Source: Clavelina lepadiformis
Lineage: Eukaryota > Chordata > Ascidiacea > Aplousobranchia > Clavelinidae
Direction of reading: 5' to 3'
Assembly: GCF_947623445.1 (NCBI RefSeq)
Contig: NC_135242.1
Location: 3,720,001 to 3,784,000, forward strand
Length of the DNA: 64,000 bases
Shown: positions 1 to 64,000 of the stretch, piece by piece
Position numbering within the stretch: position 1 is the first letter of the stretch
How the letters are laid out: the number at the start of each line of letters is the position of its first letter
The notes under the pieces: generated by a model
The model's input: the letters and a program-made list of their open reading frames with translations, nothing else
Told to the model about the DNA's origin: nothing
The model's database searches: none
Translations under genes and position numbers: made by a program

Positions 1-1180
1 CTAGTGGCCGGTTTTAAGACAGTGGAAGCAAACCAGCCCGAGCATGGGCTCTTCGTCACGTAGTATTCGATCGTCTAAACGACCGGCAGCTGGTTAGTGC
101 GTGTATACCTCCGCAGCAGTAACAGGGACACGTCCCTGACTCGGGGCCTCTTTGACTAGGTTCGCGCTCCACATCGACTTTGGGCGTGGAAGGTGCCGAA
201 GACGAAGAGGTGGTAGACTAACAGCCAGGGCCTTTGCTCGCTTGACGATGTGGTGACGATTTTCTATAGATCGCTCTACCAAATATGGAGGTCATCACTT
301 AGTTCTGCTCTTCTATAATGGCGGCGAATGTGGCGTGGGTTTGAGCCGCCCTCTCACTCTGCACTGATCTTTTCACTCGTAGCGCAGCTCGTCGGGCATC
401 TTGCTGCAAACGGTCAACATGACATCTAGGAATCAACCGTGTTATACTGTGGTAACGGTTCTATGCATATACGGCACTTTTCTTATACCATCGTTGTCTA
501 AGTGCTTCACCCTTAGGCTTGCCTTACGTTGTTTCTCGCAGTTTCTCGAGATAACGTGAGGGTGCGCAAATTCTTGACATAGCAACGCGCATGAAGTACA
601 TTTGTGGGAAAGCGAAGCCGGAGCTCTGAACTAGCTGGCCGCATTCGTAAGCTTCAAAAGACTAATCTAGAGCTGACGCATAGATAATGTCCCTGCCAGT
701 GGTAGAGATTTGCCTAGAAATGCATGGAAATTCTAAATCTTTCAGCTGGATCTCGGACAATGCTTCGCACGCGAGAGCTGACGGCGATGTCAGAGGCTTC
801 AACCTTTCACTTGGCTTCATCGAGCTGAAGTAGCTAAGAAGTTTCTTGTGTTGCTTGCTGGAGGTAATACTGGTAGTCGCGCTGAGTTGTGTACAGTGTG
901 AAAGGCAAGCAGACGTCGTGCCATCCATACGTTCGTTGAGTGATTCGAACCAAGAGTTTACTTGCTCTGTAAGTGCTGTACTTGCTCTCACTCTGTGGCC
1001 CTTTAAGCAATCTTCTTAAGTGCAATCAGCTTTTTCCAAAGGGTAAAGAGGTAAGACAGCTGCTCATATACCTCAGTAACTTCGGGCAATAAACTCCGGA
1101 GAACCATCCGTTTAACCATAAAAAATTCGGCTCGAGTGTAAATTTTTTGGAGATGCTCATTAAAGATGAGAACGTAGTGA
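1..1180. other. Unassigned, probably degenerate repeat-derived DNA
   Basis: No gene is recognised here. Several short open frames occur on the minus strand, the longest at 662-991 (109 codons), but they are interrupted, overlap in different frames and match no family I can name. The stretch is more GC-rich than the rest of the window and adjoins the minisatellite and LINE region, so decayed transposon sequence is the likeliest origin. A vague resemblance of the 662-991 product to the C-terminal part of P-element/THAP9 transposases is too weak to use. Confidence 0.35.
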
Positions 1181-1182
1181 AA

Positions 1183-1647
1183 CTGCCTCTACGGCAGGGG
1201 CGACGATACATTTTATCGCCCAACAAACGAAGCTATATTCACAAGCCGGAAATCCAACAGCCTCAATGGCAAAAAGACAGTAACTTTCCATCGCCAAAAG
1301 ACAAAACTATATACAGAGGCCAGATTCCAACTAACCCGGGAAGTGACGGGAAGTGTCGCCATGCGGGCGAACAATAGACCGGATTCAACTACCTCCAAGG
1401 TAGAGTTGACGTAAATTATGGTCAAACAGGTGAAACAATAAACACAGGTCCGAATTAAACTTGTTTCACGGCAGGTTTGTCGGTACCTATCTATTGCCAA
1501 ATGGGACAAACAATGTACATAGGCCGGAAACCAATTGCTTTCACGTCAAAATGACGGTACCTATCTATCGCCAAACGGTTGAAACAATGTGCACAGAATC
1601 CAACCGCCCCCACAGCAAAATGACCGTAACTATATATTGCCAAACGG
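1183..1647. repeat. Minisatellite block 1, ~76-bp unit
   Basis: Degenerate tandem units run through this stretch. Each contains GCCGGAAATCCAACTGC, then a CTGCC-spacer-GGCAG inverted repeat, then TTGACGGTACCTATCTATCGCC and a CAAACGGG(T/C)GAAACAATGTACACAGG linker. Spacing between equivalent points is about 72-82 bp. The two inverted repeats in each unit could form small hairpins. The block ends at the GCCAAACGG point (1639-1647) where the LINE fragment begins. The short minus-strand frames seen here are by-products of the repeat and not genes. Confidence 0.85.
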
Positions 1648-3022
1648 TTCCCGCCCGCCCTGAAGTCCTGGTTAAAAGACTTCCTTTCCTGCTGCATGTG
1701 CCACCTGCGTATCTCTAAAATCTGGAGAAGAACCCTTGTGGTTGCAGTCCCTAAGCCGAAGAAGCCTCCAGGGGATCCAAAGAGCTACCGCCCCATCTCC
1801 CTACTCTGCATCCCCTTCAAGATCCTCGAAAGACTCATCTACGCCCGAGTCGAACCGATGATAGACCCACAGCTCCACCGGGAACAAGCTGGCTTCCGAC
1901 ACGGAAGATCAACCGTAGACCAGGTCACACTTATGACCCAAAACATCGAGCACAGCTTCTCAGCTAAGAAGAAGGCCGGCGCCGTGTTTGTTGATCTCTC
2001 GGCTGCCTACGACACCGTGTGGCACAACGGTCTTACCTGCAAGCTACTCCGTCTACTTCCTGACAGGCACATGGTCCACATGATTACGGAACTCGTACAA
2101 AATCGTAATTTCACCCTCACCACCGGCAGCGGCCCACGAAGTAGAATACGCCGACTCAGAAACGGCGTCCCACAGGGCTCCGTCTTGGTTCCCCTCCTGT
2201 ACAACATATACACCTACGACCTGCCCACCACCACCCCCAGGAAGTGTACCTATGCAGATGACCTGGCACTCCTGCATTCTGGCGGAGACTGGCAGTCGAT
2301 GGAGAGGTATCTTAGCCAAGACATGCAAACACTAACTGCATATCTCCAGAAATGGAAGCTGCAGCTCAGCAAGGCAAAGACAGTGTCGGCGGCCTTCCAC
2401 CTTAACAACAAGGAAGAACAGCGTGAGATAAGCATCAGTATTGATGGGGAACACCTGCCCTACAGCGCCGAGCCTACCTACCTCGGCGTGACCTTGGACA
2501 GGGCACTCACGTATCGTCGACACTTGAAGTCACTGCGCAATAAACTAACTGCGCGCGTCGCGACTGAAATCTAGACACCCCTTTGTGCCAGCCGCACAAC
2601 AGCTACTCAGTAGCGCAGAACACCTAGGACTAAGTGCGGCGCACTGGACGATCCACATGTGGAGCACGAAGTGGCAAAACAACACCTCCAGACTCTGTGA
2701 CTTCATAGCCGACGCCGACCCAAACCCATCAGGAATGTCCCTCGCAAGAGCTGCTTGGGTCAGGCTCAACCGCCTGCGCACCGGCGTCGGACGTTTTCGC
2801 TTAGATATGCACAAATGGGAACTGGCTCCCCCATCCGGATGCGAGTGTGGTGCCACAGAGCATACAGCAGACTACGTCATCAATGACTGCCCAATCCATC
2901 GGCCCCCACATGGTGTGCGTGGTCTGAAAAGATTGGAGGAAGATACAATCACATGGCTGATGACCTCATGCCCGGAAATCTAGTCTGGAAGTGGAAAGAA
3001 GAAACGCTCAAACGACGAAGAA
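1648..3022 (+). mobile_element. 5'-truncated, internally deleted LINE (non-LTR retrotransposon) fragment
   Basis: An open frame running from 1648 to 2574 encodes reverse transcriptase without a start codon. Visible motifs are SYRPISLL, the REQAGFRHGRSTVDQV block, VFVDLSAAYDTVW, NGVPQGSVL and the catalytic TYADDLALL. After a stop at 2572-2574 a second frame (to 2983) carries the C-terminal part, ending in a CECGATEHTADYVINDC zinc-knuckle-like motif. About 100 residues expected between the two parts are missing, so the copy has an internal deletion and a frame change. The 3' end is a short UTR with a GAAGAA-type tail (3012-3022). The 9-mer GCCAAACGG lies at both borders (1639-1647 and 3023-3031), either as a target-site duplication or because both sides belong to the minisatellite unit. 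The best guess is the Jockey/I group. It is a dead copy. Confidence 0.88.
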
Positions 3023-3031
3023 GCCAAACGG

Positions 3032-3224
3032 GCGAAACAATATGTGTGGTGACATTCCTTTGTTTTCTGTTTCTGCTGCTGTCAGCTGCTTAATGCTGTG
3101 AGTATCTATATAAATGTTATATAGTTTACGGTCACGTCTTACGTAACTAATTATATTTTAGGACTAGCAATTCTGTTTTAATAAAGCCTTAGTTACTTTT
3201 GATTTTATATCTGAGTTCAAAGGT
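3032..3224. other. Unique spacer between LINE copy and second minisatellite block
   Basis: The minisatellite unit resumes directly after the LINE (GGCGAAACAATATG), then gives way to about 180 bp of AT-rich single-copy sequence with an AATAAA at about 3180. No reading frame is recognised. Confidence 0.5.
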
Positions 3225-4140
3225 CATGACAATACACCGGCTGGATTTCAACTGCGTCCACGGCAGAGATGACGGCACCCAACTACCGCCAAACGGGTTT
3301 AAAAATAGACACAAGCCGGATTTAACTGCCCCTACGCCAGAGTTGACGAGAAGTGTCGCCATGCGGGCCAACAATAGACCGGATTCAACTGCCTCCAAGG
3401 CAGAGTTGACGTAACTTACGGTCAAACAGGAGAAACACTGTAAACGGGCCTCTACGACAAGGTTGAAGGTACCTGTCGCACAACAAACACAGGCCCGAAT
3501 TAAGCTTCTTCCACGGCAGGGTTGTCGGTACCTGTGTATCGCCAAACAGGCGTAACAATGTACAAGGCCGGAAATCCAACTGCTTCAACGGCAGGGTTGA
3601 CGGTACCCATCGCAAAACTGGAGAAACAATATACACAGGCCGGAGTCTAACTTTTTTTGTGGCAAGGGATGACGGTACCTATCTATCGCCGAACAGGAAA
3701 AACAATGTAGATATTAGCCGGAATCCAACTACTTTCGCGAAAAAATGACGGCAACTCTATAACGCCAAACGAACGAAACAATGTATACACAGGTCGGAAT
3801 TCAACTGCTTCAACGGCAGTTTTGACTTGACCTATCCATCGCCGAACGGATGAAACAATGTACACACAGGCCGGAAATCTAACTGCCTCCACGGCAGTGT
3901 TGACGGTAACTATTTACCGTCAAACGGGCGAACCAAGGTGAACAGAGTGAACAGGAATCCAACTAACTCTGCGTCAAAATGACGGTACCTGTCTATCGCC
4001 AAACTGGGGAAACAACATACACAGGCTGGAATTTAACTGCCAAACTGGTGACAGCAACAAATTTACACCGGCAGGATTTCTACTGCCTTTGCAGCAGTGT
4101 CAACAGTACCTGTCTTTTGCCAAATATGTGAAACAATATA
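3225..4140. repeat. Minisatellite block 2, ~76-bp unit, about 12 units
   Basis: Same unit family as block 1, with about twelve degenerate copies. The best-preserved units lie between about 3560 and 3920. The units at about 3328-3540 reproduce the variant order seen at about 1340-1490: a unit with AAGTGTCGCCATGCGGGC, then CCAAGGCAGAGTTGACGTAA, then CCGAATTAAGCTTCTTCCACGG. Block 2 has one extra partial unit in the middle. This shared order points to duplication of a multi-unit stretch. Confidence 0.87.
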
Positions 4141-5044
4141 CACCACCGAATCCATTTGCCTCCCCAGCACGAATACTGATGCAAAAAAATACAGTAGAAC
4201 ATAACAACGACATTAATTTCCATGTCAATACTAAAAAGGCAGCTGGAGTAAGGAGTCTGCAGAACAGTGTTACCACTTGAAGATTTTCGCTTGCCAACAA
4301 GGCAATTAGGTTTAATTAAAGTCGAAGACAAAGTAGTTTTTCAAAAAATTTTCTAAACCGAAAAAAAGCACTATTTAAAAACTGTGTAATATCCGCCGGT
4401 CGTTAACGACGGCTAGGGCCCTAGGCGGACCGTACAATACCATTCACCACGATTCGCTCACGCGTTCCTGAATTTGACCGTTTCGTTTGCTGTAACAAGC
4501 CGATTGAAAAAAGGAATATGTTTTCCACGGTCGAAGAAACACTGTCAAACCAAAAACGGTTTTCAAATACTGGTTTCTCCAGCCGTAACAAAATGCAACT
4601 TGTTCGGGTCGACTTCAAACACAAAACTGATTAATTACATTTGCGTCATTAATCAACGGAGGAGGCGCACACGCGGCGCCTTTAAAAGGGAAGTGACCAA
4701 AAACATTTTACAAAGCGCAGAACACACATATAGTCACACAAGAACGGGGCGGATAGAACTTTACAATTAGAATCTTAGGCTTTATTGCACGAGAATAAAA
4801 GGGAAAATATAAAATACAATCTTTCCTTAGTGACCGGTTGCTTTGTTTACAATTATTTTTAGTCGATTTTTTGCTGCATTTTTTTCGAACGCATCATGCT
4901 GTAGTTAGCAGAGAAATTTGCGGTGAAACAGCATTTAAGCCTTTCGTCCGTTTCTTCACACTACGGAAGGACATTTGTTGTGAAAAATCTTTTAGTTTGT
5001 GATACCAGAAGCGCAGGAACACCAGCTACAGATCACTTTTTCAA
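4141..5044. other. Intergenic stretch with a compound palindrome
   Basis: No gene is recognised. The only clear structure is the compound palindrome at 4392-4429, listed separately. The rest is AT-rich and leads into the 5' region of the first RING gene. Confidence 0.5.
4392..4429. repeat. Compound palindrome: two 12-bp perfect palindromes inside a 6-bp outer stem
   Basis: TCCGCC (4392-4397) pairs with GGCGGA (4424-4429). Between them sit GTCGTTAACGAC (4399-4410) and CTAGGGCCCTAG (4413-4424), each perfectly self-complementary. Folded, this is a three-way junction. The function is unknown; it could be a protein-binding cluster or the relic of a hairpin-ended element. Confidence 0.8.
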
Positions 5045-6633
5045 ATGGCTTCGTCACAAACCGCTGAACCAGATGTTAATTGCGTGATATGCTTAGAAGT
5101 TCTTAAACCGACCGTCCGACGGTTTCCTTGCTTCCACAACGCCTGCCAGGATTGCTTAAAGGAATATCTCAAATCGAACACCCATGATCCAAAGTAACTA
5201 AAGAATTCGCTTGTCGTTTCTAGTTATCTATTATTATCATTATGTTATAAAATCGCGCGATCACAGCCGCTTTAGTAAGCGGGATCTTACTTTGTACCTC
5301 AGCTCACAGCATAATAAGTAGATTTTGTAAAAGTATATCCCAAAACCGAAATGAAATCCTTTACCTATATTTATTAAAAATGTAAGTTGGTTCTACTAAT
5401 TTTTACATGCAGTACAGTGCAGTGCAGTGCAGTACTTGCAGTATTATATGCATTAATAGACGAAACTAATTGCGAATAGTGACGATTACGTACTGATCCA
5501 GTAATCAAGGAACCGGTTACCATTTTACAAACAGGTAACGGAAAGTTTTTTACAAATCTGGTAATTGCTCAGGTGTCCAAAGTGCCAGGAAAGTATCAAT
5601 ATGGGCGAAGGTGGGGTCGATTCGTTGGCTCTCAATCGATTTTTACAAGTGTACATTGAGAAGGTAAACGTATTTTTACTCTTATAACGTGATTTTGAAG
5701 CTTGTTTTTTAACAGACATCTAGAAATCACTTTCACAAAGTTTCTACTTCTATTGTACTGTTCTACTCTTATACTCTTCAATTTTACAATTTGCAGTACG
5801 TGACTGGTCCTTTGCAGTGCCTGACTGGTCCTTTGGAATATAGCGTCGCAGAATCTACCCGCAGTAGCGATCTGTCTGAGAGTACGCGTAAGTTTAATTG
5901 TGTTTGAAAATATCTAGCTTCATACTAAGACAAGTTCTTTTTGATGTGAAGACATGATATCGATGATTTGCAGTCGGTCCATTTTTGCAAGTTTAAATTA
6001 GCAGTTTGTGTTCTGACGAACACTTCAACTTTAAAGCTTAAAGTTTAAACGGTAATGAACAATTAAAACTCGACGCCTAATCTCAATTACTTTTATTTAG
6101 ATCTTGTATCTGGAACCAGACGCTAATAACCTTACACATACTTGTAAAAATCTTATATACTTCATAAATTTTCAAATAGTCCGTTCAATGATGGTATTAC
6201 AAATTTCATCCCTTCTCGTGCGAGATCATGACTGCTGTGCTGTAGTTGTGGGGATGAAGTGAAGTTAGATTAAAACAACTGAGTACTGCACCTAAATAAT
6301 CCAATTCACTTTTTTGCAAACGTTAAGTTTCCTGCAGCCATCTTTAACATATTTCAATTCAGTTGGCATCAGTAGTTTCTCTACATTAAGATACATTTAA
6401 TAAAATATACATAAACGAAGTCTACCAACACCAAGTTAAAAACTATTCCACTTTTATTTTGTGTCTTGATTTATGTAGTACCTGCTGATAGTCGAATCAG
6501 ATCTGGACTCAGCAGAAGAGCTTTAAGTCTAGAAATGTTGACAAGAATATACGACGCGGGAGAACGAGCAAAAAATGCTGCGGAAGATGTTCAGAAGCTT
6601 GCCTTGGAAATGAAAGCTTCTCTTGAGACTTAA
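5045..6633 (+). CDS. RING-only (TRIM-like) probable E3 ubiquitin ligase, 161 aa, 4 exons
   Basis: Exons 5045-5193, 5573-5663, 5797-5887 and 6479-6633 join in frame, with GT-AG introns and a stop at 6631-6633. The N-terminus is a complete C3HC4 RING: C13, C16, C29, H31, C34, C37, C51, C54. It is split by a phase-2 intron just before CPKC, so no single open frame shows the whole domain. After the RING come a linker with a duplicated (V/L)TGPL motif and a basic/acidic amphipathic helix (AKNAAEDVQKLALEMKASLE). There is no B-box, long coiled coil or SPRY domain, so it is shorter than TRIM proteins. RING-HC proteins usually recruit E2 enzymes; the substrate is unknown. The intron positions, the 91-nt second exon and the C-terminal helix match the next gene, so the two are tandem duplicates. 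AATAAA signals lie at 6841-6851. Confidence 0.86.
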
Positions 6634-8029
6634 ATCAAAAAGGCTGAGAAAGCTGAAATACTTTTAAGTAGAAGGTTATCGCATAGCAATTTTCTTTCAC
6701 TCGTTTTTTATTGTCAAAGATATATTTTGGTTCGTAAATGTGTTTACTTTAAGAAATGGAATATACCTTGTTGGTTTATACGTAAGTTATCACTTGTGAA
6801 ACTATTTGGCTTCAAAACCGCTTGTGCATCTCGAGATAAAAATAAAATAAAACTCACAAGTAGCGTCTGACTAGCCTTGAAACGAATCAGGAATATATGG
6901 TGAGTTATCACCACTGAGAACCTAGTCTTGTCACACTTGTTTGATAGTAATCGAATGAGGGCGCTAACCGATACAGGCTTTAGAATTAGACTTTTAAGAA
7001 GAATACACAGTTAACGTTACTATAGGTAAATGGAAATTTGTAGCCGTCTAAATGTTAAAACCTTTCTTCCAATTGGGAGGCCCCAACTATGATGGGGTGC
7101 TCAAACCACCAAAATACCCCAGGAAAGAATTGCAAAAGCAATAACATAAAAGTAACATGCACAACCGTAACATACCATCGAGTCGATAAAGAAGCAGTTG
7201 ATACATGTGCATCACTGCTCTGGCCACATCAAGGGAAGGTATTTTTTAATCCAAAATGGCTTGTGGAGGAAAACCGAGGATTGTTTTAGAGAGTTCGCAA
7301 AGAGCTGCTTTCTTACGAGGTTATGCGGCTCTACAATAATGTAGGATACAATGATACATTATGTTGATGCAGATAAAGGATTAAGTGTAAAACACAAGGA
7401 AAATATTGAAAACGATTGTATAAGCTGCTTTTGCTATAGTACTACAGAAAAACTACAGTAAATACAAACTCCTATACTTAGTGAGAACGGGAACGCATTG
7501 GACAAAATAATGACAAAATAATTTTATAACAATGCCGCCTTAAGCAAAATATTCGCCTTAATGAAGACATCTCTTGATGTTTTTGGTTTTCTATTAATTG
7601 TTATTGCTATTATATTCTTTTGTGTTTACATCTTTTACGCCAATACCATTCTCTTTCAGATGAAACAGTAGAAAAACGTGACGGATGTTTTATTTATCTT
7701 TTGTCATCCAATCGCATTAATTGGAATAGCCTACTGCACGTTTCCGCATATAAAAATCCGCAAACTACATTCCAGCATTTACGAACAGAGATTTATTAGA
7801 TTTCTATAAACTTGAATTGCATTAATTTTCTAACGCAACGTTTTTTCAAACGCATCTTTAATCTCAGTAGTATACGGGGAGGGGGGGGGGGAAGAGCATT
7901 CGAAGAGAAAAACGTTCATTTCTTGATTTGTAACCTTGCAGAAGGATAAAAAAATCAGTTAAAAAAATTTAACAATTTAGTTATAAAAGTTGTGGGGAGC
8001 AATATTTAGGTCTACGTGTAGAACTTAGA
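6634..8029. other. Intergenic region between the two RING genes
   Basis: It holds the probable 3' UTR of the upstream gene (poly(A) signals at 6841-6851) and the promoter region of the next. A G-rich run GGGGA followed by eleven G lies at 7876-7891. A 66-codon frame at 7089-7289 has no recognisable product and no supporting context. Confidence 0.45.
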
Positions 8030-9305
8030 ATGGTTTTCGGCGAACAAGAAGATTTGGCGTGTGCGCTGTGTTCAAATATTCTCAATCCCCCTATTCTTCT
8101 ACTTTATTGCGACCATCACGTCTGCAGAAGTTGCTTAGAAGAATTTCTCGAATCAAACAGTAATGAACCCAAGTAAGTAAAAGAATATGCCGGCTGCTTA
8201 TAATGTTGGGCAAGTGCTAAAACAAGTTTGTTTTAAACCAAGAAACAATTAGCAATTGCGAGAAGAATTGAAATTAAAAATTTTGATGAACAGTAGCTTA
8301 AATTTTCCGAATGTAGATATGAGTAGGCCTTTTATGAAAAAGTTTTTCGTTTAATCTACGGTAACTACACAGATGTCCACGATGTCAGGAAAGCATTATT
8401 GTCAGCGCAGATGAAATCGACTCACTGCCCCGGATTCGCTTATTGGAAAATCACGTCATTACGGTAAATTCTTGTTGTTTTCTTGCGTATTTCAAGTTGA
8501 TTTGAAGTTTTGTCAATGGATTGTAAGTAAAACATTTTCTTTGCTACTTTTATTTATGGTTTCAGTTTCAATAGAAATTATTTCTTCTTGTAATGATCGT
8601 GTAAAAAGTATATTGCTGCGCAATGTAAAGTAAATAATAAAAAATATAGTAATGCTATATATTATAGCTATGTATAGTAGTACTATGTAGCATGTAAAAC
8701 AAGTTATTTCAAATACTGTAAACAGTAAATAATTGATTTATAGCGAATAATACACAACTATGTAGGCATTGCAAAAAGTAAAAGACGAGCAAGTTGTCAA
8801 TAGCGAAGAAGAAAATGTGGAGCTCGACAGCACAGGGAATACCAGCACCAGCAGCAGTTCATCTGATTTAGCCGGTATAAACTAAATATTTTTAACAAAA
8901 TTGAATTACTTCCCTCACCGAAAACCAACACACTTATCTAGATAGCAAACAATGTTGGTATAATGTAGATAAATCTTTTTATCTTACTCTACCTCGGTTC
9001 TACATTTTGAAAGCCGCAAGCTTGGGGAACTTTTTCCTCAATTTAGAAGATATTCCCTCTTTCGCCTTCTGAATGGATGGGTAAAAGGCACTATATAAAT
9101 ATTATTTTCATTTGTAGACTACCTTGAAAGCATCAACATCCAACCTGATGGAACAGACGAATTACAATCAAAGCTAGCGAGAGTGCGTGAAGCGCTCGAT
9201 CTTGCAAAAAGAGCTATCGAGGAAGTTGAAAAGTTTGCAGATGGCATGGAAGCATCTTTGAAGACATCTTTCGAAACTGCTGAGAAAGTTTTCCAAGAAG
9301 CATAA
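8030..9305 (+). CDS. RING-only (TRIM-like) probable E3 ubiquitin ligase, 176 aa, 4 exons
   Basis: Exons 8030-8172, 8373-8463, 8766-8874 and 9118-9305 join in frame and end in TAA at 9303-9305. The RING is C3HC4 with C11, C14, C27, H29, C32, C35, C49 and C52, split at the same phase-2 position as in the upstream gene. Exon 2 is 91 nt in both. A Ser/Thr/Asn-rich linker follows, then a helix (AKRAIEEVEKFADGMEASLK) clearly related to the neighbour's AKNAAEDVQKLALEMKASLE but extended by about 16 residues. No B-box or SPRY is present. The role is inferred as E2-binding ubiquitin ligase activity, with the C-terminal helix possibly for dimerisation. A poly(A) signal lies at 9498-9503. Identification as RING is firm; substrate and pathway are unknown. 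Confidence 0.88.
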
Positions 9306-9628
9306 TCATCACTTTCCTGCATGAACAAAATATATAAAACGTTTAATACAGTTCTAGTTATAATTACGCTGCCTTACAAAGGCTTAACTTGTGTTCGAAA
9401 TCTTACTACTTTCACTTTTCATCTTTATTGGTTCGAGTTGAGTTGGTGTTTAAAAAATTTAACAAACGAAGTTCTGGTTTCTCAGAAATAGTTCAATAAT
9501 AAATACATGAATATCTAAATAAAAACCCTACGTAGTCCAACAAAATCAAAGAGATCTTACTTGTTAAGTAAGTGTTAGACGTCTCCTTAGCCGTGAATCA
9601 AGCCTTTAGTATCCTTTCATTTAAGGAC

Positions 9629-12600
9629 ATGGCGCAATCTGGAAAACACTTTGGTAGTAAACAATTAAAGGAAGCGCCACTGTCTATTTCCTGTGGGTGA
9701 ATTATCTTGGGCATTTAGTCACTGTGATTGTCGTGATTTCATCGTGTCGTCGTGTCGTGATTTGTTTACATTACGGCAAACGTTTGCATCGATATGCAAG
9801 GTATGAATAAGTTATGTACAGCTTCATGGTCGTTATACAAAGCGAGGAAAGCCAGGTATAGCCTATTTCATGTAAACGAAACCTGTTGTAATGAAGTTTC
9901 GCGAACAAGCTAACTTAATAGTGGTTCAGTGTAACCCATATATTTCTCGAAAGCGTCTGGGCTACAGTGAACATTAACAAGATTAAAAATATGAAAAGAA
10001 AATATTGTATTCTGACCGTTACTTTACTTTAAACGATTTAATGTAGAGAAATTTACTAGCAGTTAAAGTGTTTGCCATTGACGGCGTCTTTTGTTTCGCT
10101 CAGTCAAAAGTAAATAACGTCAGATAGATGAAAAGATAAACATCAAGAACATCAAGATATGAGCGATCGTTATTTTCGCTATTTTCGCTTTCGTTATAAA
10201 TAAATTATTTTGCTGATTTGAAACAAAAGCATAAACCAGCAATATACAAGGGAACATTTTACGCCTTGCTGGGCTCACACGCTTTTTGTTCAGGAACAGG
10301 AATAACGTTCAGAAAATGTTTGACAATTCAAGCAAACAAGACACCTCAGGAAACACCACCTCTGAAACGCAAAATCATTTAGGTGATGAAAAAACTTCAA
10401 AACGTTTCCATAGAAACTTTTAGCCTGAATGCGTATAGGAAACGAAAATACTACAAATTGAAAAAACTGTATATATGTAACAAGACATAGCAATGTAAAT
10501 AATGGCTGACATAATTTGATTTATGAAAATCTAAACGAGCATGCGGCTTCATTAAATTCATTTTATCAATAAAAAAGATTTTAAGTATTGACTCGTTTAA
10601 CAATGCTTAGAGTTTTAATTGACAGGTCAACATCCTAATAATGGTTACGGGCTTTCGTGGCGTAAACAAATCGACAGTAAATATTTTTATTTGCAGGAAG
10701 TGACTCAAAGAAATCCGAACCGGTAACTGCTGGCAATGGACAATTTGTAAGAGGTAAATTTACTAGCACATTGATATTGTTTGTTACTAAGGATGTAGAT
10801 TATTCGGGTTCGGGATTATTCGCGAGGAAGGTTATTCGGGTTCGTGCGAACCCGAATATCATGAAGGTCGACTTGAACGAATCCCGAATATATTCGTATT
10901 AGAACCAAACAATAAAATTTTATTCAAAAGTTGTCAAGTCTTTTTTGTAACATGATGTAATCGTTAAACAAATCGCTTTGTTTCAAAAAAATAACGTTTA
11001 AAAAACGATTGAAAAAGCAAAATCGTTAGGAAAATGACTTTCATTGTAAGTACTGCTGACTCTATTTTAGCTTCGCCGGGAAACTAAATCATCACTTTCT
11101 CTCAGAGTCAGTTAATTTATACGTAATATTGTATTCGGTTTCGCCATTGTTACTATTCGTGTTCACCCGAATCTTCCACCAAGACGATATTCGGCGAATC
11201 TATTCGGGTTTGGGTTCGTATCGGCCCATCCCTTTATTTGCTACCTAGTACAGTATCTTGGTACGATTATTTCATGATTAAAACACGATTATACACGATT
11301 ATAGATTTGGGAATTGCCAAAGCAGGCCTGAAAAAAACTGATTTACCGCCCCCGACAACCAACCCGTTAAGGTCGGCAGAAGACGATAAATATTTCGGAG
11401 GTAATCCCATAAATTAAAAACAATTATTAAAAATTTTTTGTTCAGTACCTATAGTTTTTAATTAAATCAATTTCTATTATATTGCCTATATTAAGTTAAG
11501 AGAAGTAAGATGTTATGAAATTATGAAATGAAATGTGTGTGTTCGTTTACTATAAAGCAAGATTATTTAGGCTACTTTCAGTTTTATATTATACTTTAAA
11601 AAGTACGAAAAAAAATATTTCTTTTAGGCTGGATATTAGGTGGTCGACGTAGATTCTCTTCTTCATCTAGCTATGACAGTCTTGGTAAGTTTTTGAAAAC
11701 ACTTGTGTAACGATTATTTTCTCGCTCAGTTAGCCAGGTTTTAATTTCACGCTTACGGTGAACCGCGACACCAATAACTGTGAGTCACTTTCCACTGTGA
11801 AACTGAGTAGCGTTATCACGCTAATAAACCAAACCGACGATCCTCGAAAAGCCACATTTTATTGGTCTCAGTCAGACGCCGACTCAAACTCACCTCTCCT
11901 AAAATCGCACAAGCTTTATATACAACCAGGGTGCCAAAACACGTGATTAAAATAGTTCAACAAAAGCGTACACGGTGCTGATTGGTAAAAACGCTCGCTT
12001 CAAACGAAAATACGATGATAAGTAACAACATGTGGGAACAAAGTCCGTGACACACCCCCCATCCTACATTTGAGACCACCCGGGCGAAACTTTTCTCCTG
12101 TCCCAAGGTATGTGAATTAAATCACGGTGACTTGTGTGTACGATGCAAGCTAAAAACATAAAAACGACAAAAAGTGCTCTATTACCCAAAAATCCGAGAA
12201 CTCTAACACGTGTTCGTGCTCCCCAAAACACTAGTAAAGCGGAATATGTATGCGCTTCATTTGTAACAGGCGTCGACGTTGACTTTTTGAGGGCCCCTTC
12301 CGACAGGTCGGTCGCTTGATTGTTGAGAACTGCAGTAGGCAAGCTCTCATCGGCTTCATTCTGTCCAGCATCGGAAACATCTGTGCGACTGCACTCTCCA
12401 TCGGTACCGCTGTCATCTTCCTGGCCCACCCCCAGCAATAAAACTTCTTCAGCTTCTACAGCTTTCTGGGGGCTAGTGATGAAGCTATAAAGATAGTCAA
12501 AATCTTTCTCTTCGAAGACGGTTTCTGGGAGAGACATAACCATTTGTGGATCCCTTAAGCCCTTCATCACGCACAGGAACATTAAATCTTTTCGAAGACG

Positions 12601-13685
12601 TTCGTTTGCTGGGTAGGCCCTTCTACCCAGAGTGTTTACTGTCTTTACATAGTCACATGCAGACTCGTCTTGTAGTTGTCGTCTGTTAAAGAAAGATTTC
12701 CGCATCCTGTACAGAGCTTCTCGATAGTCGACAATCAACTCGAATTGATAAACAACGTCTACTAAAGACATCTCGGCAACAGGTAAGTAACTTAACCTTT
12801 GGAGAAACATTTCTTGAATCGAAGCCAAGAAAAACGGTTTCTTCGCTTCGTCGGAAAGCTTGGTTAGACGACAATAGGAGTGGAACAAATACAGAAATCG
12901 TCGTAAGTCGTCTCCCGCTTTATAGAACGGCCGTGGAAGGAAGAAGATCGGATCCATAACATTCACACGACTGCTAACCCTGTTGGCGGTTGTGAAATCC
13001 TGGCGCGCTCGCCAATTGTAACGATTATTTTCTCGCTCAGTTAGCCAGGTTTTAATTTCACGCTTACGGTGAACCGCGACACCAATAACTGTGAGTCACT
13101 TTCCACTGTGAAACTGAGTAGCGTCATCACGCTAATAAACCAAACCGACGATCCTCGAAAAGCCACATTTTATTGGTCTCAGTCAGACGCCGACTCAAAC
13201 TCACCTCTCCTAAAATCGCACAAGCTTTATATACAACCAGGGTGCCAAAACACGTGATTAAAATAGTTCAACAAAAGCGTACACGGTGCTGATTGGTAAA
13301 AACGCTCGCTTCAAACGAAAATACGATGATAAGTAACAACATGTGGGAACAAAGTCCGTGACACTTGTGCTTCGTCAGTCCTACGACATATCAAACTCGA
13401 TATGATTTGTTCTCGAATAATCTGGGTCGGCAAATCGTCATTAGAACAGAAAAACGAACTACTTTATACTTGGTGTATTTGTTGAGCTACTGTGACTTAT
13501 TGAAACAACTTAACATGACAGCATGGGTAACAGGATTTGACAAGAAACGATTTTTTATAAAAATAGATGACGACGATACGTCATGGGAAGATTCTAACAA
13601 CTCGAAGAAGGATATATCTCCACCTAACGGAGAATCAGTAAGACCAAGCGATAAAGTTACAACACGAACAAACACAAAACCATAG
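9629..13685 (+). CDS. Unrecognised small protein, 169 aa, 6 exons; host of MITE and LTR insertions
   Basis: Exons 9629-9696, 10294-10382, 10697-10753, 11326-11400, 11628-11684 and 13522-13685 join into one frame of 170 codons with no internal stop. All five junctions agree in phase (phase 2 once, then phase 1 throughout). The start has a good context (GACATGG). The three middle exons are tiny (57, 75, 57 nt), symmetric in phase 1, and each opens with Gly. The product is low-complexity: a Ser/Asn/Thr-rich part, a PPPTT linker, an RRRFSSSSS basic-serine patch, then a short folded-looking piece (AWVTGFDKKRFFIKI) and an acidic tail. There is no signal peptide and no known domain. It follows the RING pair on the same strand, but homology to them is not visible. 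The first and last exon boundaries are the least certain. Confidence 0.62.
10788..11236. mobile_element. Probable hAT-type MITE, non-autonomous, 449 bp
   Basis: The ends are TAAGGATG on the left and CATCCCTTTA on the right, imperfectly inverted. They are flanked by TTTGTTAC (10780-10787) and TTTGCTAC (11237-11244), an 8-bp target duplication with one mismatch. The interior has no coding capacity and is rich in ATTCGGGTTCG motifs in both orientations, including a perfect palindrome with 12-bp arms at 10833-10858. It lies in the intron between exons 3 and 4 of the 169-aa gene. The family call rests on the 8-bp duplication and the terminal sequence only. Confidence 0.55.
11706..12052 (-). repeat. 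LTR (3' LTR in element orientation)
   Basis: 347 bp, TGT...ACA ends, nearly identical to 13017-13363. It contains a TATA-like motif and a poly(A) signal in the minus orientation. The 62-codon plus-strand frame inside it, repeated in the other LTR, is an accident of the repeat. Confidence 0.92.
12064..12966 (-). CDS. Gag-like protein of the LTR element, 300 aa
   Basis: This is the single long frame between the LTRs. The middle of the product (about residues 20-165) reads like the retrotransposon gag capsid region. It has helix-rich segments around YLFHSYCRLTKLSDEAKKPF, a conserved-type FFNRRQLQDESACDYVKTVN stretch and the following RKDLMFLCVMKGLRDP. The remainder is acidic and then ends in a hydrophobic/basic tail with no CCHC zinc knuckle visible. 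With no pol genes nearby, movement would depend on enzymes from a related autonomous element. Confidence 0.85.
   Translation of the reverse strand: MNVMDPIFFLPRPFYKAGDDLRRFLYLFHSYCRLTKLSDEAKKPFFLASIQEMFLQRLSYLPVAEMSLVDVVYQFELIVDYREALYRMRKSFFNRRQLQDESACDYVKTVNTLGRRAYPANERLRKDLMFLCVMKGLRDPQMVMSLPETVFEEKDFDYLYSFITSPQKAVEAEEVLLLGVGQEDDSGTDGECSRTDVSDAGQNEADESLPTAVLNNQATDLSEGALKKSTSTPVTNEAHTYSALLVFWGARTRVRVLGFLGNRALFVVFMFLACIVHTSHRDLIHIPWDRRKVSPGWSQM
13017..13363 (-). repeat. LTR (5' LTR in element orientation)
   Basis: 347 bp, the pair of the LTR at 11706-12052, with one visible difference between them. It is followed on the plus strand by the CTTG target duplication at 13364-13367. Confidence 0.92.
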
Positions 13686-15964
13686 TACAATCAGTCAAAA
13701 CGTCAAGCAAGCCTGAAAAACATTTACATATCGCTGACAATGGAGCAATTTCAAGTTAGCGCAATTACCTTACGTATGTAATCCACTTTGTATTTACATA
13801 AAAAACTGTACAAATGATGGCAAAAGGATTTGAAAAGTCAACAAATCGAATCAATGAACAAATGTCAAGTTGACTGGCCAACTACAAGCTGAATCGTACG
13901 CTCTTGGCTGCGACTGTAGACGCAACTTATGTTAAACAAAGGCTGCTTTTAATTACTTTTTACACTTGTCTTGCGGCTTCCACATAAGTCAATAACCTTA
14001 AAACCTCACTCCTAATTCAAATTTATACCCATAATAGTTCTTTCTTCCGATTTTACTTGCGCATTCTTGGTCTGTGTGACTTTATTACAGTGAAATAAGT
14101 GTAAAGATTTGTGTCTTCAAGAGTAAGAAGACATATTGTTCGATCACCAAAATATGGAAGAAGAACTTTATGTAAACAGAAAATTGTCATTGAAATGTCA
14201 AATGTATATTTTCTGTAACTGCCTATAACCCAATATAGGTTATAAACAACTCTAAAATCTCAAATTACAAACACACTAAGGGCACTCGATACCTATCTTT
14301 CAAACGAACTAGTCGCTATTCAACTAAGTTATTGAATATAATTGTTATCCGAATAATTTAAGCCGTGACCAGGCTGTCAACCAACGAAAGTCGTAGGTGA
14401 TATACGGTGGCAGAAAATATATTTCCAGGTCTGGTAGATTTTTTTGCCACTCTTTGTTCCATTTCTAATCGTAATAACGGTTACCACAGTTGCCTGAGTT
14501 ATTGGCGTGTTCTAGCATTTGCAGTGTTGCTGGGACAAAGGAATATCTAAATTTAATCGTACAGTCTGCTTATGTCTGAGTCATTAAAAGTCAAACGACT
14601 CAAACTGGAAATAGTGATACCGCGTTTAGTGGTCCAAGGTATAAGCGGTACGCGAGCGATGGCTCCAGAGTTACCATATGACATGTGGGGCCGGGCCAAA
14701 AGTGGAAGGATCAGGTTGTTTGATACATTTAGCTGCCGATTTTTCTTCCTTGTCGCTGTTAAGATGGAAGGCTATCGACACCGTTTTGTTTATGACCGTG
14801 CAACAACAAGGAGACAGGAAGAGATTGGAGATATATTATCGTGTTTATTCAATATGAGTCGTCGGTAGACAGGCTACTGAGCCTAACCGAGAAGACTATG
14901 TAGGTTAAAGTCATACCACGGTAATAATGTGATTACAAACTAATGATTTGAATGTTAAATAATTTGCTTTCTTTAAATTTTGATTTTATAATTCTACTTG
15001 AATTCTAAATTCTAATTTGGTTATTACGTTGAAATATAGCTGTATTCTTGATTTAATCGCTAGAAGGCGAACAGGAGTGATTTTGATAGTAACGCACTTT
15101 TCCATTCGTGAAAACCTGTCAATAACGATGTCTAAAAGCTGCATTTTAAGTGTAACTGATGACCGTAAGACTTTTTTGCATTGGTGACTTTGTTTGGAGG
15201 TTACGTTTTATGAAGAAAGAGCTGAAAATTGGTGAACTTTCCGAAAACTATATATGTTACCTTTTACTCTTAACATTGATTTTTGTTCATGTTTGATCAG
15301 TGTAATATCTATTTTGTAATTGCAACGTTTGCCTTAATACTATTCTTTGTATATCTTTAAAATAATATTTTAGGTTATCTAATTGAAAATTTTCAAGGTG
15401 TTAGAGAATGGGTGGTGGCAAAGTAATTACGTTAATCCAGAATTTGTCTTAGTTTTTCTTTGAAAGCAAAAGTCATGTAAACGCGTTTATATACAAGCTA
15501 CATTTTTGCTAGAAAATAAAAGCAACAGTAAATAATCTCTAACGTACAGGATCATCTTTTGACCAAAACTGCTTTCAATAAAACCAGCTTTTAAATTGTC
15601 ATCTTTCACTATAGGCCTGAACAAATTCATATCTGAAGTAAAAATATACAGAAGATACAAAGAGATTGTCTAGCTCTAGGCAATCTATATTAAGAAATTG
15701 CACTTCACGTTTTCTCTAATTTTTAGGTTATAAGAAAAGGAAAATGTCTATTATGAGTTTCATGCAATAAAAAACAAACAGTGGAGAACTTTTGATGGAG
15801 CAAAAATAAATTCTTCAAAGCTTCGTGTGAGTAAAACGATAATCATCGACATAAGACGATCTTAAAAAGTCCCGCTGAATTCTTGCTTTTGCGCGATCTA
15901 TAACACTCCGCTGCAATTTCAAAAACAAAACGTAGGAGGAAAAACCTACTTGAAGATCGATATC
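13686..15964. other. Intergenic region; probable 3' UTR of Tbx1/10 at its right end
   Basis: No gene is recognised. The longest frame (14572-14868 plus, 98 codons) has no known domain, no convincing splice partners and ordinary AT-rich surroundings. The right part should hold the minus-strand 3' UTR of Tbx1/10, but the poly(A) site is not clear. Confidence 0.4.
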
Positions 15965-18900
15965 TCATCTATTGTCAAACACCGAGTACCGACACATGGG
16001 GTCCGGGTATTCGGGGTAACCCGGGTTAGGGTGTGCCGGGTACGGGGGTTTACTCAGCGGATACGGGTTGTGCCTCGTGTGGGAGGGCAGATACCCGCTA
16101 TAACCAGCGTAAGCCGGTTGGTGGTATTTGTAGCTGGGTGTCCTGACGTCATCAAATGGTGACGTCATTGGGTTTGAAGAATAGTGAAATTGGTGCGCGG
16201 GCTGCGTCAAAAATGGATGAGCGGGACGTTCTAGCGCTGCAAGACGCGACAATCGTCTCGGGGGTTCCTCCGGGCACGCGAAGGGTGGTTGTGGCGCGAT
16301 GGGGATTGCTGGGGCTTGCGATGACGTCATAGAGCAACCACCATAGCCGTGCGTGTTGGAGGAGGAAGGTGAGAAGTTGGCGGATGGAGAAAGATGGGGA
16401 TCACTCGCGGGAGATCTTACCATCGACTTCGCATCATTCTCTGCAGATTTCATATCAAAATAAAGATTTAACCGAATAAGCCCGATAGAATCGCGACAGA
16501 AAGTCTCCAGAAATTATTAATGTTAACTTGTTATCATACTATAACTGCATAACTATAACTTATTATACAATTAACTTATTTTGTATTACTTAACTTAACG
16601 TTGTTATTGTTAACTTGTTAACCCAACATAACTACTTGGAGTATTACTGAGCGAAGTACAGTTTACATCATCATTACATCATTAAAAATGCAGTCCACCT
16701 AAATTTGCCGCCATACCTTTCTCAGCGGCCGCTTCATTGAGCTGCATGACTCGGTGCTTGGCAGCGACTCCCATTAGCTGGAGAGAGCTCGGTCGATGAT
16801 GACTCCGTGGACGAGCGGAGGAAGGAATTGTTGATGATGAGGAAGAATAACTTCCAAGGACGTCCATTGCGCTGCGAGAAAAACGTATTTTTAAGGTGAT
16901 TCATATCAATTGAAGATTCTTATTCCATCATAATATTTGGTATTTTGTATAAAGGTTAATCACCATTTCAAGTATTCGATTAATGTTCCGAGCGCTTTAC
17001 GCATGTTCAGACGTAATGAAAACTTAACGTTGATATTATAATTAAGATTTTCGTTCTAAGATTCGTTAATTCTTGATTGCTACACTGTGTATTCTCTGAG
17101 CGTGCGGTTGGGCACATTATTTTTTAACTGTAACGTTAACGATATAATTGCTTGGACTTGAGCAAAGAAGGCCTTCAATATTTTTATGTTAATTGAACAA
17201 AAATCTATCTATCTATCTATACTGATTAAAGTACTTTTAACGTGAACACGACACTAAGCACGTTTACAACGAACTTCCGTTTGCGAAAGACGACCAAAAT
17301 ATGAAAAGATGATGACGCAATAACCGTCTAAGGGAGCGCTTAATAAAAGCGAGGTGGGCAGTCGTTGATTGATCAGCAGCTCGCAAATTACGAAGTGGTG
17401 AAAGAAATCATGGCGGGTATCACGTTTGGCATTCATTACAGGATTAGTTGCCTCCCGGAAAGCATTCTAGAACTCAGTTCTGTCTTATAGAAGAATTGTT
17501 ACAACGTAGGCCTACCATTCGTCCTGATCGCAATCACGGAAGCCTTTCGCGAATGGATTGCTTTGGATTTTGAGCTGGGTTATCTGCAAATAAAGTAACA
17601 GGATTATCATACATTGAACTTCATATGCACGACGGATTAATCTGGAGGAAAACAAACAAAAAAGTGCTGCGGTGGCACAATTAAAAAGTTTTATTATTTT
17701 CGAAAAAAAATTTTCTTATGAAAAAAAGATTTTAAATACAACTACCGATTCCACTCTAAAGATTTTTCCTTTTGCAAACCTGGCGGAAAGTTATTTAAGA
17801 ACGTAACTTTTTCCTGTGCGGCGTTACAATGAAATCATAATACCGGTTCAAAAGTTCGAAGTATTTTGAGATTGTTTTATGTTGTGAAATATGTAGTTAC
17901 AACTATGTTTCGTTTTAGTGAAACATTTTAACATACTATAAACTATATCTTGCTAAAGATCAAGCCGGGCGTATGCACTGAACTCTTAACAAAATGGCCG
18001 CCTGTCATGTATACGACGTTGCCAACTGTTTATGGCGATACTTCAGGAAGAAAAAAGATTTTTGCGGTAACTTTAACCTTTCTTAACAACGTTGGAACGC
18101 AGATTTCAATTTTTTTACAAATTTGGTGATTTTCTGAGCTAAATTTGGGCAGGGACTGACAAGTTTCATTGTTTTCTTTATCCATGTCGAGGCCAGTAGA
18201 TCACAAGTAATGGTCGAACAATTAGAAAGAGTTAAGTTACTCCCAGCAATCAGCTAAAGCAACAGGGTATGCATATCATCAAACATTGCCCCACTTCCAA
18301 TCTGCAAATGTCACCCTTAAGGGGCGAGTGGGTTAGGGGTTATCTATGATGGCGTTTTGCTCCCAACCACCAGTGCAGACGTTTGTTGTTTTGCCTTTAA
18401 TTGTTTTTGTCCAGTTAAGAAAACTAAAAGGCAACGACCCCGTCGTTAACTAAACCAACATTTTCGTTCCATGGGATGTTTGTGCCTGGGCATTTTGATC
18501 TATGTCTTCAAATGCAAATAAAATACTTCCAACTTGCCCATAACTGAAATTTACCCCGCACTAAAAATGAATGAAACTATATGGAAAAACAATTCGGAGG
18601 CAAAAAGTGTAATTTTTTAACCAAAGACAGCTTAAAATAACAGCACAACGTTGTCCTAACATCAAAACAATCTTCGCATGAACGAATTAAGAATGAAGGA
18701 GAGTAATTCTGTTTATTCAGGACCCTTGCGCTAAAAAATCAAATTCTGAACAAAAATCAACAGGTCACGCCTCATTTAGTACGAACGGTAGATGTCTGGT
18801 TACCTCCTAAAATACCTTGTCTCTTTCTCGATGCTATCGAAGTTATCATGCGCTTTCGTCTTTGTTGACGTATTCATATTTTATTTCATCGTCGTCACAT

Positions 18901-21900
18901 TTTTCTTTACGTTTCTATTTTCAGTAGTCTGTATATAATTAACAAAGTGCAAAAACACTTCTAATGTTTGTGCTCAGTGATGTGTGTCATATAACATGTT
19001 TACATTTCAATAAGCTTTGTTACTGAATAAGCTTTCATTAAAATGAAATTATTTATCAAATTTATCGGTTTTGTAAGATTATCTCAATAACTTTTCAGCC
19101 GGCTTACTCAATACATTTGGGTGTACAGCTGTAACGACCAATGCACATAAATGTTTAAAAGTGGTGTCGGTATAGTTGTTTTCAAAAGTTAAAACTTATA
19201 AGAAGCCTCCTAGATACTTCTAAGGCTAGTTTGAAAGACCGTTTCAATTAGTCTTTTCATGCCACGACCGTTGAAGTTCAGGTTTACGGTTAATGACCAT
19301 CAGGTGGGGCGCATTTGGGGCAAGAGAGCGACAGTTTTTCGTTTTAGTTTCTGCGATTTGTCATAATTTGTTTATTTTTGACTGAACGGTGTTGCAAATC
19401 TTTGTTGTTTCGACGTTAGTGGTTTGTGGAAAGTTGAAAAACACACCCCAGCGAAAAGTGACGTTTAGAAATCGGCGACACCTGCTGCGGCGTGAAGCCA
19501 TCTTTTGACAAATTCCTGGCCTGTCACCCGCCGCCACGCTCACGAGAACGGGTTTCTTTTGAAGTGGCGTTTTCGAGTATCTACCGACGGAGATTTTGAT
19601 AGATGTCAGCTGTTGGTATGCTCTGCGCGTGTCCCTTGTGTACCCACGCACCTCTTAGACCCCCAATTATGAGAGGACAATTCACCCCACGAAGGCTCCA
19701 CGTAGAGCGGTCATTGTTCCCGCTCGAGATCCAGTTATGATTGTGAGGTCAGAATAAAAGGATTGTTCAGGGAAGGAAATAAAGTCTTGTTATAAAAATA
19801 AAACCTTGAATGGTTGAGGAATTATTCAGCTTTGCCCATATTACAAATTACAAAGCCCAAGGGAAAAGGAAAACACACAAAGATACATTGAAATCATACC
19901 GTAAGTAAACGACACAGAGATTTCAAAAGCATTAAGCCTATAAGTTGGCCACAAAGAAGAGGTAACAGTATCCTGAAAAGTTAACCGGAAAAGAGTGCTG
20001 GTACTTTTAAGCAAATAAACACAGCAGTGATGATTCAACCTCACACCTTCAGGCTTGTTTGTCTTCGTGCCTCGTTCAAAACGAACTGAACGCGCCCACA
20101 TCACACATCACGCTTTCCGCACTGTTCCCTCGTTTCTCATGAACCGTGACCATCTTTTTCTCTATTACTTAGAAGTCAATGCCACGTTGATATGCCACGC
20201 CATAACTCTTTCCGGCATACAGCACCGGGCTTTTAGACGTTTAGAGGGATGGACATATGCAAGAGATTGCCGATTTTAATCAAACTTTTCCGCATTTTGC
20301 ACTATCAGGAATCATTTTCGAGTTATTCCGTTGAAGATTTCCACAAAAGTTTCTCCAGAAATGGAAAATTTCAATAAAATACGCAAGTTTGTTGCGGACA
20401 TGTTTCTTTTCAGCGCAACACAAAAATTTCTGCGTTTTACCTTTTTCACTACTTTTTAATGATGCTTTTCTAAACTGCTGGCGGAATGTAGGGTTTGCTA
20501 AAGGAACCCACGAAACATTCTCTTGTCAAAAATTGAAACGTGTTGTTAGGTGACAATTCAAGCTGTGGACAGATTGCCGTGACAAATGGTCCAGGCCATT
20601 CGAATGTTTGTCATATTTTTCAAAAACTGGAAATATCGTCCAAAAAACTTACTCTGTGATTTTGATAAGCTGTCACGGCTGTAAATTTTGTTTCTTCAAA
20701 CACAAAAGTCTTGAAATTTTCCTCAGCACGCTTATCGCTGTCGGCGCTATTGTCTACTAAAATCACATGGAATCTCGGCTGGAATCGATGCATCGAGTTC
20801 AAAATGATCTGGAAAAGAAATAAAACAGCATGGTAAGCTGTAAATACCCTTTTTATTTACGATGCCTTTTAACTTTAAGTAGATGACAGAGGTTAACTTA
20901 AGGATGATCGTAACGTATAAAATAAGGCTCAATTGCCCCATATCCAGCAGAACGCAGTATTTTATACAGGCGTAAACAAGTGTTCAATTGAAGTGCAGTG
21001 TAAGTTTAAATGCTAAAACAAGGTTTTAAGTAACATCTGTTATGTTCGTTTTTAAATATTTTTGAAATTTTGACTTTCTTGCAACCACCACCACCACAAA
21101 CAAAATGGCGACATCTTAAGGCAAATGGATTTGTAAAGAAGGTATCTTTATGGATCGCTGAAATGTTAACCCATTTCACTGCGCCCACCTTTACACAGGT
21201 GCGATTGTTTGAAAGTGTTTTTGAAACTTGTACGCGTTAGCAGGTGCCAGAGTTTTAAGCCGATGTTAATTTGGTGCTGTTTTAAGAAAGGGATTAAGTT
21301 TTTAATAAACAAAATTAAAAGCTTCCTGCCAGAAAATGTATACTGATAGCTGTTTATTCCACATTTTGCGTCTTTTTATCCTTAAAAGGTTCGTATTAAT
21401 TGCGTTTTAACTCTTTCCATAGAGAAGATTATACGATCACTTATAGCTAAGGACTTTTTCGTTAACACGCACTTGCCATCAAACTTTAAATCATTTGGTG
21501 CAAAAACAAATACAATAGCTATACAATACTGCATGCATGCATGCGTAACAATGAAAGCTGCACCGGTAACCTGACGTAGTGTATTAAACATGTAATGTCA
21601 TTTTGTAGTTTTTAACTTCGAAAGAGCGTTGTTTACAGCAAAGTTTGTTTGAATTTTTTCCATATTACAATAAGTGCCAAGGTTTCATATAAAATTGCAA
21701 ATTTAGCAACATCGTTTTAGCAAGCGAACTATGTTTTGTTTTATAGCGTTCGGTTCAAAATATTATGGTTTTATGCATTTTCTATTTAATTTTCTTGGTC
21801 ACTGGTAATAAGGTTTCGAGTAAAGATTTGAACGATTTTGAAATTTCGTTAACAGAAGATTCTTGCGCTGAATAAATTCAAAAATAAAAATAGGCTCAGT

Positions 21901-24900
21901 AATACAAAGCAAAAAAGCAAAGAATTTACTTTATGAATTTCAGGAAACAGTACTCACGTGTCCATTGTCGTCCAAGAGGTTGTTTGTTAATTTCAATTTG
22001 TCGAAGGAGACAATTTGCTTCATCCAGTGCCCTCCCTTGGCCGGAGAATCCGGGTGTCGATGGATCCGCGGCGGCATCGCGGCGTCCGCTTTTCCCGCCA
22101 CAGACCAACTTGACCTTGGGAAGAATTTACATTTTACTAAATTTTGGAAATCTACAAAACGGTTGTTTTTGGACGATGTTTTTAATGTATATAATTTTCA
22201 ACAAGTGTCCCTCAAAAAACATTTCTATACACGTAATAACAAATGAGCTAAATGGGAGTTACAATAAACAACAATTGATATTAAATCTGGCTCAACTGAC
22301 GTGTGAAAGGCGTAACGATATCTCTTGTCGTCGACTGGAACAAAATCCATCATTAAGATGTAATCGCTCTCCGCGTCAAGACCGAAGACTTTCACTTGAA
22401 ATGTGGGAAACATTCGCCTGGAAAAGGCAATAAACTTTTACTTCAGGAAACAATAAAATATAAAATGGCTAAAAGCTACTTAGAAAATATGGCGCAGATT
22501 GATGAAACTATGTTAATAAATAATATATTCTTTTTACTTTTTCTCTGACCAGTTTCGTACAAATAGACAAAGAATAATAATTTGAAACAATTTTTGCGAA
22601 ATGTTCACAAAAACGCTTGATCATACTCATTAACAACATATAGTAACTTCGTACATTTTCAAGTTCCTTTGAATTTTAATGTTTAAAAAGTGACTTAAAT
22701 CAATTTCAGAATTTGCTGCTCAAAGATTGATAACAACATAACAACATAACCTTACATGTTGAAATAATAAAAATCTTTACAATCTTTTTTCTTTGCTTCA
22801 TCTCAAATTGTTTTGTTTTAAGTTTCCGGAAAAGAATTTCGGATCTTAAACATTTCAAATAAAATTCCTCCAGTGAAGCTTTTTCAGTTTCACAGAAAAA
22901 AGAATTTTCCAAGCTGAGAGATAATCTCGCCCAGCAGGGACCAGTATACAGGCCGCCGGTGATTCATCGTTGTTTGAAAGCCGCAAAGCGATAAGAAAAC
23001 TTGTTAAACGATAAAAAGAAGCAATGTGCATGCAATTTAATCCGGCTGTACACAAAGTCCACAGTGTGGGCAGTGCAATACACGTTCTTTGGGAGGGTTT
23101 TATAAGCGGTATACAACGTCTAAGTTGTGATAGGGAACTGAATGAGTTATTTGCTAAATTTTACTTAACTTGCTTCTGCATTTTTTTATTAACACAACTA
23201 CAATCTGTGTATTAACAAATTACGTGACGTTGGTATATAATTAGTGCTATAGTTTTCATACCGGCATATATATCCTCTTCGCCTGTTCATGACGTATCGT
23301 TACGTTATAAAGTTAAACAAGAAGTACTTTTATAAAACAATTTATTTTTATTTAAAAACTTTCGCTTTCGCATCAAATTTTTCATAATTGCTGCAATTTT
23401 CCGGATATACATTTCACAGTAATTTGTAATTTTCTGACTATCAGCAAATTAATATGCTAAAATTAATACACTATACCCCCAGAACAGTAATACAGTATAC
23501 ATTGAAAATACGGACAGGTTGTTGTCCAATATGCTTTGACAAGATGCCTTGACAAGTCCAAACAAAACGTTTGAGGCACAAAATGCTCCGAGACCCAATT
23601 TTACAAAATTGTTGCGTTGCTGGTTTTTCAAAATCGTGTACAGCGAGAAAACTGGCAATTTTGTTTTCGAAGTTGTGACAATTTCCAGATGCCGCGGGAA
23701 GCTTGACTGCGTAACAATAATGATAATTCTTCTTACGGGATCGCTACAATAAGTTCTTATCACCAAATCTATTCATAAACAAAAGGAGTAACCACACCCG
23801 ATTAATACGTAAGGGTGGTTTTATATCTATAACTAACCAGCAGGCTAGAGAATTCGTAATAAATTGAGCTCACACTGCAAACGGATTTCACGTAGGCACG
23901 GAGAACGGTGTTTATGATGCCAAATGACTTACTCTGATGCTGTGTCTTATCAAAGTCTATGACTGCCCATGTATGAGAAAATTGTTTAGCTTGAGAAAAA
24001 CTTCGATCCGTCATTTGGTTTTGCTGAAAACTTTGCGTTTTCACGTTTTTATGTTAACTTATACGTCTGGAATAAATGTAAAAATATTTATTTATTGTCA
24101 TGTTTTATTCAACGTCAACACTTGTTTGACAAATAGCATTTTTATTGTTTTTACTTCACTGCCTTAGCTATTTCACATTTTCCTGTTTTTATTCTTTATT
24201 TCATTCTTTTAATGCTTTACCGTGCGCATTTAATCTAGGCCTGATTGCACCTGGCCGTTATGTAAGCGTTGTGTCGTTTGCGCATTGGAGTTTAGTTTTA
24301 ATTAGGTTGTGTGCTCGTGTACTGCTAAGAGGAGTGAGGAATCTTGCAGGAAAGTTTAATTGGTGTCCCGGGTCACCTTGACTGCCACACAGAACCTGGC
24401 AAGGGTAGGGTATGTAAGGGTAGTACTGTAGCACTGTAAGTAAGGATAAACGTCTCTTTTGCCACCATGTTGTACAAGTAGCGTCATACATTCTGTCATT
24501 TTATATTTACCCAAGACGTCATAACTCTACCGTTGTCAGACAGGGTAACTTTGTGTCAATGTTACGTCACCAATCGGCATTTGAAAGTTTGTCTAAGTCA
24601 CTCTATTCAAGGGAGATCATACTTTTTGTGACTTTGTTTGCTATTCGCTGGCACACTTACTGACATCACAAAAGCTATAGTGTTTGTTGTCACGTGTAAT
24701 TTGTGACGAGCAAACACGCGATAGGTGAATTCGTAATTATTAGTCATTTTGGCATTTCAGAAGTAGCCCTTTTAACGCCATTTATATTGATATGTGATGT
24801 TTGATTGGAATTCTTTTCAATCAAAAAATTAGTTTATCATTTACTTTATAATGTCATATGACGATTGGTGAAAATTCCGTTTCACAGCTTAATTTGCGTC

Positions 24901-26431
24901 ACGTCACACAAATTTGTCCATAATGACGGAATCTAGACAAAATATGTCAAAGGCAATAAAAATTTTCCTTTTAGTTTCTAATTAAAGTATTAATTATTCA
25001 ATAAAAATATTATGTGGTAGCTAGGATGATTACACCTAAAGCTTTAATAATGATTTACGCACATTTTTTACAAAAAACTTTATTTTCGAGTTTTTATGTT
25101 CAAGCATTACTTTGATAAATGTTTTCTAAACAAAGAAAGTAAAAATTTACTTCAAACCGACGGTCCCTGAAAAGTTGTGAATTTGTCGTTTAAAGAAAGG
25201 AAATGGAGATAAATGAGACTGACTATACACCACTAGTTATGAGCAATATCTGTAAATTTATACTTGCTGTTCTTAAAAATTACAGCTCTTTAGTAAAATG
25301 ACTGCACAAATGTAGCAAAATCAATAACGGGAGGAGCTTCTTAAATTTTTGCTGAATGATCAGTTCATCATTAATTTTAGGAAAGTTTTAATTAAATACA
25401 TTGATGCACTCAAAATTCGTGCGTCATTATTCCGAGCATCGTTTGTAAGGCTTAACATTGTAAAATTAAATCTAAGGACATTATTTCATGGAGATTTATT
25501 ATGATTTTTAATATGATTTAATAATTTCAATATGATTTAACGTAATTTAGCATGATTTACTATAACTGATAACGTTACTTTGACGATTTAATATGACTTT
25601 TAGTCTAACATTTTTATTTTTAATTTTTAAGCTAAGGATTAAAAATTTTTAAGATTTTTGATTTAACAATCCTGGTTCATATTTACATCGGACTTTTAGC
25701 CACAAATTTCCGGCTCACCTCCCCGCCTTCGTAACAATCATCTCCGTTCCCAGATCGTTGAATTCACCCCACAGTGACTTCATCTCCAGCCTCGCTTCCA
25801 CCTTCCTCACCTTCTCGTTCTTTTGCACCGGCTCCTCTCGCACGCATGACGTCATCGACACGTCATTGGGGCTCGGCGCGTTTATAGATGACGCCATCGT
25901 GGGTTTGGTAGCGCTGTTTGTCAGTTCGTGGACGGCGTTTTCGAATTTGGAAAGTTCGGACGGGGCGTTCGGTCCAATACATTTCTGGGGTTCGTACGGA
26001 GGGGGCGAGTTGTAATGGGGGGTGGAGGACATGACAGACGAGTATGCGTCGTTCGTATTATTCCTTGGCTCCTGCTCAAGCCCATATTTTGCCGCCATGC
26101 TTTCTCCCAGAGCGTTGTAAGAGCAAGAAAGTGATGACGATTCGGAGCTTGGCTTCCTGAATTCTTCATATCGCCCCGGACTTGCCAAATCTCGTTTGTT
26201 CTCCAACTGGTAGTAACTGTTCGGATGGTAGCGGGCGTTGTAGTCGTCCGTATGACTGGTCTGTTTCCTGTGATCCAGGAGTGTGAGCTGGACTGGACTT
26301 AAGGCGGACACCATTTCCGCGCTTGAGTTTGCGGATGCTGATCCGCCGGCTCCGTGAATATCTCCGCTTCGCGGGTGCTGTGCAAGCATCGAGTTGTAAG
26401 TGTGGTGGCTCACGGCGATCCGAGTACACAT
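15965..26431 (-). CDS. Tbx1/10: Tbx1/10 T-box transcription factor, 619 aa, 7 exons
   Basis: Exons, 5' to 3' on the minus strand: 26431-25719, 22417-22301, 22114-21958, 20808-20653, 17583-17516, 16871-16699, 16440-15965. They total 1860 nt, phases agree at every junction, and introns are GT-AG. The T-box spans about residues 215-401: [122 protein letters not shown] and [19 protein letters not shown](Y/F)QPRFHV together with [13 protein letters not shown] is typical of the Tbx1/10 subfamily and unlike Tbx2/3, 4/5, 6 or 20. The long N-terminus is Ser/Asn-rich; the C-terminus is Pro/Tyr-rich. In ascidians Tbx1/10 acts in the cardiopharyngeal lineage, favouring pharyngeal muscle over heart. The start at 26431 is the first usable ATG, but the frame stays open upstream for about 80 nt, so an extra 5' exon is possible. 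Confidence 0.95.
17203..17220. repeat. (ATCT)n microsatellite
   Basis: About four and a half copies of ATCT in the Tbx1/10 intron between exons 5 and 6. Confidence 0.9.
17584..20652. other. Tbx1/10 intron 4 (3.1 kb)
   Basis: A long intron separates the AYQNHR exon from the ITQLKI exon. No exon, RNA gene or clear transposon is seen. The minus-strand frame at 19361-19651 and those around 19841-20279 have no recognisable product. Confidence 0.6.
22418..25718. other. Tbx1/10 intron 1 (3.3 kb)
   Basis: The largest intron of the gene, directly after the exon that ends within the T-box. No coding exon is recognised in it. It holds the CRE-like cluster at about 24481-24909, listed separately, and several uninformative short frames. 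Confidence 0.6.
24481..24909. promoter_or_regulatory. Cluster of CRE/ATF-like, E-box and CCAAT motifs in Tbx1/10 intron 1
   Basis: Within about 430 bp there are GACGTCAT (24515-24522), TTACGTCAC running into CCAAT (24562-24574), CACGTG (24691-24696), TGACG (about 24703), an inverted CCAAT near 24863 and a double GCGTCACGTCAC (24896-24907). ACGTCA-type hexamers are expected only rarely at this density. It is a candidate intronic enhancer. The motif matches are visible; activity is inference. Confidence 0.3.
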
Positions 26432-29400
26432 TAGCCCGCTGATTTGAAAACTCTTCTCGATAGGACAAGCTCGTTCAAAGTTGCAAATAAATGAAAGCCT
26501 ACTTCAAACTTAAGCTTAACCAACGACCTTTTCAAATAAAAAATAACTTCATAATAAATATACCATCATTGTACTGATAACTTGCTAGTAACTAGTCATA
26601 AGCTTTTACCAATAACCTTGCAAAGTCGATTTCAAAATCTTCTTCTGCACAGGTGTGTGTTCATCAAACATCTATTTTATTCGCTATTCTAACGCCGGTG
26701 GTCACTGAAATTCGATCGTTTTAGATTCACTGGGCGTGTCGTCAACAATTCGTGTAGTTTCCATGGCGACAGGTCAAGTTATGTGAGGAGTCAATATGCA
26801 TATTGGAACATAAAAGGTCAAAGTTTATGAAACTGTATTTTCCGTTTTACCGTCAAAAGACGAAAATCACTTTGTCTCTTTTGTTTCGTTTCAGCTGACA
26901 GGTTATACTTGTCACGTTGTACTTATAAAGTTTCCACCCCGCTTAGTGGTATACAACTTATGGAATATCGTAAAATAGTTACTCCAGTTTGTTTCTGAAA
27001 TCTCACAAATTACATCTTTAATTGCTTCTTTGTGGTAACACGCACTTTTTTGCACGAATTGCGGGTTTTTGGTCGATCTAATTGAACTTATCTCTTTGGC
27101 CTACTTACAGTGTACCGTAACGATTTATATTAACCGAAACGTTGCAAAACCTACGAGGGTGCTCACGTTTTCATACAAAAGGAAATCCTTATTAAGACAT
27201 TTAGTTTCTATCCTATCACTTGTTAATCTTCCCACTTCAGATCAAAGATTCTTCTCAACCTGTTCCAGCCCTGCCGATTATATCTCTCTATTTGTTTAAA
27301 CTCCTAAATGGATAGACGACGGTCAAAGAAGGCGACGTATCCGTGCCTAAGTGCCGGTTTAACTTCGCACTTGTGACCGCCGATTTGTTATTGTGCTTCG
27401 TTATTTCCTTTCAAATCAATTTGACTGTATCGGTAAATAAAACGTAATGAAGCTGAATACATCTGGCGCTGCGCTACAAATAGATGCACGCCGGAAAGTG
27501 TCGCTTTCTTATGTTTCCAACTACAGTGCTTCTTTTGTTAATATTAGACGATTGCTTATAACAAAAAAAATATTAACAACAAGCTTAATTTATAGTTTTC
27601 TGTTTTTCGTATTATATATATTTTTTCAGATAAACAGAACGTCAAACTTTTTGTATACGCCGCTATGCGAATTTGTTTTCTGACATCGCCTTTATAATAT
27701 TTTGCTCCTCATGACATTTCAAAGGACCTATAGCCAACACTAATGGACGAAATTACACTCGGAATCTTTTTACGTTTTGCGATTTAAACTGAACTATCTC
27801 TTTTGTGTTGTACATTAAAAAAAGTAAAATCAAAATTGAATCAAAATTGGAACTATACATAGAAATAGGTGGACGAAAACAATTTCTGGCATACAATGAA
27901 AGTTGGATGACATTTGAATCCACTCAACAGCCCAGCTAGCTTGGCTGTCTGCTCGACCCTCATTTGTTAATCATGCGTATTGCGATTTACGTCAAGTTTA
28001 CATGTTTTGTTTACATATAAATTTCCTCTGATTAAAATATTACGTACTGTATATATACTATAAAACATCTGTTACCCTTTCAGCTGTATCAAGGCTTCAG
28101 CTATTTCAAGGTTTCTGTCTATCTACTTTCTTTCACTTAAAGTCAAACCAGGTTAGATCGTAAACATCCGGTCAACTGCATCCTGTTCCAAACGTCGGTT
28201 GATCATCTCAATATCGTATATGTCTGACACATGAAGATGTTGATCAGGTCTTCTTGCTGTATGAGCGGTTTAAGTTTTGAAAAGATGGTTTTTAAAATTG
28301 TTCAGCTCTTTTTCTCATAGTCGGTTAAACTTTGTTCCTTTCTTTTACGCAGTACGTTTGTTTACATCTATCTACAGGAACTATACTCGTAATACAAAAG
28401 CAGATCTTTCAATGTTTTTGCTGAAAATCTAAAATTCTTGTATTTCCCTAAACTAACATCTTATTATTTTACAAAATGCACCGACCTTAAAATTACGAAG
28501 CATCTGAACAACCTAACATATTTTTGGAAAACCTTACCGGCCCGAAACTCCATTCTTGACGAAGAATTCGAGAGAGTGATTGAGTTTTGCTAAGACCAGC
28601 GTGGTTATGATAGCACGTAGCCATTTTGTGAATTGCATGCTCGAGAGAAAAGACGAGTGGTCGGTATTGGTGCAAGCTAGTAGGGGTGGCATTTGGTAAG
28701 ACTTTCCGCACACAACCGTACGTGCTTGCTGGACTGGGCAGTCGTTACCGGGAGTTTTCGTTTCACGGCAAAAAGGCAACGATTTATCTTGATTGTTTTT
28801 GAGTCACGGTGATGGCTTTTGGCGTTAACACACGCGCAGGGCGGCGCACAACAAAGGAATAGCGTTGTGTGCGCCACCAAGGTGATCACATTGCGATACT
28901 TTAAGCGTTTCAAAAATCTTGATAAAGGTGTCTTCATTTTGAGCTACGAGTGCTGGAAAGATATTAATAACCGCATTAGCGGAAGATAATCCTTTTTTGC
29001 GGTTCTAAAGCTCCAGCCTTCTCACACCTTTAGCTAAACTAAACACCACATCGTTAAAACAAAACAAATAAGGAAAAATGTTTCTACCCTAAGAACGCAT
29101 GACCACGAACAAATGCATAGACAAAAAATATGAACTTTCCTTCGCAAAAGACTACAAAGCCTTAAATCCACAACCATTGGGTCACAATATTACTATAAAG
29201 CGTTTGTGGCCTAGTTTAGGCTACATTCAAGGACGGTGGTCCGTTAAAAGTGCCACGAAAAATTGCTGAAACAATTAGCGCTGGGGTTTTCCCTTCTCAG
29301 TTTACCATTTTTGCCTTCTCGTTTTTCATTTTCTAACTATCAGCGTCGAGGTTCTTTCATCAAAAAAAAATCCGAACTTGGCTTAAGCGAAAAGGCTTGG

Positions 29401-32400
29401 ATAATAGCAAATCGACTCTAAGCAAACAGATCTTAACACTTACAGTTATAGTGATCATTAGACTGTATACTGGTGATGCAAAACTATATTCGAAGCTATT
29501 TTTTTACGGATTTATCTTGTAAAAAAAAACAAACGTCTTTGGTTACTTTAGCGCCAAATTATTGGGTAAATTAACCAAAAAACAACAATTGAGTCCACGT
29601 TTAACTGCTGCTCCCTCACTATTAATGCTGGTTTTACCAAACGCCAATTTGTCCTTATCTGGCACCGGAATTTTGTTTCTGGTGTTTAGGATTCTTGATA
29701 GGGCACAGATCGTAACCTACCACTGCTGGCTAATGTACAGTCACGTCATGCTGCCGTTAATCGTATACAAAACAAACCGATATATAGAATGAATTAACAC
29801 TATGTACTAGCACTCACTTCAATTTAAAGTTTTATTCTCAAATTTATGCCAGTAAAACAACACTTCCATTCAAATTTTACGTAAAAAAATTATACTTGTT
29901 GTTACTGCACCCAAATATCGCAACGTCAGTTACGCATTGCTCAAGTTAGCATCATAAATTTTTTAATTTTCTAAACTGTTGCAGGTAATTATTGTTCGCA
30001 GATGTAAGACTTTAGATTTAATTTGGGCATAAAATTGTTTGAAACACTTATTTTCAAAATATTGATCTGTTGTAATGGTCTTTATTCTTATCGGCACTAT
30101 CCGATATAGGGCTTCACAAAATGGTGAGATTAATGCCTTGTAATTGATTCAAGCGCTGGCTGTTTATGGAATTTGACGTGTTTAATCGCAAGATAACGCA
30201 AATATTACGTAAACCAGGCTCGCAACTTTCTTGTCTATATGTAAGATTAAAAAGAAAGTTTGTTAGTTTGGAAAAATATCGTTTAAAATGTGCATGTTTT
30301 ACTCTAGCAAATGTTGTGTTTTACTTATTACCCTGAATTGTATTTTGACATTTTTCAGTGCTTCTAGGCAGAAAAGTTTTCTAAAAAATTTCTGTACAAA
30401 ATTGCACGTTCTCATCGTTTTTTGTAACAAGCAATGTTTCGAATTACGTCACAAAACAACGTCGCGATGACAAACCAGTGCCGGCTTGATGAAGATCGCT
30501 TTCGTCACAACCGCGGTGGGAATTAGGTTAAATATTCAGACTTAGAGTCTAATCGCTGACAAGTTCTATTATAAACCAATACAAACAAATAGAAGCACCT
30601 GCTGTGGTTGTGAGATTCGTGTCATCAGTTCGACTGAGATGGGATCTGTTTCGCTTGTTCTTACTTGTCATTTTACTGGAGAAGACTATTAGACGCTCGT
30701 AAGACTTATTTATTTTTGCAAAGATCTTTTCAAAAAAAAATATATAACATTACATATTATTGCAGAAAATTTAAAGTTTCAAATGCCGTGTATAGTTACA
30801 ATCAAGGCGGAAAATTTAGAAAACATATTTATCGCCAATATCATATTTAATGTCGCAGGAGAGATTTTTGCTTTGCAGTTTATTAAATTATATTTATTAT
30901 GAAGAAAGACAAGCGTTCACGTCCGAAAAATGTCAGTTTCATCTATTGTAATAAATATAGTTCCTGCACTTTTTCCCTGATTGCAGCTACAAGGTAAAAA
31001 TATGTCACCGTATAACGTTTTTGACAAGTTACATTAGAATGTGTAGCGCAGTCGCAGTCTGACTTCAAGCATTGGATATTTGCACAAAACGTATATCACG
31101 TAACCACAATTATTTTTATGTGCGTTAATTATTTATAAGTTTTCAAAGCGTTTCCTTTTAGTTATAAAATCATGCATTTCCTTTCTATAGCAGGCTATCC
31201 TGAAATTTCAAAGTTAACTGCATTATAATTATTCCCAAATATAAAGTCATTCTTACTGGCGCCCCACCTTTGGCAAACAATACTGCAAACATTAAAACTA
31301 AACTTTCAAGTCATTTCGGAAGTCAACAACGAATTTGCAATGACAACAATCATCATAATAGGTATTATAGAACACAATTTCCGTCAACTTTTACTCGGTG
31401 ACGTCATTCAAAATCCGTCCGTGATCCTTTTCTTACGACTAGCGAACTTGTTTTAGTTTTGCGGATTATTTACTCTCAACAATGCTGGCTTTGGTACGTC
31501 ATACCGTTAAATCTGCTCCTTGTTAAGCAGCGACGTCACCGACTTAAAATCGCGCACCTGTTCAGGTTTGGCTTTCGCATCTCGAAGAATTTGCATCGGG
31601 GCAAGTCGTCCTAATGCGATTTATGACGGGATTTGTGGCATCAAGTAGCCGAAAAGTTTTCGGGATTATCCCGTGAAAGTTTGCTAAGCCTCTCGCTATC
31701 TGACTGATCGCTATTGGCGAAAGGCGAAGCACGTGCTTCTTCGCTCTATGACCATACAATGGAACGGCCGAAACATCCGCGTGCCGTGGTGCTTGTTCTG
31801 CTTGGACAGCGCAAAAACGACATTTTCAGACGTCAGTCTCTCTCTGCAAATGTCGCTCACATCCAGAACCAACAGGGATTACAAATAATCAGAGATCCTC
31901 GGTTTAGTCATTGGTTAGAAATTGAGCTCTCGTATTTCCACAATTTTGTGCTTTGCCACAGATCAGACAAAAATACCTAAACTTTGTTTTAAATATTTTT
32001 GTTGACTCCAGCGTTTAAAAACTTTATGTTTTTATCTTGGCAACATAATTGCGCGGTAAAGTGTTGGTTTTGTCGTCTTCATCCACGATGACGTCAATCA
32101 ATTAACAGGCTAAGATTGATGACGTAACATCTAACTGGTCCTCCCAACATTTAACGATGCTGTCCGAATCTGTCGCTAAAAGTTGTAAAGCTTTGACCTT
32201 ATCACGTTGACCTTCGTTGCGTTTTACTTCTGTGAAAATTAAATTTAATCTTCTTTGATGACTGATTTTATAATAACAAGAACAGTTCAATATTTTACGA
32301 TAGCGAAATCTCAGCTTTAAACGCCTGTATTCGGTTTTATAACAAAGCGTTTTGATAAAAACGTTTGATATCCACAACTCTATTGCCGGAACACTCATAA

Positions 32401-34487
32401 AACAACTTACGACTTAATCACTTAGTTAGATTAAAACATCTTCGCACCGTTTTATTAAGTCTTTGTCTCCCTTAATATCGGTCATTGCAACTTCACACAA
32501 CCTGCGGTTCAGGCTAATGCGACTGAGTGTTGGGTTGATCTATTAATACACGGGTGGCCTCCTAAAACGATGTTTTTTACATCTCGTGCCAAAATTCAAA
32601 GTGATGCAGCTTTTCAGTATTTTCCAACGACTTTCGTTGTAAGTCGGCGATCCAGCTAAGTACGCAGTCGGTTTGGTCACTGTTGTCTTTTGTGAAATAA
32701 TGTTTGCCGGCAATTTGTTGGCTGCAAACTGCCAAGCTGATAAAAATAAAGTGAAATGCAGCGATGTTTTGTGCAAGGCTACATATAGTCCCAGTTTAAT
32801 GAAATTAAATGTCATGTAATTGATCAGTGTAAACGACCTCCCGTTTCCGTAAGGCATTAAAGTTACAGAAGGTTATATTCCGACTTCATTGCCGGCCTAA
32901 TCCCAATGCGATTAAGAACCGTTTGTATTTGGACTATTACGTGTGTTTTGCGGTTAAGTCCAGCAGATATAGCTCGGTTTCGTCAAGGAAATTGCCTTGA
33001 TTAGCCGAATTAATGAAGTTACTAAACCCCAGAGAGAGAGAGAGAACCATACGCCTTGAAAGATGGAGAGCCAATTGTTCTCTTATGACGTTTAAACATA
33101 TCCATTATCGTCTCTAACAACAATCAGCCAATGATTGACGCCGACAATGATTTGAATCTCCCAGGGATCTCTTGTCATTATCAATTGGCCACCTCGACGC
33201 GCGTATCTATTCAACGCCGCTTACCACCGTCTGTACAAGCTGGTGCATGTATTATCATTTAAACCATGTATAATCCCTGGTATTTTCATGTTGTTTTGGG
33301 TGGAACGCGAACCAATTATTTCAATCCGTAACCACTTTCAATGTGATGAGTTCGATGTAGTTTTAGCAAACCGCAAGGCCAGTTGTTTACAGCCAGGTTC
33401 GAAATTCGTCCCTAGTGGTGGCGCATTCACGCAAATATGCTCAACAAATAATGCGCTGTCAATACTTACACATGACGATCAGAAGTTTAATTTTGTTCGA
33501 ATCCATTCTGTGTGGCTTCTGTCCAAATGAAGTTGTAAGTCCACCGGGAAAATTGCTGCCGACTACAAGTCGATCCAAGATCATCAGTTGACTGTTTTCG
33601 AGTGAACGACTGAAATAGATTTCTATAGTTGTGACCTATTCCTAGCGTGTGGGCGCGTTTAGTCAGTTGTTTTTTTCACTACACGTATACTCTTAATGCC
33701 ATTGGCTGTTTCTTATCAGGTCGACATCAAATCATTACAAGTTTGACAGGCGGTTGTAACTCTTAGTTAAGTTTTATGTAAAGCCATATAATTTCCTACC
33801 AAATGTACGGTCCTTCTTTTCAATTAAGTATCTGTGCAGCTAAGTACGCTGCCTAATTCTTGTACACAGACGTGCATACAAGCACACGCATTAACTAGAG
33901 GGTCCCAAGTCTAACAGAACAAGTGTACTCAATCATTTATACATGTATATGCAGTGGTGGAGGTATCAGGTTCAGACACTTCAAATCTTTTTTGTGGTGT
34001 CACCATCGTACCTTGATTCCACTTTGTGTCTCATCTGCACAAATACTAATGGGTGCAAGATGACAAAGTTGCCCTGAATGTCTTGAAGTTTCTCATTTAA
34101 AAAAATGGAGTTAAGCATTTGGTATTGTTAATATATTCACGCATACACAGTGCTGTAATGATATAAATAATACGCGAATAAGTAGAAATGTCTGCAGAAA
34201 GATCAGAGAAGATTAAAGTCATAGCAAGGACAATAAAATTATTATTGGTGAGATAAGAAATGAATAAAAGAAGAGGCTTTTGTCACACGAAAGATAAACC
34301 AAATTATAAGAGTTAGCCATAGACTTGACCAAGCACAAAAATACTTTAAAAAGTCTTCATTGAATTTTTACTAAGCATGTAATGGCGGCGGTACCGGTGC
34401 CAGTTCATCCAGTGAGAGATGGAAAGTATAATACTGTGGCTAATAAATATAAGGGGTTTCCCCTGATAGGGAAATAAAGTTGTCAAA
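26432..34487. other. Gene-poor interval between Tbx1/10 and cyclin A
   Basis: The left end should contain the Tbx1/10 promoter; both flanking genes run leftwards. The right end would hold the cyclin A 3' UTR. A short minus-strand stretch ending at a consensus donor (GCCG|GTAAGG near 28541) resembles an exon, but no frame is recognised and no partners were found. The frames at 31562-31980 and 32102-32857 are also uninformative. A simple (AG)7 repeat lies at 33031-33044. Nothing else can be supported. Confidence 0.4.
33031..33044. repeat. (AG)n microsatellite
   Basis: Seven AG dinucleotides in the interval upstream of Tbx1/10. Confidence 0.9.
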
Positions 34488-36633
34488 TTACGTCACCCAT
34501 AAATGCATGACGTTATTCCATGCCATCGGCGATTGATGGGTTACGGACAAAGTCGCCAACACTGGAACTACTTTTGCTGCGTCGCCATGGATTTCAGACG
34601 AATATTTTTCACTGACAAAATGCGTGGCCTGGCTCTCGTCAACGTGGCTCTGCGCCAGGTCAACAGCGCATTGAAAAACCTGCGCAGAAAACCAAACTAC
34701 TAAAAGTTTTCTTTAAAAGTATAGTTACTGCAGCTTTTTCTGTCTCTATAACTGTACTTATCAAAAGCGGTTATGTACCAAGGCCTTCCTACCTTGTCAA
34801 AGTGCGCAGACATAAAGCTACTAATCTCGCTAAAGATCGCCACACGTGGTGGGTTCGCGTTTATTTTTCGCTCATCGTTGTTTTGCTGAGAACTTTTGGT
34901 CGATTTTCCACTTGGAACGCCTAATAAATACCAAAATTTGGTGATTTATACGACTAATGTTCTAAGCAGCTGCTTAATGCATATAAAAAGCGGTTTATTT
35001 ATTTTAAACTGAAGCCAAATCTGTTTAAATTTTGAAACTTTTTCACATAAAACCTTAAATTTTTCCATGAAGATTCAGCAACAAAACTACTTACTCAAAT
35101 TTCCGTTTGCTACATCATAAAGATGTGCGTGACGTAATGTTGTGACAGCCAATGACAGTGAGGCAGCAGCTTTCACTGATGCTGTGTAGGAAAGGTATTT
35201 CTCGTCCAGTAACATCAGGTCTGCCAGGTAAAATGAAAGCTGGCGACACTTTTCAGTGACGTTTGATTTCTGTGCAAAAAAACAGCAGCGTTTGCCTCTA
35301 GTTAAGCTGAAAAACTGTTTCTATTTTCTCTTTAAAACAGCTGACAAAAAGTTTGGAGGGCTATCATTGTAGACCTATACTACGCTTTTTTGTATTGTTT
35401 ATATTGTTTCTGTTAAAATTGTTCTTGCAATATTGTATGTCATTAGCAAAGCAACACCTCATGAAACAAGGTAAGATACTGGTGAATGGTTGGCACCGAC
35501 AGGGCGCACTCAAAGACATTCAAAATCAATCTTTCCATCATCAACACCTCTGCCCTTGTGTACGTGTCTGCAGTGACGTAGGCGAACTCGTCGGCATCGG
35601 GCGGGTAAATTTCCTCGTATTTCGCAGCGAGAAACATACAAGTTGTCCCTGAAGATTCGCATAACTTTTATCACTTAATTGCTGCAACCTGATGAAACCA
35701 CAGATAAGTCAACGGTGTGGTCATCATTTACCAAAGTAGATTACATCACTGACCGAGTAGCTGCAGCTTTGCTCTGCTAACTGACATCTCAGACAGAAAC
35801 CGGTCGACATAGGCTACAGCCAAGTGGAGCGTTTCGTTTTGAAGTTTGTATTCATCCTGTACCTCCACTAGCCAGTCTACCAACTTCACTCGCATTGAGG
35901 AGGTGATCTCGGATTGCTTGCATAAATAATGAGCATTCGGCTTGAATCTGAGTTCATTCACCGTCATGTGTTGCAGGATGTCTGCGAGGTATTCCTCTAA
36001 AACTATTAGATCAGGATCGCTTCTTTTAACGGTCCGTAGGTAATTGTCGTCTGATTGTCTTCTTTTGTCTGACTTTTTCGAGCTTCGGGAGCGCATGAGG
36101 AAGGAATCGGGGAAGTCGTCCTCCGTCGCACTCCGGAATGAAGAATCCGACTCCGTGTCCATGCTGCTAGCGATTGTGATGTCATCGCTGTGCGTGATCG
36201 GCAAGAAGAATTTTGGCTTGTCCGGAGGAGTGGTTGATATCGATGGAGCGACGTTTAACGAAAGAGTTTTAAGTGGAACACGTTCCTGCTGATTTGACGG
36301 GCATATTGTTTGCTTAATGTAATTATCGCATTTGTCCTTTGCACTTGCCTGGATAAATGACTTGCAGGAAATGTCGCTTGTTACTGAAGTTTGACTGTAA
36401 TAGCAAGAATCGTTATTTTCGTTGTAATCGGCCACGTCCATGCTAGATTTTCCAGAGGATGGAAATTGTGGAAAAGAATTACATCTTCCATTGCAGAATG
36501 CCATACAATTTTCTTTGTTTTGGCTCAGATGCCGTTGGGATAACCACTTGTGCCCGGTCTTAGCAGCTCTGGAAGGTTGGACCCGCTTGGAGTTAGTGTC
36601 CAGCGCCCCTAGTGGTTGTCTTTCGGTGATCAT
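34488..36633 (-). CDS. CCNA: Cyclin A, about 521 aa, 5 exons
   Basis: Exons, 5' to 3' on the minus strand: 36633-35754, 35648-35458, 35269-35095, 34920-34793, 34679-34488. The N-terminus has a destruction box [10 protein letters not shown] (residues 5-14, RxxLxxxxN) and a KEN box (40-42), the signals for APC/C-driven degradation. The cyclin N-box runs through [20 protein letters not shown], the cyclin A signature [19 protein letters not shown] and [20 protein letters not shown]. The C-box includes [20 protein letters not shown] and ends around [20 protein letters not shown] followed by EKY. Cyclin A activates CDK2 and CDK1 in S phase and mitosis. The hydrophobic substrate patch reads MRVKL where most cyclins A have MRAIL. 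Exon 3/4 joining is uncertain: the strong donor GTAAGT (35094) with the acceptor before 34920 adds about 34 Ser/Asn-rich residues. An alternative in-frame pair (exon 3 to 35091, exon 4 from 34829) removes them. Confidence 0.94.
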
Positions 36634-38414
36634 GATCTGATGAGTTCTAGAAACTGAGAAAAGGTTTATATCGTTATCTGATCAATGTAGCAAAATTCAT
36701 CGAGGTGTTAGTGTATAACAGTACAATTATAGCCTACAGTGTACAGTCTACAGTACATTTGACTAGGGTTTTGTACTTGATAAAAACTAGTTTTAATTTA
36801 GATATCTGGTATTTGTTATATTCATAACATTACGTATATTGTAGCGTAATTGGACTAAATTTAGTCGTCTTTAAGGTGGCTAGGACACACCTACCATGCT
36901 CATAGTTATAATAAACATAGTGGCTATTTCACCGTAAGTAGGTCACGCAGTCCATAGTTAACCATAGAGGGTAAGGTTAAGAGAATGGGTACATCCAAAA
37001 AGTCGACTTAAGTTATTTAGGGTTTAATTGAAGTCAAATTTAGATTAAAAGGAAGATTTATCTTAGGTTTAAGTTACTACGTTAAAAAAATTAAGTTAGG
37101 ATAACAAGAAATCCTGAAAAATAGCTTTGAAGGTACGACTTTTTCCGGTGAAGTAGTGATAGCCTCTAATAAAATGGGCCTCATACAGTAGGTTTCCTAA
37201 ATGCTCATACAAGTAGAATGCTGTACACTGGTAGGCTGTTATATATTAAACTATCTTCATACACACAGGTAACTCTTCCAAAGCAATTCCTCAGTCTTGA
37301 ATGATGTTAAAATTGAATTGCCTTTGAGTGGTTAATCTGTAGTAGGAGATTTACTGAGTAGCCTACCTTACCTGGATTTCAACGAAGTTGCTTGCTTGTT
37401 GAAGATATTTGCATATACCGGTATTTTTGGTCTACTTACTACCGGTATTTCCGCTGTTGAAATAGTTATCTTCTACCGGACTTATAAAAAGTTTCTTTAC
37501 ACACTTTTCACACAAAATTCTTTGCAAGTGCTCAAATGTTTACAATCTTTATTCCTTGGAAACAAGATTTATATTGTTTCCAAGGTTATGTTTTTAATTC
37601 CAGTTTTACAAACTGAACAATGGAAAACTATTAGTGCGTCATAATAGACAAAACAAAAATAATGGAAATGTCATAAAATGTAATTGTCAGTTGTAACAGC
37701 TGATGCTGAGTTTATAAGGTATGTACTGAAGCAATAGCACAAATGCGCAATGGAAGTACCGGTAATGTACTTTGATAGCATACCTATAGTACTACAGCTA
37801 ATCAGCAGTATTACTAAAAGATAATGATAATAATAGGTAATAGGCTGCACTCCACTAATAATAGTGTGGTAGTATTTAAAGCTACGCCCAGCTAAAAGAC
37901 TTTTGTTTCTACGAAAACCTGTTGAAACAGCATTAGGCTAGTAAGGATAACTGACACCATTTTTTGCTTCCGTACTATTTGTTGTCTTCGACTGACAATT
38001 TTCTTAATATTAAACATTAAAAGTTTGTAAACATTGCAACCACGTTTGTAACCTAATAATCTTGATCAAATAACTGAAAGGATTGTTTAGGCTTATAATT
38101 GCTTTTATAGGCGCGCGACGCTAGAACTCCAACTGCTTGTTATTACATCATACCAAAACGTATAATATGTGTAATATATTGCGTTACTGCCCAAGTTTGC
38201 CAAAAATGTTTAAAAATTGTCTTATTTTTAGCATGCAATGCAAGAATGGGTCAGCTTTTTGGGTGTCTGGGCCCGACTTGACTTGTCCAAATCGGAACCT
38301 GAAACGAAAAAATAACATAGCCTGTATGTTTACCCTAATCGCCTAATGCTTTATTTCGCATACCGAATAACAGTTGGTGTTTTTCGAATTTGCGTTTTTA
38401 GAGTTGCCTATATA

Positions 38415-38440
38415 ATACATTTATATACATATAAATGTAT
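38415..38440. repeat. AT-rich palindrome, 11-bp arms, 4-bp loop
   Basis: ATACATTTATA, loop TACA, TATAAATGTAT; perfectly paired. It sits in an ATA/TAA-rich stretch with another partial copy (ACATACATATAAAG) about 60 bp on. Probably simple AT-rich sequence able to extrude a cruciform. Confidence 0.75.
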
Positions 38441-40305
38441 GTACATATAAAATAATCTAATAATTAATAATAATTTAATAATAATTTACATACATATAAA
38501 GTAGACATTCGATGATAGTTTCCCGTTTACGTAAAATTCTTCTTTCATATATTGGTGATCGAAAAGTATGTCTTGTATATTCTGAAATATGCAAATCTTC
38601 ATACTTCTTAGGTAACGCATACCCTTGCCAAGAACGGTCAGACGAAATTGGGAGAAAGAATTAAATTATTATGGGTATTATATAATAAATTAGTCAGCAT
38701 TGAAAATGATAGAATGTGATTGTGTGTTCAGCTAAACAGGCCGACAATAATTTCGTAACTTTTTTCTAAATAAATATGGCAATGGGCGAAATAGCCGTTT
38801 TCCAATGTTGTAGATTCAATTAAGTTTTAATTATTATTTATCTTAAGCTACTTTTATTGGCTCTAGATATTTCGCCATTTTCATTCCTCAGAATATTGAC
38901 ACAATTTTAATGGCGAACAGATTTCCGACATCCTGTCACCTATCCAACGGTTTCAAGGACAATTCAACCGATGCTTGTGGGTTGAACAGTTTCAGGGTCG
39001 CAATGTCCTGGGTTTAGTCGTTTGTTGGTTAAATTTTCGTATCGGTCTGGGTTGAATTACCCGACCACCCTATCAAACATTCCTTATTTCCATATTCTTT
39101 GCCGAAAAGTTTTTGACAAGAACAGTCTGACCCTTTACAGTTTACTCGGTACAAATTGCTGATGGAAAACTCTTAGCTTGTAAGTGAAGCAAGAACTTGC
39201 GAACCGCAGACCACGTCATATCTGATTGCTTCGTTTAGCGAACTTCCCCAGAACAGCAGCACTATTTGCTTGTTTAAAATTAAAGCACGATCTTACACTA
39301 GCGGTTGCTCGACTCCTGCCTGACATCTAGTGCGGGCGACCGAAACACGTCAATTTGCACGACAACGAGCGATAGCTCTTGGAAGTTAAAAGTAAAAAAC
39401 TATCGAGATATTCCGTTTTTATTTTTGTGTTGTTATAAAAGACAGTTGTATTTACTGTGCAGTTTTTTTGCAATCTTACGTTAAGCAACAGATAAACCAG
39501 GCACTATAGTTTTCAATAACTATGCCTACGCATGCAGTATTATGAGATAGTAGTGGGAAGGATTCATTATCTGGTAAACGATTACCGTATAGACGGAATG
39601 CAACGTTCGCAATTTTGTATACCGTATTTCGGTTATGCAAAGTTTTCTTTCAGCAATCAAGATGAACAACGTTTTGCTGAAGTTGTTTTGAGATATTACA
39701 AAAACTAGTCATTGCCTTCACAGTTGCAGGTAAAATATTTTATTCACATAACTAGCTACAATCTTGAACTTGTTTCATTCAATTAATTATCACAATACGA
39801 GATTACATATAGCTCGGACTACAAGCGATCAATTCTCAAAGTACATGGCGGAGATGGAAAAATTTTAAGGCTTGAGCAGTTTGATTGGTAGGGAACTCCG
39901 ACAATGATATTTATAGGAAATAGGTCTGGATAATGAAAACGTCAGTAACAGAGTATATATTTGCGGGATACACTGCGGGATATATTTGATTAAGAAAAAT
40001 ATTCTAAAAACAACTTAACTCCTCCGCGCACAATACACCATTAACAGATGAAAAAGAGGACGGGAAGTAATCAACGGCGAGGCACAGTGATAAAAGTTGA
40101 ACTATTCTTGTGAAATAGCATTTTTTAAAACGTTGAAGTTTTCATTTCTCTTCATATGAGTTGGTCTGATGAACATTGGTGACATTTTGAGAAACTATAT
40201 TACGATTTTCACGATTTTCTATAAATGCTTCGATTAGCAGCCTAACCAGGTGCGCAAAAAAGCATATTGCTAGGCGGTCGTCTCGTTTGATGGAAAGCTT
40301 TTTCC

Positions 40306-40330
40306 AGACCATGCAAGCATTGCATGGTCT
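40306..40330. repeat. Perfect hairpin, 11-bp stem, in the 3' UTR of the coiled-coil gene
   Basis: AGACCATGCAA, loop GCA, TTGCATGGTCT. It begins 32 nt downstream of the proposed stop codon (40364-40362) of the minus-strand gene and would fold in its transcript. The function is unknown. Confidence 0.75.
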
Positions 40331-40361
40331 AAGGGATTTGATTACAATCGGAATTGCAATT

Positions 40362-43300
40362 TCATATTGGCATGAGAAACGGTAGAAGATGTGGAATCGT
40401 CCCACCCTAACAACTAATCATACATCCAAATATTGTGGAAGACGGCACTTAATGTTGTAATATGTTGCTTTGTTACTTTCCATCACCCTGTAACAAATAA
40501 ACTCAAAGCAAATGCGATTGATTTAGTTTGTGGTGACAAATCTACAGAGGTCTCGATTAAGCTACTGCGTTGTAATTATGGTTGATAAAAATTATCTTTA
40601 TTGTTGATATTTTGTATAAATTTATATCTCTTTATAAACACTTGAAGCGATCACTATTTACTGTAGTTTATACATCATTGTAAATGGTTCTTAGTTCTTA
40701 CCCTTCGAACATATGCAGGTGGTACCGGTTCAGGCGGTATAGGTTCAGTTTGAAAACTTTCATCGTCCCAATCACCGTGTGAAATCTTCTCAATTTCCTT
40801 TTCCTGAATTAGGATAGATTCGGTAAGGTATACGGAGACATGATGTGCCGCCTTAAGAAATTAAGGAGCAACGCTTTTCTTAACATGCATTATAAATGCT
40901 AATTCAACGAGTACTGAATCTGGATCTCAAACGATAAACTAGCAATGGATCAGGTTTTTGGAAATGTTTTAAAAAGTTGAGTTCATTCACAAGTCTTTTT
41001 CCTATAAAAAGATTACTGGTACTATTCATGTGTACCTCATGTTCAAGACGAGATAGCCTTTGATTTATTGATGTTGCAGATTCTGTCGCTGCTTGCTTTA
41101 TTTTCTGATAAGCAAAGAAGTTTATAAGGCAACCGTGGAACATTATGGTATTCTTTTATATGGTTTATGCGTAGAAACGTAAAGTGCCATGTACTTTCCC
41201 CTATAAATCACTTTTACTTGGGCGATGTTACTAACATATTATGTTATTGTACATGTCATTTAGATTTAAAAAATCTTACCTCAGTTTCATTGCTTGACGT
41301 GTCTTCACGTAAAGACTCCAAAGTTGAAGTCAATTCATTTATCTGGTCGAGGACGTGATTCTGAAAATTTAAAAAGTTGACTGTATTTGACAATTTACGT
41401 ATATTAACTGCTTTATATATTTCAAGACGTCTAATTTATTATTTGATTCAAACGAAAGTAAGAAACCTATTTTGCCTATAATCTACAAAGCCTTTTATTG
41501 TGTTTAAGTCTTGCTTTATCACATGAATTTATGATTGGTTAGGCTCAAGACCCTGGCAAATTATTTGAAACAGGTTTGTACTGAGCTAAAATAGCTTGTC
41601 AAGTGAAAGTCCAGCCACAGTATTAGATGACGTCATATTACAAGCAAACAAAGTTATTTGCATATAGCTCACCGTAACGTTTTCTCTAAGTTGATTGTGC
41701 TTTTCCATCCAGCTTGATCTAATAAAGTCTAGCTCACTTTTTTCAACATAATCTTCCTAATACAAAAATAAAAAAGATAGCGTCAGAAATTGTTGCTTTT
41801 TAGATGATACAATAATGTATAAAAAAAATTAGTTAACTCAGTATAGCTCGGTTTATTTTTTGTATTTTATTTTTACTAATTCTTAAAAATTCATTTTTTC
41901 TTGCTTGGTTAATCTAACTGTACTTTTACAAACTGTTTTTTTATTGGTAAATTATGGATGACATAAAAATATTAGTCACCTTAAAAAAATTCAAACTAAA
42001 TTTCAAGTCTGATATATTGCTTTTCAGCATCTCCATTTCCAATGACTTCAAAACAAAAGACAATGTAATCATTAACAAAATATACCGTTCGTATATTCCA
42101 GAGCTGAATTATAAGAGTGTTGCAAGAAACAACGGTCTTTAATTTACTCTTTACTTACTGTTTTATCAGCAAGTACCCTCTCCCTCAAGTCATCGAAGTT
42201 GGATTTCAAGAGGTTTTCGTCAACCTACATATGTTTAAAGCTGGTCTCAAACTAATGTATTTCAACTGAAATAAGTAATCTTCGATTTACTTACTTTTAA
42301 TGACGTTATTATATAGTTCAGAGTTGCGAGCCGGGCTTCATGTGAAAAGCTTCGTAATCGTAAAACTTCATAATCTTCCTGAAGAAGTTAAATAACGTTA
42401 AAATTAATCATTCAATTATGAAATCTATTCATGTATCATTTTTAAACGAGAATTTTACTGAAACGTTCGTTGCCAAGTGTTGATGAAGATCAGAGATTCT
42501 TGATCCAAGCTTGGTCACATCCTCTCTTGGGACTGAATTATTCTGAGAAAAGCAGATTAGCGACATTATTCAAGGAAGTACGGTTGCTTATTTTACAATG
42601 ACACGATTTTATTATGTAGAACTATTTTTCTACAATGCCACATTACAAGTTTTTAATAAAACCGAGATAAGTATAATTATTTGTATAAGTAAAAGTATAA
42701 CATGTAAGTATTTGATCCCTGAAAGCACTATACCTTTATATTATCCAGAGTTGAGTTGATCAATTCCGAAACAATCTTTACAAAATAAAACTTATTACAG
42801 AGTAAAAACTTTAAAACAATTTGTCTGATATTTTTAAAAAACGTTCTTGTGAAATATTATGATTCACTATTTCCTTTACTTCCCAACGTTTGCAAATTTA
42901 TGTGGAGACTTTAAGCAATTAAATGTTTAAAAATATACGCCAGCTTACTGAAGTCTGGTTTGCCACTTCTTCTTGCAGATTGTAGAACTTTTCTGAAATC
43001 GCCTTTATCTGCTCTGGCAAGTTTCTTTGCTGCAAAAGGGAAAAGGTCAATAAAAAATAATAAATCGTATTAGCTATTTAAGGTTTGTTAAGTTAATTTT
43101 ACCTCCAATGTATCAAGTTGGTAAGCAAGAGTTTGTAGAGAAGCTTGGTTCAAAACCGTGCGAAGTCTCAACAGTTCGTAATCCTACATTGGTTGAAACG
43201 TAACATTTTAATGCTTATCTTAAACTATGCTGATTTTTTGCTTTGACCCTATAAGGTAATTGATATCGTTTCGAATCTGAGGTTAATTACCGAGTTTGTG

Positions 43301-46300
43301 TTTATCCTTTGAGCGTGAAGTTCGGTTATGTTTCCCGCGATATATATCCCTGTTCTTTTATCCAAGGTATTATCCTACATTAATGACAAGAATCTTTTAC
43401 AAGACAATTTCAAAAGAAACAAATTGCATGTTGAAATGTTCAATTGATATAATAATTATGTAGCATTTATAATAAGAAAAATTATATGAAATTTATCATA
43501 ACTTTTTTCCATTTTATGAATCAATGGAATTAATTCTATTCTTACTGACTTGAAGCTCCAATAGCGTTGTGTTTATCGTTGTTAACTGATTGTCCAAACG
43601 CACAACTTTTCCTCCAAGCTCTTTCATACCAACCTGAATATTCATTTTAATAGAACTGTAAACATAGTCTATTCTATGCCAATAACATTGAAATTGCATT
43701 TGTAATGTTTTGTAGAAAAGATGTTTTCATTAGTAGATAAAAATTTCTGATAATTTGAAGCTAAAGTAATAGTTGCTTTCTATTATTATTATCTAAAGCA
43801 TGCAGGCAATTACAGAAATAAACTCTTAATTACTATTAGACATAGCACGTTTGTTATTTTACCATAATATTTTGAATTTCATTAGTTGCGTTAAGAATCA
43901 ATTCTTCGTTTTGAGATACTTGGAGTTGTAGCATGTCCCTTCCGCTCTAAATTTAGTTGAAAATGATAACATTACCAGGTGTAAAAATTACACTATTTGA
44001 TGAATCTTTATATTGACGCCGTTCAGTAAACACGGAATATAATAATAATAGTTTTAGCTTCGGGGTTTGTTTTAATCGTTGGTTTAAAATTTTTAATCAT
44101 TTCCTCATCAATATCAGTTGTACCGTTATACTTTCCTCCATTCCAGACACACGTTGATGTAAATGCCTTTCAAAATCATCTAGTGCGTCTTTTGTAGCAA
44201 AATTATTCTGGAAAAGTAACACGAACCGATCAAAATAAAGCAATTGCTTTTTAAATTGCCACCACAAAATACGAAGGTCTAGGTTCCAACAACCTGAATT
44301 TCTCGACGTATTATGTCCTCAGTCGTGGACAAGTTGTTTTTCAACGCCATTGCGGTTAGCTTAAGAATCTCAGAAATCCGCTGCAAAAGACGAATAAGGT
44401 TATGTTTGAAAGGTACAGTAGACAAACTCGTCAACTTCGTTCTTACCGTGCTGTTGTTGTTTGCTTCGTTTTTCAACGCCTGGATTTCACTTTCCAGTCT
44501 GTTGGCTTGCCTTCCGATCAAATTTTGAACATTCTGCAATGAATGAAAACTTGAAAAATAGTTTCCTGCACAAAAATACGTAAAAGAAAGATTTTGAGAG
44601 CGATGAAACTGCTGCCTGTAAATTTAATCGAGAAACGTAACTTTTTTCTCATAGACACATATCGGGATAACACCATTTTAAACTTAGCTGCAAACTTGCA
44701 ATGCTGGTAAATGTTGACATGTAAATGTTATGTTAATGCGTTATTCAGCTACGTGACCGTGTTATTAGAGGCCACCCTTTCGTAAGTGGTATTTTGATGA
44801 AATCAAGAAACTAAACTTTGCAGAATCAAAAGCGTAAACAACAGAGGCGACAATTTGGATGGGGGGGATTTATTGTATTTTATTGCACCTAACTACTAAA
44901 AGTTTTAGTCTTGTAAGTTGTAAACATTCTATCACCTGAATACGAGGTAGCGCATTGTCCGACAACCTTTTCAAGTTTCTGTTCGTGTTTGAAATCTCCT
45001 GTCTCGTGTCATCCAAATTTCCCTGAAACATATTAAATTTTGCCATTTGTCAGGAACATTTTTAACATGGTTACGTATCATATTGAAAGCAGTTAACTGG
45101 ATTCGGCTTTCGTTTACCTTTAACAAAGAGAAGTTGCAAAATTTTACCATTTTTTGTCTGTTGCAAAACGTTCAAAAGACGAATTGCAATTTTTTTTACT
45201 TGATATGCAGCTTCGGAAAGTATTATATGAAATGGCGGTGCCAGCGCAGTCTGGGATATTGAGGTGCAGCATATGACATACTACTTCGGAACACGTTTAA
45301 AAATAATTAATTTATCAATTGTTTCAATGTCATGTTATATTTTCATACTTCGTCGAGAGCCAGATTGTTAAATCAAATTCAATATGACAGGCGGCAGGGC
45401 GAAAACGCCTATTGCGTGCAGATACTTCCTTTTGTTTACGTTTGTAATTACGTCATTGGCGAGAGCAATCCAGACCTAATCAATCAAACTTGCACGCAAT
45501 GGTGATTCCAATAAAAAAGATTGCTTTCTGCTTCAGCAAATTAAGTACAGTATTACCAGCAGAGGTCCAAGTTGTGCGTCAGTATCGTTGGCTCGTATGT
45601 CATGGTGGTCCAGTCTGCTGTTGATTTCATTCATTTGTGACTGTAAATAATTGAACATAATCAGACGTTTGCTGTCACCATTGTGTTATAAAGAAGCAGA
45701 AAACCACGACGCCCTTGTTTTACCTTAAGTAAAGACAATGAATCGTTTGTGTAGGTCATCATATCTATCTTTTCTGCTTCAGCCTTATCATTGACATTCT
45801 GCACATTTCGAACAAAGTTGTGATTGCTTTCTTGTACAGTTAATTAGCATTAGAATTACGTTATCCCAAAGGAGTTGAGGTTTGTATTTTGATTTTTCCT
45901 GCTTTAGTAAAATATTGAACTGTTCCAGTAACCTTTAAGCTGCTCGCCAGCTGGCTCTCGGTAAATGAAATGAAGGAACGCAATGTCTGCAATTCTTTGT
46001 TTATTCCAAGCACTTCACGCTGTAAAACACAAAATGATAGTGAATTCCCATATCTCAATAGCTGTGAAATAGGCTTAGTTCTTTTCTTAAAGACTTTTCA
46101 CAGCTGTATGTTCAACTACCGTAGCAGTTGTCAGCACACACTGGTGTTACTATTTCCTGTTACACAAATCACAAACCAAATGTGTTCTGGGAACACATGA
46201 AAGTGTGTGTATAAATACTGTTTGTCTTACCTCAAGTTCTTTCTTGGTGTCGTTGACTGATTTAGATAATTCATTTTTAGTTAATGTCATTCGGTCATCT

Positions 46301-48056
46301 AGCACCTAAGGGTAAAAAGCTTAAATTACATTAGGTACTGGATTCCATTTTGACAACCATGAAACGAATGTTTTTCGTACGTTTCCGTCAATACGACTTC
46401 AATGAACACAACGTGATAGTGAAGATACTCACGCTCTCAAATGCGTCGAACCTCTTTTTCATTCGCTCTGAAAGTGAATTGAGTTCATCCTTATGCTGGC
46501 GGTCTTGTTCGTCCTGTTGCATACAAGCACAACGCAACTTTATAATCAAATTAAGTTTCACGGAAACTAAACTGCTATGATGCGTTATATAAAAGTTACT
46601 AAGAATCGGTTTCATACGAGTTGGAAACTGTCTATGCGGTTAATGTTTATTTTGTCATTAAGTTAGTAACTGTATGTGTAATAATAAAGTATTTACTTTT
46701 TTCAATTTCAAGATTCCAATGGTTTTGTTCATTTCAACGATGGCTGCCTGCAAAGGAACCAAACTAAATGGAAAACGAAGGTAAAAGTTGAACAGCTTTT
46801 TACCATTAAAGTTCAACTTTGCTTAAAGCGCCACAAAACTTGGTGAAATTACCTGGTAATTGGCGAGACGTTCTTCCAAATCATCGATGTCGCCGTTTGA
46901 CTTGTCGTACATTCTCTGCATGGCCGGGTTTACACTTTGACCGGACTGGTAGGGCGACACGGGGACATTAAGGAAGTAGATCACTACCGGAGTAACAAAG
47001 AAACTCATTGAATAACCTCAGAATTGAACTTTAGTGCCAAGGTAATATCTTTTATCTCGGCTAGTTAGGTGACTTGTGGCTGTATGCATGGGCTTATCTT
47101 CAAACACATTGAAATACCGTCGACTTAATTGGAATCTGGCGTGGCTTCTAGCCTTTAATAAGAATTTCAACAATCAATACTTCTCAATTTTGGAAGTTAA
47201 GATGACATTTTCTTTTCCTGACGCACCTACCCGTGCCTGTATTAGAACTCATTGGCTTGCTAGCATTGCTACAATTTGAATTGAATTGTTTCCTCATTAT
47301 TGGTGAGACAAAAACATGTGCAGAATGTTTGCAAGTTTTTTGAAAAAAATGTCTCTTTGGAATGGTGAGTGAGCACGGGCGTTTTTGTCTATTTTTGATC
47401 AAAAAATGTCAATATTTTAAACTTGATGTAAGTTAATTATCTACGTGGTCTACATTTTTTTAAACGATAATCTTGAAAATAAATTTTCGACTATCACTGC
47501 TTATAATCACTAAACATTATTGAAAGCATTTTGCTCTGGTTTGTTTAACGACAACCATTCTTCATCTGAGGTCAACGTGTTTTACACTTGGCCATCAATT
47601 TAAGTCAAGGGATTCGACACTTTGTTTAGCATAAACAAAACATCATGTGTGCTTAGTAATGAATCAATTAACTTAATCAGTGCGTTTGTACGAGACCCAT
47701 TTCTCATACTTACGTGCAAAAACAAGAATTGAGATGTACAACACACCGAGGCATATTCCTTGTACAAGTGTGCGGCTCCAGAGGCGGTTAATTTCTGAGA
47801 AAAGAAAACCGATTTTAAACCTTCCTAACCGGCCTTGTAAAACTCCTATTAACAGGCTGTTACGCATGTCTTAGTTATCTCAAATTGGCTATGGCTAACT
47901 CACGTTTCACGTGTTTCAGATTGGTATCTAACCTTGTTTTACTTTGCCGTCGTTCGGGTTGGGCATATAAAGATGTTCCATTTCTGGCTTCAAAGAATTT
48001 GTCCTTGAACCTTTTGCCAGTATGATGCTGTGTGTTAGCTTGTTCTCCTGATACTT
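40362..48056 (-). CDS. Type II membrane glycoprotein with long coiled-coil ectodomain, about 28 exons, 5' end incomplete
   Basis: Exons (minus): 48056-47904, 47794-47714, 46983-46853, 46747-46697, 46513-46433, 46305-46231, 46019-45933, 45798-45724, 45640-45557, 45022-44936, 44533-44447, 44380-44294, 44207-44124, 43946-43863, 43633-43550, 43374-43291, 43183-43103, 43029-42949, 42775-42734, 42542-42459, 42378-42295, 42224-42159, 42045-41980, 41756-41673, 41360-41280, 41104-41036, 40803-40702, 40406-40362. A basic cytoplasmic tail precedes one membrane helix (LVQGICLGVLYISILVFALI, split by a phase-1 intron), then about 620 residues of heptad-patterned helix. More than ten N-x-S/T sequons in the stalk place it outside the cell or in the lumen. 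The end is proline-rich (PIPPEPVPPAYVRR), then GGTIPHLLPFLMPI and stop. No collagen, lectin, SRCR or fibrinogen domain is seen. The architecture recalls scavenger-receptor class A stalks, but homology is not shown. The exon bearing the start ATG was not found, and an exon between 45022 and 45557 could be missing. Confidence 0.85.
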
Positions 48057-51000
48057 CTTCAAACAAAACAAATTCTTATATAAGTTGTTATATTTGTACT
48101 CCCCTTAGCGAAGTCACTGGTCTAGAAATGACGAGAAAGGTTCAAGGCGGGTAAACAAACTGAAGTTTCCAGTTTTCTACGAAACTTTGGAAAAATCCAC
48201 GTCAGCTATCATGCGTCCTTGACCAGTTTCTGTCTCTACGCTTGCGACAAACTCGTTTGCAAATGAGTAAAACGGTCAAGTTAAAACTGCACAAGACAAG
48301 CCCACAAAGTTAAGCGTCGAAAAGCTTCCGGGTCATTTCTCTACTCTCCTAGTGAGTGAGTGTCTGTTCCACTCACCGATCGATTTACTTCCTGCGCTCT
48401 TTGTCAATCATTGCATTCTTTTCTGCACGCACAACAGTAGCCTAACATCGTCATCTCCATGAAGATCATTGTAGAAGTCTAGTTTTTGGTTTCGTCGAAC
48501 AACCATTCTTTGTCGGCTTTTCTTCCCAACGCAGAACTTAGAGAAAGACAATGGCGCCCTGATTTTGATCTTTGTAGCTCGTTTTAGCGTTTTTGATTGA
48601 ACAAAGATTTCTCATTGATATGGAAATGTGATTTGCGTAAAGGTCCTGGAAGTATTTTGTGCTCGATTTTAGCATTTGGGTGCTAAGTACTGGTCGATCT
48701 GCTGAATGAAAATAAACTGTTTTTGTACAGAAGCTGTACTGTAAGTATTATATGTGAGACTGCATATTACGTACGAATATGCAAATATGCATTCGTTTAC
48801 TGCACATGTAATTTTTCCCACTATAGGTGCTAATCTGTAACTCGCGCTCTTATCAAGAAGACACAATGTACTTAGCTCAGATCATCTAACTTCACTGATT
48901 CACTCTGATGAAAACCACCTGACAGTTTATAACGGGGTACAAGCAAAGTGTAGTGGGTCAAATGCGTATAGAGAAAATATCTGCGGTCTGCAAGTTTAGC
49001 AACCGCAGCCTAAGTCGCAGCTGTCTTTCCCATCCATCGTTTCCCCGAAGAAGCAAAAGATTTTCGAATTCTGAATGACAGCGCGACTCGGTCACTGCTC
49101 GACTCCTGCCCGACATCAGTCGGATTGAAAGAAGAACAAAAATGACACGACGAACCGTAATAACAGTCAATAACTAGAAGTGGTAGCGCCGCACAAAAAT
49201 AGTGGCTGTTTGTTGCTGTTTAGCCCGAAATGAAAACGCGAAGCCTCTTTGTCATTCGTCCATGGTCACTGGTCACTTGTTTGAACCATAAACCATTGAG
49301 CGTCACACTCTACAGACTTGTAACGTTGTATGGGCGTCGATGTTAAACTTTCGTTGTCAATTTGAACTTAATACGTTTTAAAGCTGAAAGAATTATAAAA
49401 AATGTGTTTTAAAATTGAACCAACAAACAGGACGTAGAAATGCAGATGACACACTTTTACCACAGCTCTGCTTACATAATCAGTAATCAAACGTGTTTTT
49501 TTAACTTGTTTTTGGTTCCTTGTTTCTTTGTGAATAATTGTTTGGTTTCCGGTGAAATTAGCGTTCTCAACTTAGACAATAAAACTGCAACAGAATCCTT
49601 ACTATAGATTTTGTAAAATAAAAGATCTTCAACAACATTCCTAACCATTTTCAAGTGTTGCGAATCAAGAAAGGAACTTTTAGCATAAATGCTGTTCCTT
49701 GTGGTTTCTACTGAAACTATCATTGCGTTTGAAAAAAATGCATTAAAATCATAAAAATAACTTATTAAATATTTTAAATAGTTTTGTGAGAGTTAGTTTT
49801 GTGCAGATATATGTATATATATGTATGATACCAATTAGGTCTATAGTCGAGTATGTGTGAGTACAAATTATGGTAACTTCCAACTCATTTTATAATAGTG
49901 TTTTATTTGAAAGCGAAGGATACACGCAAGAAAGTAGAAAAAAATGAAATAGCAAATAGGCCATAAACATAAAATGAAAAACTCGTCCAAATCGTTGCTT
50001 GATAGAACTATGAGAGAAAGCTTCATATAGAGCTTAATAAAACTTCCTAATCCAACTAAAACCCGTAAATGGAAGCTGGCATCTTTTCTGCCAGCACATT
50101 CTCCATGACAAACAGCTCTTCGCCAATCAAGTTTCAGCTGCCTTGTGAAAGGCTGTTTATTATTAGTAAGTGCAAGTAGCAGGAAATATCTGTTCCCAGT
50201 ATGGATGCAGTGAACAAAGCTATGCGAAGATGCGGACAAAAACATTTTGAATTAAACAGTGTTATCTACTTTGCTCTACGCATCGTAGTTGTAGCTCTAA
50301 GTTCATTACAAACTTGTGGCGGTTGGCGTCAGGCCACTCCAAACACACTGTGACGCTGTGACTAAGTATGACGTCAAAAGAATGTGACTTCACGCTGAAG
50401 AGAAGAGAAGACAGCCAATCGGATTTAGCTTCTGTTAAGGACAGATATCTTCAACCGCGTTTTTCGATGTGTAATTGTTGCTCTCTTGTTTGTTCCTGAC
50501 TTACTAAAAATGTTTGGTTGTCAGTTTGTGTCAATTAAACGTGTTTTACAATACACAAAAGTTGTTACTTTGCTGCTTGATCATATTAACTGTTTGAGAT
50601 TTCGACTTGCAGCAAGTGTTCACTGGGAAGAACGCCCCTTCGCTTTCTTGTGTGTATTAATTACTTGGAATCCAATATATCGGTTGTTAGACATTTACTT
50701 CAAAGCCCACATTGGTTACCTCTATAAAACAATCTCATATATCACAGACTCAAGGTACACTTGGAGGCCAGGACACTTATCTGCACGTGTTGTGTGATGT
50801 TTTCGACGTGTTAGTTGATGGTTGAAAAGGTAATGATGATGCAAGGTCCATGTTTAATTAAGCAGTAAAAAATGAATTTGATTAAAAAGCAATCTAATAC
50901 AATATATCAAATTTCGAACACTGTTTGTTCGCAGATACAGTATTTTTGTGACCTGGACCTAAAACAGATACTGTAATCAACATAGAATAGAAAAAATACT

Positions 51001-53088
51001 TTCGTATTGGAGGGGCCGTTGGGCCATGTCAAGCTTTTAAAAGCTTTCCCCCCTCCCCACATCAAAGCAATTCCAAATACGCTGAGGAAAGATATGACCA
51101 AAAAGTTATTTATTTCATATTTTTCAAGTTTTTCAAAGTTTATCCCGAAGCATCAAAATCCAGAAACTTGCGTTTAATAATGCTGTAAGACTAAAGACGC
51201 ATTGGTTTTACACCAAAGTAAGAAATTTTCAACATCGACTTCGCAGCTAGTTGCCAGTTGACAACAAACTGTTAATAAATTATACTTTTCGGAATAGATA
51301 AAACGCATGTTACTGAAATCAAAGTTCACTTACGAGCATCTTATGCAAGTTTGTTTTCTTTGCCAAGTAGTTTGTAGAAGAAAGTAGAAAATTACGATAA
51401 CATTTCAACAATTGCATGTATATCGTTTAGATATAATTTAACAAGATTTAACTTGACTGTTTAAAAACCTTTTCCGCACAAAACGTGCTTTTTTTAGCAA
51501 ATTTGTTTTCAAAGTCGTTAGAAGTGAACAAAATTGTGCAATGAGCAATCGACATCTTATAATTCAATATGTTTAAGCTTCTTATTAAAGTGACAATCGC
51601 TATTATTGTAATAAGTAACAGCTTTTAGTTTAAGAAAGATTAAATGGATCAGTAACGCTTTTTGTTATTTTCCCGCCAATCTGACTTCGTGTTTGATTTC
51701 AAAAACAAACTATTTAAATATTGCAGTGTTGCATGAATTGAATTGCCGAGAAACTTCAAAACATGCGTTTCTTATTCTAAATATAAAACACATGAATACA
51801 TGACGTAAAAGTCCAGGGTTTAGTTTTGAACATCAACAACCAGAAAAATAAAACCAAATGTAGCTAATCTGGTTGTAAACCATGTTAATCATGTGACCAA
51901 CACTTTCAGTTCCGCGTCTGAACACAAGAAAACTGCAGGACATTTAGTTGCTGTACAGCAAAGCTGACATGTTTTTATGAAAGATGTTACAGTATAAGTA
52001 GGCCTATAGTTGTTGTAAGTTAGCTCAACAAGGTGTGGTTGTCAAACGAGGTATAGTTATAGGTTATAGTTGTCAAACCAGGCTGAAAAGTGTATTGCGA
52101 TACGTTGGAAAATATTGTAAGGACTGCAAGTCGATGTTAACATTTGCTCATGAATTTAAATCAAACAAAAACAATTTCAAAGCGCCAAATACGAGTATGA
52201 CGTAAGATGTTCCGCTTCGCTTAGCAATTGAGCCAAGCTTGGACATGGCAGAAGAAATGAAGCACGGGCGATAGCTTGCCTGACCACCTTTACCAGTTTT
52301 GTGTTTAAGCCGTTTGAGACTGCAAAAGTTTATTTTAAACGGTCTTGTGCATACATACAACGTGGCTCTGCTTTAAGCTAGTTGCCAAATAAAGTGTCAA
52401 GTCGTAAAACGATATCATGGTTTTGACATTGTTGCATATTGGTGTTAACATTTTTGGACATTTAAAGACAAGAAAACCAATGATTCAAGTGGGGAAAATA
52501 AAGATGTATAGGTTTAGGTAGCAAACTCGAAATAAACAAACATAAACGCGAGGTAAATACATGATTTCTTTCAGTAGACGCAAAGAATGTTAACCTGTGG
52601 TAAAGGTGCAAGCGAAATCTGCTTATCCATTTTTGCCGCGAAACGTCATATCCTTTTCGGAGTTAAGTCAAATCTAAACAAGGGGTGTTCTTATTATGCA
52701 CAAATAGAAGACAGTTCACGCAGAGGATGCGATATCCGGCCAGCTGACAATGAAAAATATTATTCAAGTATGGCCGACACATGTTTGTAAAAATTAGTGT
52801 ATGAAAACACACTACAATGCATTAAAGATTTACTTTACACGGTACGTGACCGTATTCTACTGTATAGCGCAGTATCTTTAGTTTTAATTCCAATGCAAGT
52901 GTTCATGACTAACCCAGTATATATATACACGCAGAGTGTATTAACGTTAATGGAACTTATATTTTTGTAACTCAATCGTTTCAGGTTCTTTGATGTTTGG
53001 TGTTCGGACTAGTAGCATCAAGAAATCAAAATGGCCATTTTGGAAATGATCAAAGAAAACGGTTTGAACTGGCAACGACAGTATATTG
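48057..53088. other. Gene-poor interval with possible first exon of the coiled-coil gene
   Basis: The missing ATG exon of the coiled-coil gene should lie in the left part, but no ATG-plus-donor with the required phase 1 was found. The frames at 48669-48866, 48958-49170, 49868-50245, 50486-50797 and 52587-52790 give no recognisable product. A 22-bp sequence at 49096-49117 nearly repeats one at 39306-39327. Confidence 0.4.
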
Positions 53089-53924
53089 CAGAGGTGGCCA
53101 GACCTGCTTCATGCTCGAGCCGCATATAACAAAATCCAGTTTTAAAAAAGCCACAACACGAACACAATAAAAATACAAATTTATTCACTCACAACGAAGT
53201 GTAGCTAGTGATTAATATTAGTGCAACGTGGTGATACTATCAGTCTCCACCTGGGCCACAAGATGTTTGAAATTAGGCTGATATGATGTTAAAGCAGTTC
53301 GAAGCAGTTCCTTCTAGTTTTGATTTGTCAAAACTGAGCGGTTTTTTGACTTTACAGATTTTATCACGGAATAAAATGACTCACAACAGTATGTTGTGCT
53401 GAAAATAGAAATCAGCCGATAGCTGTTTTCTTTAGGTTCGGGTATTTTGCCTCTGGGACTTTTTTCCAGGACTCAACTGTGAATTATGTGATTTGATTTA
53501 TGGATTCAGAGATGTATGGCCCATTTTCAAAGCGAGATCTTCCTGCAGTTTCAACAGTTCCATTTCATTTCCCATTCTCCTCATACTTACTTTTTCTGCA
53601 ATTATTCCTCAACGACATTTCTTGGCTAAATTCTTTTTGCAATTATTAGTATTACCGTAACCAAGACTTGAAACTAGGTCGGCCCTGACTTACAGCTTCA
53701 ATCTGACAGTTTACTTAACTACAGTGTGCAAGTTAGCACACTTCTGCACAATAATGTGATTTTCGGAGTGTGCTTCGACCATTACTAACAATCAGTCCAT
53801 TGTTACTACGTGTGATTGAACGCATTGTTTCTTAATCTGATATAACAACTCTTTTACACCGGGAAAATGCATTTCTAATTCATCAATGCAAGTTCATTAA
53901 AGAGCCGCAGTTTGGCCACCCCTG
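53089..53924 (-). mobile_element. Degraded hAT (Charlie-like) DNA transposon, 836 bp
   Basis: The ends CAGAGGTGGCCAGAC and, inverted, CAGGGGTGGCCAAACTGCGG are hAT-type termini. Both are flanked by a perfect 8-bp target duplication, GTATATTG (53081-53088 and 53925-53932). On the minus strand the interior keeps the C-terminal end of a hAT transposase. It reads STTYCCESFYSVIKSVKSKN then RSVLTNQN, corresponding to the usual CESxFSxxKxIKSKxRSxLTDQ dimerisation-region motif. A stop follows NQN and the frame changes upstream, and most of the transposase is deleted. It is a non-functional relic; the intact duplication shows clean insertion. Confidence 0.9.
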
Positions 53925-53932
53925 GTATATTG

Positions 53933-55270
53933 CCATGAATTAAGTTAGACTTAAACATTCTCAATAGCAACGATCAAAGATAGATGCTTGCCTTGTACAA
54001 ACTATGCTTTATGCTGCAAATTCTTTTCCAACGTCATTGTCACTGTGTTGCATCTTGCCATCGTTGTTGTTTGAAACTAAAACATACGCGTATTATTTGT
54101 CGTACTTGGTCAAGATCCCTGTTTCTGAACCTTTTTTAGGTCACGAGCCCCTATAGGCCTATACGGCTATAACATTCTTTAAAAGCTATGGGCCACTTTG
54201 CAAGAAAGACATTGGAAGAGTCGGAGTTATGTTTTTATCAGCGTCGTGGTAATCAAAAAGACAGCAAACAAAACAAGATATACCCAATGCACAACTGGCT
54301 AAGCCATAGAACAAAAGAAAAAACCACAAGTAAATCAGAAAAGAAAAAGAAGCAATAGAGCTAGCAGAAAACAGTACGATCTCTTCCCGTTTATTTTAAC
54401 ACGTTTGCTAATGTAGCCATTTTGTATTATTACATCACGATGGCGGTCTTGCAATTGTCCAAACTAGTTGAGGTGCATGTTTGATCAAGTGAAATTACAA
54501 CATTATGGACAGACAAATATATATGGACTTTCGTCTTCATTGGATTTTGTTTTATGAACCTCTTAAAGCAACTTCTTCAACCCAAGTTAAGAAGCCCTGG
54601 CCTAGACGTAACAGCTTTGATGTTTAAGCACGTCCTGCCTCTACCATAGCTTCTACATATACGGGCTGGTAAAGACTATGACTCTATAGTAGACGAATCA
54701 ATTGTAGTTTTCTGATTGAAAGCGTTACACGAAGTAATAAATCTAACCACCGGACATATTATGTACCATTGTCGTTTGCCGTCTTATACGTTTATGTTTC
54801 ATGACAAAATTTCCGCTCACAGTTGGCAAGTTATGATTGGAAACAGGTTGTTAAGAAAAGTTAAGTAAGGTTCGCTTTTAGGAATATCAACGCTTACCGC
54901 ATCTTACTTTGGTCAACGTTTTGCGAAAAACTGCCATCACTTTCCAAAACATTAGCACTGTTACCAATTTGTTATCATGAAAGCTTTTTATAAATATTTT
55001 ATTTTATACGGTGTAAAATTTATTGTAAATAGTCGCTCAAATCAATCTTTGATCGATTTTACGAGGCGAAAAAAGAAGAAAAAAAAACGAAGAAATCAGA
55101 TTTGCATTGTTCATTGCTAAATTTATTCACCAAGAATTCGGAATCCATGGGATGTTGGTGCCGGTTTGAAGTCTCCTTCCTACATCAATCTTCCTGCTCC
55201 TGTAGCGCTTACTCCTCTAGCCTTGGACGAAGATCTTCCTCACCTCTTGTCATGGTCACGACCGTGACCT
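53933..55270. other. Intergenic region and Id 3' UTR
   Basis: No gene is recognised. AATAAA on the minus strand at 55122-55127 is a plausible poly(A) signal for the Id-like gene, about 145 bp after its stop. Confidence 0.45.
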
Positions 55271-55861
55271 TCACGACGAGTTTGCCTGAAACATGACGTC
55301 AGAAAAATCAGTCAACAAATAACACCACGTAACGATAACAAACAATTAGTTGTTAGGAAAAGCGATCACGACTTACATCTTGCGGTATGTTGTCGACGAC
55401 CGAAGTTAGTGGCGAGCGTTTCATGCTTTCGTCAGTTGTTTTAGAAACCTCCTTATTGCCGGCTTCCTTCTCAAGTTCGGCGTGCAAGTGCCTGATGTAC
55501 TGAACAGCGCCGAGCACTATTTCGATGTTCGACGTCGGTTTTTGCTGAGTTGTTGGGATGATGTCGCTCAGTTTTCGATACAAATATCTGAATATCACAA
55601 AACAAAACTGCCTAATATTTTCTTTAATGCTATCACTATTGAAACAACATGGTCTAGGTGTGTGTAAGTTCCACCATTAAAATATTTCTAACGGTTTACA
55701 GTAGAAGATAAGTCTTACTTGAGCTCGTCTTTTTCCGAACTGAAGCTTTCACTTTCCTTCAATGTGGCCTGGGATGGCAACCCAGGTCGATAGGTCTTGT
55801 TGGTGGTCAAGTATGGGGCACACCTCGCCACTGTCGACAGCGACTTTACAACTTTGACCAT
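55271..55861 (-). CDS. Id: Id-like helix-loop-helix protein, 122 aa, 3 exons
   Basis: Exons 55861-55719, 55587-55377 and 55285-55271 on the minus strand join in frame (369 nt), ending A-N-S-S-stop. The HLH runs from about residue 47 to 90: YLYRKLSDIIPTTQQKP as helix 1 and loop, SNIEIVLGAVQYIRHLHAEL as helix 2. The segment before helix 1 (SSEKDELK) is acidic and lacks the basic DNA-binding region. This, with the short length, is the mark of Id proteins, which sequester E proteins and block DNA binding by bHLH factors. The intron inside the DELK codon and the 15-nt last exon are supported by consensus splice sites (CAAGAT|GTAAGT, TTTCAG|GCAAAC), but the last exon is short enough to be uncertain. 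The ATG at 55861 is preferred; the frame upstream has no ATG. Confidence 0.8.
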
Positions 55862-58800
55862 CGCGGCTATAGATACAACAATCTCACAAATACAACTCGT
55901 CTGCAACCAACGCTGGACTGTACTTTTTTAAATGACGAAGAACAAAGCGTGTCCGGAGGTATATATACTCGGTCGCTTTTTTCTCACTTTTTCTTTTTCA
56001 CTTTCGCTTCCGTCAAGTCTTCCCTGTTAGCTCTCTCGTTCACACCGACATGACATTAACATCCTGGTCTCAAAAATAAAGACTAACTTCTAAATCAATA
56101 AAAAACAGTCAAAAGCATCCTGTTGTTTGCAACATTCACACGCTCAAGGTAGACGACCTTATGAACTGAGGACAAAAAACTTTCGAAGGATTTTCCGCTT
56201 TATGTATTAATTTAATCAGTGGCAATTAATTCCATCACATGAGGCTTTCGAACACTTTTCCGAACGCGTAAAAGTTTTTTTAGGCTGATTATAATAATTG
56301 AAAGCGTCCTTTCAATTAAGTTTAAATGTATCTAACAAATAAAGCAGGTCAAATAGGTTGCCGGTAAATAGGTGTAAGTGTGACGTCGTAACAACATAGT
56401 CCTGACATGATGATTAGTTTGCGGAGAAATTGTTATTATTTGTGATCGTAACCACATTTCTTCATACACGTATTTAATCTGCTTGTTCCTGGATAATTAC
56501 ATTGGTCCAAGGTAATTAGAATTCACTTAGATGGACGATTAGAAAACAGGGATCTGCAATTAGGTAGCGTTAAAGATGATGCCCTGTTACATAAAATCGT
56601 TACCGCAAGTAAATTGCAGCCAGTCTTGCTGCAGTAGTTAATGCAAACAACGGGAAGGTCGCACGTAAATAAGATCTACGATTTGAGATTGCTTGCAAAT
56701 CCGATCTAATTTCAACAATTGAAAAGAAACTGAATATGCAGCTCAACGTGCGGCATTCATTATCCGCATCTTGATGGACCTTAGTGTTTTAAAGGTTGGC
56801 GCATACACATTGACTAATTCAAATGGAACTAAACTGAAAGGTTATATAAGGACTTTCTTATAAAGAAAACTTATATAGAAAACATTCTTATATAATTTTC
56901 TTGTATGTTATAGACTCCCTATAATCCTATATCGTCTTCTTTTGTCCTTAGGCTTACACTTACACTGTAAACGTACTCAGCAACTTTCACAAACTGAATT
57001 CGCCATATAACGTCTTCATACGCGTGGTGGAATTGATTATATTGGCAGCGGGTGCGCATTTATTTGGTAAACACCTTATTGTTTATATTAACACGAGTGA
57101 CTTACCGACCCCTCATAATAGTTTGTGTGAATAGTGCAACGTAAATGACAACTTACTCCACACTGCTCGCACTTCGACGCGTATTTTTCTTTCCATTTTC
57201 TTTGATTTATTGAATCTCTGCTTCGGTCGGGTCCAGACCGCCGGGCGCCCACAAGGTTCGCTAAAAGCCATGGACAATGAAAAGACAACGAAAGAGTTTA
57301 CCAATGTAACTAAACAATGCAAACTTCGTGGCGCCTTTCTCTGCTTGTACGAAGCATTACAAGGAACTTAACGTGACTATTTCCAATAAACACCGGTTGT
57401 TTTTCCTATTTTGAAAGTTGTAAATGTTAAAGTCACAGAAACGCTTCGACGATTGCCAAAGAGGTTTTAAAAAGTCGTCTTTAAAAGTGTAACGTCGAAT
57501 GGGAAAACCGAACCTAAACAAAGTGCCCAGGACTATGTGGTTTGTCTGAAAGAAATTGTATAACTTTGTGATGTAACAATTTTATCTTCAGCACAATGGT
57601 TTAACACTAATAATTATCAGCACGAAATTTTACGGGTCAATGATTTGCGCTTTTTTGTTCACCGACCTACGTAAATTTAAATTCTCATTGCAAATTGACG
57701 ACTATGACTGTAATTTAATTACTCATAAAAATATCTTCATCGTTGCTTTATGACGCGTGCAAATGTCATTATTACGTCTTTGCAATTGTTCGAGTTCAAT
57801 GGTGTGCGGCAGAGCGTTATGGACCGTTTGATGTCCAGCCAAGATGTAAAGTTGGCGCCGTTCCAGATCATGGTAGCGATTAATGGGTTTATGGTAATAA
57901 AAACAAAATGAAGAAATATTAAAAATCGCTCAAAACGGATCGGATCTGGCTCACGGGGTCGGAAGACAATAGGAGTCCGCGATTTTAATATCGGCAACGC
58001 GCTGATAATAACAATAAAGAAATAAAATAAACACGTCTTCCTCAAATTTATGATTCCTGCTGGAGGGACGGGGGGTTGTCAAGCAACAGTTTTATGACGT
58101 TTCTATTTGTATTAACTTGTTGCTCGAAAAAGGTGATCCCGCGGTGCAAGCTAAAAGGTGACATTGTCAGGTTTTACAGTTTTATTGATTCTGACCCGGT
58201 TCTCATAAGCAAACAAGCGAACAAAACCGTTGGGATCGTGTGAAAGTTCTGGGCATCACTAACAAGGTTTTATTGTCTTTACCAATGACGCATTTCTTAA
58301 AACCTATAGAGGTATTTTTCTAGCAATTAAAGTGTCTACGACACGATTTTTATGCAAGTCAAGATTTGCATTATTTTCTATTCGCAATGACCGGCTAGTT
58401 ATAAATATTTAAATTATGCCAGAGTTTGATAACTAGATATAGACGTTTAACACATAGTTGTGATACATAAAGTCTGTCATAGCAAAACGTTTATAAGTTA
58501 GTAAAAGACACCAAGAATCAAGTCAAATCTAAAACGACCAACAAGTCTTAAAAACGTTGCATATGATTCATTGGGACACGCGCAAGGGAATAAGTGTCCC
58601 GCTGCCTTCGTTTATTAAGAATTAATAAAAAAAATCATATCCATAAAATTCAGAGATTATTCTCTGCAGAGGCTTGACGTAAACCGTTTAGAATTATAAT
58701 GAAGTCGGAAAGATTGAATTTTTCACGACCCAGCGGGTGGCACGACACATGCTAAGTTTTAATAAACTCTGCTTTTCCCAGCCCTTTCAGAGTGATTAGA

Positions 58801-60419
58801 GCAAAAGGGATTTCTTAGCGCACTTCCTACAGACCAATTTACAAAGCGGCGCCTAAGTTTTTTAAGCTCATTAGGCCTAGACCTCGAAGGAAGGACTTAA
58901 TTAATCACATGCCCGGAAGACTGAATCAGAATAAACTGCATTATCAGTTCTAAATTACAATTTGACAGTTTAGTAGGACGTTAAGCCGAGCGTCTCAGTT
59001 AGTTACATATTTCGAACCGGCTACATTTTCTTAGCTGAGTAAAATGTAGGCCGCTGCAACTATTTCATCAGCAACAGGCGTACTTGGATACCATTAGTAG
59101 GCCAAAGTAGTTACCTTATTTTACGACACTGCAATTTTGAACTGTATCATGGCAATTATAACTGTTGTTTACAGGTAGAACTTATCAACTAATCACAAGT
59201 CGGAATAGAAAAAATTTTCAATAAATTTCTGGATAAAAAACATAAATGTAAGGGGGCAGTCTTAAACAAATAGGGATTCAAAATACACAAGCATAATAGG
59301 ACGACATGTATTTTTCATCTTGACGTCCGATCTCGTTTGCGAGGTTCCAGACAAATGTTTTGTCATGCATCAAAAAACAACAAAGCTTTATTTGTAATAA
59401 AATGATTATTATCACCACTGGTTGTAACAAAGTTTAAACAGATGTGCCACTTTTTTAAAGTAATTTTGAATTGTGGATCATAACTGGACGTTTTAATATA
59501 CTGTATTTTGAAATGGCAAAATGTTGTGTCTTCCAAATAAAAAATACCTTGACAGATGACCCAAAATTGTAAGATGTCTATGCTAAAAAGACATAATCAT
59601 AATTATGAAAAATTATAATGTAGTACAGTACTGCAGGTTCAAATAATCCTTAATAAAATATAACAAACATAACCTAATAAGACATAAAAACAAGATGGCG
59701 TAAGTTTTTTTAATAAACTGGAAACACCACGTGGTATAATTTTCTTGTAGTTTTTCCTTTATTTATTCATTTTTATATTCACGTTATATTTAGTTATATG
59801 ATGTAACTTTTTGTTGCTATGAGTAACGCAATTCGCCATTTTCCAAACATTCATTCAATTTTTTCCAAGTTTATGACAATCTTAAATTTGTTTAACTATG
59901 TTTAACCAATGTTTATGCCTGTTAGACGATTATGCCAAATATTTTGTATTCTTAAGCAGAAACAAAAGTTAAATTTAAAGCTTCTAAGTTATTAAGCTGA
60001 CTTTGATCCACATGAAGTACCGGTACTTTGAAGTTGAAAAATAGTCTACGGATGGACAAGAGATGTTTTGTTTGAAATTTTAACTGGTTAAAAATTTTTA
60101 AAGACCTGTAAAGTTTAGTTAGAAAGTGTTGATGCGGACTTGGCTAGGCTACATGTTGCTAAGTATACTATGACTTCATTTTAACCGTCTTTTCTGTAGT
60201 TAAATAGAAGACCATAACTAGCCTATAACTGACCGTAACCTTACTAGGCTATAGCAACGAGCCAACGACAATAGCCTACCACTTCCTTTTTGTGTTGCGC
60301 AGGTAGGACACATAACTTGTTTGAAAACTTGGTGATGTAATTAGGAGCAACACAATTTTTGGTGGTAACTGCAAAACGATTAGGCTATTTGAAATTACAA
60401 TACAGCATTTAACGAAATT
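55862..60419. other. Interval between Id and CATIP
   Basis: Two weak coding hints on the minus strand. First, an ATG-led stretch at 57271-57157 (MAFSEPCGRPAVW...) stops at a consensus donor (TGGA|GTAAGT) and could be a first exon, but no partner was found. Second, the frame at 57737-58045 contains FVFITINPLIATMIW, which resembles the end of a rhodopsin-type GPCR TM7, without the rest of a receptor. The remainder is AT-rich with no recognised feature. Confidence 0.35.
57157..57271 (-). CDS. Possible isolated first exon, product unknown
   Basis: An ATG (57271) opens 38 codons that end at a strong GTAAGT donor in phase 1. The product is basic and Arg/Lys-rich (RPKQRFNKSKKMERKIRVEV). A second frame across the same stretch is also open (KWKEKYASKCEQCG). 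Neither is recognised and downstream exons were not identified, so this may be chance. Confidence 0.2.
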
Positions 60420-61526
60420 ATGGAGGAAACAAAAGTTGAATCAACCCGTTCTGATGACGATGACGTTGTAAAAGCAGGAGAGTCAGCAATAAACTTTTTG
60501 CAAAATATTGACCAGGAAGAACTCTTAATGTGCATTTTTAAGGACGACTTGGTCACCGTATCGGAGGACGGCAAATCAATTGGAGAGTTTGTGGCAAGTG
60601 TCGAAAAAGCGACTAAATCGGGAGAGATTTGCTTTCTAGTCCATGCGAGTAGCCAAGGAAAAGTTGAGGATATTCCAATGGGCACAAGCCTGCAGACTTA
60701 TCTTAACTCTAAAGATCTTTCGTTGGTCTACCAGGAGCATTATGAATACGTCAGAGTACCGGGACACGAACTTGAAAAACGTACAGAGATGGACATCGAT
60801 CGTGAAACTGGACAATTAACTGTAAAGAGACAGGTTACGCAAGGTGACGAGATCCGAAAATCCACTCATCGCTTTCCCAAAGAACACCTTATTGGTTTTA
60901 TCACCGAAGGATCTAACTTGCTTTTGCAGAGATTGCTGGTGCGATGTGGAATCCATGAAGAGATGGATTTTGTAACTCTCGACTCAGAATCAGGACACAT
61001 AGTCCCGATGACGTACAAGCCGCTACCAGAAAGGAAACAGCAAGTCGGGAAGAAGGAACTCACTGTAAGCGGCATAGAACGCTGTGTGGTATCCAACGCC
61101 GACCTTCCGTACACGTGGCAGTCTTATTTCATGGAAGATGGTCACCTGACTATGAGAGTTCAAGTGGGTTCGCCGGCCATCGTGACGTTGGAGAAGGTGC
61201 CACGCATGGTTGAACGCGAAGAAAGTGAAGAGAAACCGATCTTCGGAAAACAGCCGTTGGTTTGGGAGCAGGATATGGAAATGAACTCCAGATTTCTTCA
61301 AAGGAAAGAGGAACTGGTTGCCGGACACGAAAGATACCTCCGCGAGCACCCCGAAGCCACGGCACTTCTGGCGGATTTCTTCCAGTTCTTGCTTCTTCGT
61401 CGGCCTCGGGACGTTGTCGGATTCGCCGCGGACTTTTTCTCCACTTTCTCCAACTCGCTTCCCGAAGCATCTCCCTACAAACACTCTGCGAACGAGGCAG
61501 AAACTGAACCCTTATCCAACCAATGA
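60420..61526 (+). CDS. CATIP: CATIP, ciliogenesis-associated TTC17-interacting protein, 368 aa, intronless
   Basis: A single uninterrupted frame with a clean start (AATTATGGAGG) encodes a protein close to the usual CATIP length. Recognisable parts are SGEICFLVHASSQGKVEDIP, MGTSLQTYLNSKDLSLVYQE, YEYVRVPGHELEKRTEM and CVVSNADLPYTWQSYFMEDG. The C-terminal helix HPEATALLADFFQFLLLRRP with DVVGFAADFF resembles the RIIa/Dpy-30 docking fold (about residues 315-345). In vertebrates CATIP binds TTC17 and promotes actin polymerisation needed for cilium formation. The lack of introns contrasts with the many-exon genes around it, so an ancestral retroposition is possible, though no poly(A) tract is seen. 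Overlapping antisense frames here are shadows. Confidence 0.93.
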   Translation: MEETKVESTRSDDDDVVKAGESAINFLQNIDQEELLMCIFKDDLVTVSEDGKSIGEFVASVEKATKSGEICFLVHASSQGKVEDIPMGTSLQTYLNSKDLSLVYQEHYEYVRVPGHELEKRTEMDIDRETGQLTVKRQVTQGDEIRKSTHRFPKEHLIGFITEGSNLLLQRLLVRCGIHEEMDFVTLDSESGHIVPMTYKPLPERKQQVGKKELTVSGIERCVVSNADLPYTWQSYFMEDGHLTMRVQVGSPAIVTLEKVPRMVEREESEEKPIFGKQPLVWEQDMEMNSRFLQRKEELVAGHERYLREHPEATALLADFFQFLLLRRPRDVVGFAADFFSTFSNSLPEASPYKHSANEAETEPLSNQ

Positions 61527-64000
61527 AAATGTTGTTTGAAGTTTACTAAGTTGATACTCTATGGACGGTCCATTTAAAATTTGAAATGTGCGCGCGTTCA
61601 TTTATTCTTTGATAAGTGATAGTTTACTACATTTTGGTATTTGGTGTTTTGGTATTTGATATTACTAGAATATGGTATGTTTTGAAATCATATCTTTTTG
61701 GTCAGAACATTTCACAGTAAACTTGTGGGTATGTGTTAACCCTAAAGTTTTAAAAAGCGGATTCAGAAACGATTTCATAGAGATATATTTTACACAGTTG
61801 TTTTGTGTTTATTATATCGTACAAAAGTTATATTTTGTGGTGGTTTTGTTCAAGTTCATTTTAACGTAAGAATATTCTGTTGTGCGCGAACACGTTCATG
61901 ATCTCAACTGCGTTCGAAATTTCGAAATAACTTGTGCACTGTGTTCAGAATCAGATATGGCTAATATGTGCAGTGTTTAACCAAAAAATTGGGACGGATA
62001 AGCAATCACTATAATGTTAAGAGTCGTTCAAACGTTCGAGAAACGAAAGCATTTCTAATTATTATTTCAAAGGTGGTTGCAACAGTTTTGTTTAGGTTTT
62101 AAACACAAACAAAAGCATACTCTAAATCGCATGATTATGACTTGCTGTGAAAGGCAAGTTGCCTTACATGAGGCGGTAAAAGTTTTAACCCTTCTAACCT
62201 TTGCTGCTCTTTTAATCTCGTTACAAGAAAAATCGTTAATCACGTGTAATCTCGTGTAGTCTGGTGGACGTGGGGTTGGATTACACGGACACGAGGTCAC
62301 GGGAACAAATTCTTACTCGGCACAAGAGACGGGTTCATCGAAGTTCAAACTCGATTCCACCTATGAAAGGTAACCGTTGGCCTCAGGAAGATTGTAATTA
62401 TCCACTTAACTCATTTCGGACGACGCCGGGCGGTACTAGTATTTATTTACAGCCTCGTTATTTTAAGGCAAATATTTTACTTGCATTGTTAGTCGTGTCG
62501 GTAAGTTGTAGGCGTATAGGAAAAGTAATAAATTTTAGTTTTAAACATTTTCATGTCACTGCTTTTTGCCCTTTAAAATCACAACTAGCTATACCACAAG
62601 CACAACGTTCTTATACTTGACTATTTTATTTTAAAGCCAACATTTGCGTTGGTGCCAGATCTCATCTATATGCAAAGTCGTTTTCTTTGGTAAAAACGAA
62701 CTTTTGACACAAAACAACCTGTCAACAATATTGGCATAATTATTTATCGTAACTCATCATTGTTTGTACAAACCGCCTTTGATTGAGGTCCACGAAAAGG
62801 TCGCACGTGCAAGAAAGTTGACAGGAATTTTAGAAGGTGAAATATTTTATTAACTTTGTACAACTTGTTTAAACAGGTAGCACAAATAACAACACAAATA
62901 CAGCAGCTGCCCTATTGTTTCTCTTGTTCCCTTTTTGAAAATAAACAGCAATGAAATAAACACTTTCACATACTTTTACAATTATGAGATGCACAAATTA
63001 CCAAACTTTGCAGGGGCGTTATATCATTTCTATAAACACTTTTCGCGACTACGTTTTAATTTAAATTGGTTAAGATACTTCTAAAGCTAAAAACTCACGC
63101 GCTGCGTAATAATTATAACGAATAAAACAATAGAAATACTGTAATGTGCGTTTTACATCAGCCAGCCATAAGATAAGGTGCATGTATAGTCTCAAGGCGT
63201 TTCAGTTCTGCAACATTCACATCGTAAAATATTATTACTTCCCGCGTTAATAAGAAATGATGTGTGATGACGTTTCTAAATCAAAGTTTGATGACATAAT
63301 GGACGCAGTTTTAAGACTTAATCATTTTATTTCAAGATGTGCTTCCTCTGTATACGAAAGTTTTTTTCATTCGGAAAATTAGACATAATTTGCTGTGAAA
63401 TAATTAGCATAAGGTGCTGGCTTCAATGTACACGCGCTACCATATTTTACAAATAAATATTTGTTACGCTGTTTACTGTTTAAGTTTCAATACGTTTCAG
63501 GAATTCAAAAGAGAAAAATGTGATCAAATACTTTATTGTATTGTATTTAGAACCCGGAACAGTTGATTACCCCGTCAAAGGACAATATTGCTGATTAATT
63601 ATTGAAGTCAATGATTACCAAGGAAAATTGGTTCCAAACTCAAGGCAATGAAAAGTGATTTTACGCAACATTTCCTCCATGTAATAACCTGACATTAATG
63701 GCTGACACGAATTGCACAAGAGATTGCCAAGTGCTGACAAAGTTGCAAAATCACAGAGTGATGATCCAATTTGCTTCTATAAGCTTTATTATAAACCCCT
63801 CTAATCTAAGTGGATGTGGAAGTACAGTATAGTATAGTCTGCAATAGTAATAATAAGTAGATCTCACAAAATAGACAGCAAATAATTGACAGAACTGTAC
63901 ATTTAACGAAAATAAGTTTTGTAAGTAAAGAAATACCAATAAAAAAAACAAGTCAACTGCTAGGCAAAATCAAAAAGTAGCGTATAATACACGAAAATCA
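61527..64000. other. Right-hand flank, no gene recognised
   Basis: AT-rich sequence after CATIP, including its 3' UTR. Frames at 61672-61869, 62077-62259 and 62264-62620 (plus) and 62067-62300 and 63751-63951 (minus) have no recognisable product, no splice context and biased composition. No RNA gene or transposon end was found. Confidence 0.45.

Follow-up and report, generated by a model that had tools for sequence, protein, structure and literature searches.

The window, that is, the whole 64,000-nucleotide stretch of DNA analysed here, carries on its minus strand a gene that we modelled with 27 coding exons between positions 47981 and 40675, encoding 725 residues. The predicted protein has a short N-terminus, followed by one transmembrane (TM) helix and a cysteine-free stalk of 596 residues. 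The stalk is divided over 23 exons, each flanked by AG and GT and in phase 0 on both sides. A chain of such exons had been claimed in the first-pass annotation, and it is present on the minus strand of this region. A mechanical search for phase-0 splice chains yielded 22 exons with a score of 87.9 (mean 3.0 and maximum 22.4 in 100 first-order Markov resamples), and recovered 20 of the 23 modelled stalk exons. The features are as follows, with membership of the mechanical chain indicated.

47933..47981, minus strand: coding exon 1, ATG start and short N-terminus (MEHLYMPNPNDGKVKQ); 49 nt, ends in phase 1; same length in the paralog, with 50% identity
47714..47794, minus strand: coding exon 2, transmembrane exon; 81 nt, phase 1-1; paralog exon 2 likewise 81 nt
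46853..46983, minus strand: coding exon 3, encodes the last part of the TM and the conserved juxtamembrane segment (IYFLNVPVSPYQSGQ); 131 nt, phase 1-0; acceptor hand-chosen, matched in paralog
46697..46747, minus strand: stalk exon 4, 51 nt, phase 0, in chain; paralog exon also 51 nt
46433..46513, minus strand: stalk exon 5, 81 nt, in chain
46231..46305, minus strand: stalk exon 6, 75 nt, in chain
45933..46019, minus strand: stalk exon 7, 87 nt, in chain
45724..45798, minus strand: stalk exon 8, 75 nt, in chain
45557..45640, minus strand: stalk exon 9, 84 nt, in chain; likely counterpart of paralog exon 6, the pair score alone not being significant
44936..45022, minus strand: stalk exon 10, 87 nt, in chain; counterpart of paralog exon 7
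44447..44533, minus strand: stalk exon 11, 87 nt, in chain
44294..44380, minus strand: stalk exon 12, 87 nt, in chain
44124..44207, minus strand: stalk exon 13, 84 nt, in chain
43863..43946, minus strand: stalk exon 14, 84 nt, in chain
43550..43633, minus strand: stalk exon 15, 84 nt, outside chain; clearest heptad register of any single exon
43291..43374, minus strand: stalk exon 16, 84 nt, in chain
43103..43183, minus strand: stalk exon 17, 81 nt, in chain; duplicated in exon 21, corresponds to paralog exon 11
42949..43029, minus strand: stalk exon 18, 81 nt, in chain
42734..42775, minus strand: stalk exon 19, 42 nt, outside chain
42459..42542, minus strand: stalk exon 20, 84 nt, outside chain; donor moved by hand from 42465 to 42459
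42295..42378, minus strand: stalk exon 21, 84 nt, in chain; duplicate of exon 17
42159..42224, minus strand: stalk exon 22, 66 nt, in chain
41980..42045, minus strand: stalk exon 23, 66 nt, in chain
41673..41756, minus strand: stalk exon 24, 84 nt, in chain
41280..41360, minus strand: stalk exon 25, 81 nt, in chain
41036..41104, minus strand: stalk exon 26, 69 nt, in chain
40675..40803, minus strand: terminal exon 27, containing the stop; tail acidic and rich in proline, with the end PPAYVRRVRTKNHLQ; onward splicing from a usable donor at 40702 is possible
40597..40602, minus strand: poly(A) signal AATAAA

The plus strand of the same region gave a chain score of 2.0. With a stricter setting the search returned 7 exons scoring 18.8, against a maximum of 4.9 in resamples. 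For comparison, the scan covered 72 half-overlapping tiles on both strands of 121 kb; the six best tiles all overlapped this gene or its paralog (see below), and the next-best tile scored 21.4. The AATAAA at 40602 lies ~70 nt beyond the stop codon. The window gene is confirmed as real. Past the stop, the chain search and the listing of open frames, the two means used, showed no additional exons and no recognisable head.

The models of the window gene and of the paralog both include hand-chosen splice sites. For exon 3, the acceptor at 46983 was preferred over 47016 because the latter breaks the hydrophobic stretch, placing an arginine inside it, and scores -6.6 compared with 1.6; the paralog has a matching splice site and phase for the acceptor at 46983. 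The frame that would let the TM exon join a phase-0 chain was rejected as wrong. Stalk statistics were computed on a 736-residue version of the protein, the stalk of which is identical to that of the 725-residue model.

A neighbouring paralog and the exons of the stalk

Nearby, beyond the window, lies a convergent paralog (C3:3708595-3714052). Both genes have 5' exons of 49, 81, 131 and 51 nt, equal also in phase, a TM segment with one cysteine, the motif ALIYFLNxPVSPYQSGQ and a cysteine-free stalk on phase-0 exons. The modelled stalk of the paralog has 12 such exons and 324 residues, about half the rod exons of the window gene. The anchor region is conserved at the protein level: a gap-free alignment of exons 1-4 shows 44 of 104 identical residues, with 16 of 20 identical at the start of exon 3, and the aligned exons overall share 73 of 189. 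In exons 1-4 (104 codons) pN is 0.37 and pS 0.74; over 189 pooled codons the values are 0.40 and 0.76. The pS values are saturated, and the pooled pN is lowered because the selection of three exon pairs out of the seven was made on protein likeness. Collinear likeness between the exons of the two genes gave a chain of 144 (order-shuffle maximum 141 in 1000, residue-shuffle maximum 88 in 300). No third family member was found genome-wide at the search sensitivity used. One stretch on C1 matched the family weakly (E 2.7, 25%), and a weak TM-like stretch occurs at window positions 2968-3081 (E 0.14). The genome contains 1483 copies of the Ciona spliced-leader 16-mer and none of a control pattern, which supports a tunicate origin; a search for the COX1 family returned nothing.

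The stalk exons of the window gene measure 84 nt (eight), 81 nt (four), 87 nt (four), 75 nt (two), 66 nt (two) and 69, 51 and 42 nt (one each). Sixteen of the 23 thus have the 81, 84 or 87 nt for which seventeen exons had been counted at first; the number seventeen is reached only by including the TM exon, which is 81 nt long but in phase 1-1. Similarly, the symmetric phase 0 ascribed to the exons holds for 23 of 23 stalk exons, but not for the first three coding exons (phases 0-1, 1-1 and 1-0). Only eight of the 23 exons are exactly four heptads long and nine are whole heptads (multiples of 21 nt), while in the paralog, with exon lengths of 51-90 nt that include drifted values such as 78 and 90, multiples of 21 nt number 2 of 12.

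Exons 17 and 21 form the sole clear duplication inside the window gene, and this duplication has an equivalent in the paralog; the pair 11/25 is borderline (familywise p 0.035). Duplication as the origin of every stalk exon was rejected, as the mean score over all pairs is 18.2 compared with 17.3 in shuffles and 17/21 alone stands out. No likeness was found between the introns around exons 16-18 and those around exons 20-22.

Membrane anchor, sequons and helical periodicity

The membrane anchor of the first-pass annotation is borne out by a single strong TM segment at residues 30-48 (Kyte-Doolittle 2.71 over 19 residues); past residue 90 no value exceeds 0.46. The sole cysteine of each paralog protein, the aligned C31, lies inside this segment. 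Basic residues precede the TM and sequons follow it, which suggests a type II orientation. More than ten sequons had been claimed, and there are 17, all in the stalk (9.0 expected, p 0.004), 16 of them off the a/d core. The paralog stalk has 9 (4.2 expected, p 0.017), and over both proteins 1 of 26 sequons falls at a or d. On this pattern the stalk is predicted to be N-glycosylated. In agreement with the earlier view that a terminal binding domain is lacking, Pfam recognises none in either protein; no Pfam family reaches the cut-off, and comparison with the PDB gave no credible match.

The stalk has heptad-type periodicity with z values of 6.9 to 9.9 (9.9 for the heptad DP; 8.8 in the paralog). 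The hydrophobic autocorrelation peaks at lags 7, 11 and 18, the periodicity being a mixture of 7 and 11, and the local periodicity peaks at 3.6-3.67 rather than 3.5. For the coiled-coil character expected from the first pass the picture is mixed, and it bears on the refuting condition named there, a coiled-coil prediction that fails over most of the stalk. The mean COILS-type score (1.31, with a reconstructed matrix) exceeds those of all 100 shuffles (≤1.22), but only 24% of the stalk reaches P 0.5 with a 28-residue window, barely above the best of the 100 shuffles (23.7%), and 36% with a 21-residue window. A tropomyosin sequence used for comparison reaches 97-100% in the same windows. Tropomyosin-like unbroken heptads along the whole rod were not found; the register path requires 15 breaks over the 596 residues.

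Exon boundaries are anchored to the heptad. The best register of the individual exon begins at position 'f' in 14 of 23 stalk exons, a count reached by 0 of 3000 sets of random windows, and with the letter fixed beforehand 5 of 12 paralog exons begin there as well (p 0.014). The further claim that gain or loss of an exon would leave the register unbroken was not upheld: 7 of 21 single-exon skips keep the strict register, compared with 25% for random windows of equal lengths (p 0.27). Among all possible skip joins 77 of 231 keep it. Junctions formed by a skip score no better than those of random deletions (p 0.205).

A proposed membrane-anchored rod

We hypothesize, with a probability of roughly 70%, that the gene product is a type II protein spanning the membrane once, and that its rod is N-glycosylated, mostly helical, self-associating and encoded by phase-0 exons, having been extended or cut back by whole exons. 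The short N-terminus would reside in the cytosol and one helix would cross the membrane, so that the cysteine-free rod of ~596 residues would lie in the lumen or in the extracellular space. With a helical rise of 0.1485 nm per residue, a continuous rod would measure ~88 nm. No binding head being recognised, a role as spacer or tether may rest with the rod itself, the sugars on it and the juxtamembrane segment, which is strongly conserved. Rod exons are mostly 27-29 codons long, and their boundaries tend to one heptad position. The different numbers of stalk exons in the two models (23 and 12) indicate that the rod has changed length by whole exons. Computation shows the gene structure, the paralogy, the protein-level conservation of the anchor region, the TM segment, the periodicity, the register anchoring and the difference in exon number; topology, glycosylation, oligomerisation, location and the spacer role are inferred from these.

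Alternatively, the short phase-0 exons could be no more than what is left of old exon duplications in a filamentous protein, with neither exon length nor boundary register carrying structural meaning today. The duplication of exons 17 and 21 with its equivalent in the paralog, the near-chance outcome of the skip test and the drift of paralog exon lengths all fit such a history, which we regard as a serious possibility, though clearly at less than even odds; yet the boundary register is held in both genes even though their aligned exons have diverged so far.

Instead of standing on the cell surface, the predicted coiled-coil protein could reside in the lumen of the Golgi or ER, with the same topology, and act within the secretory pathway. 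An N-terminal anchor with a helical rod suits both locations, and a head domain is not recognised. The 26 stalk sequons of the two genes are compatible with either. We consider a Golgi or ER location less likely than not.

Rod length might in addition be set by alternative splicing, through skipping or inclusion of stalk exons. All 23 are in phase 0, so any skip would preserve the reading frame; the anchored boundaries and the different exon numbers of the paralogs point the same way. The skip test argues against it, since single skips keep the register about as often as random windows and the resulting junctions do not outperform random deletions, and we judge such splicing unlikely.

Descent from a class A scavenger receptor stripped of its collagen and SRCR parts, a link raised in the first pass, is highly improbable: the general layout is similar (N-terminal anchor, helical stalk with sequons), and the stalk may have a short likeness to the MSR1 coil, but the profile PF03523 does not match the protein (hmmscan), its 6 weak matches genome-wide (best E 0.15) are all below the cut-off and none is on this contig, and Gly-X-Y tracts of at least 5 triplets are absent from all six frames of the window.

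Membrane rods of fixed length set the spacing of cells, receptors and glycocalyx layers; what is known about the way a genome encodes and alters such a length comes mostly from collagen exons. In these neighbouring paralogs the anchor is kept exon for exon and the short phase-0 rod exons differ in number. The pair provides a natural test of exon count against rod length, and of constraint on the boundary heptad. The conserved juxtamembrane segment is not recognised by the family libraries used. Exons of ~28 codons that encode helical repeats are easily missed by similarity searches, so further genes of this type may be hidden.

Comparison with known systems

In our searches of the open-access literature we recognised no work on exon-quantised coiled-coil stalks. 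CD23 (FCER2), a membrane protein of type II, has a stalk that forms an alpha-helical coiled coil (PMC7759531, PMC6791321). The type II anchor and helical coiled-coil stalk predicted for the window gene resemble this arrangement; CD23, however, bears a C-type lectin head, a domain that Pfam detects in neither paralog, and no sequence relation between the window-gene protein and CD23 was found. The CD23 stalk derives from repeated 63-nt exons (21 residues), with exon-skipped forms known, compared with 23 exons of mostly 27-29 codons here.

Class A scavenger receptors (MSR1, SCARA3, SCARA5, COLEC12) combine a type II anchor with a glycosylated coil adjoining the membrane, and some of them lack the collagenous Gly-X-Y tract. 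The window gene differs from them in having no recognised collagen tract, SRCR or lectin domain, and no match to PF03523. The MACIT collagens XIII, XXIII and XXV are type II membrane rods (PMC4678570). Their ectodomains are largely collagenous, unlike the window, which contains no Gly-X-Y tract.

In the 54-nt exons of fibrillar collagens, symmetric exons quantise a structural repeat and exon number sets rod length. The repeats here are alpha-helical instead of Gly-X-Y, and exon lengths are looser (42-87 nt, and 51-90 nt in the paralog). We speculate, tentatively and at odds that we place below even, that the two genes represent a family of headless membrane rods in tunicates. Rod length in this family would correspond to the number of exon cassettes, each about four heptads long and with boundaries kept at one heptad position; whole cassettes would be gained and lost in evolution, and splicing might tune their number. 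Such a family would be the alpha-helical equivalent of the 54-nt exon rule in collagen.

Structure of gene A and its surroundings

Gene A, on the minus strand of the window, has 27 coding exons that chain from 47981 to 40675 into a product of 725 residues, with introns of 66-697 nt as measured on the first version of the gene model.

Coding exons of gene A (TM, transmembrane)
Exon 1: 49 nt, starts with ATG, phase 1 at its end
Exon 2: 81 nt, phase 1-1, most of the TM helix
Exon 3: 131 nt, phase 1-0, rest of the TM helix
Exons 4-26: 23 stalk exons, phase 0
Exon 27: contains the stop; AATAAA at 40602

A generic splice-site chain search, given no prior information on the gene, returned 22 exons. 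Twenty coincide exactly with modelled stalk exons, and the remaining two are exons 3 and 27 in shortened form; stalk exons 15, 19 and 20 are absent from this mechanical chain. Its score was 87.9, against at most 22.4 among 100 resamples. The first-pass annotation had counted 17 stalk exons of 81-87 nt, every stalk exon being symmetric and in phase 0. Sixteen of the 23 have such lengths, the seventeenth being gained only by counting the TM exon, and phase 0 holds for every stalk exon but not for the 5' exons, which are in phase 1. Exactly 84 nt is found in eight stalk exons, and multiples of 21 nt in 9/23. Upstream of the exon 3 acceptor, at about 47008 (minus strand), an ATG that shares the reading frame of exon 3 precedes a hydrophobic stretch; it is a possible alternative start that would yield a different N-terminal anchor.

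Other open frames in the window
1696-2574 (+): RVT_1 reverse transcriptase match (E 2.6e-36), probably a retroelement
25715-26431 (-): end matching T-box profile positions 1-26 (E 3e-5, just below cut-off), probably the edge of a T-box gene exon
35746-36633 (-): cyclin N-terminal domain (E 1.4e-23), the next recognised gene downstream of gene A
55356-55676 (-): partial helix-loop-helix domain, second half (E 1.2e-5)
60420-61526 (+): CATIP_N (ciliogenesis-associated TTC17-interacting protein; E 1.2e-78)

Genome-wide, the 16-mer of the Ciona spliced leader has 836 + 647 = 1483 exact copies (reversed control, 0), which supports a tunicate source for this DNA. Many of the copies listed lie at 745 bp spacing on contig C6 (about 12139467-12206206 and beyond), in what looks like a tandem array of spliced-leader RNA genes.

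A paralog on the same contig

A search of all 95 contigs of the genome (209 Mb) with the gene A protein gave 27 matches, of which 26 are pieces of gene A itself. The remaining one (C3:3709857-3710006, plus strand, 48% identity), about 10 kb before the window, belongs to gene B (C3:3708595-3714052, plus strand), with 16 exons, 432 residues and a 12-exon stalk. The two genes are convergent and about 47 kb apart. The mechanical chain at gene B has 15 exons and contains 11 of the 12 modelled stalk exons unaltered; the model uses a different donor for one stalk exon and leaves out one 108-nt exon of the chain.

The two genes agree in the lengths (49, 81, 131 and 51 nt) and phases of exons 1-4, and an ungapped alignment of their first 104 residues has 44 identities; conservation is highest in ALIYFLN[V/I]PVSPYQSGQ. 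Each protein has a single cysteine, C31, inside the TM helix, and the stalks have none. Over the 104 codons of exons 1-4, pN is 0.37 and pS 0.74; with three aligned stalk exon pairs added (189 codons) they are 0.40 and 0.76, from which no ratio is worth giving because pS is saturated and the stalk pairs were chosen for likeness. The two alternative frames of the aligned exons contain 10-17 stops. The comparison shows constraint on the predicted coding sequence.

A genome search with gene B gave 18 matches, 16 to itself, one to gene A and one very weak at another locus (E 2.7); the family therefore appears to have two members at the sensitivity of these searches. An uninterrupted frame at window 2968-3081 (+) weakly resembles the gene B N-terminus and TM helix (41%, E 0.14), probably by chance.

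Helical periodicity, exon boundaries and exon number

Local hydrophobic power at period 3.5 in the gene A stalk lies 6.9-8.4 SD over shuffles, with a maximum at 3.6-3.67. A heptad path with a break penalty gives z 9.9 with 15 breaks per 596 residues, and the top autocorrelation lags are 7, 11 and 18. The pattern is that of an amphipathic helix of heptads mixed with hendecads, and the periodicity recurs in the gene B stalk (z 8.8). A coiled coil along the joined stalk, as proposed from the first reading, is borne out in part. With a COILS-type matrix, the mean score (1.31) exceeds all 100 shuffles (maximum 1.22), but the share of the stalk above P 0.5 is just 24% at window 28 and 36% at window 21. 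Shuffled stalks average 8% at window 28, with a maximum of 23.7%; among the controls, tropomyosin gives 97-100%, myoglobin and lysozyme 0%.

Hydrophobic residues indexed from the gene A exon start are unevenly spread (p 0.001-0.003 under each of four nulls); of 22 junctions, 15 are preceded by a hydrophobic residue at position -2. When exons are scored singly, 14 of 23 start at heptad position f, and none of 3000 random-window sets had any register at 14 of 23 starts. In gene B, with f set in advance, it is the starting position of 5/12 exons, where 1.6 would be expected (p 0.014), and junctions are hydrophobic at -2 in 7/11 and at -1 in 0/11. Therefore, the anchoring of exon boundaries to the heptad is real, though not strict. 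Skipping an 84-nt exon had been expected to leave the register intact, which it does for some exons but not in general: single skips in gene A keep it in 7/21 cases, against 25% for equal-length random windows (p 0.27), no better than chance. Over all skip joins it is kept in 77/231, and junctions made by a skip score no better than those of random deletions (p 0.205).

Among the best exon pairs between the genes, familywise p is 0.003 for A10-B7 and likewise for B11 with A17 or A21, while A9-B6 is weaker (0.33). Anchored on these pairs, the exons are collinear with a chain score of 144 (maxima 141 among 1000 order shuffles and 88 among 300 residue shuffles). The chain matches B4 with A5 rather than A4, which length and position favour. 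Six exons with 170 residues separate A10 from A17, and three with 86 residues separate B7 from B11, a difference of 84 residues, or 3 x 28; with the A21 anchor it is 180, and for A4-A9 against B4-B6 it is 80. Within gene A, exons 17 and 21 are clear duplicates and 11 and 25 borderline, the other pairs being inseparable from shuffles that preserve the hydrophobic pattern.

Topology and relation to known families

The prediction of a membrane anchor with more than ten sequons (N-glycosylation motifs) agrees with the models. The gene A stalk has 17 sequons against 9.0 expected (p 0.004) and that of gene B nine against 4.2 (p 0.017), 25 of these 26 lying outside a/d positions; a tenth gene B sequon is in exon 3. 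The single TM helix beside a basic N-terminus, together with the stalk sequons, argues for type II topology. The glycans, oligomers and location of both proteins we infer from sequence.

Neither protein matches a Pfam family at curated cut-off. The top match below it is DUF1664 (E 0.0035 for A, 0.0004 for B), and the gene B protein has further weak coiled-coil matches including Fib_alpha and Laminin_II. In a genome-wide search with PF03523, the class A scavenger receptor profile, no match reached its cut-off. No PDB match was credible: the full-length gene A protein retrieved one chain (E 3.4), and a profile built from the two sequences over residues 1-104 retrieved eight (E 0.02-0.91), mainly coiled-coil parts.

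Gene A is a real gene, one member of a pair, for which no family was recognised. Its predicted stalk is a helical rod encoded by phase-0 exons of about 28 codons, on average heptad-anchored, whose count differs between the paralogs. We hypothesize, with a probability of about 0.7, a type II membrane protein whose glycosylated helical rod would be lengthened or shortened exon by exon. A tunicate family of headless membrane rods, with length written as the number of exon cassettes and boundaries at one heptad position, is a more speculative extension that we rather doubt. Both are slightly weakened by the COILS-type fraction, which barely exceeds the shuffle maximum. The nearest precedent for gene A, likened by layout, is the stalk of CD23, which is encoded by exon repeats.
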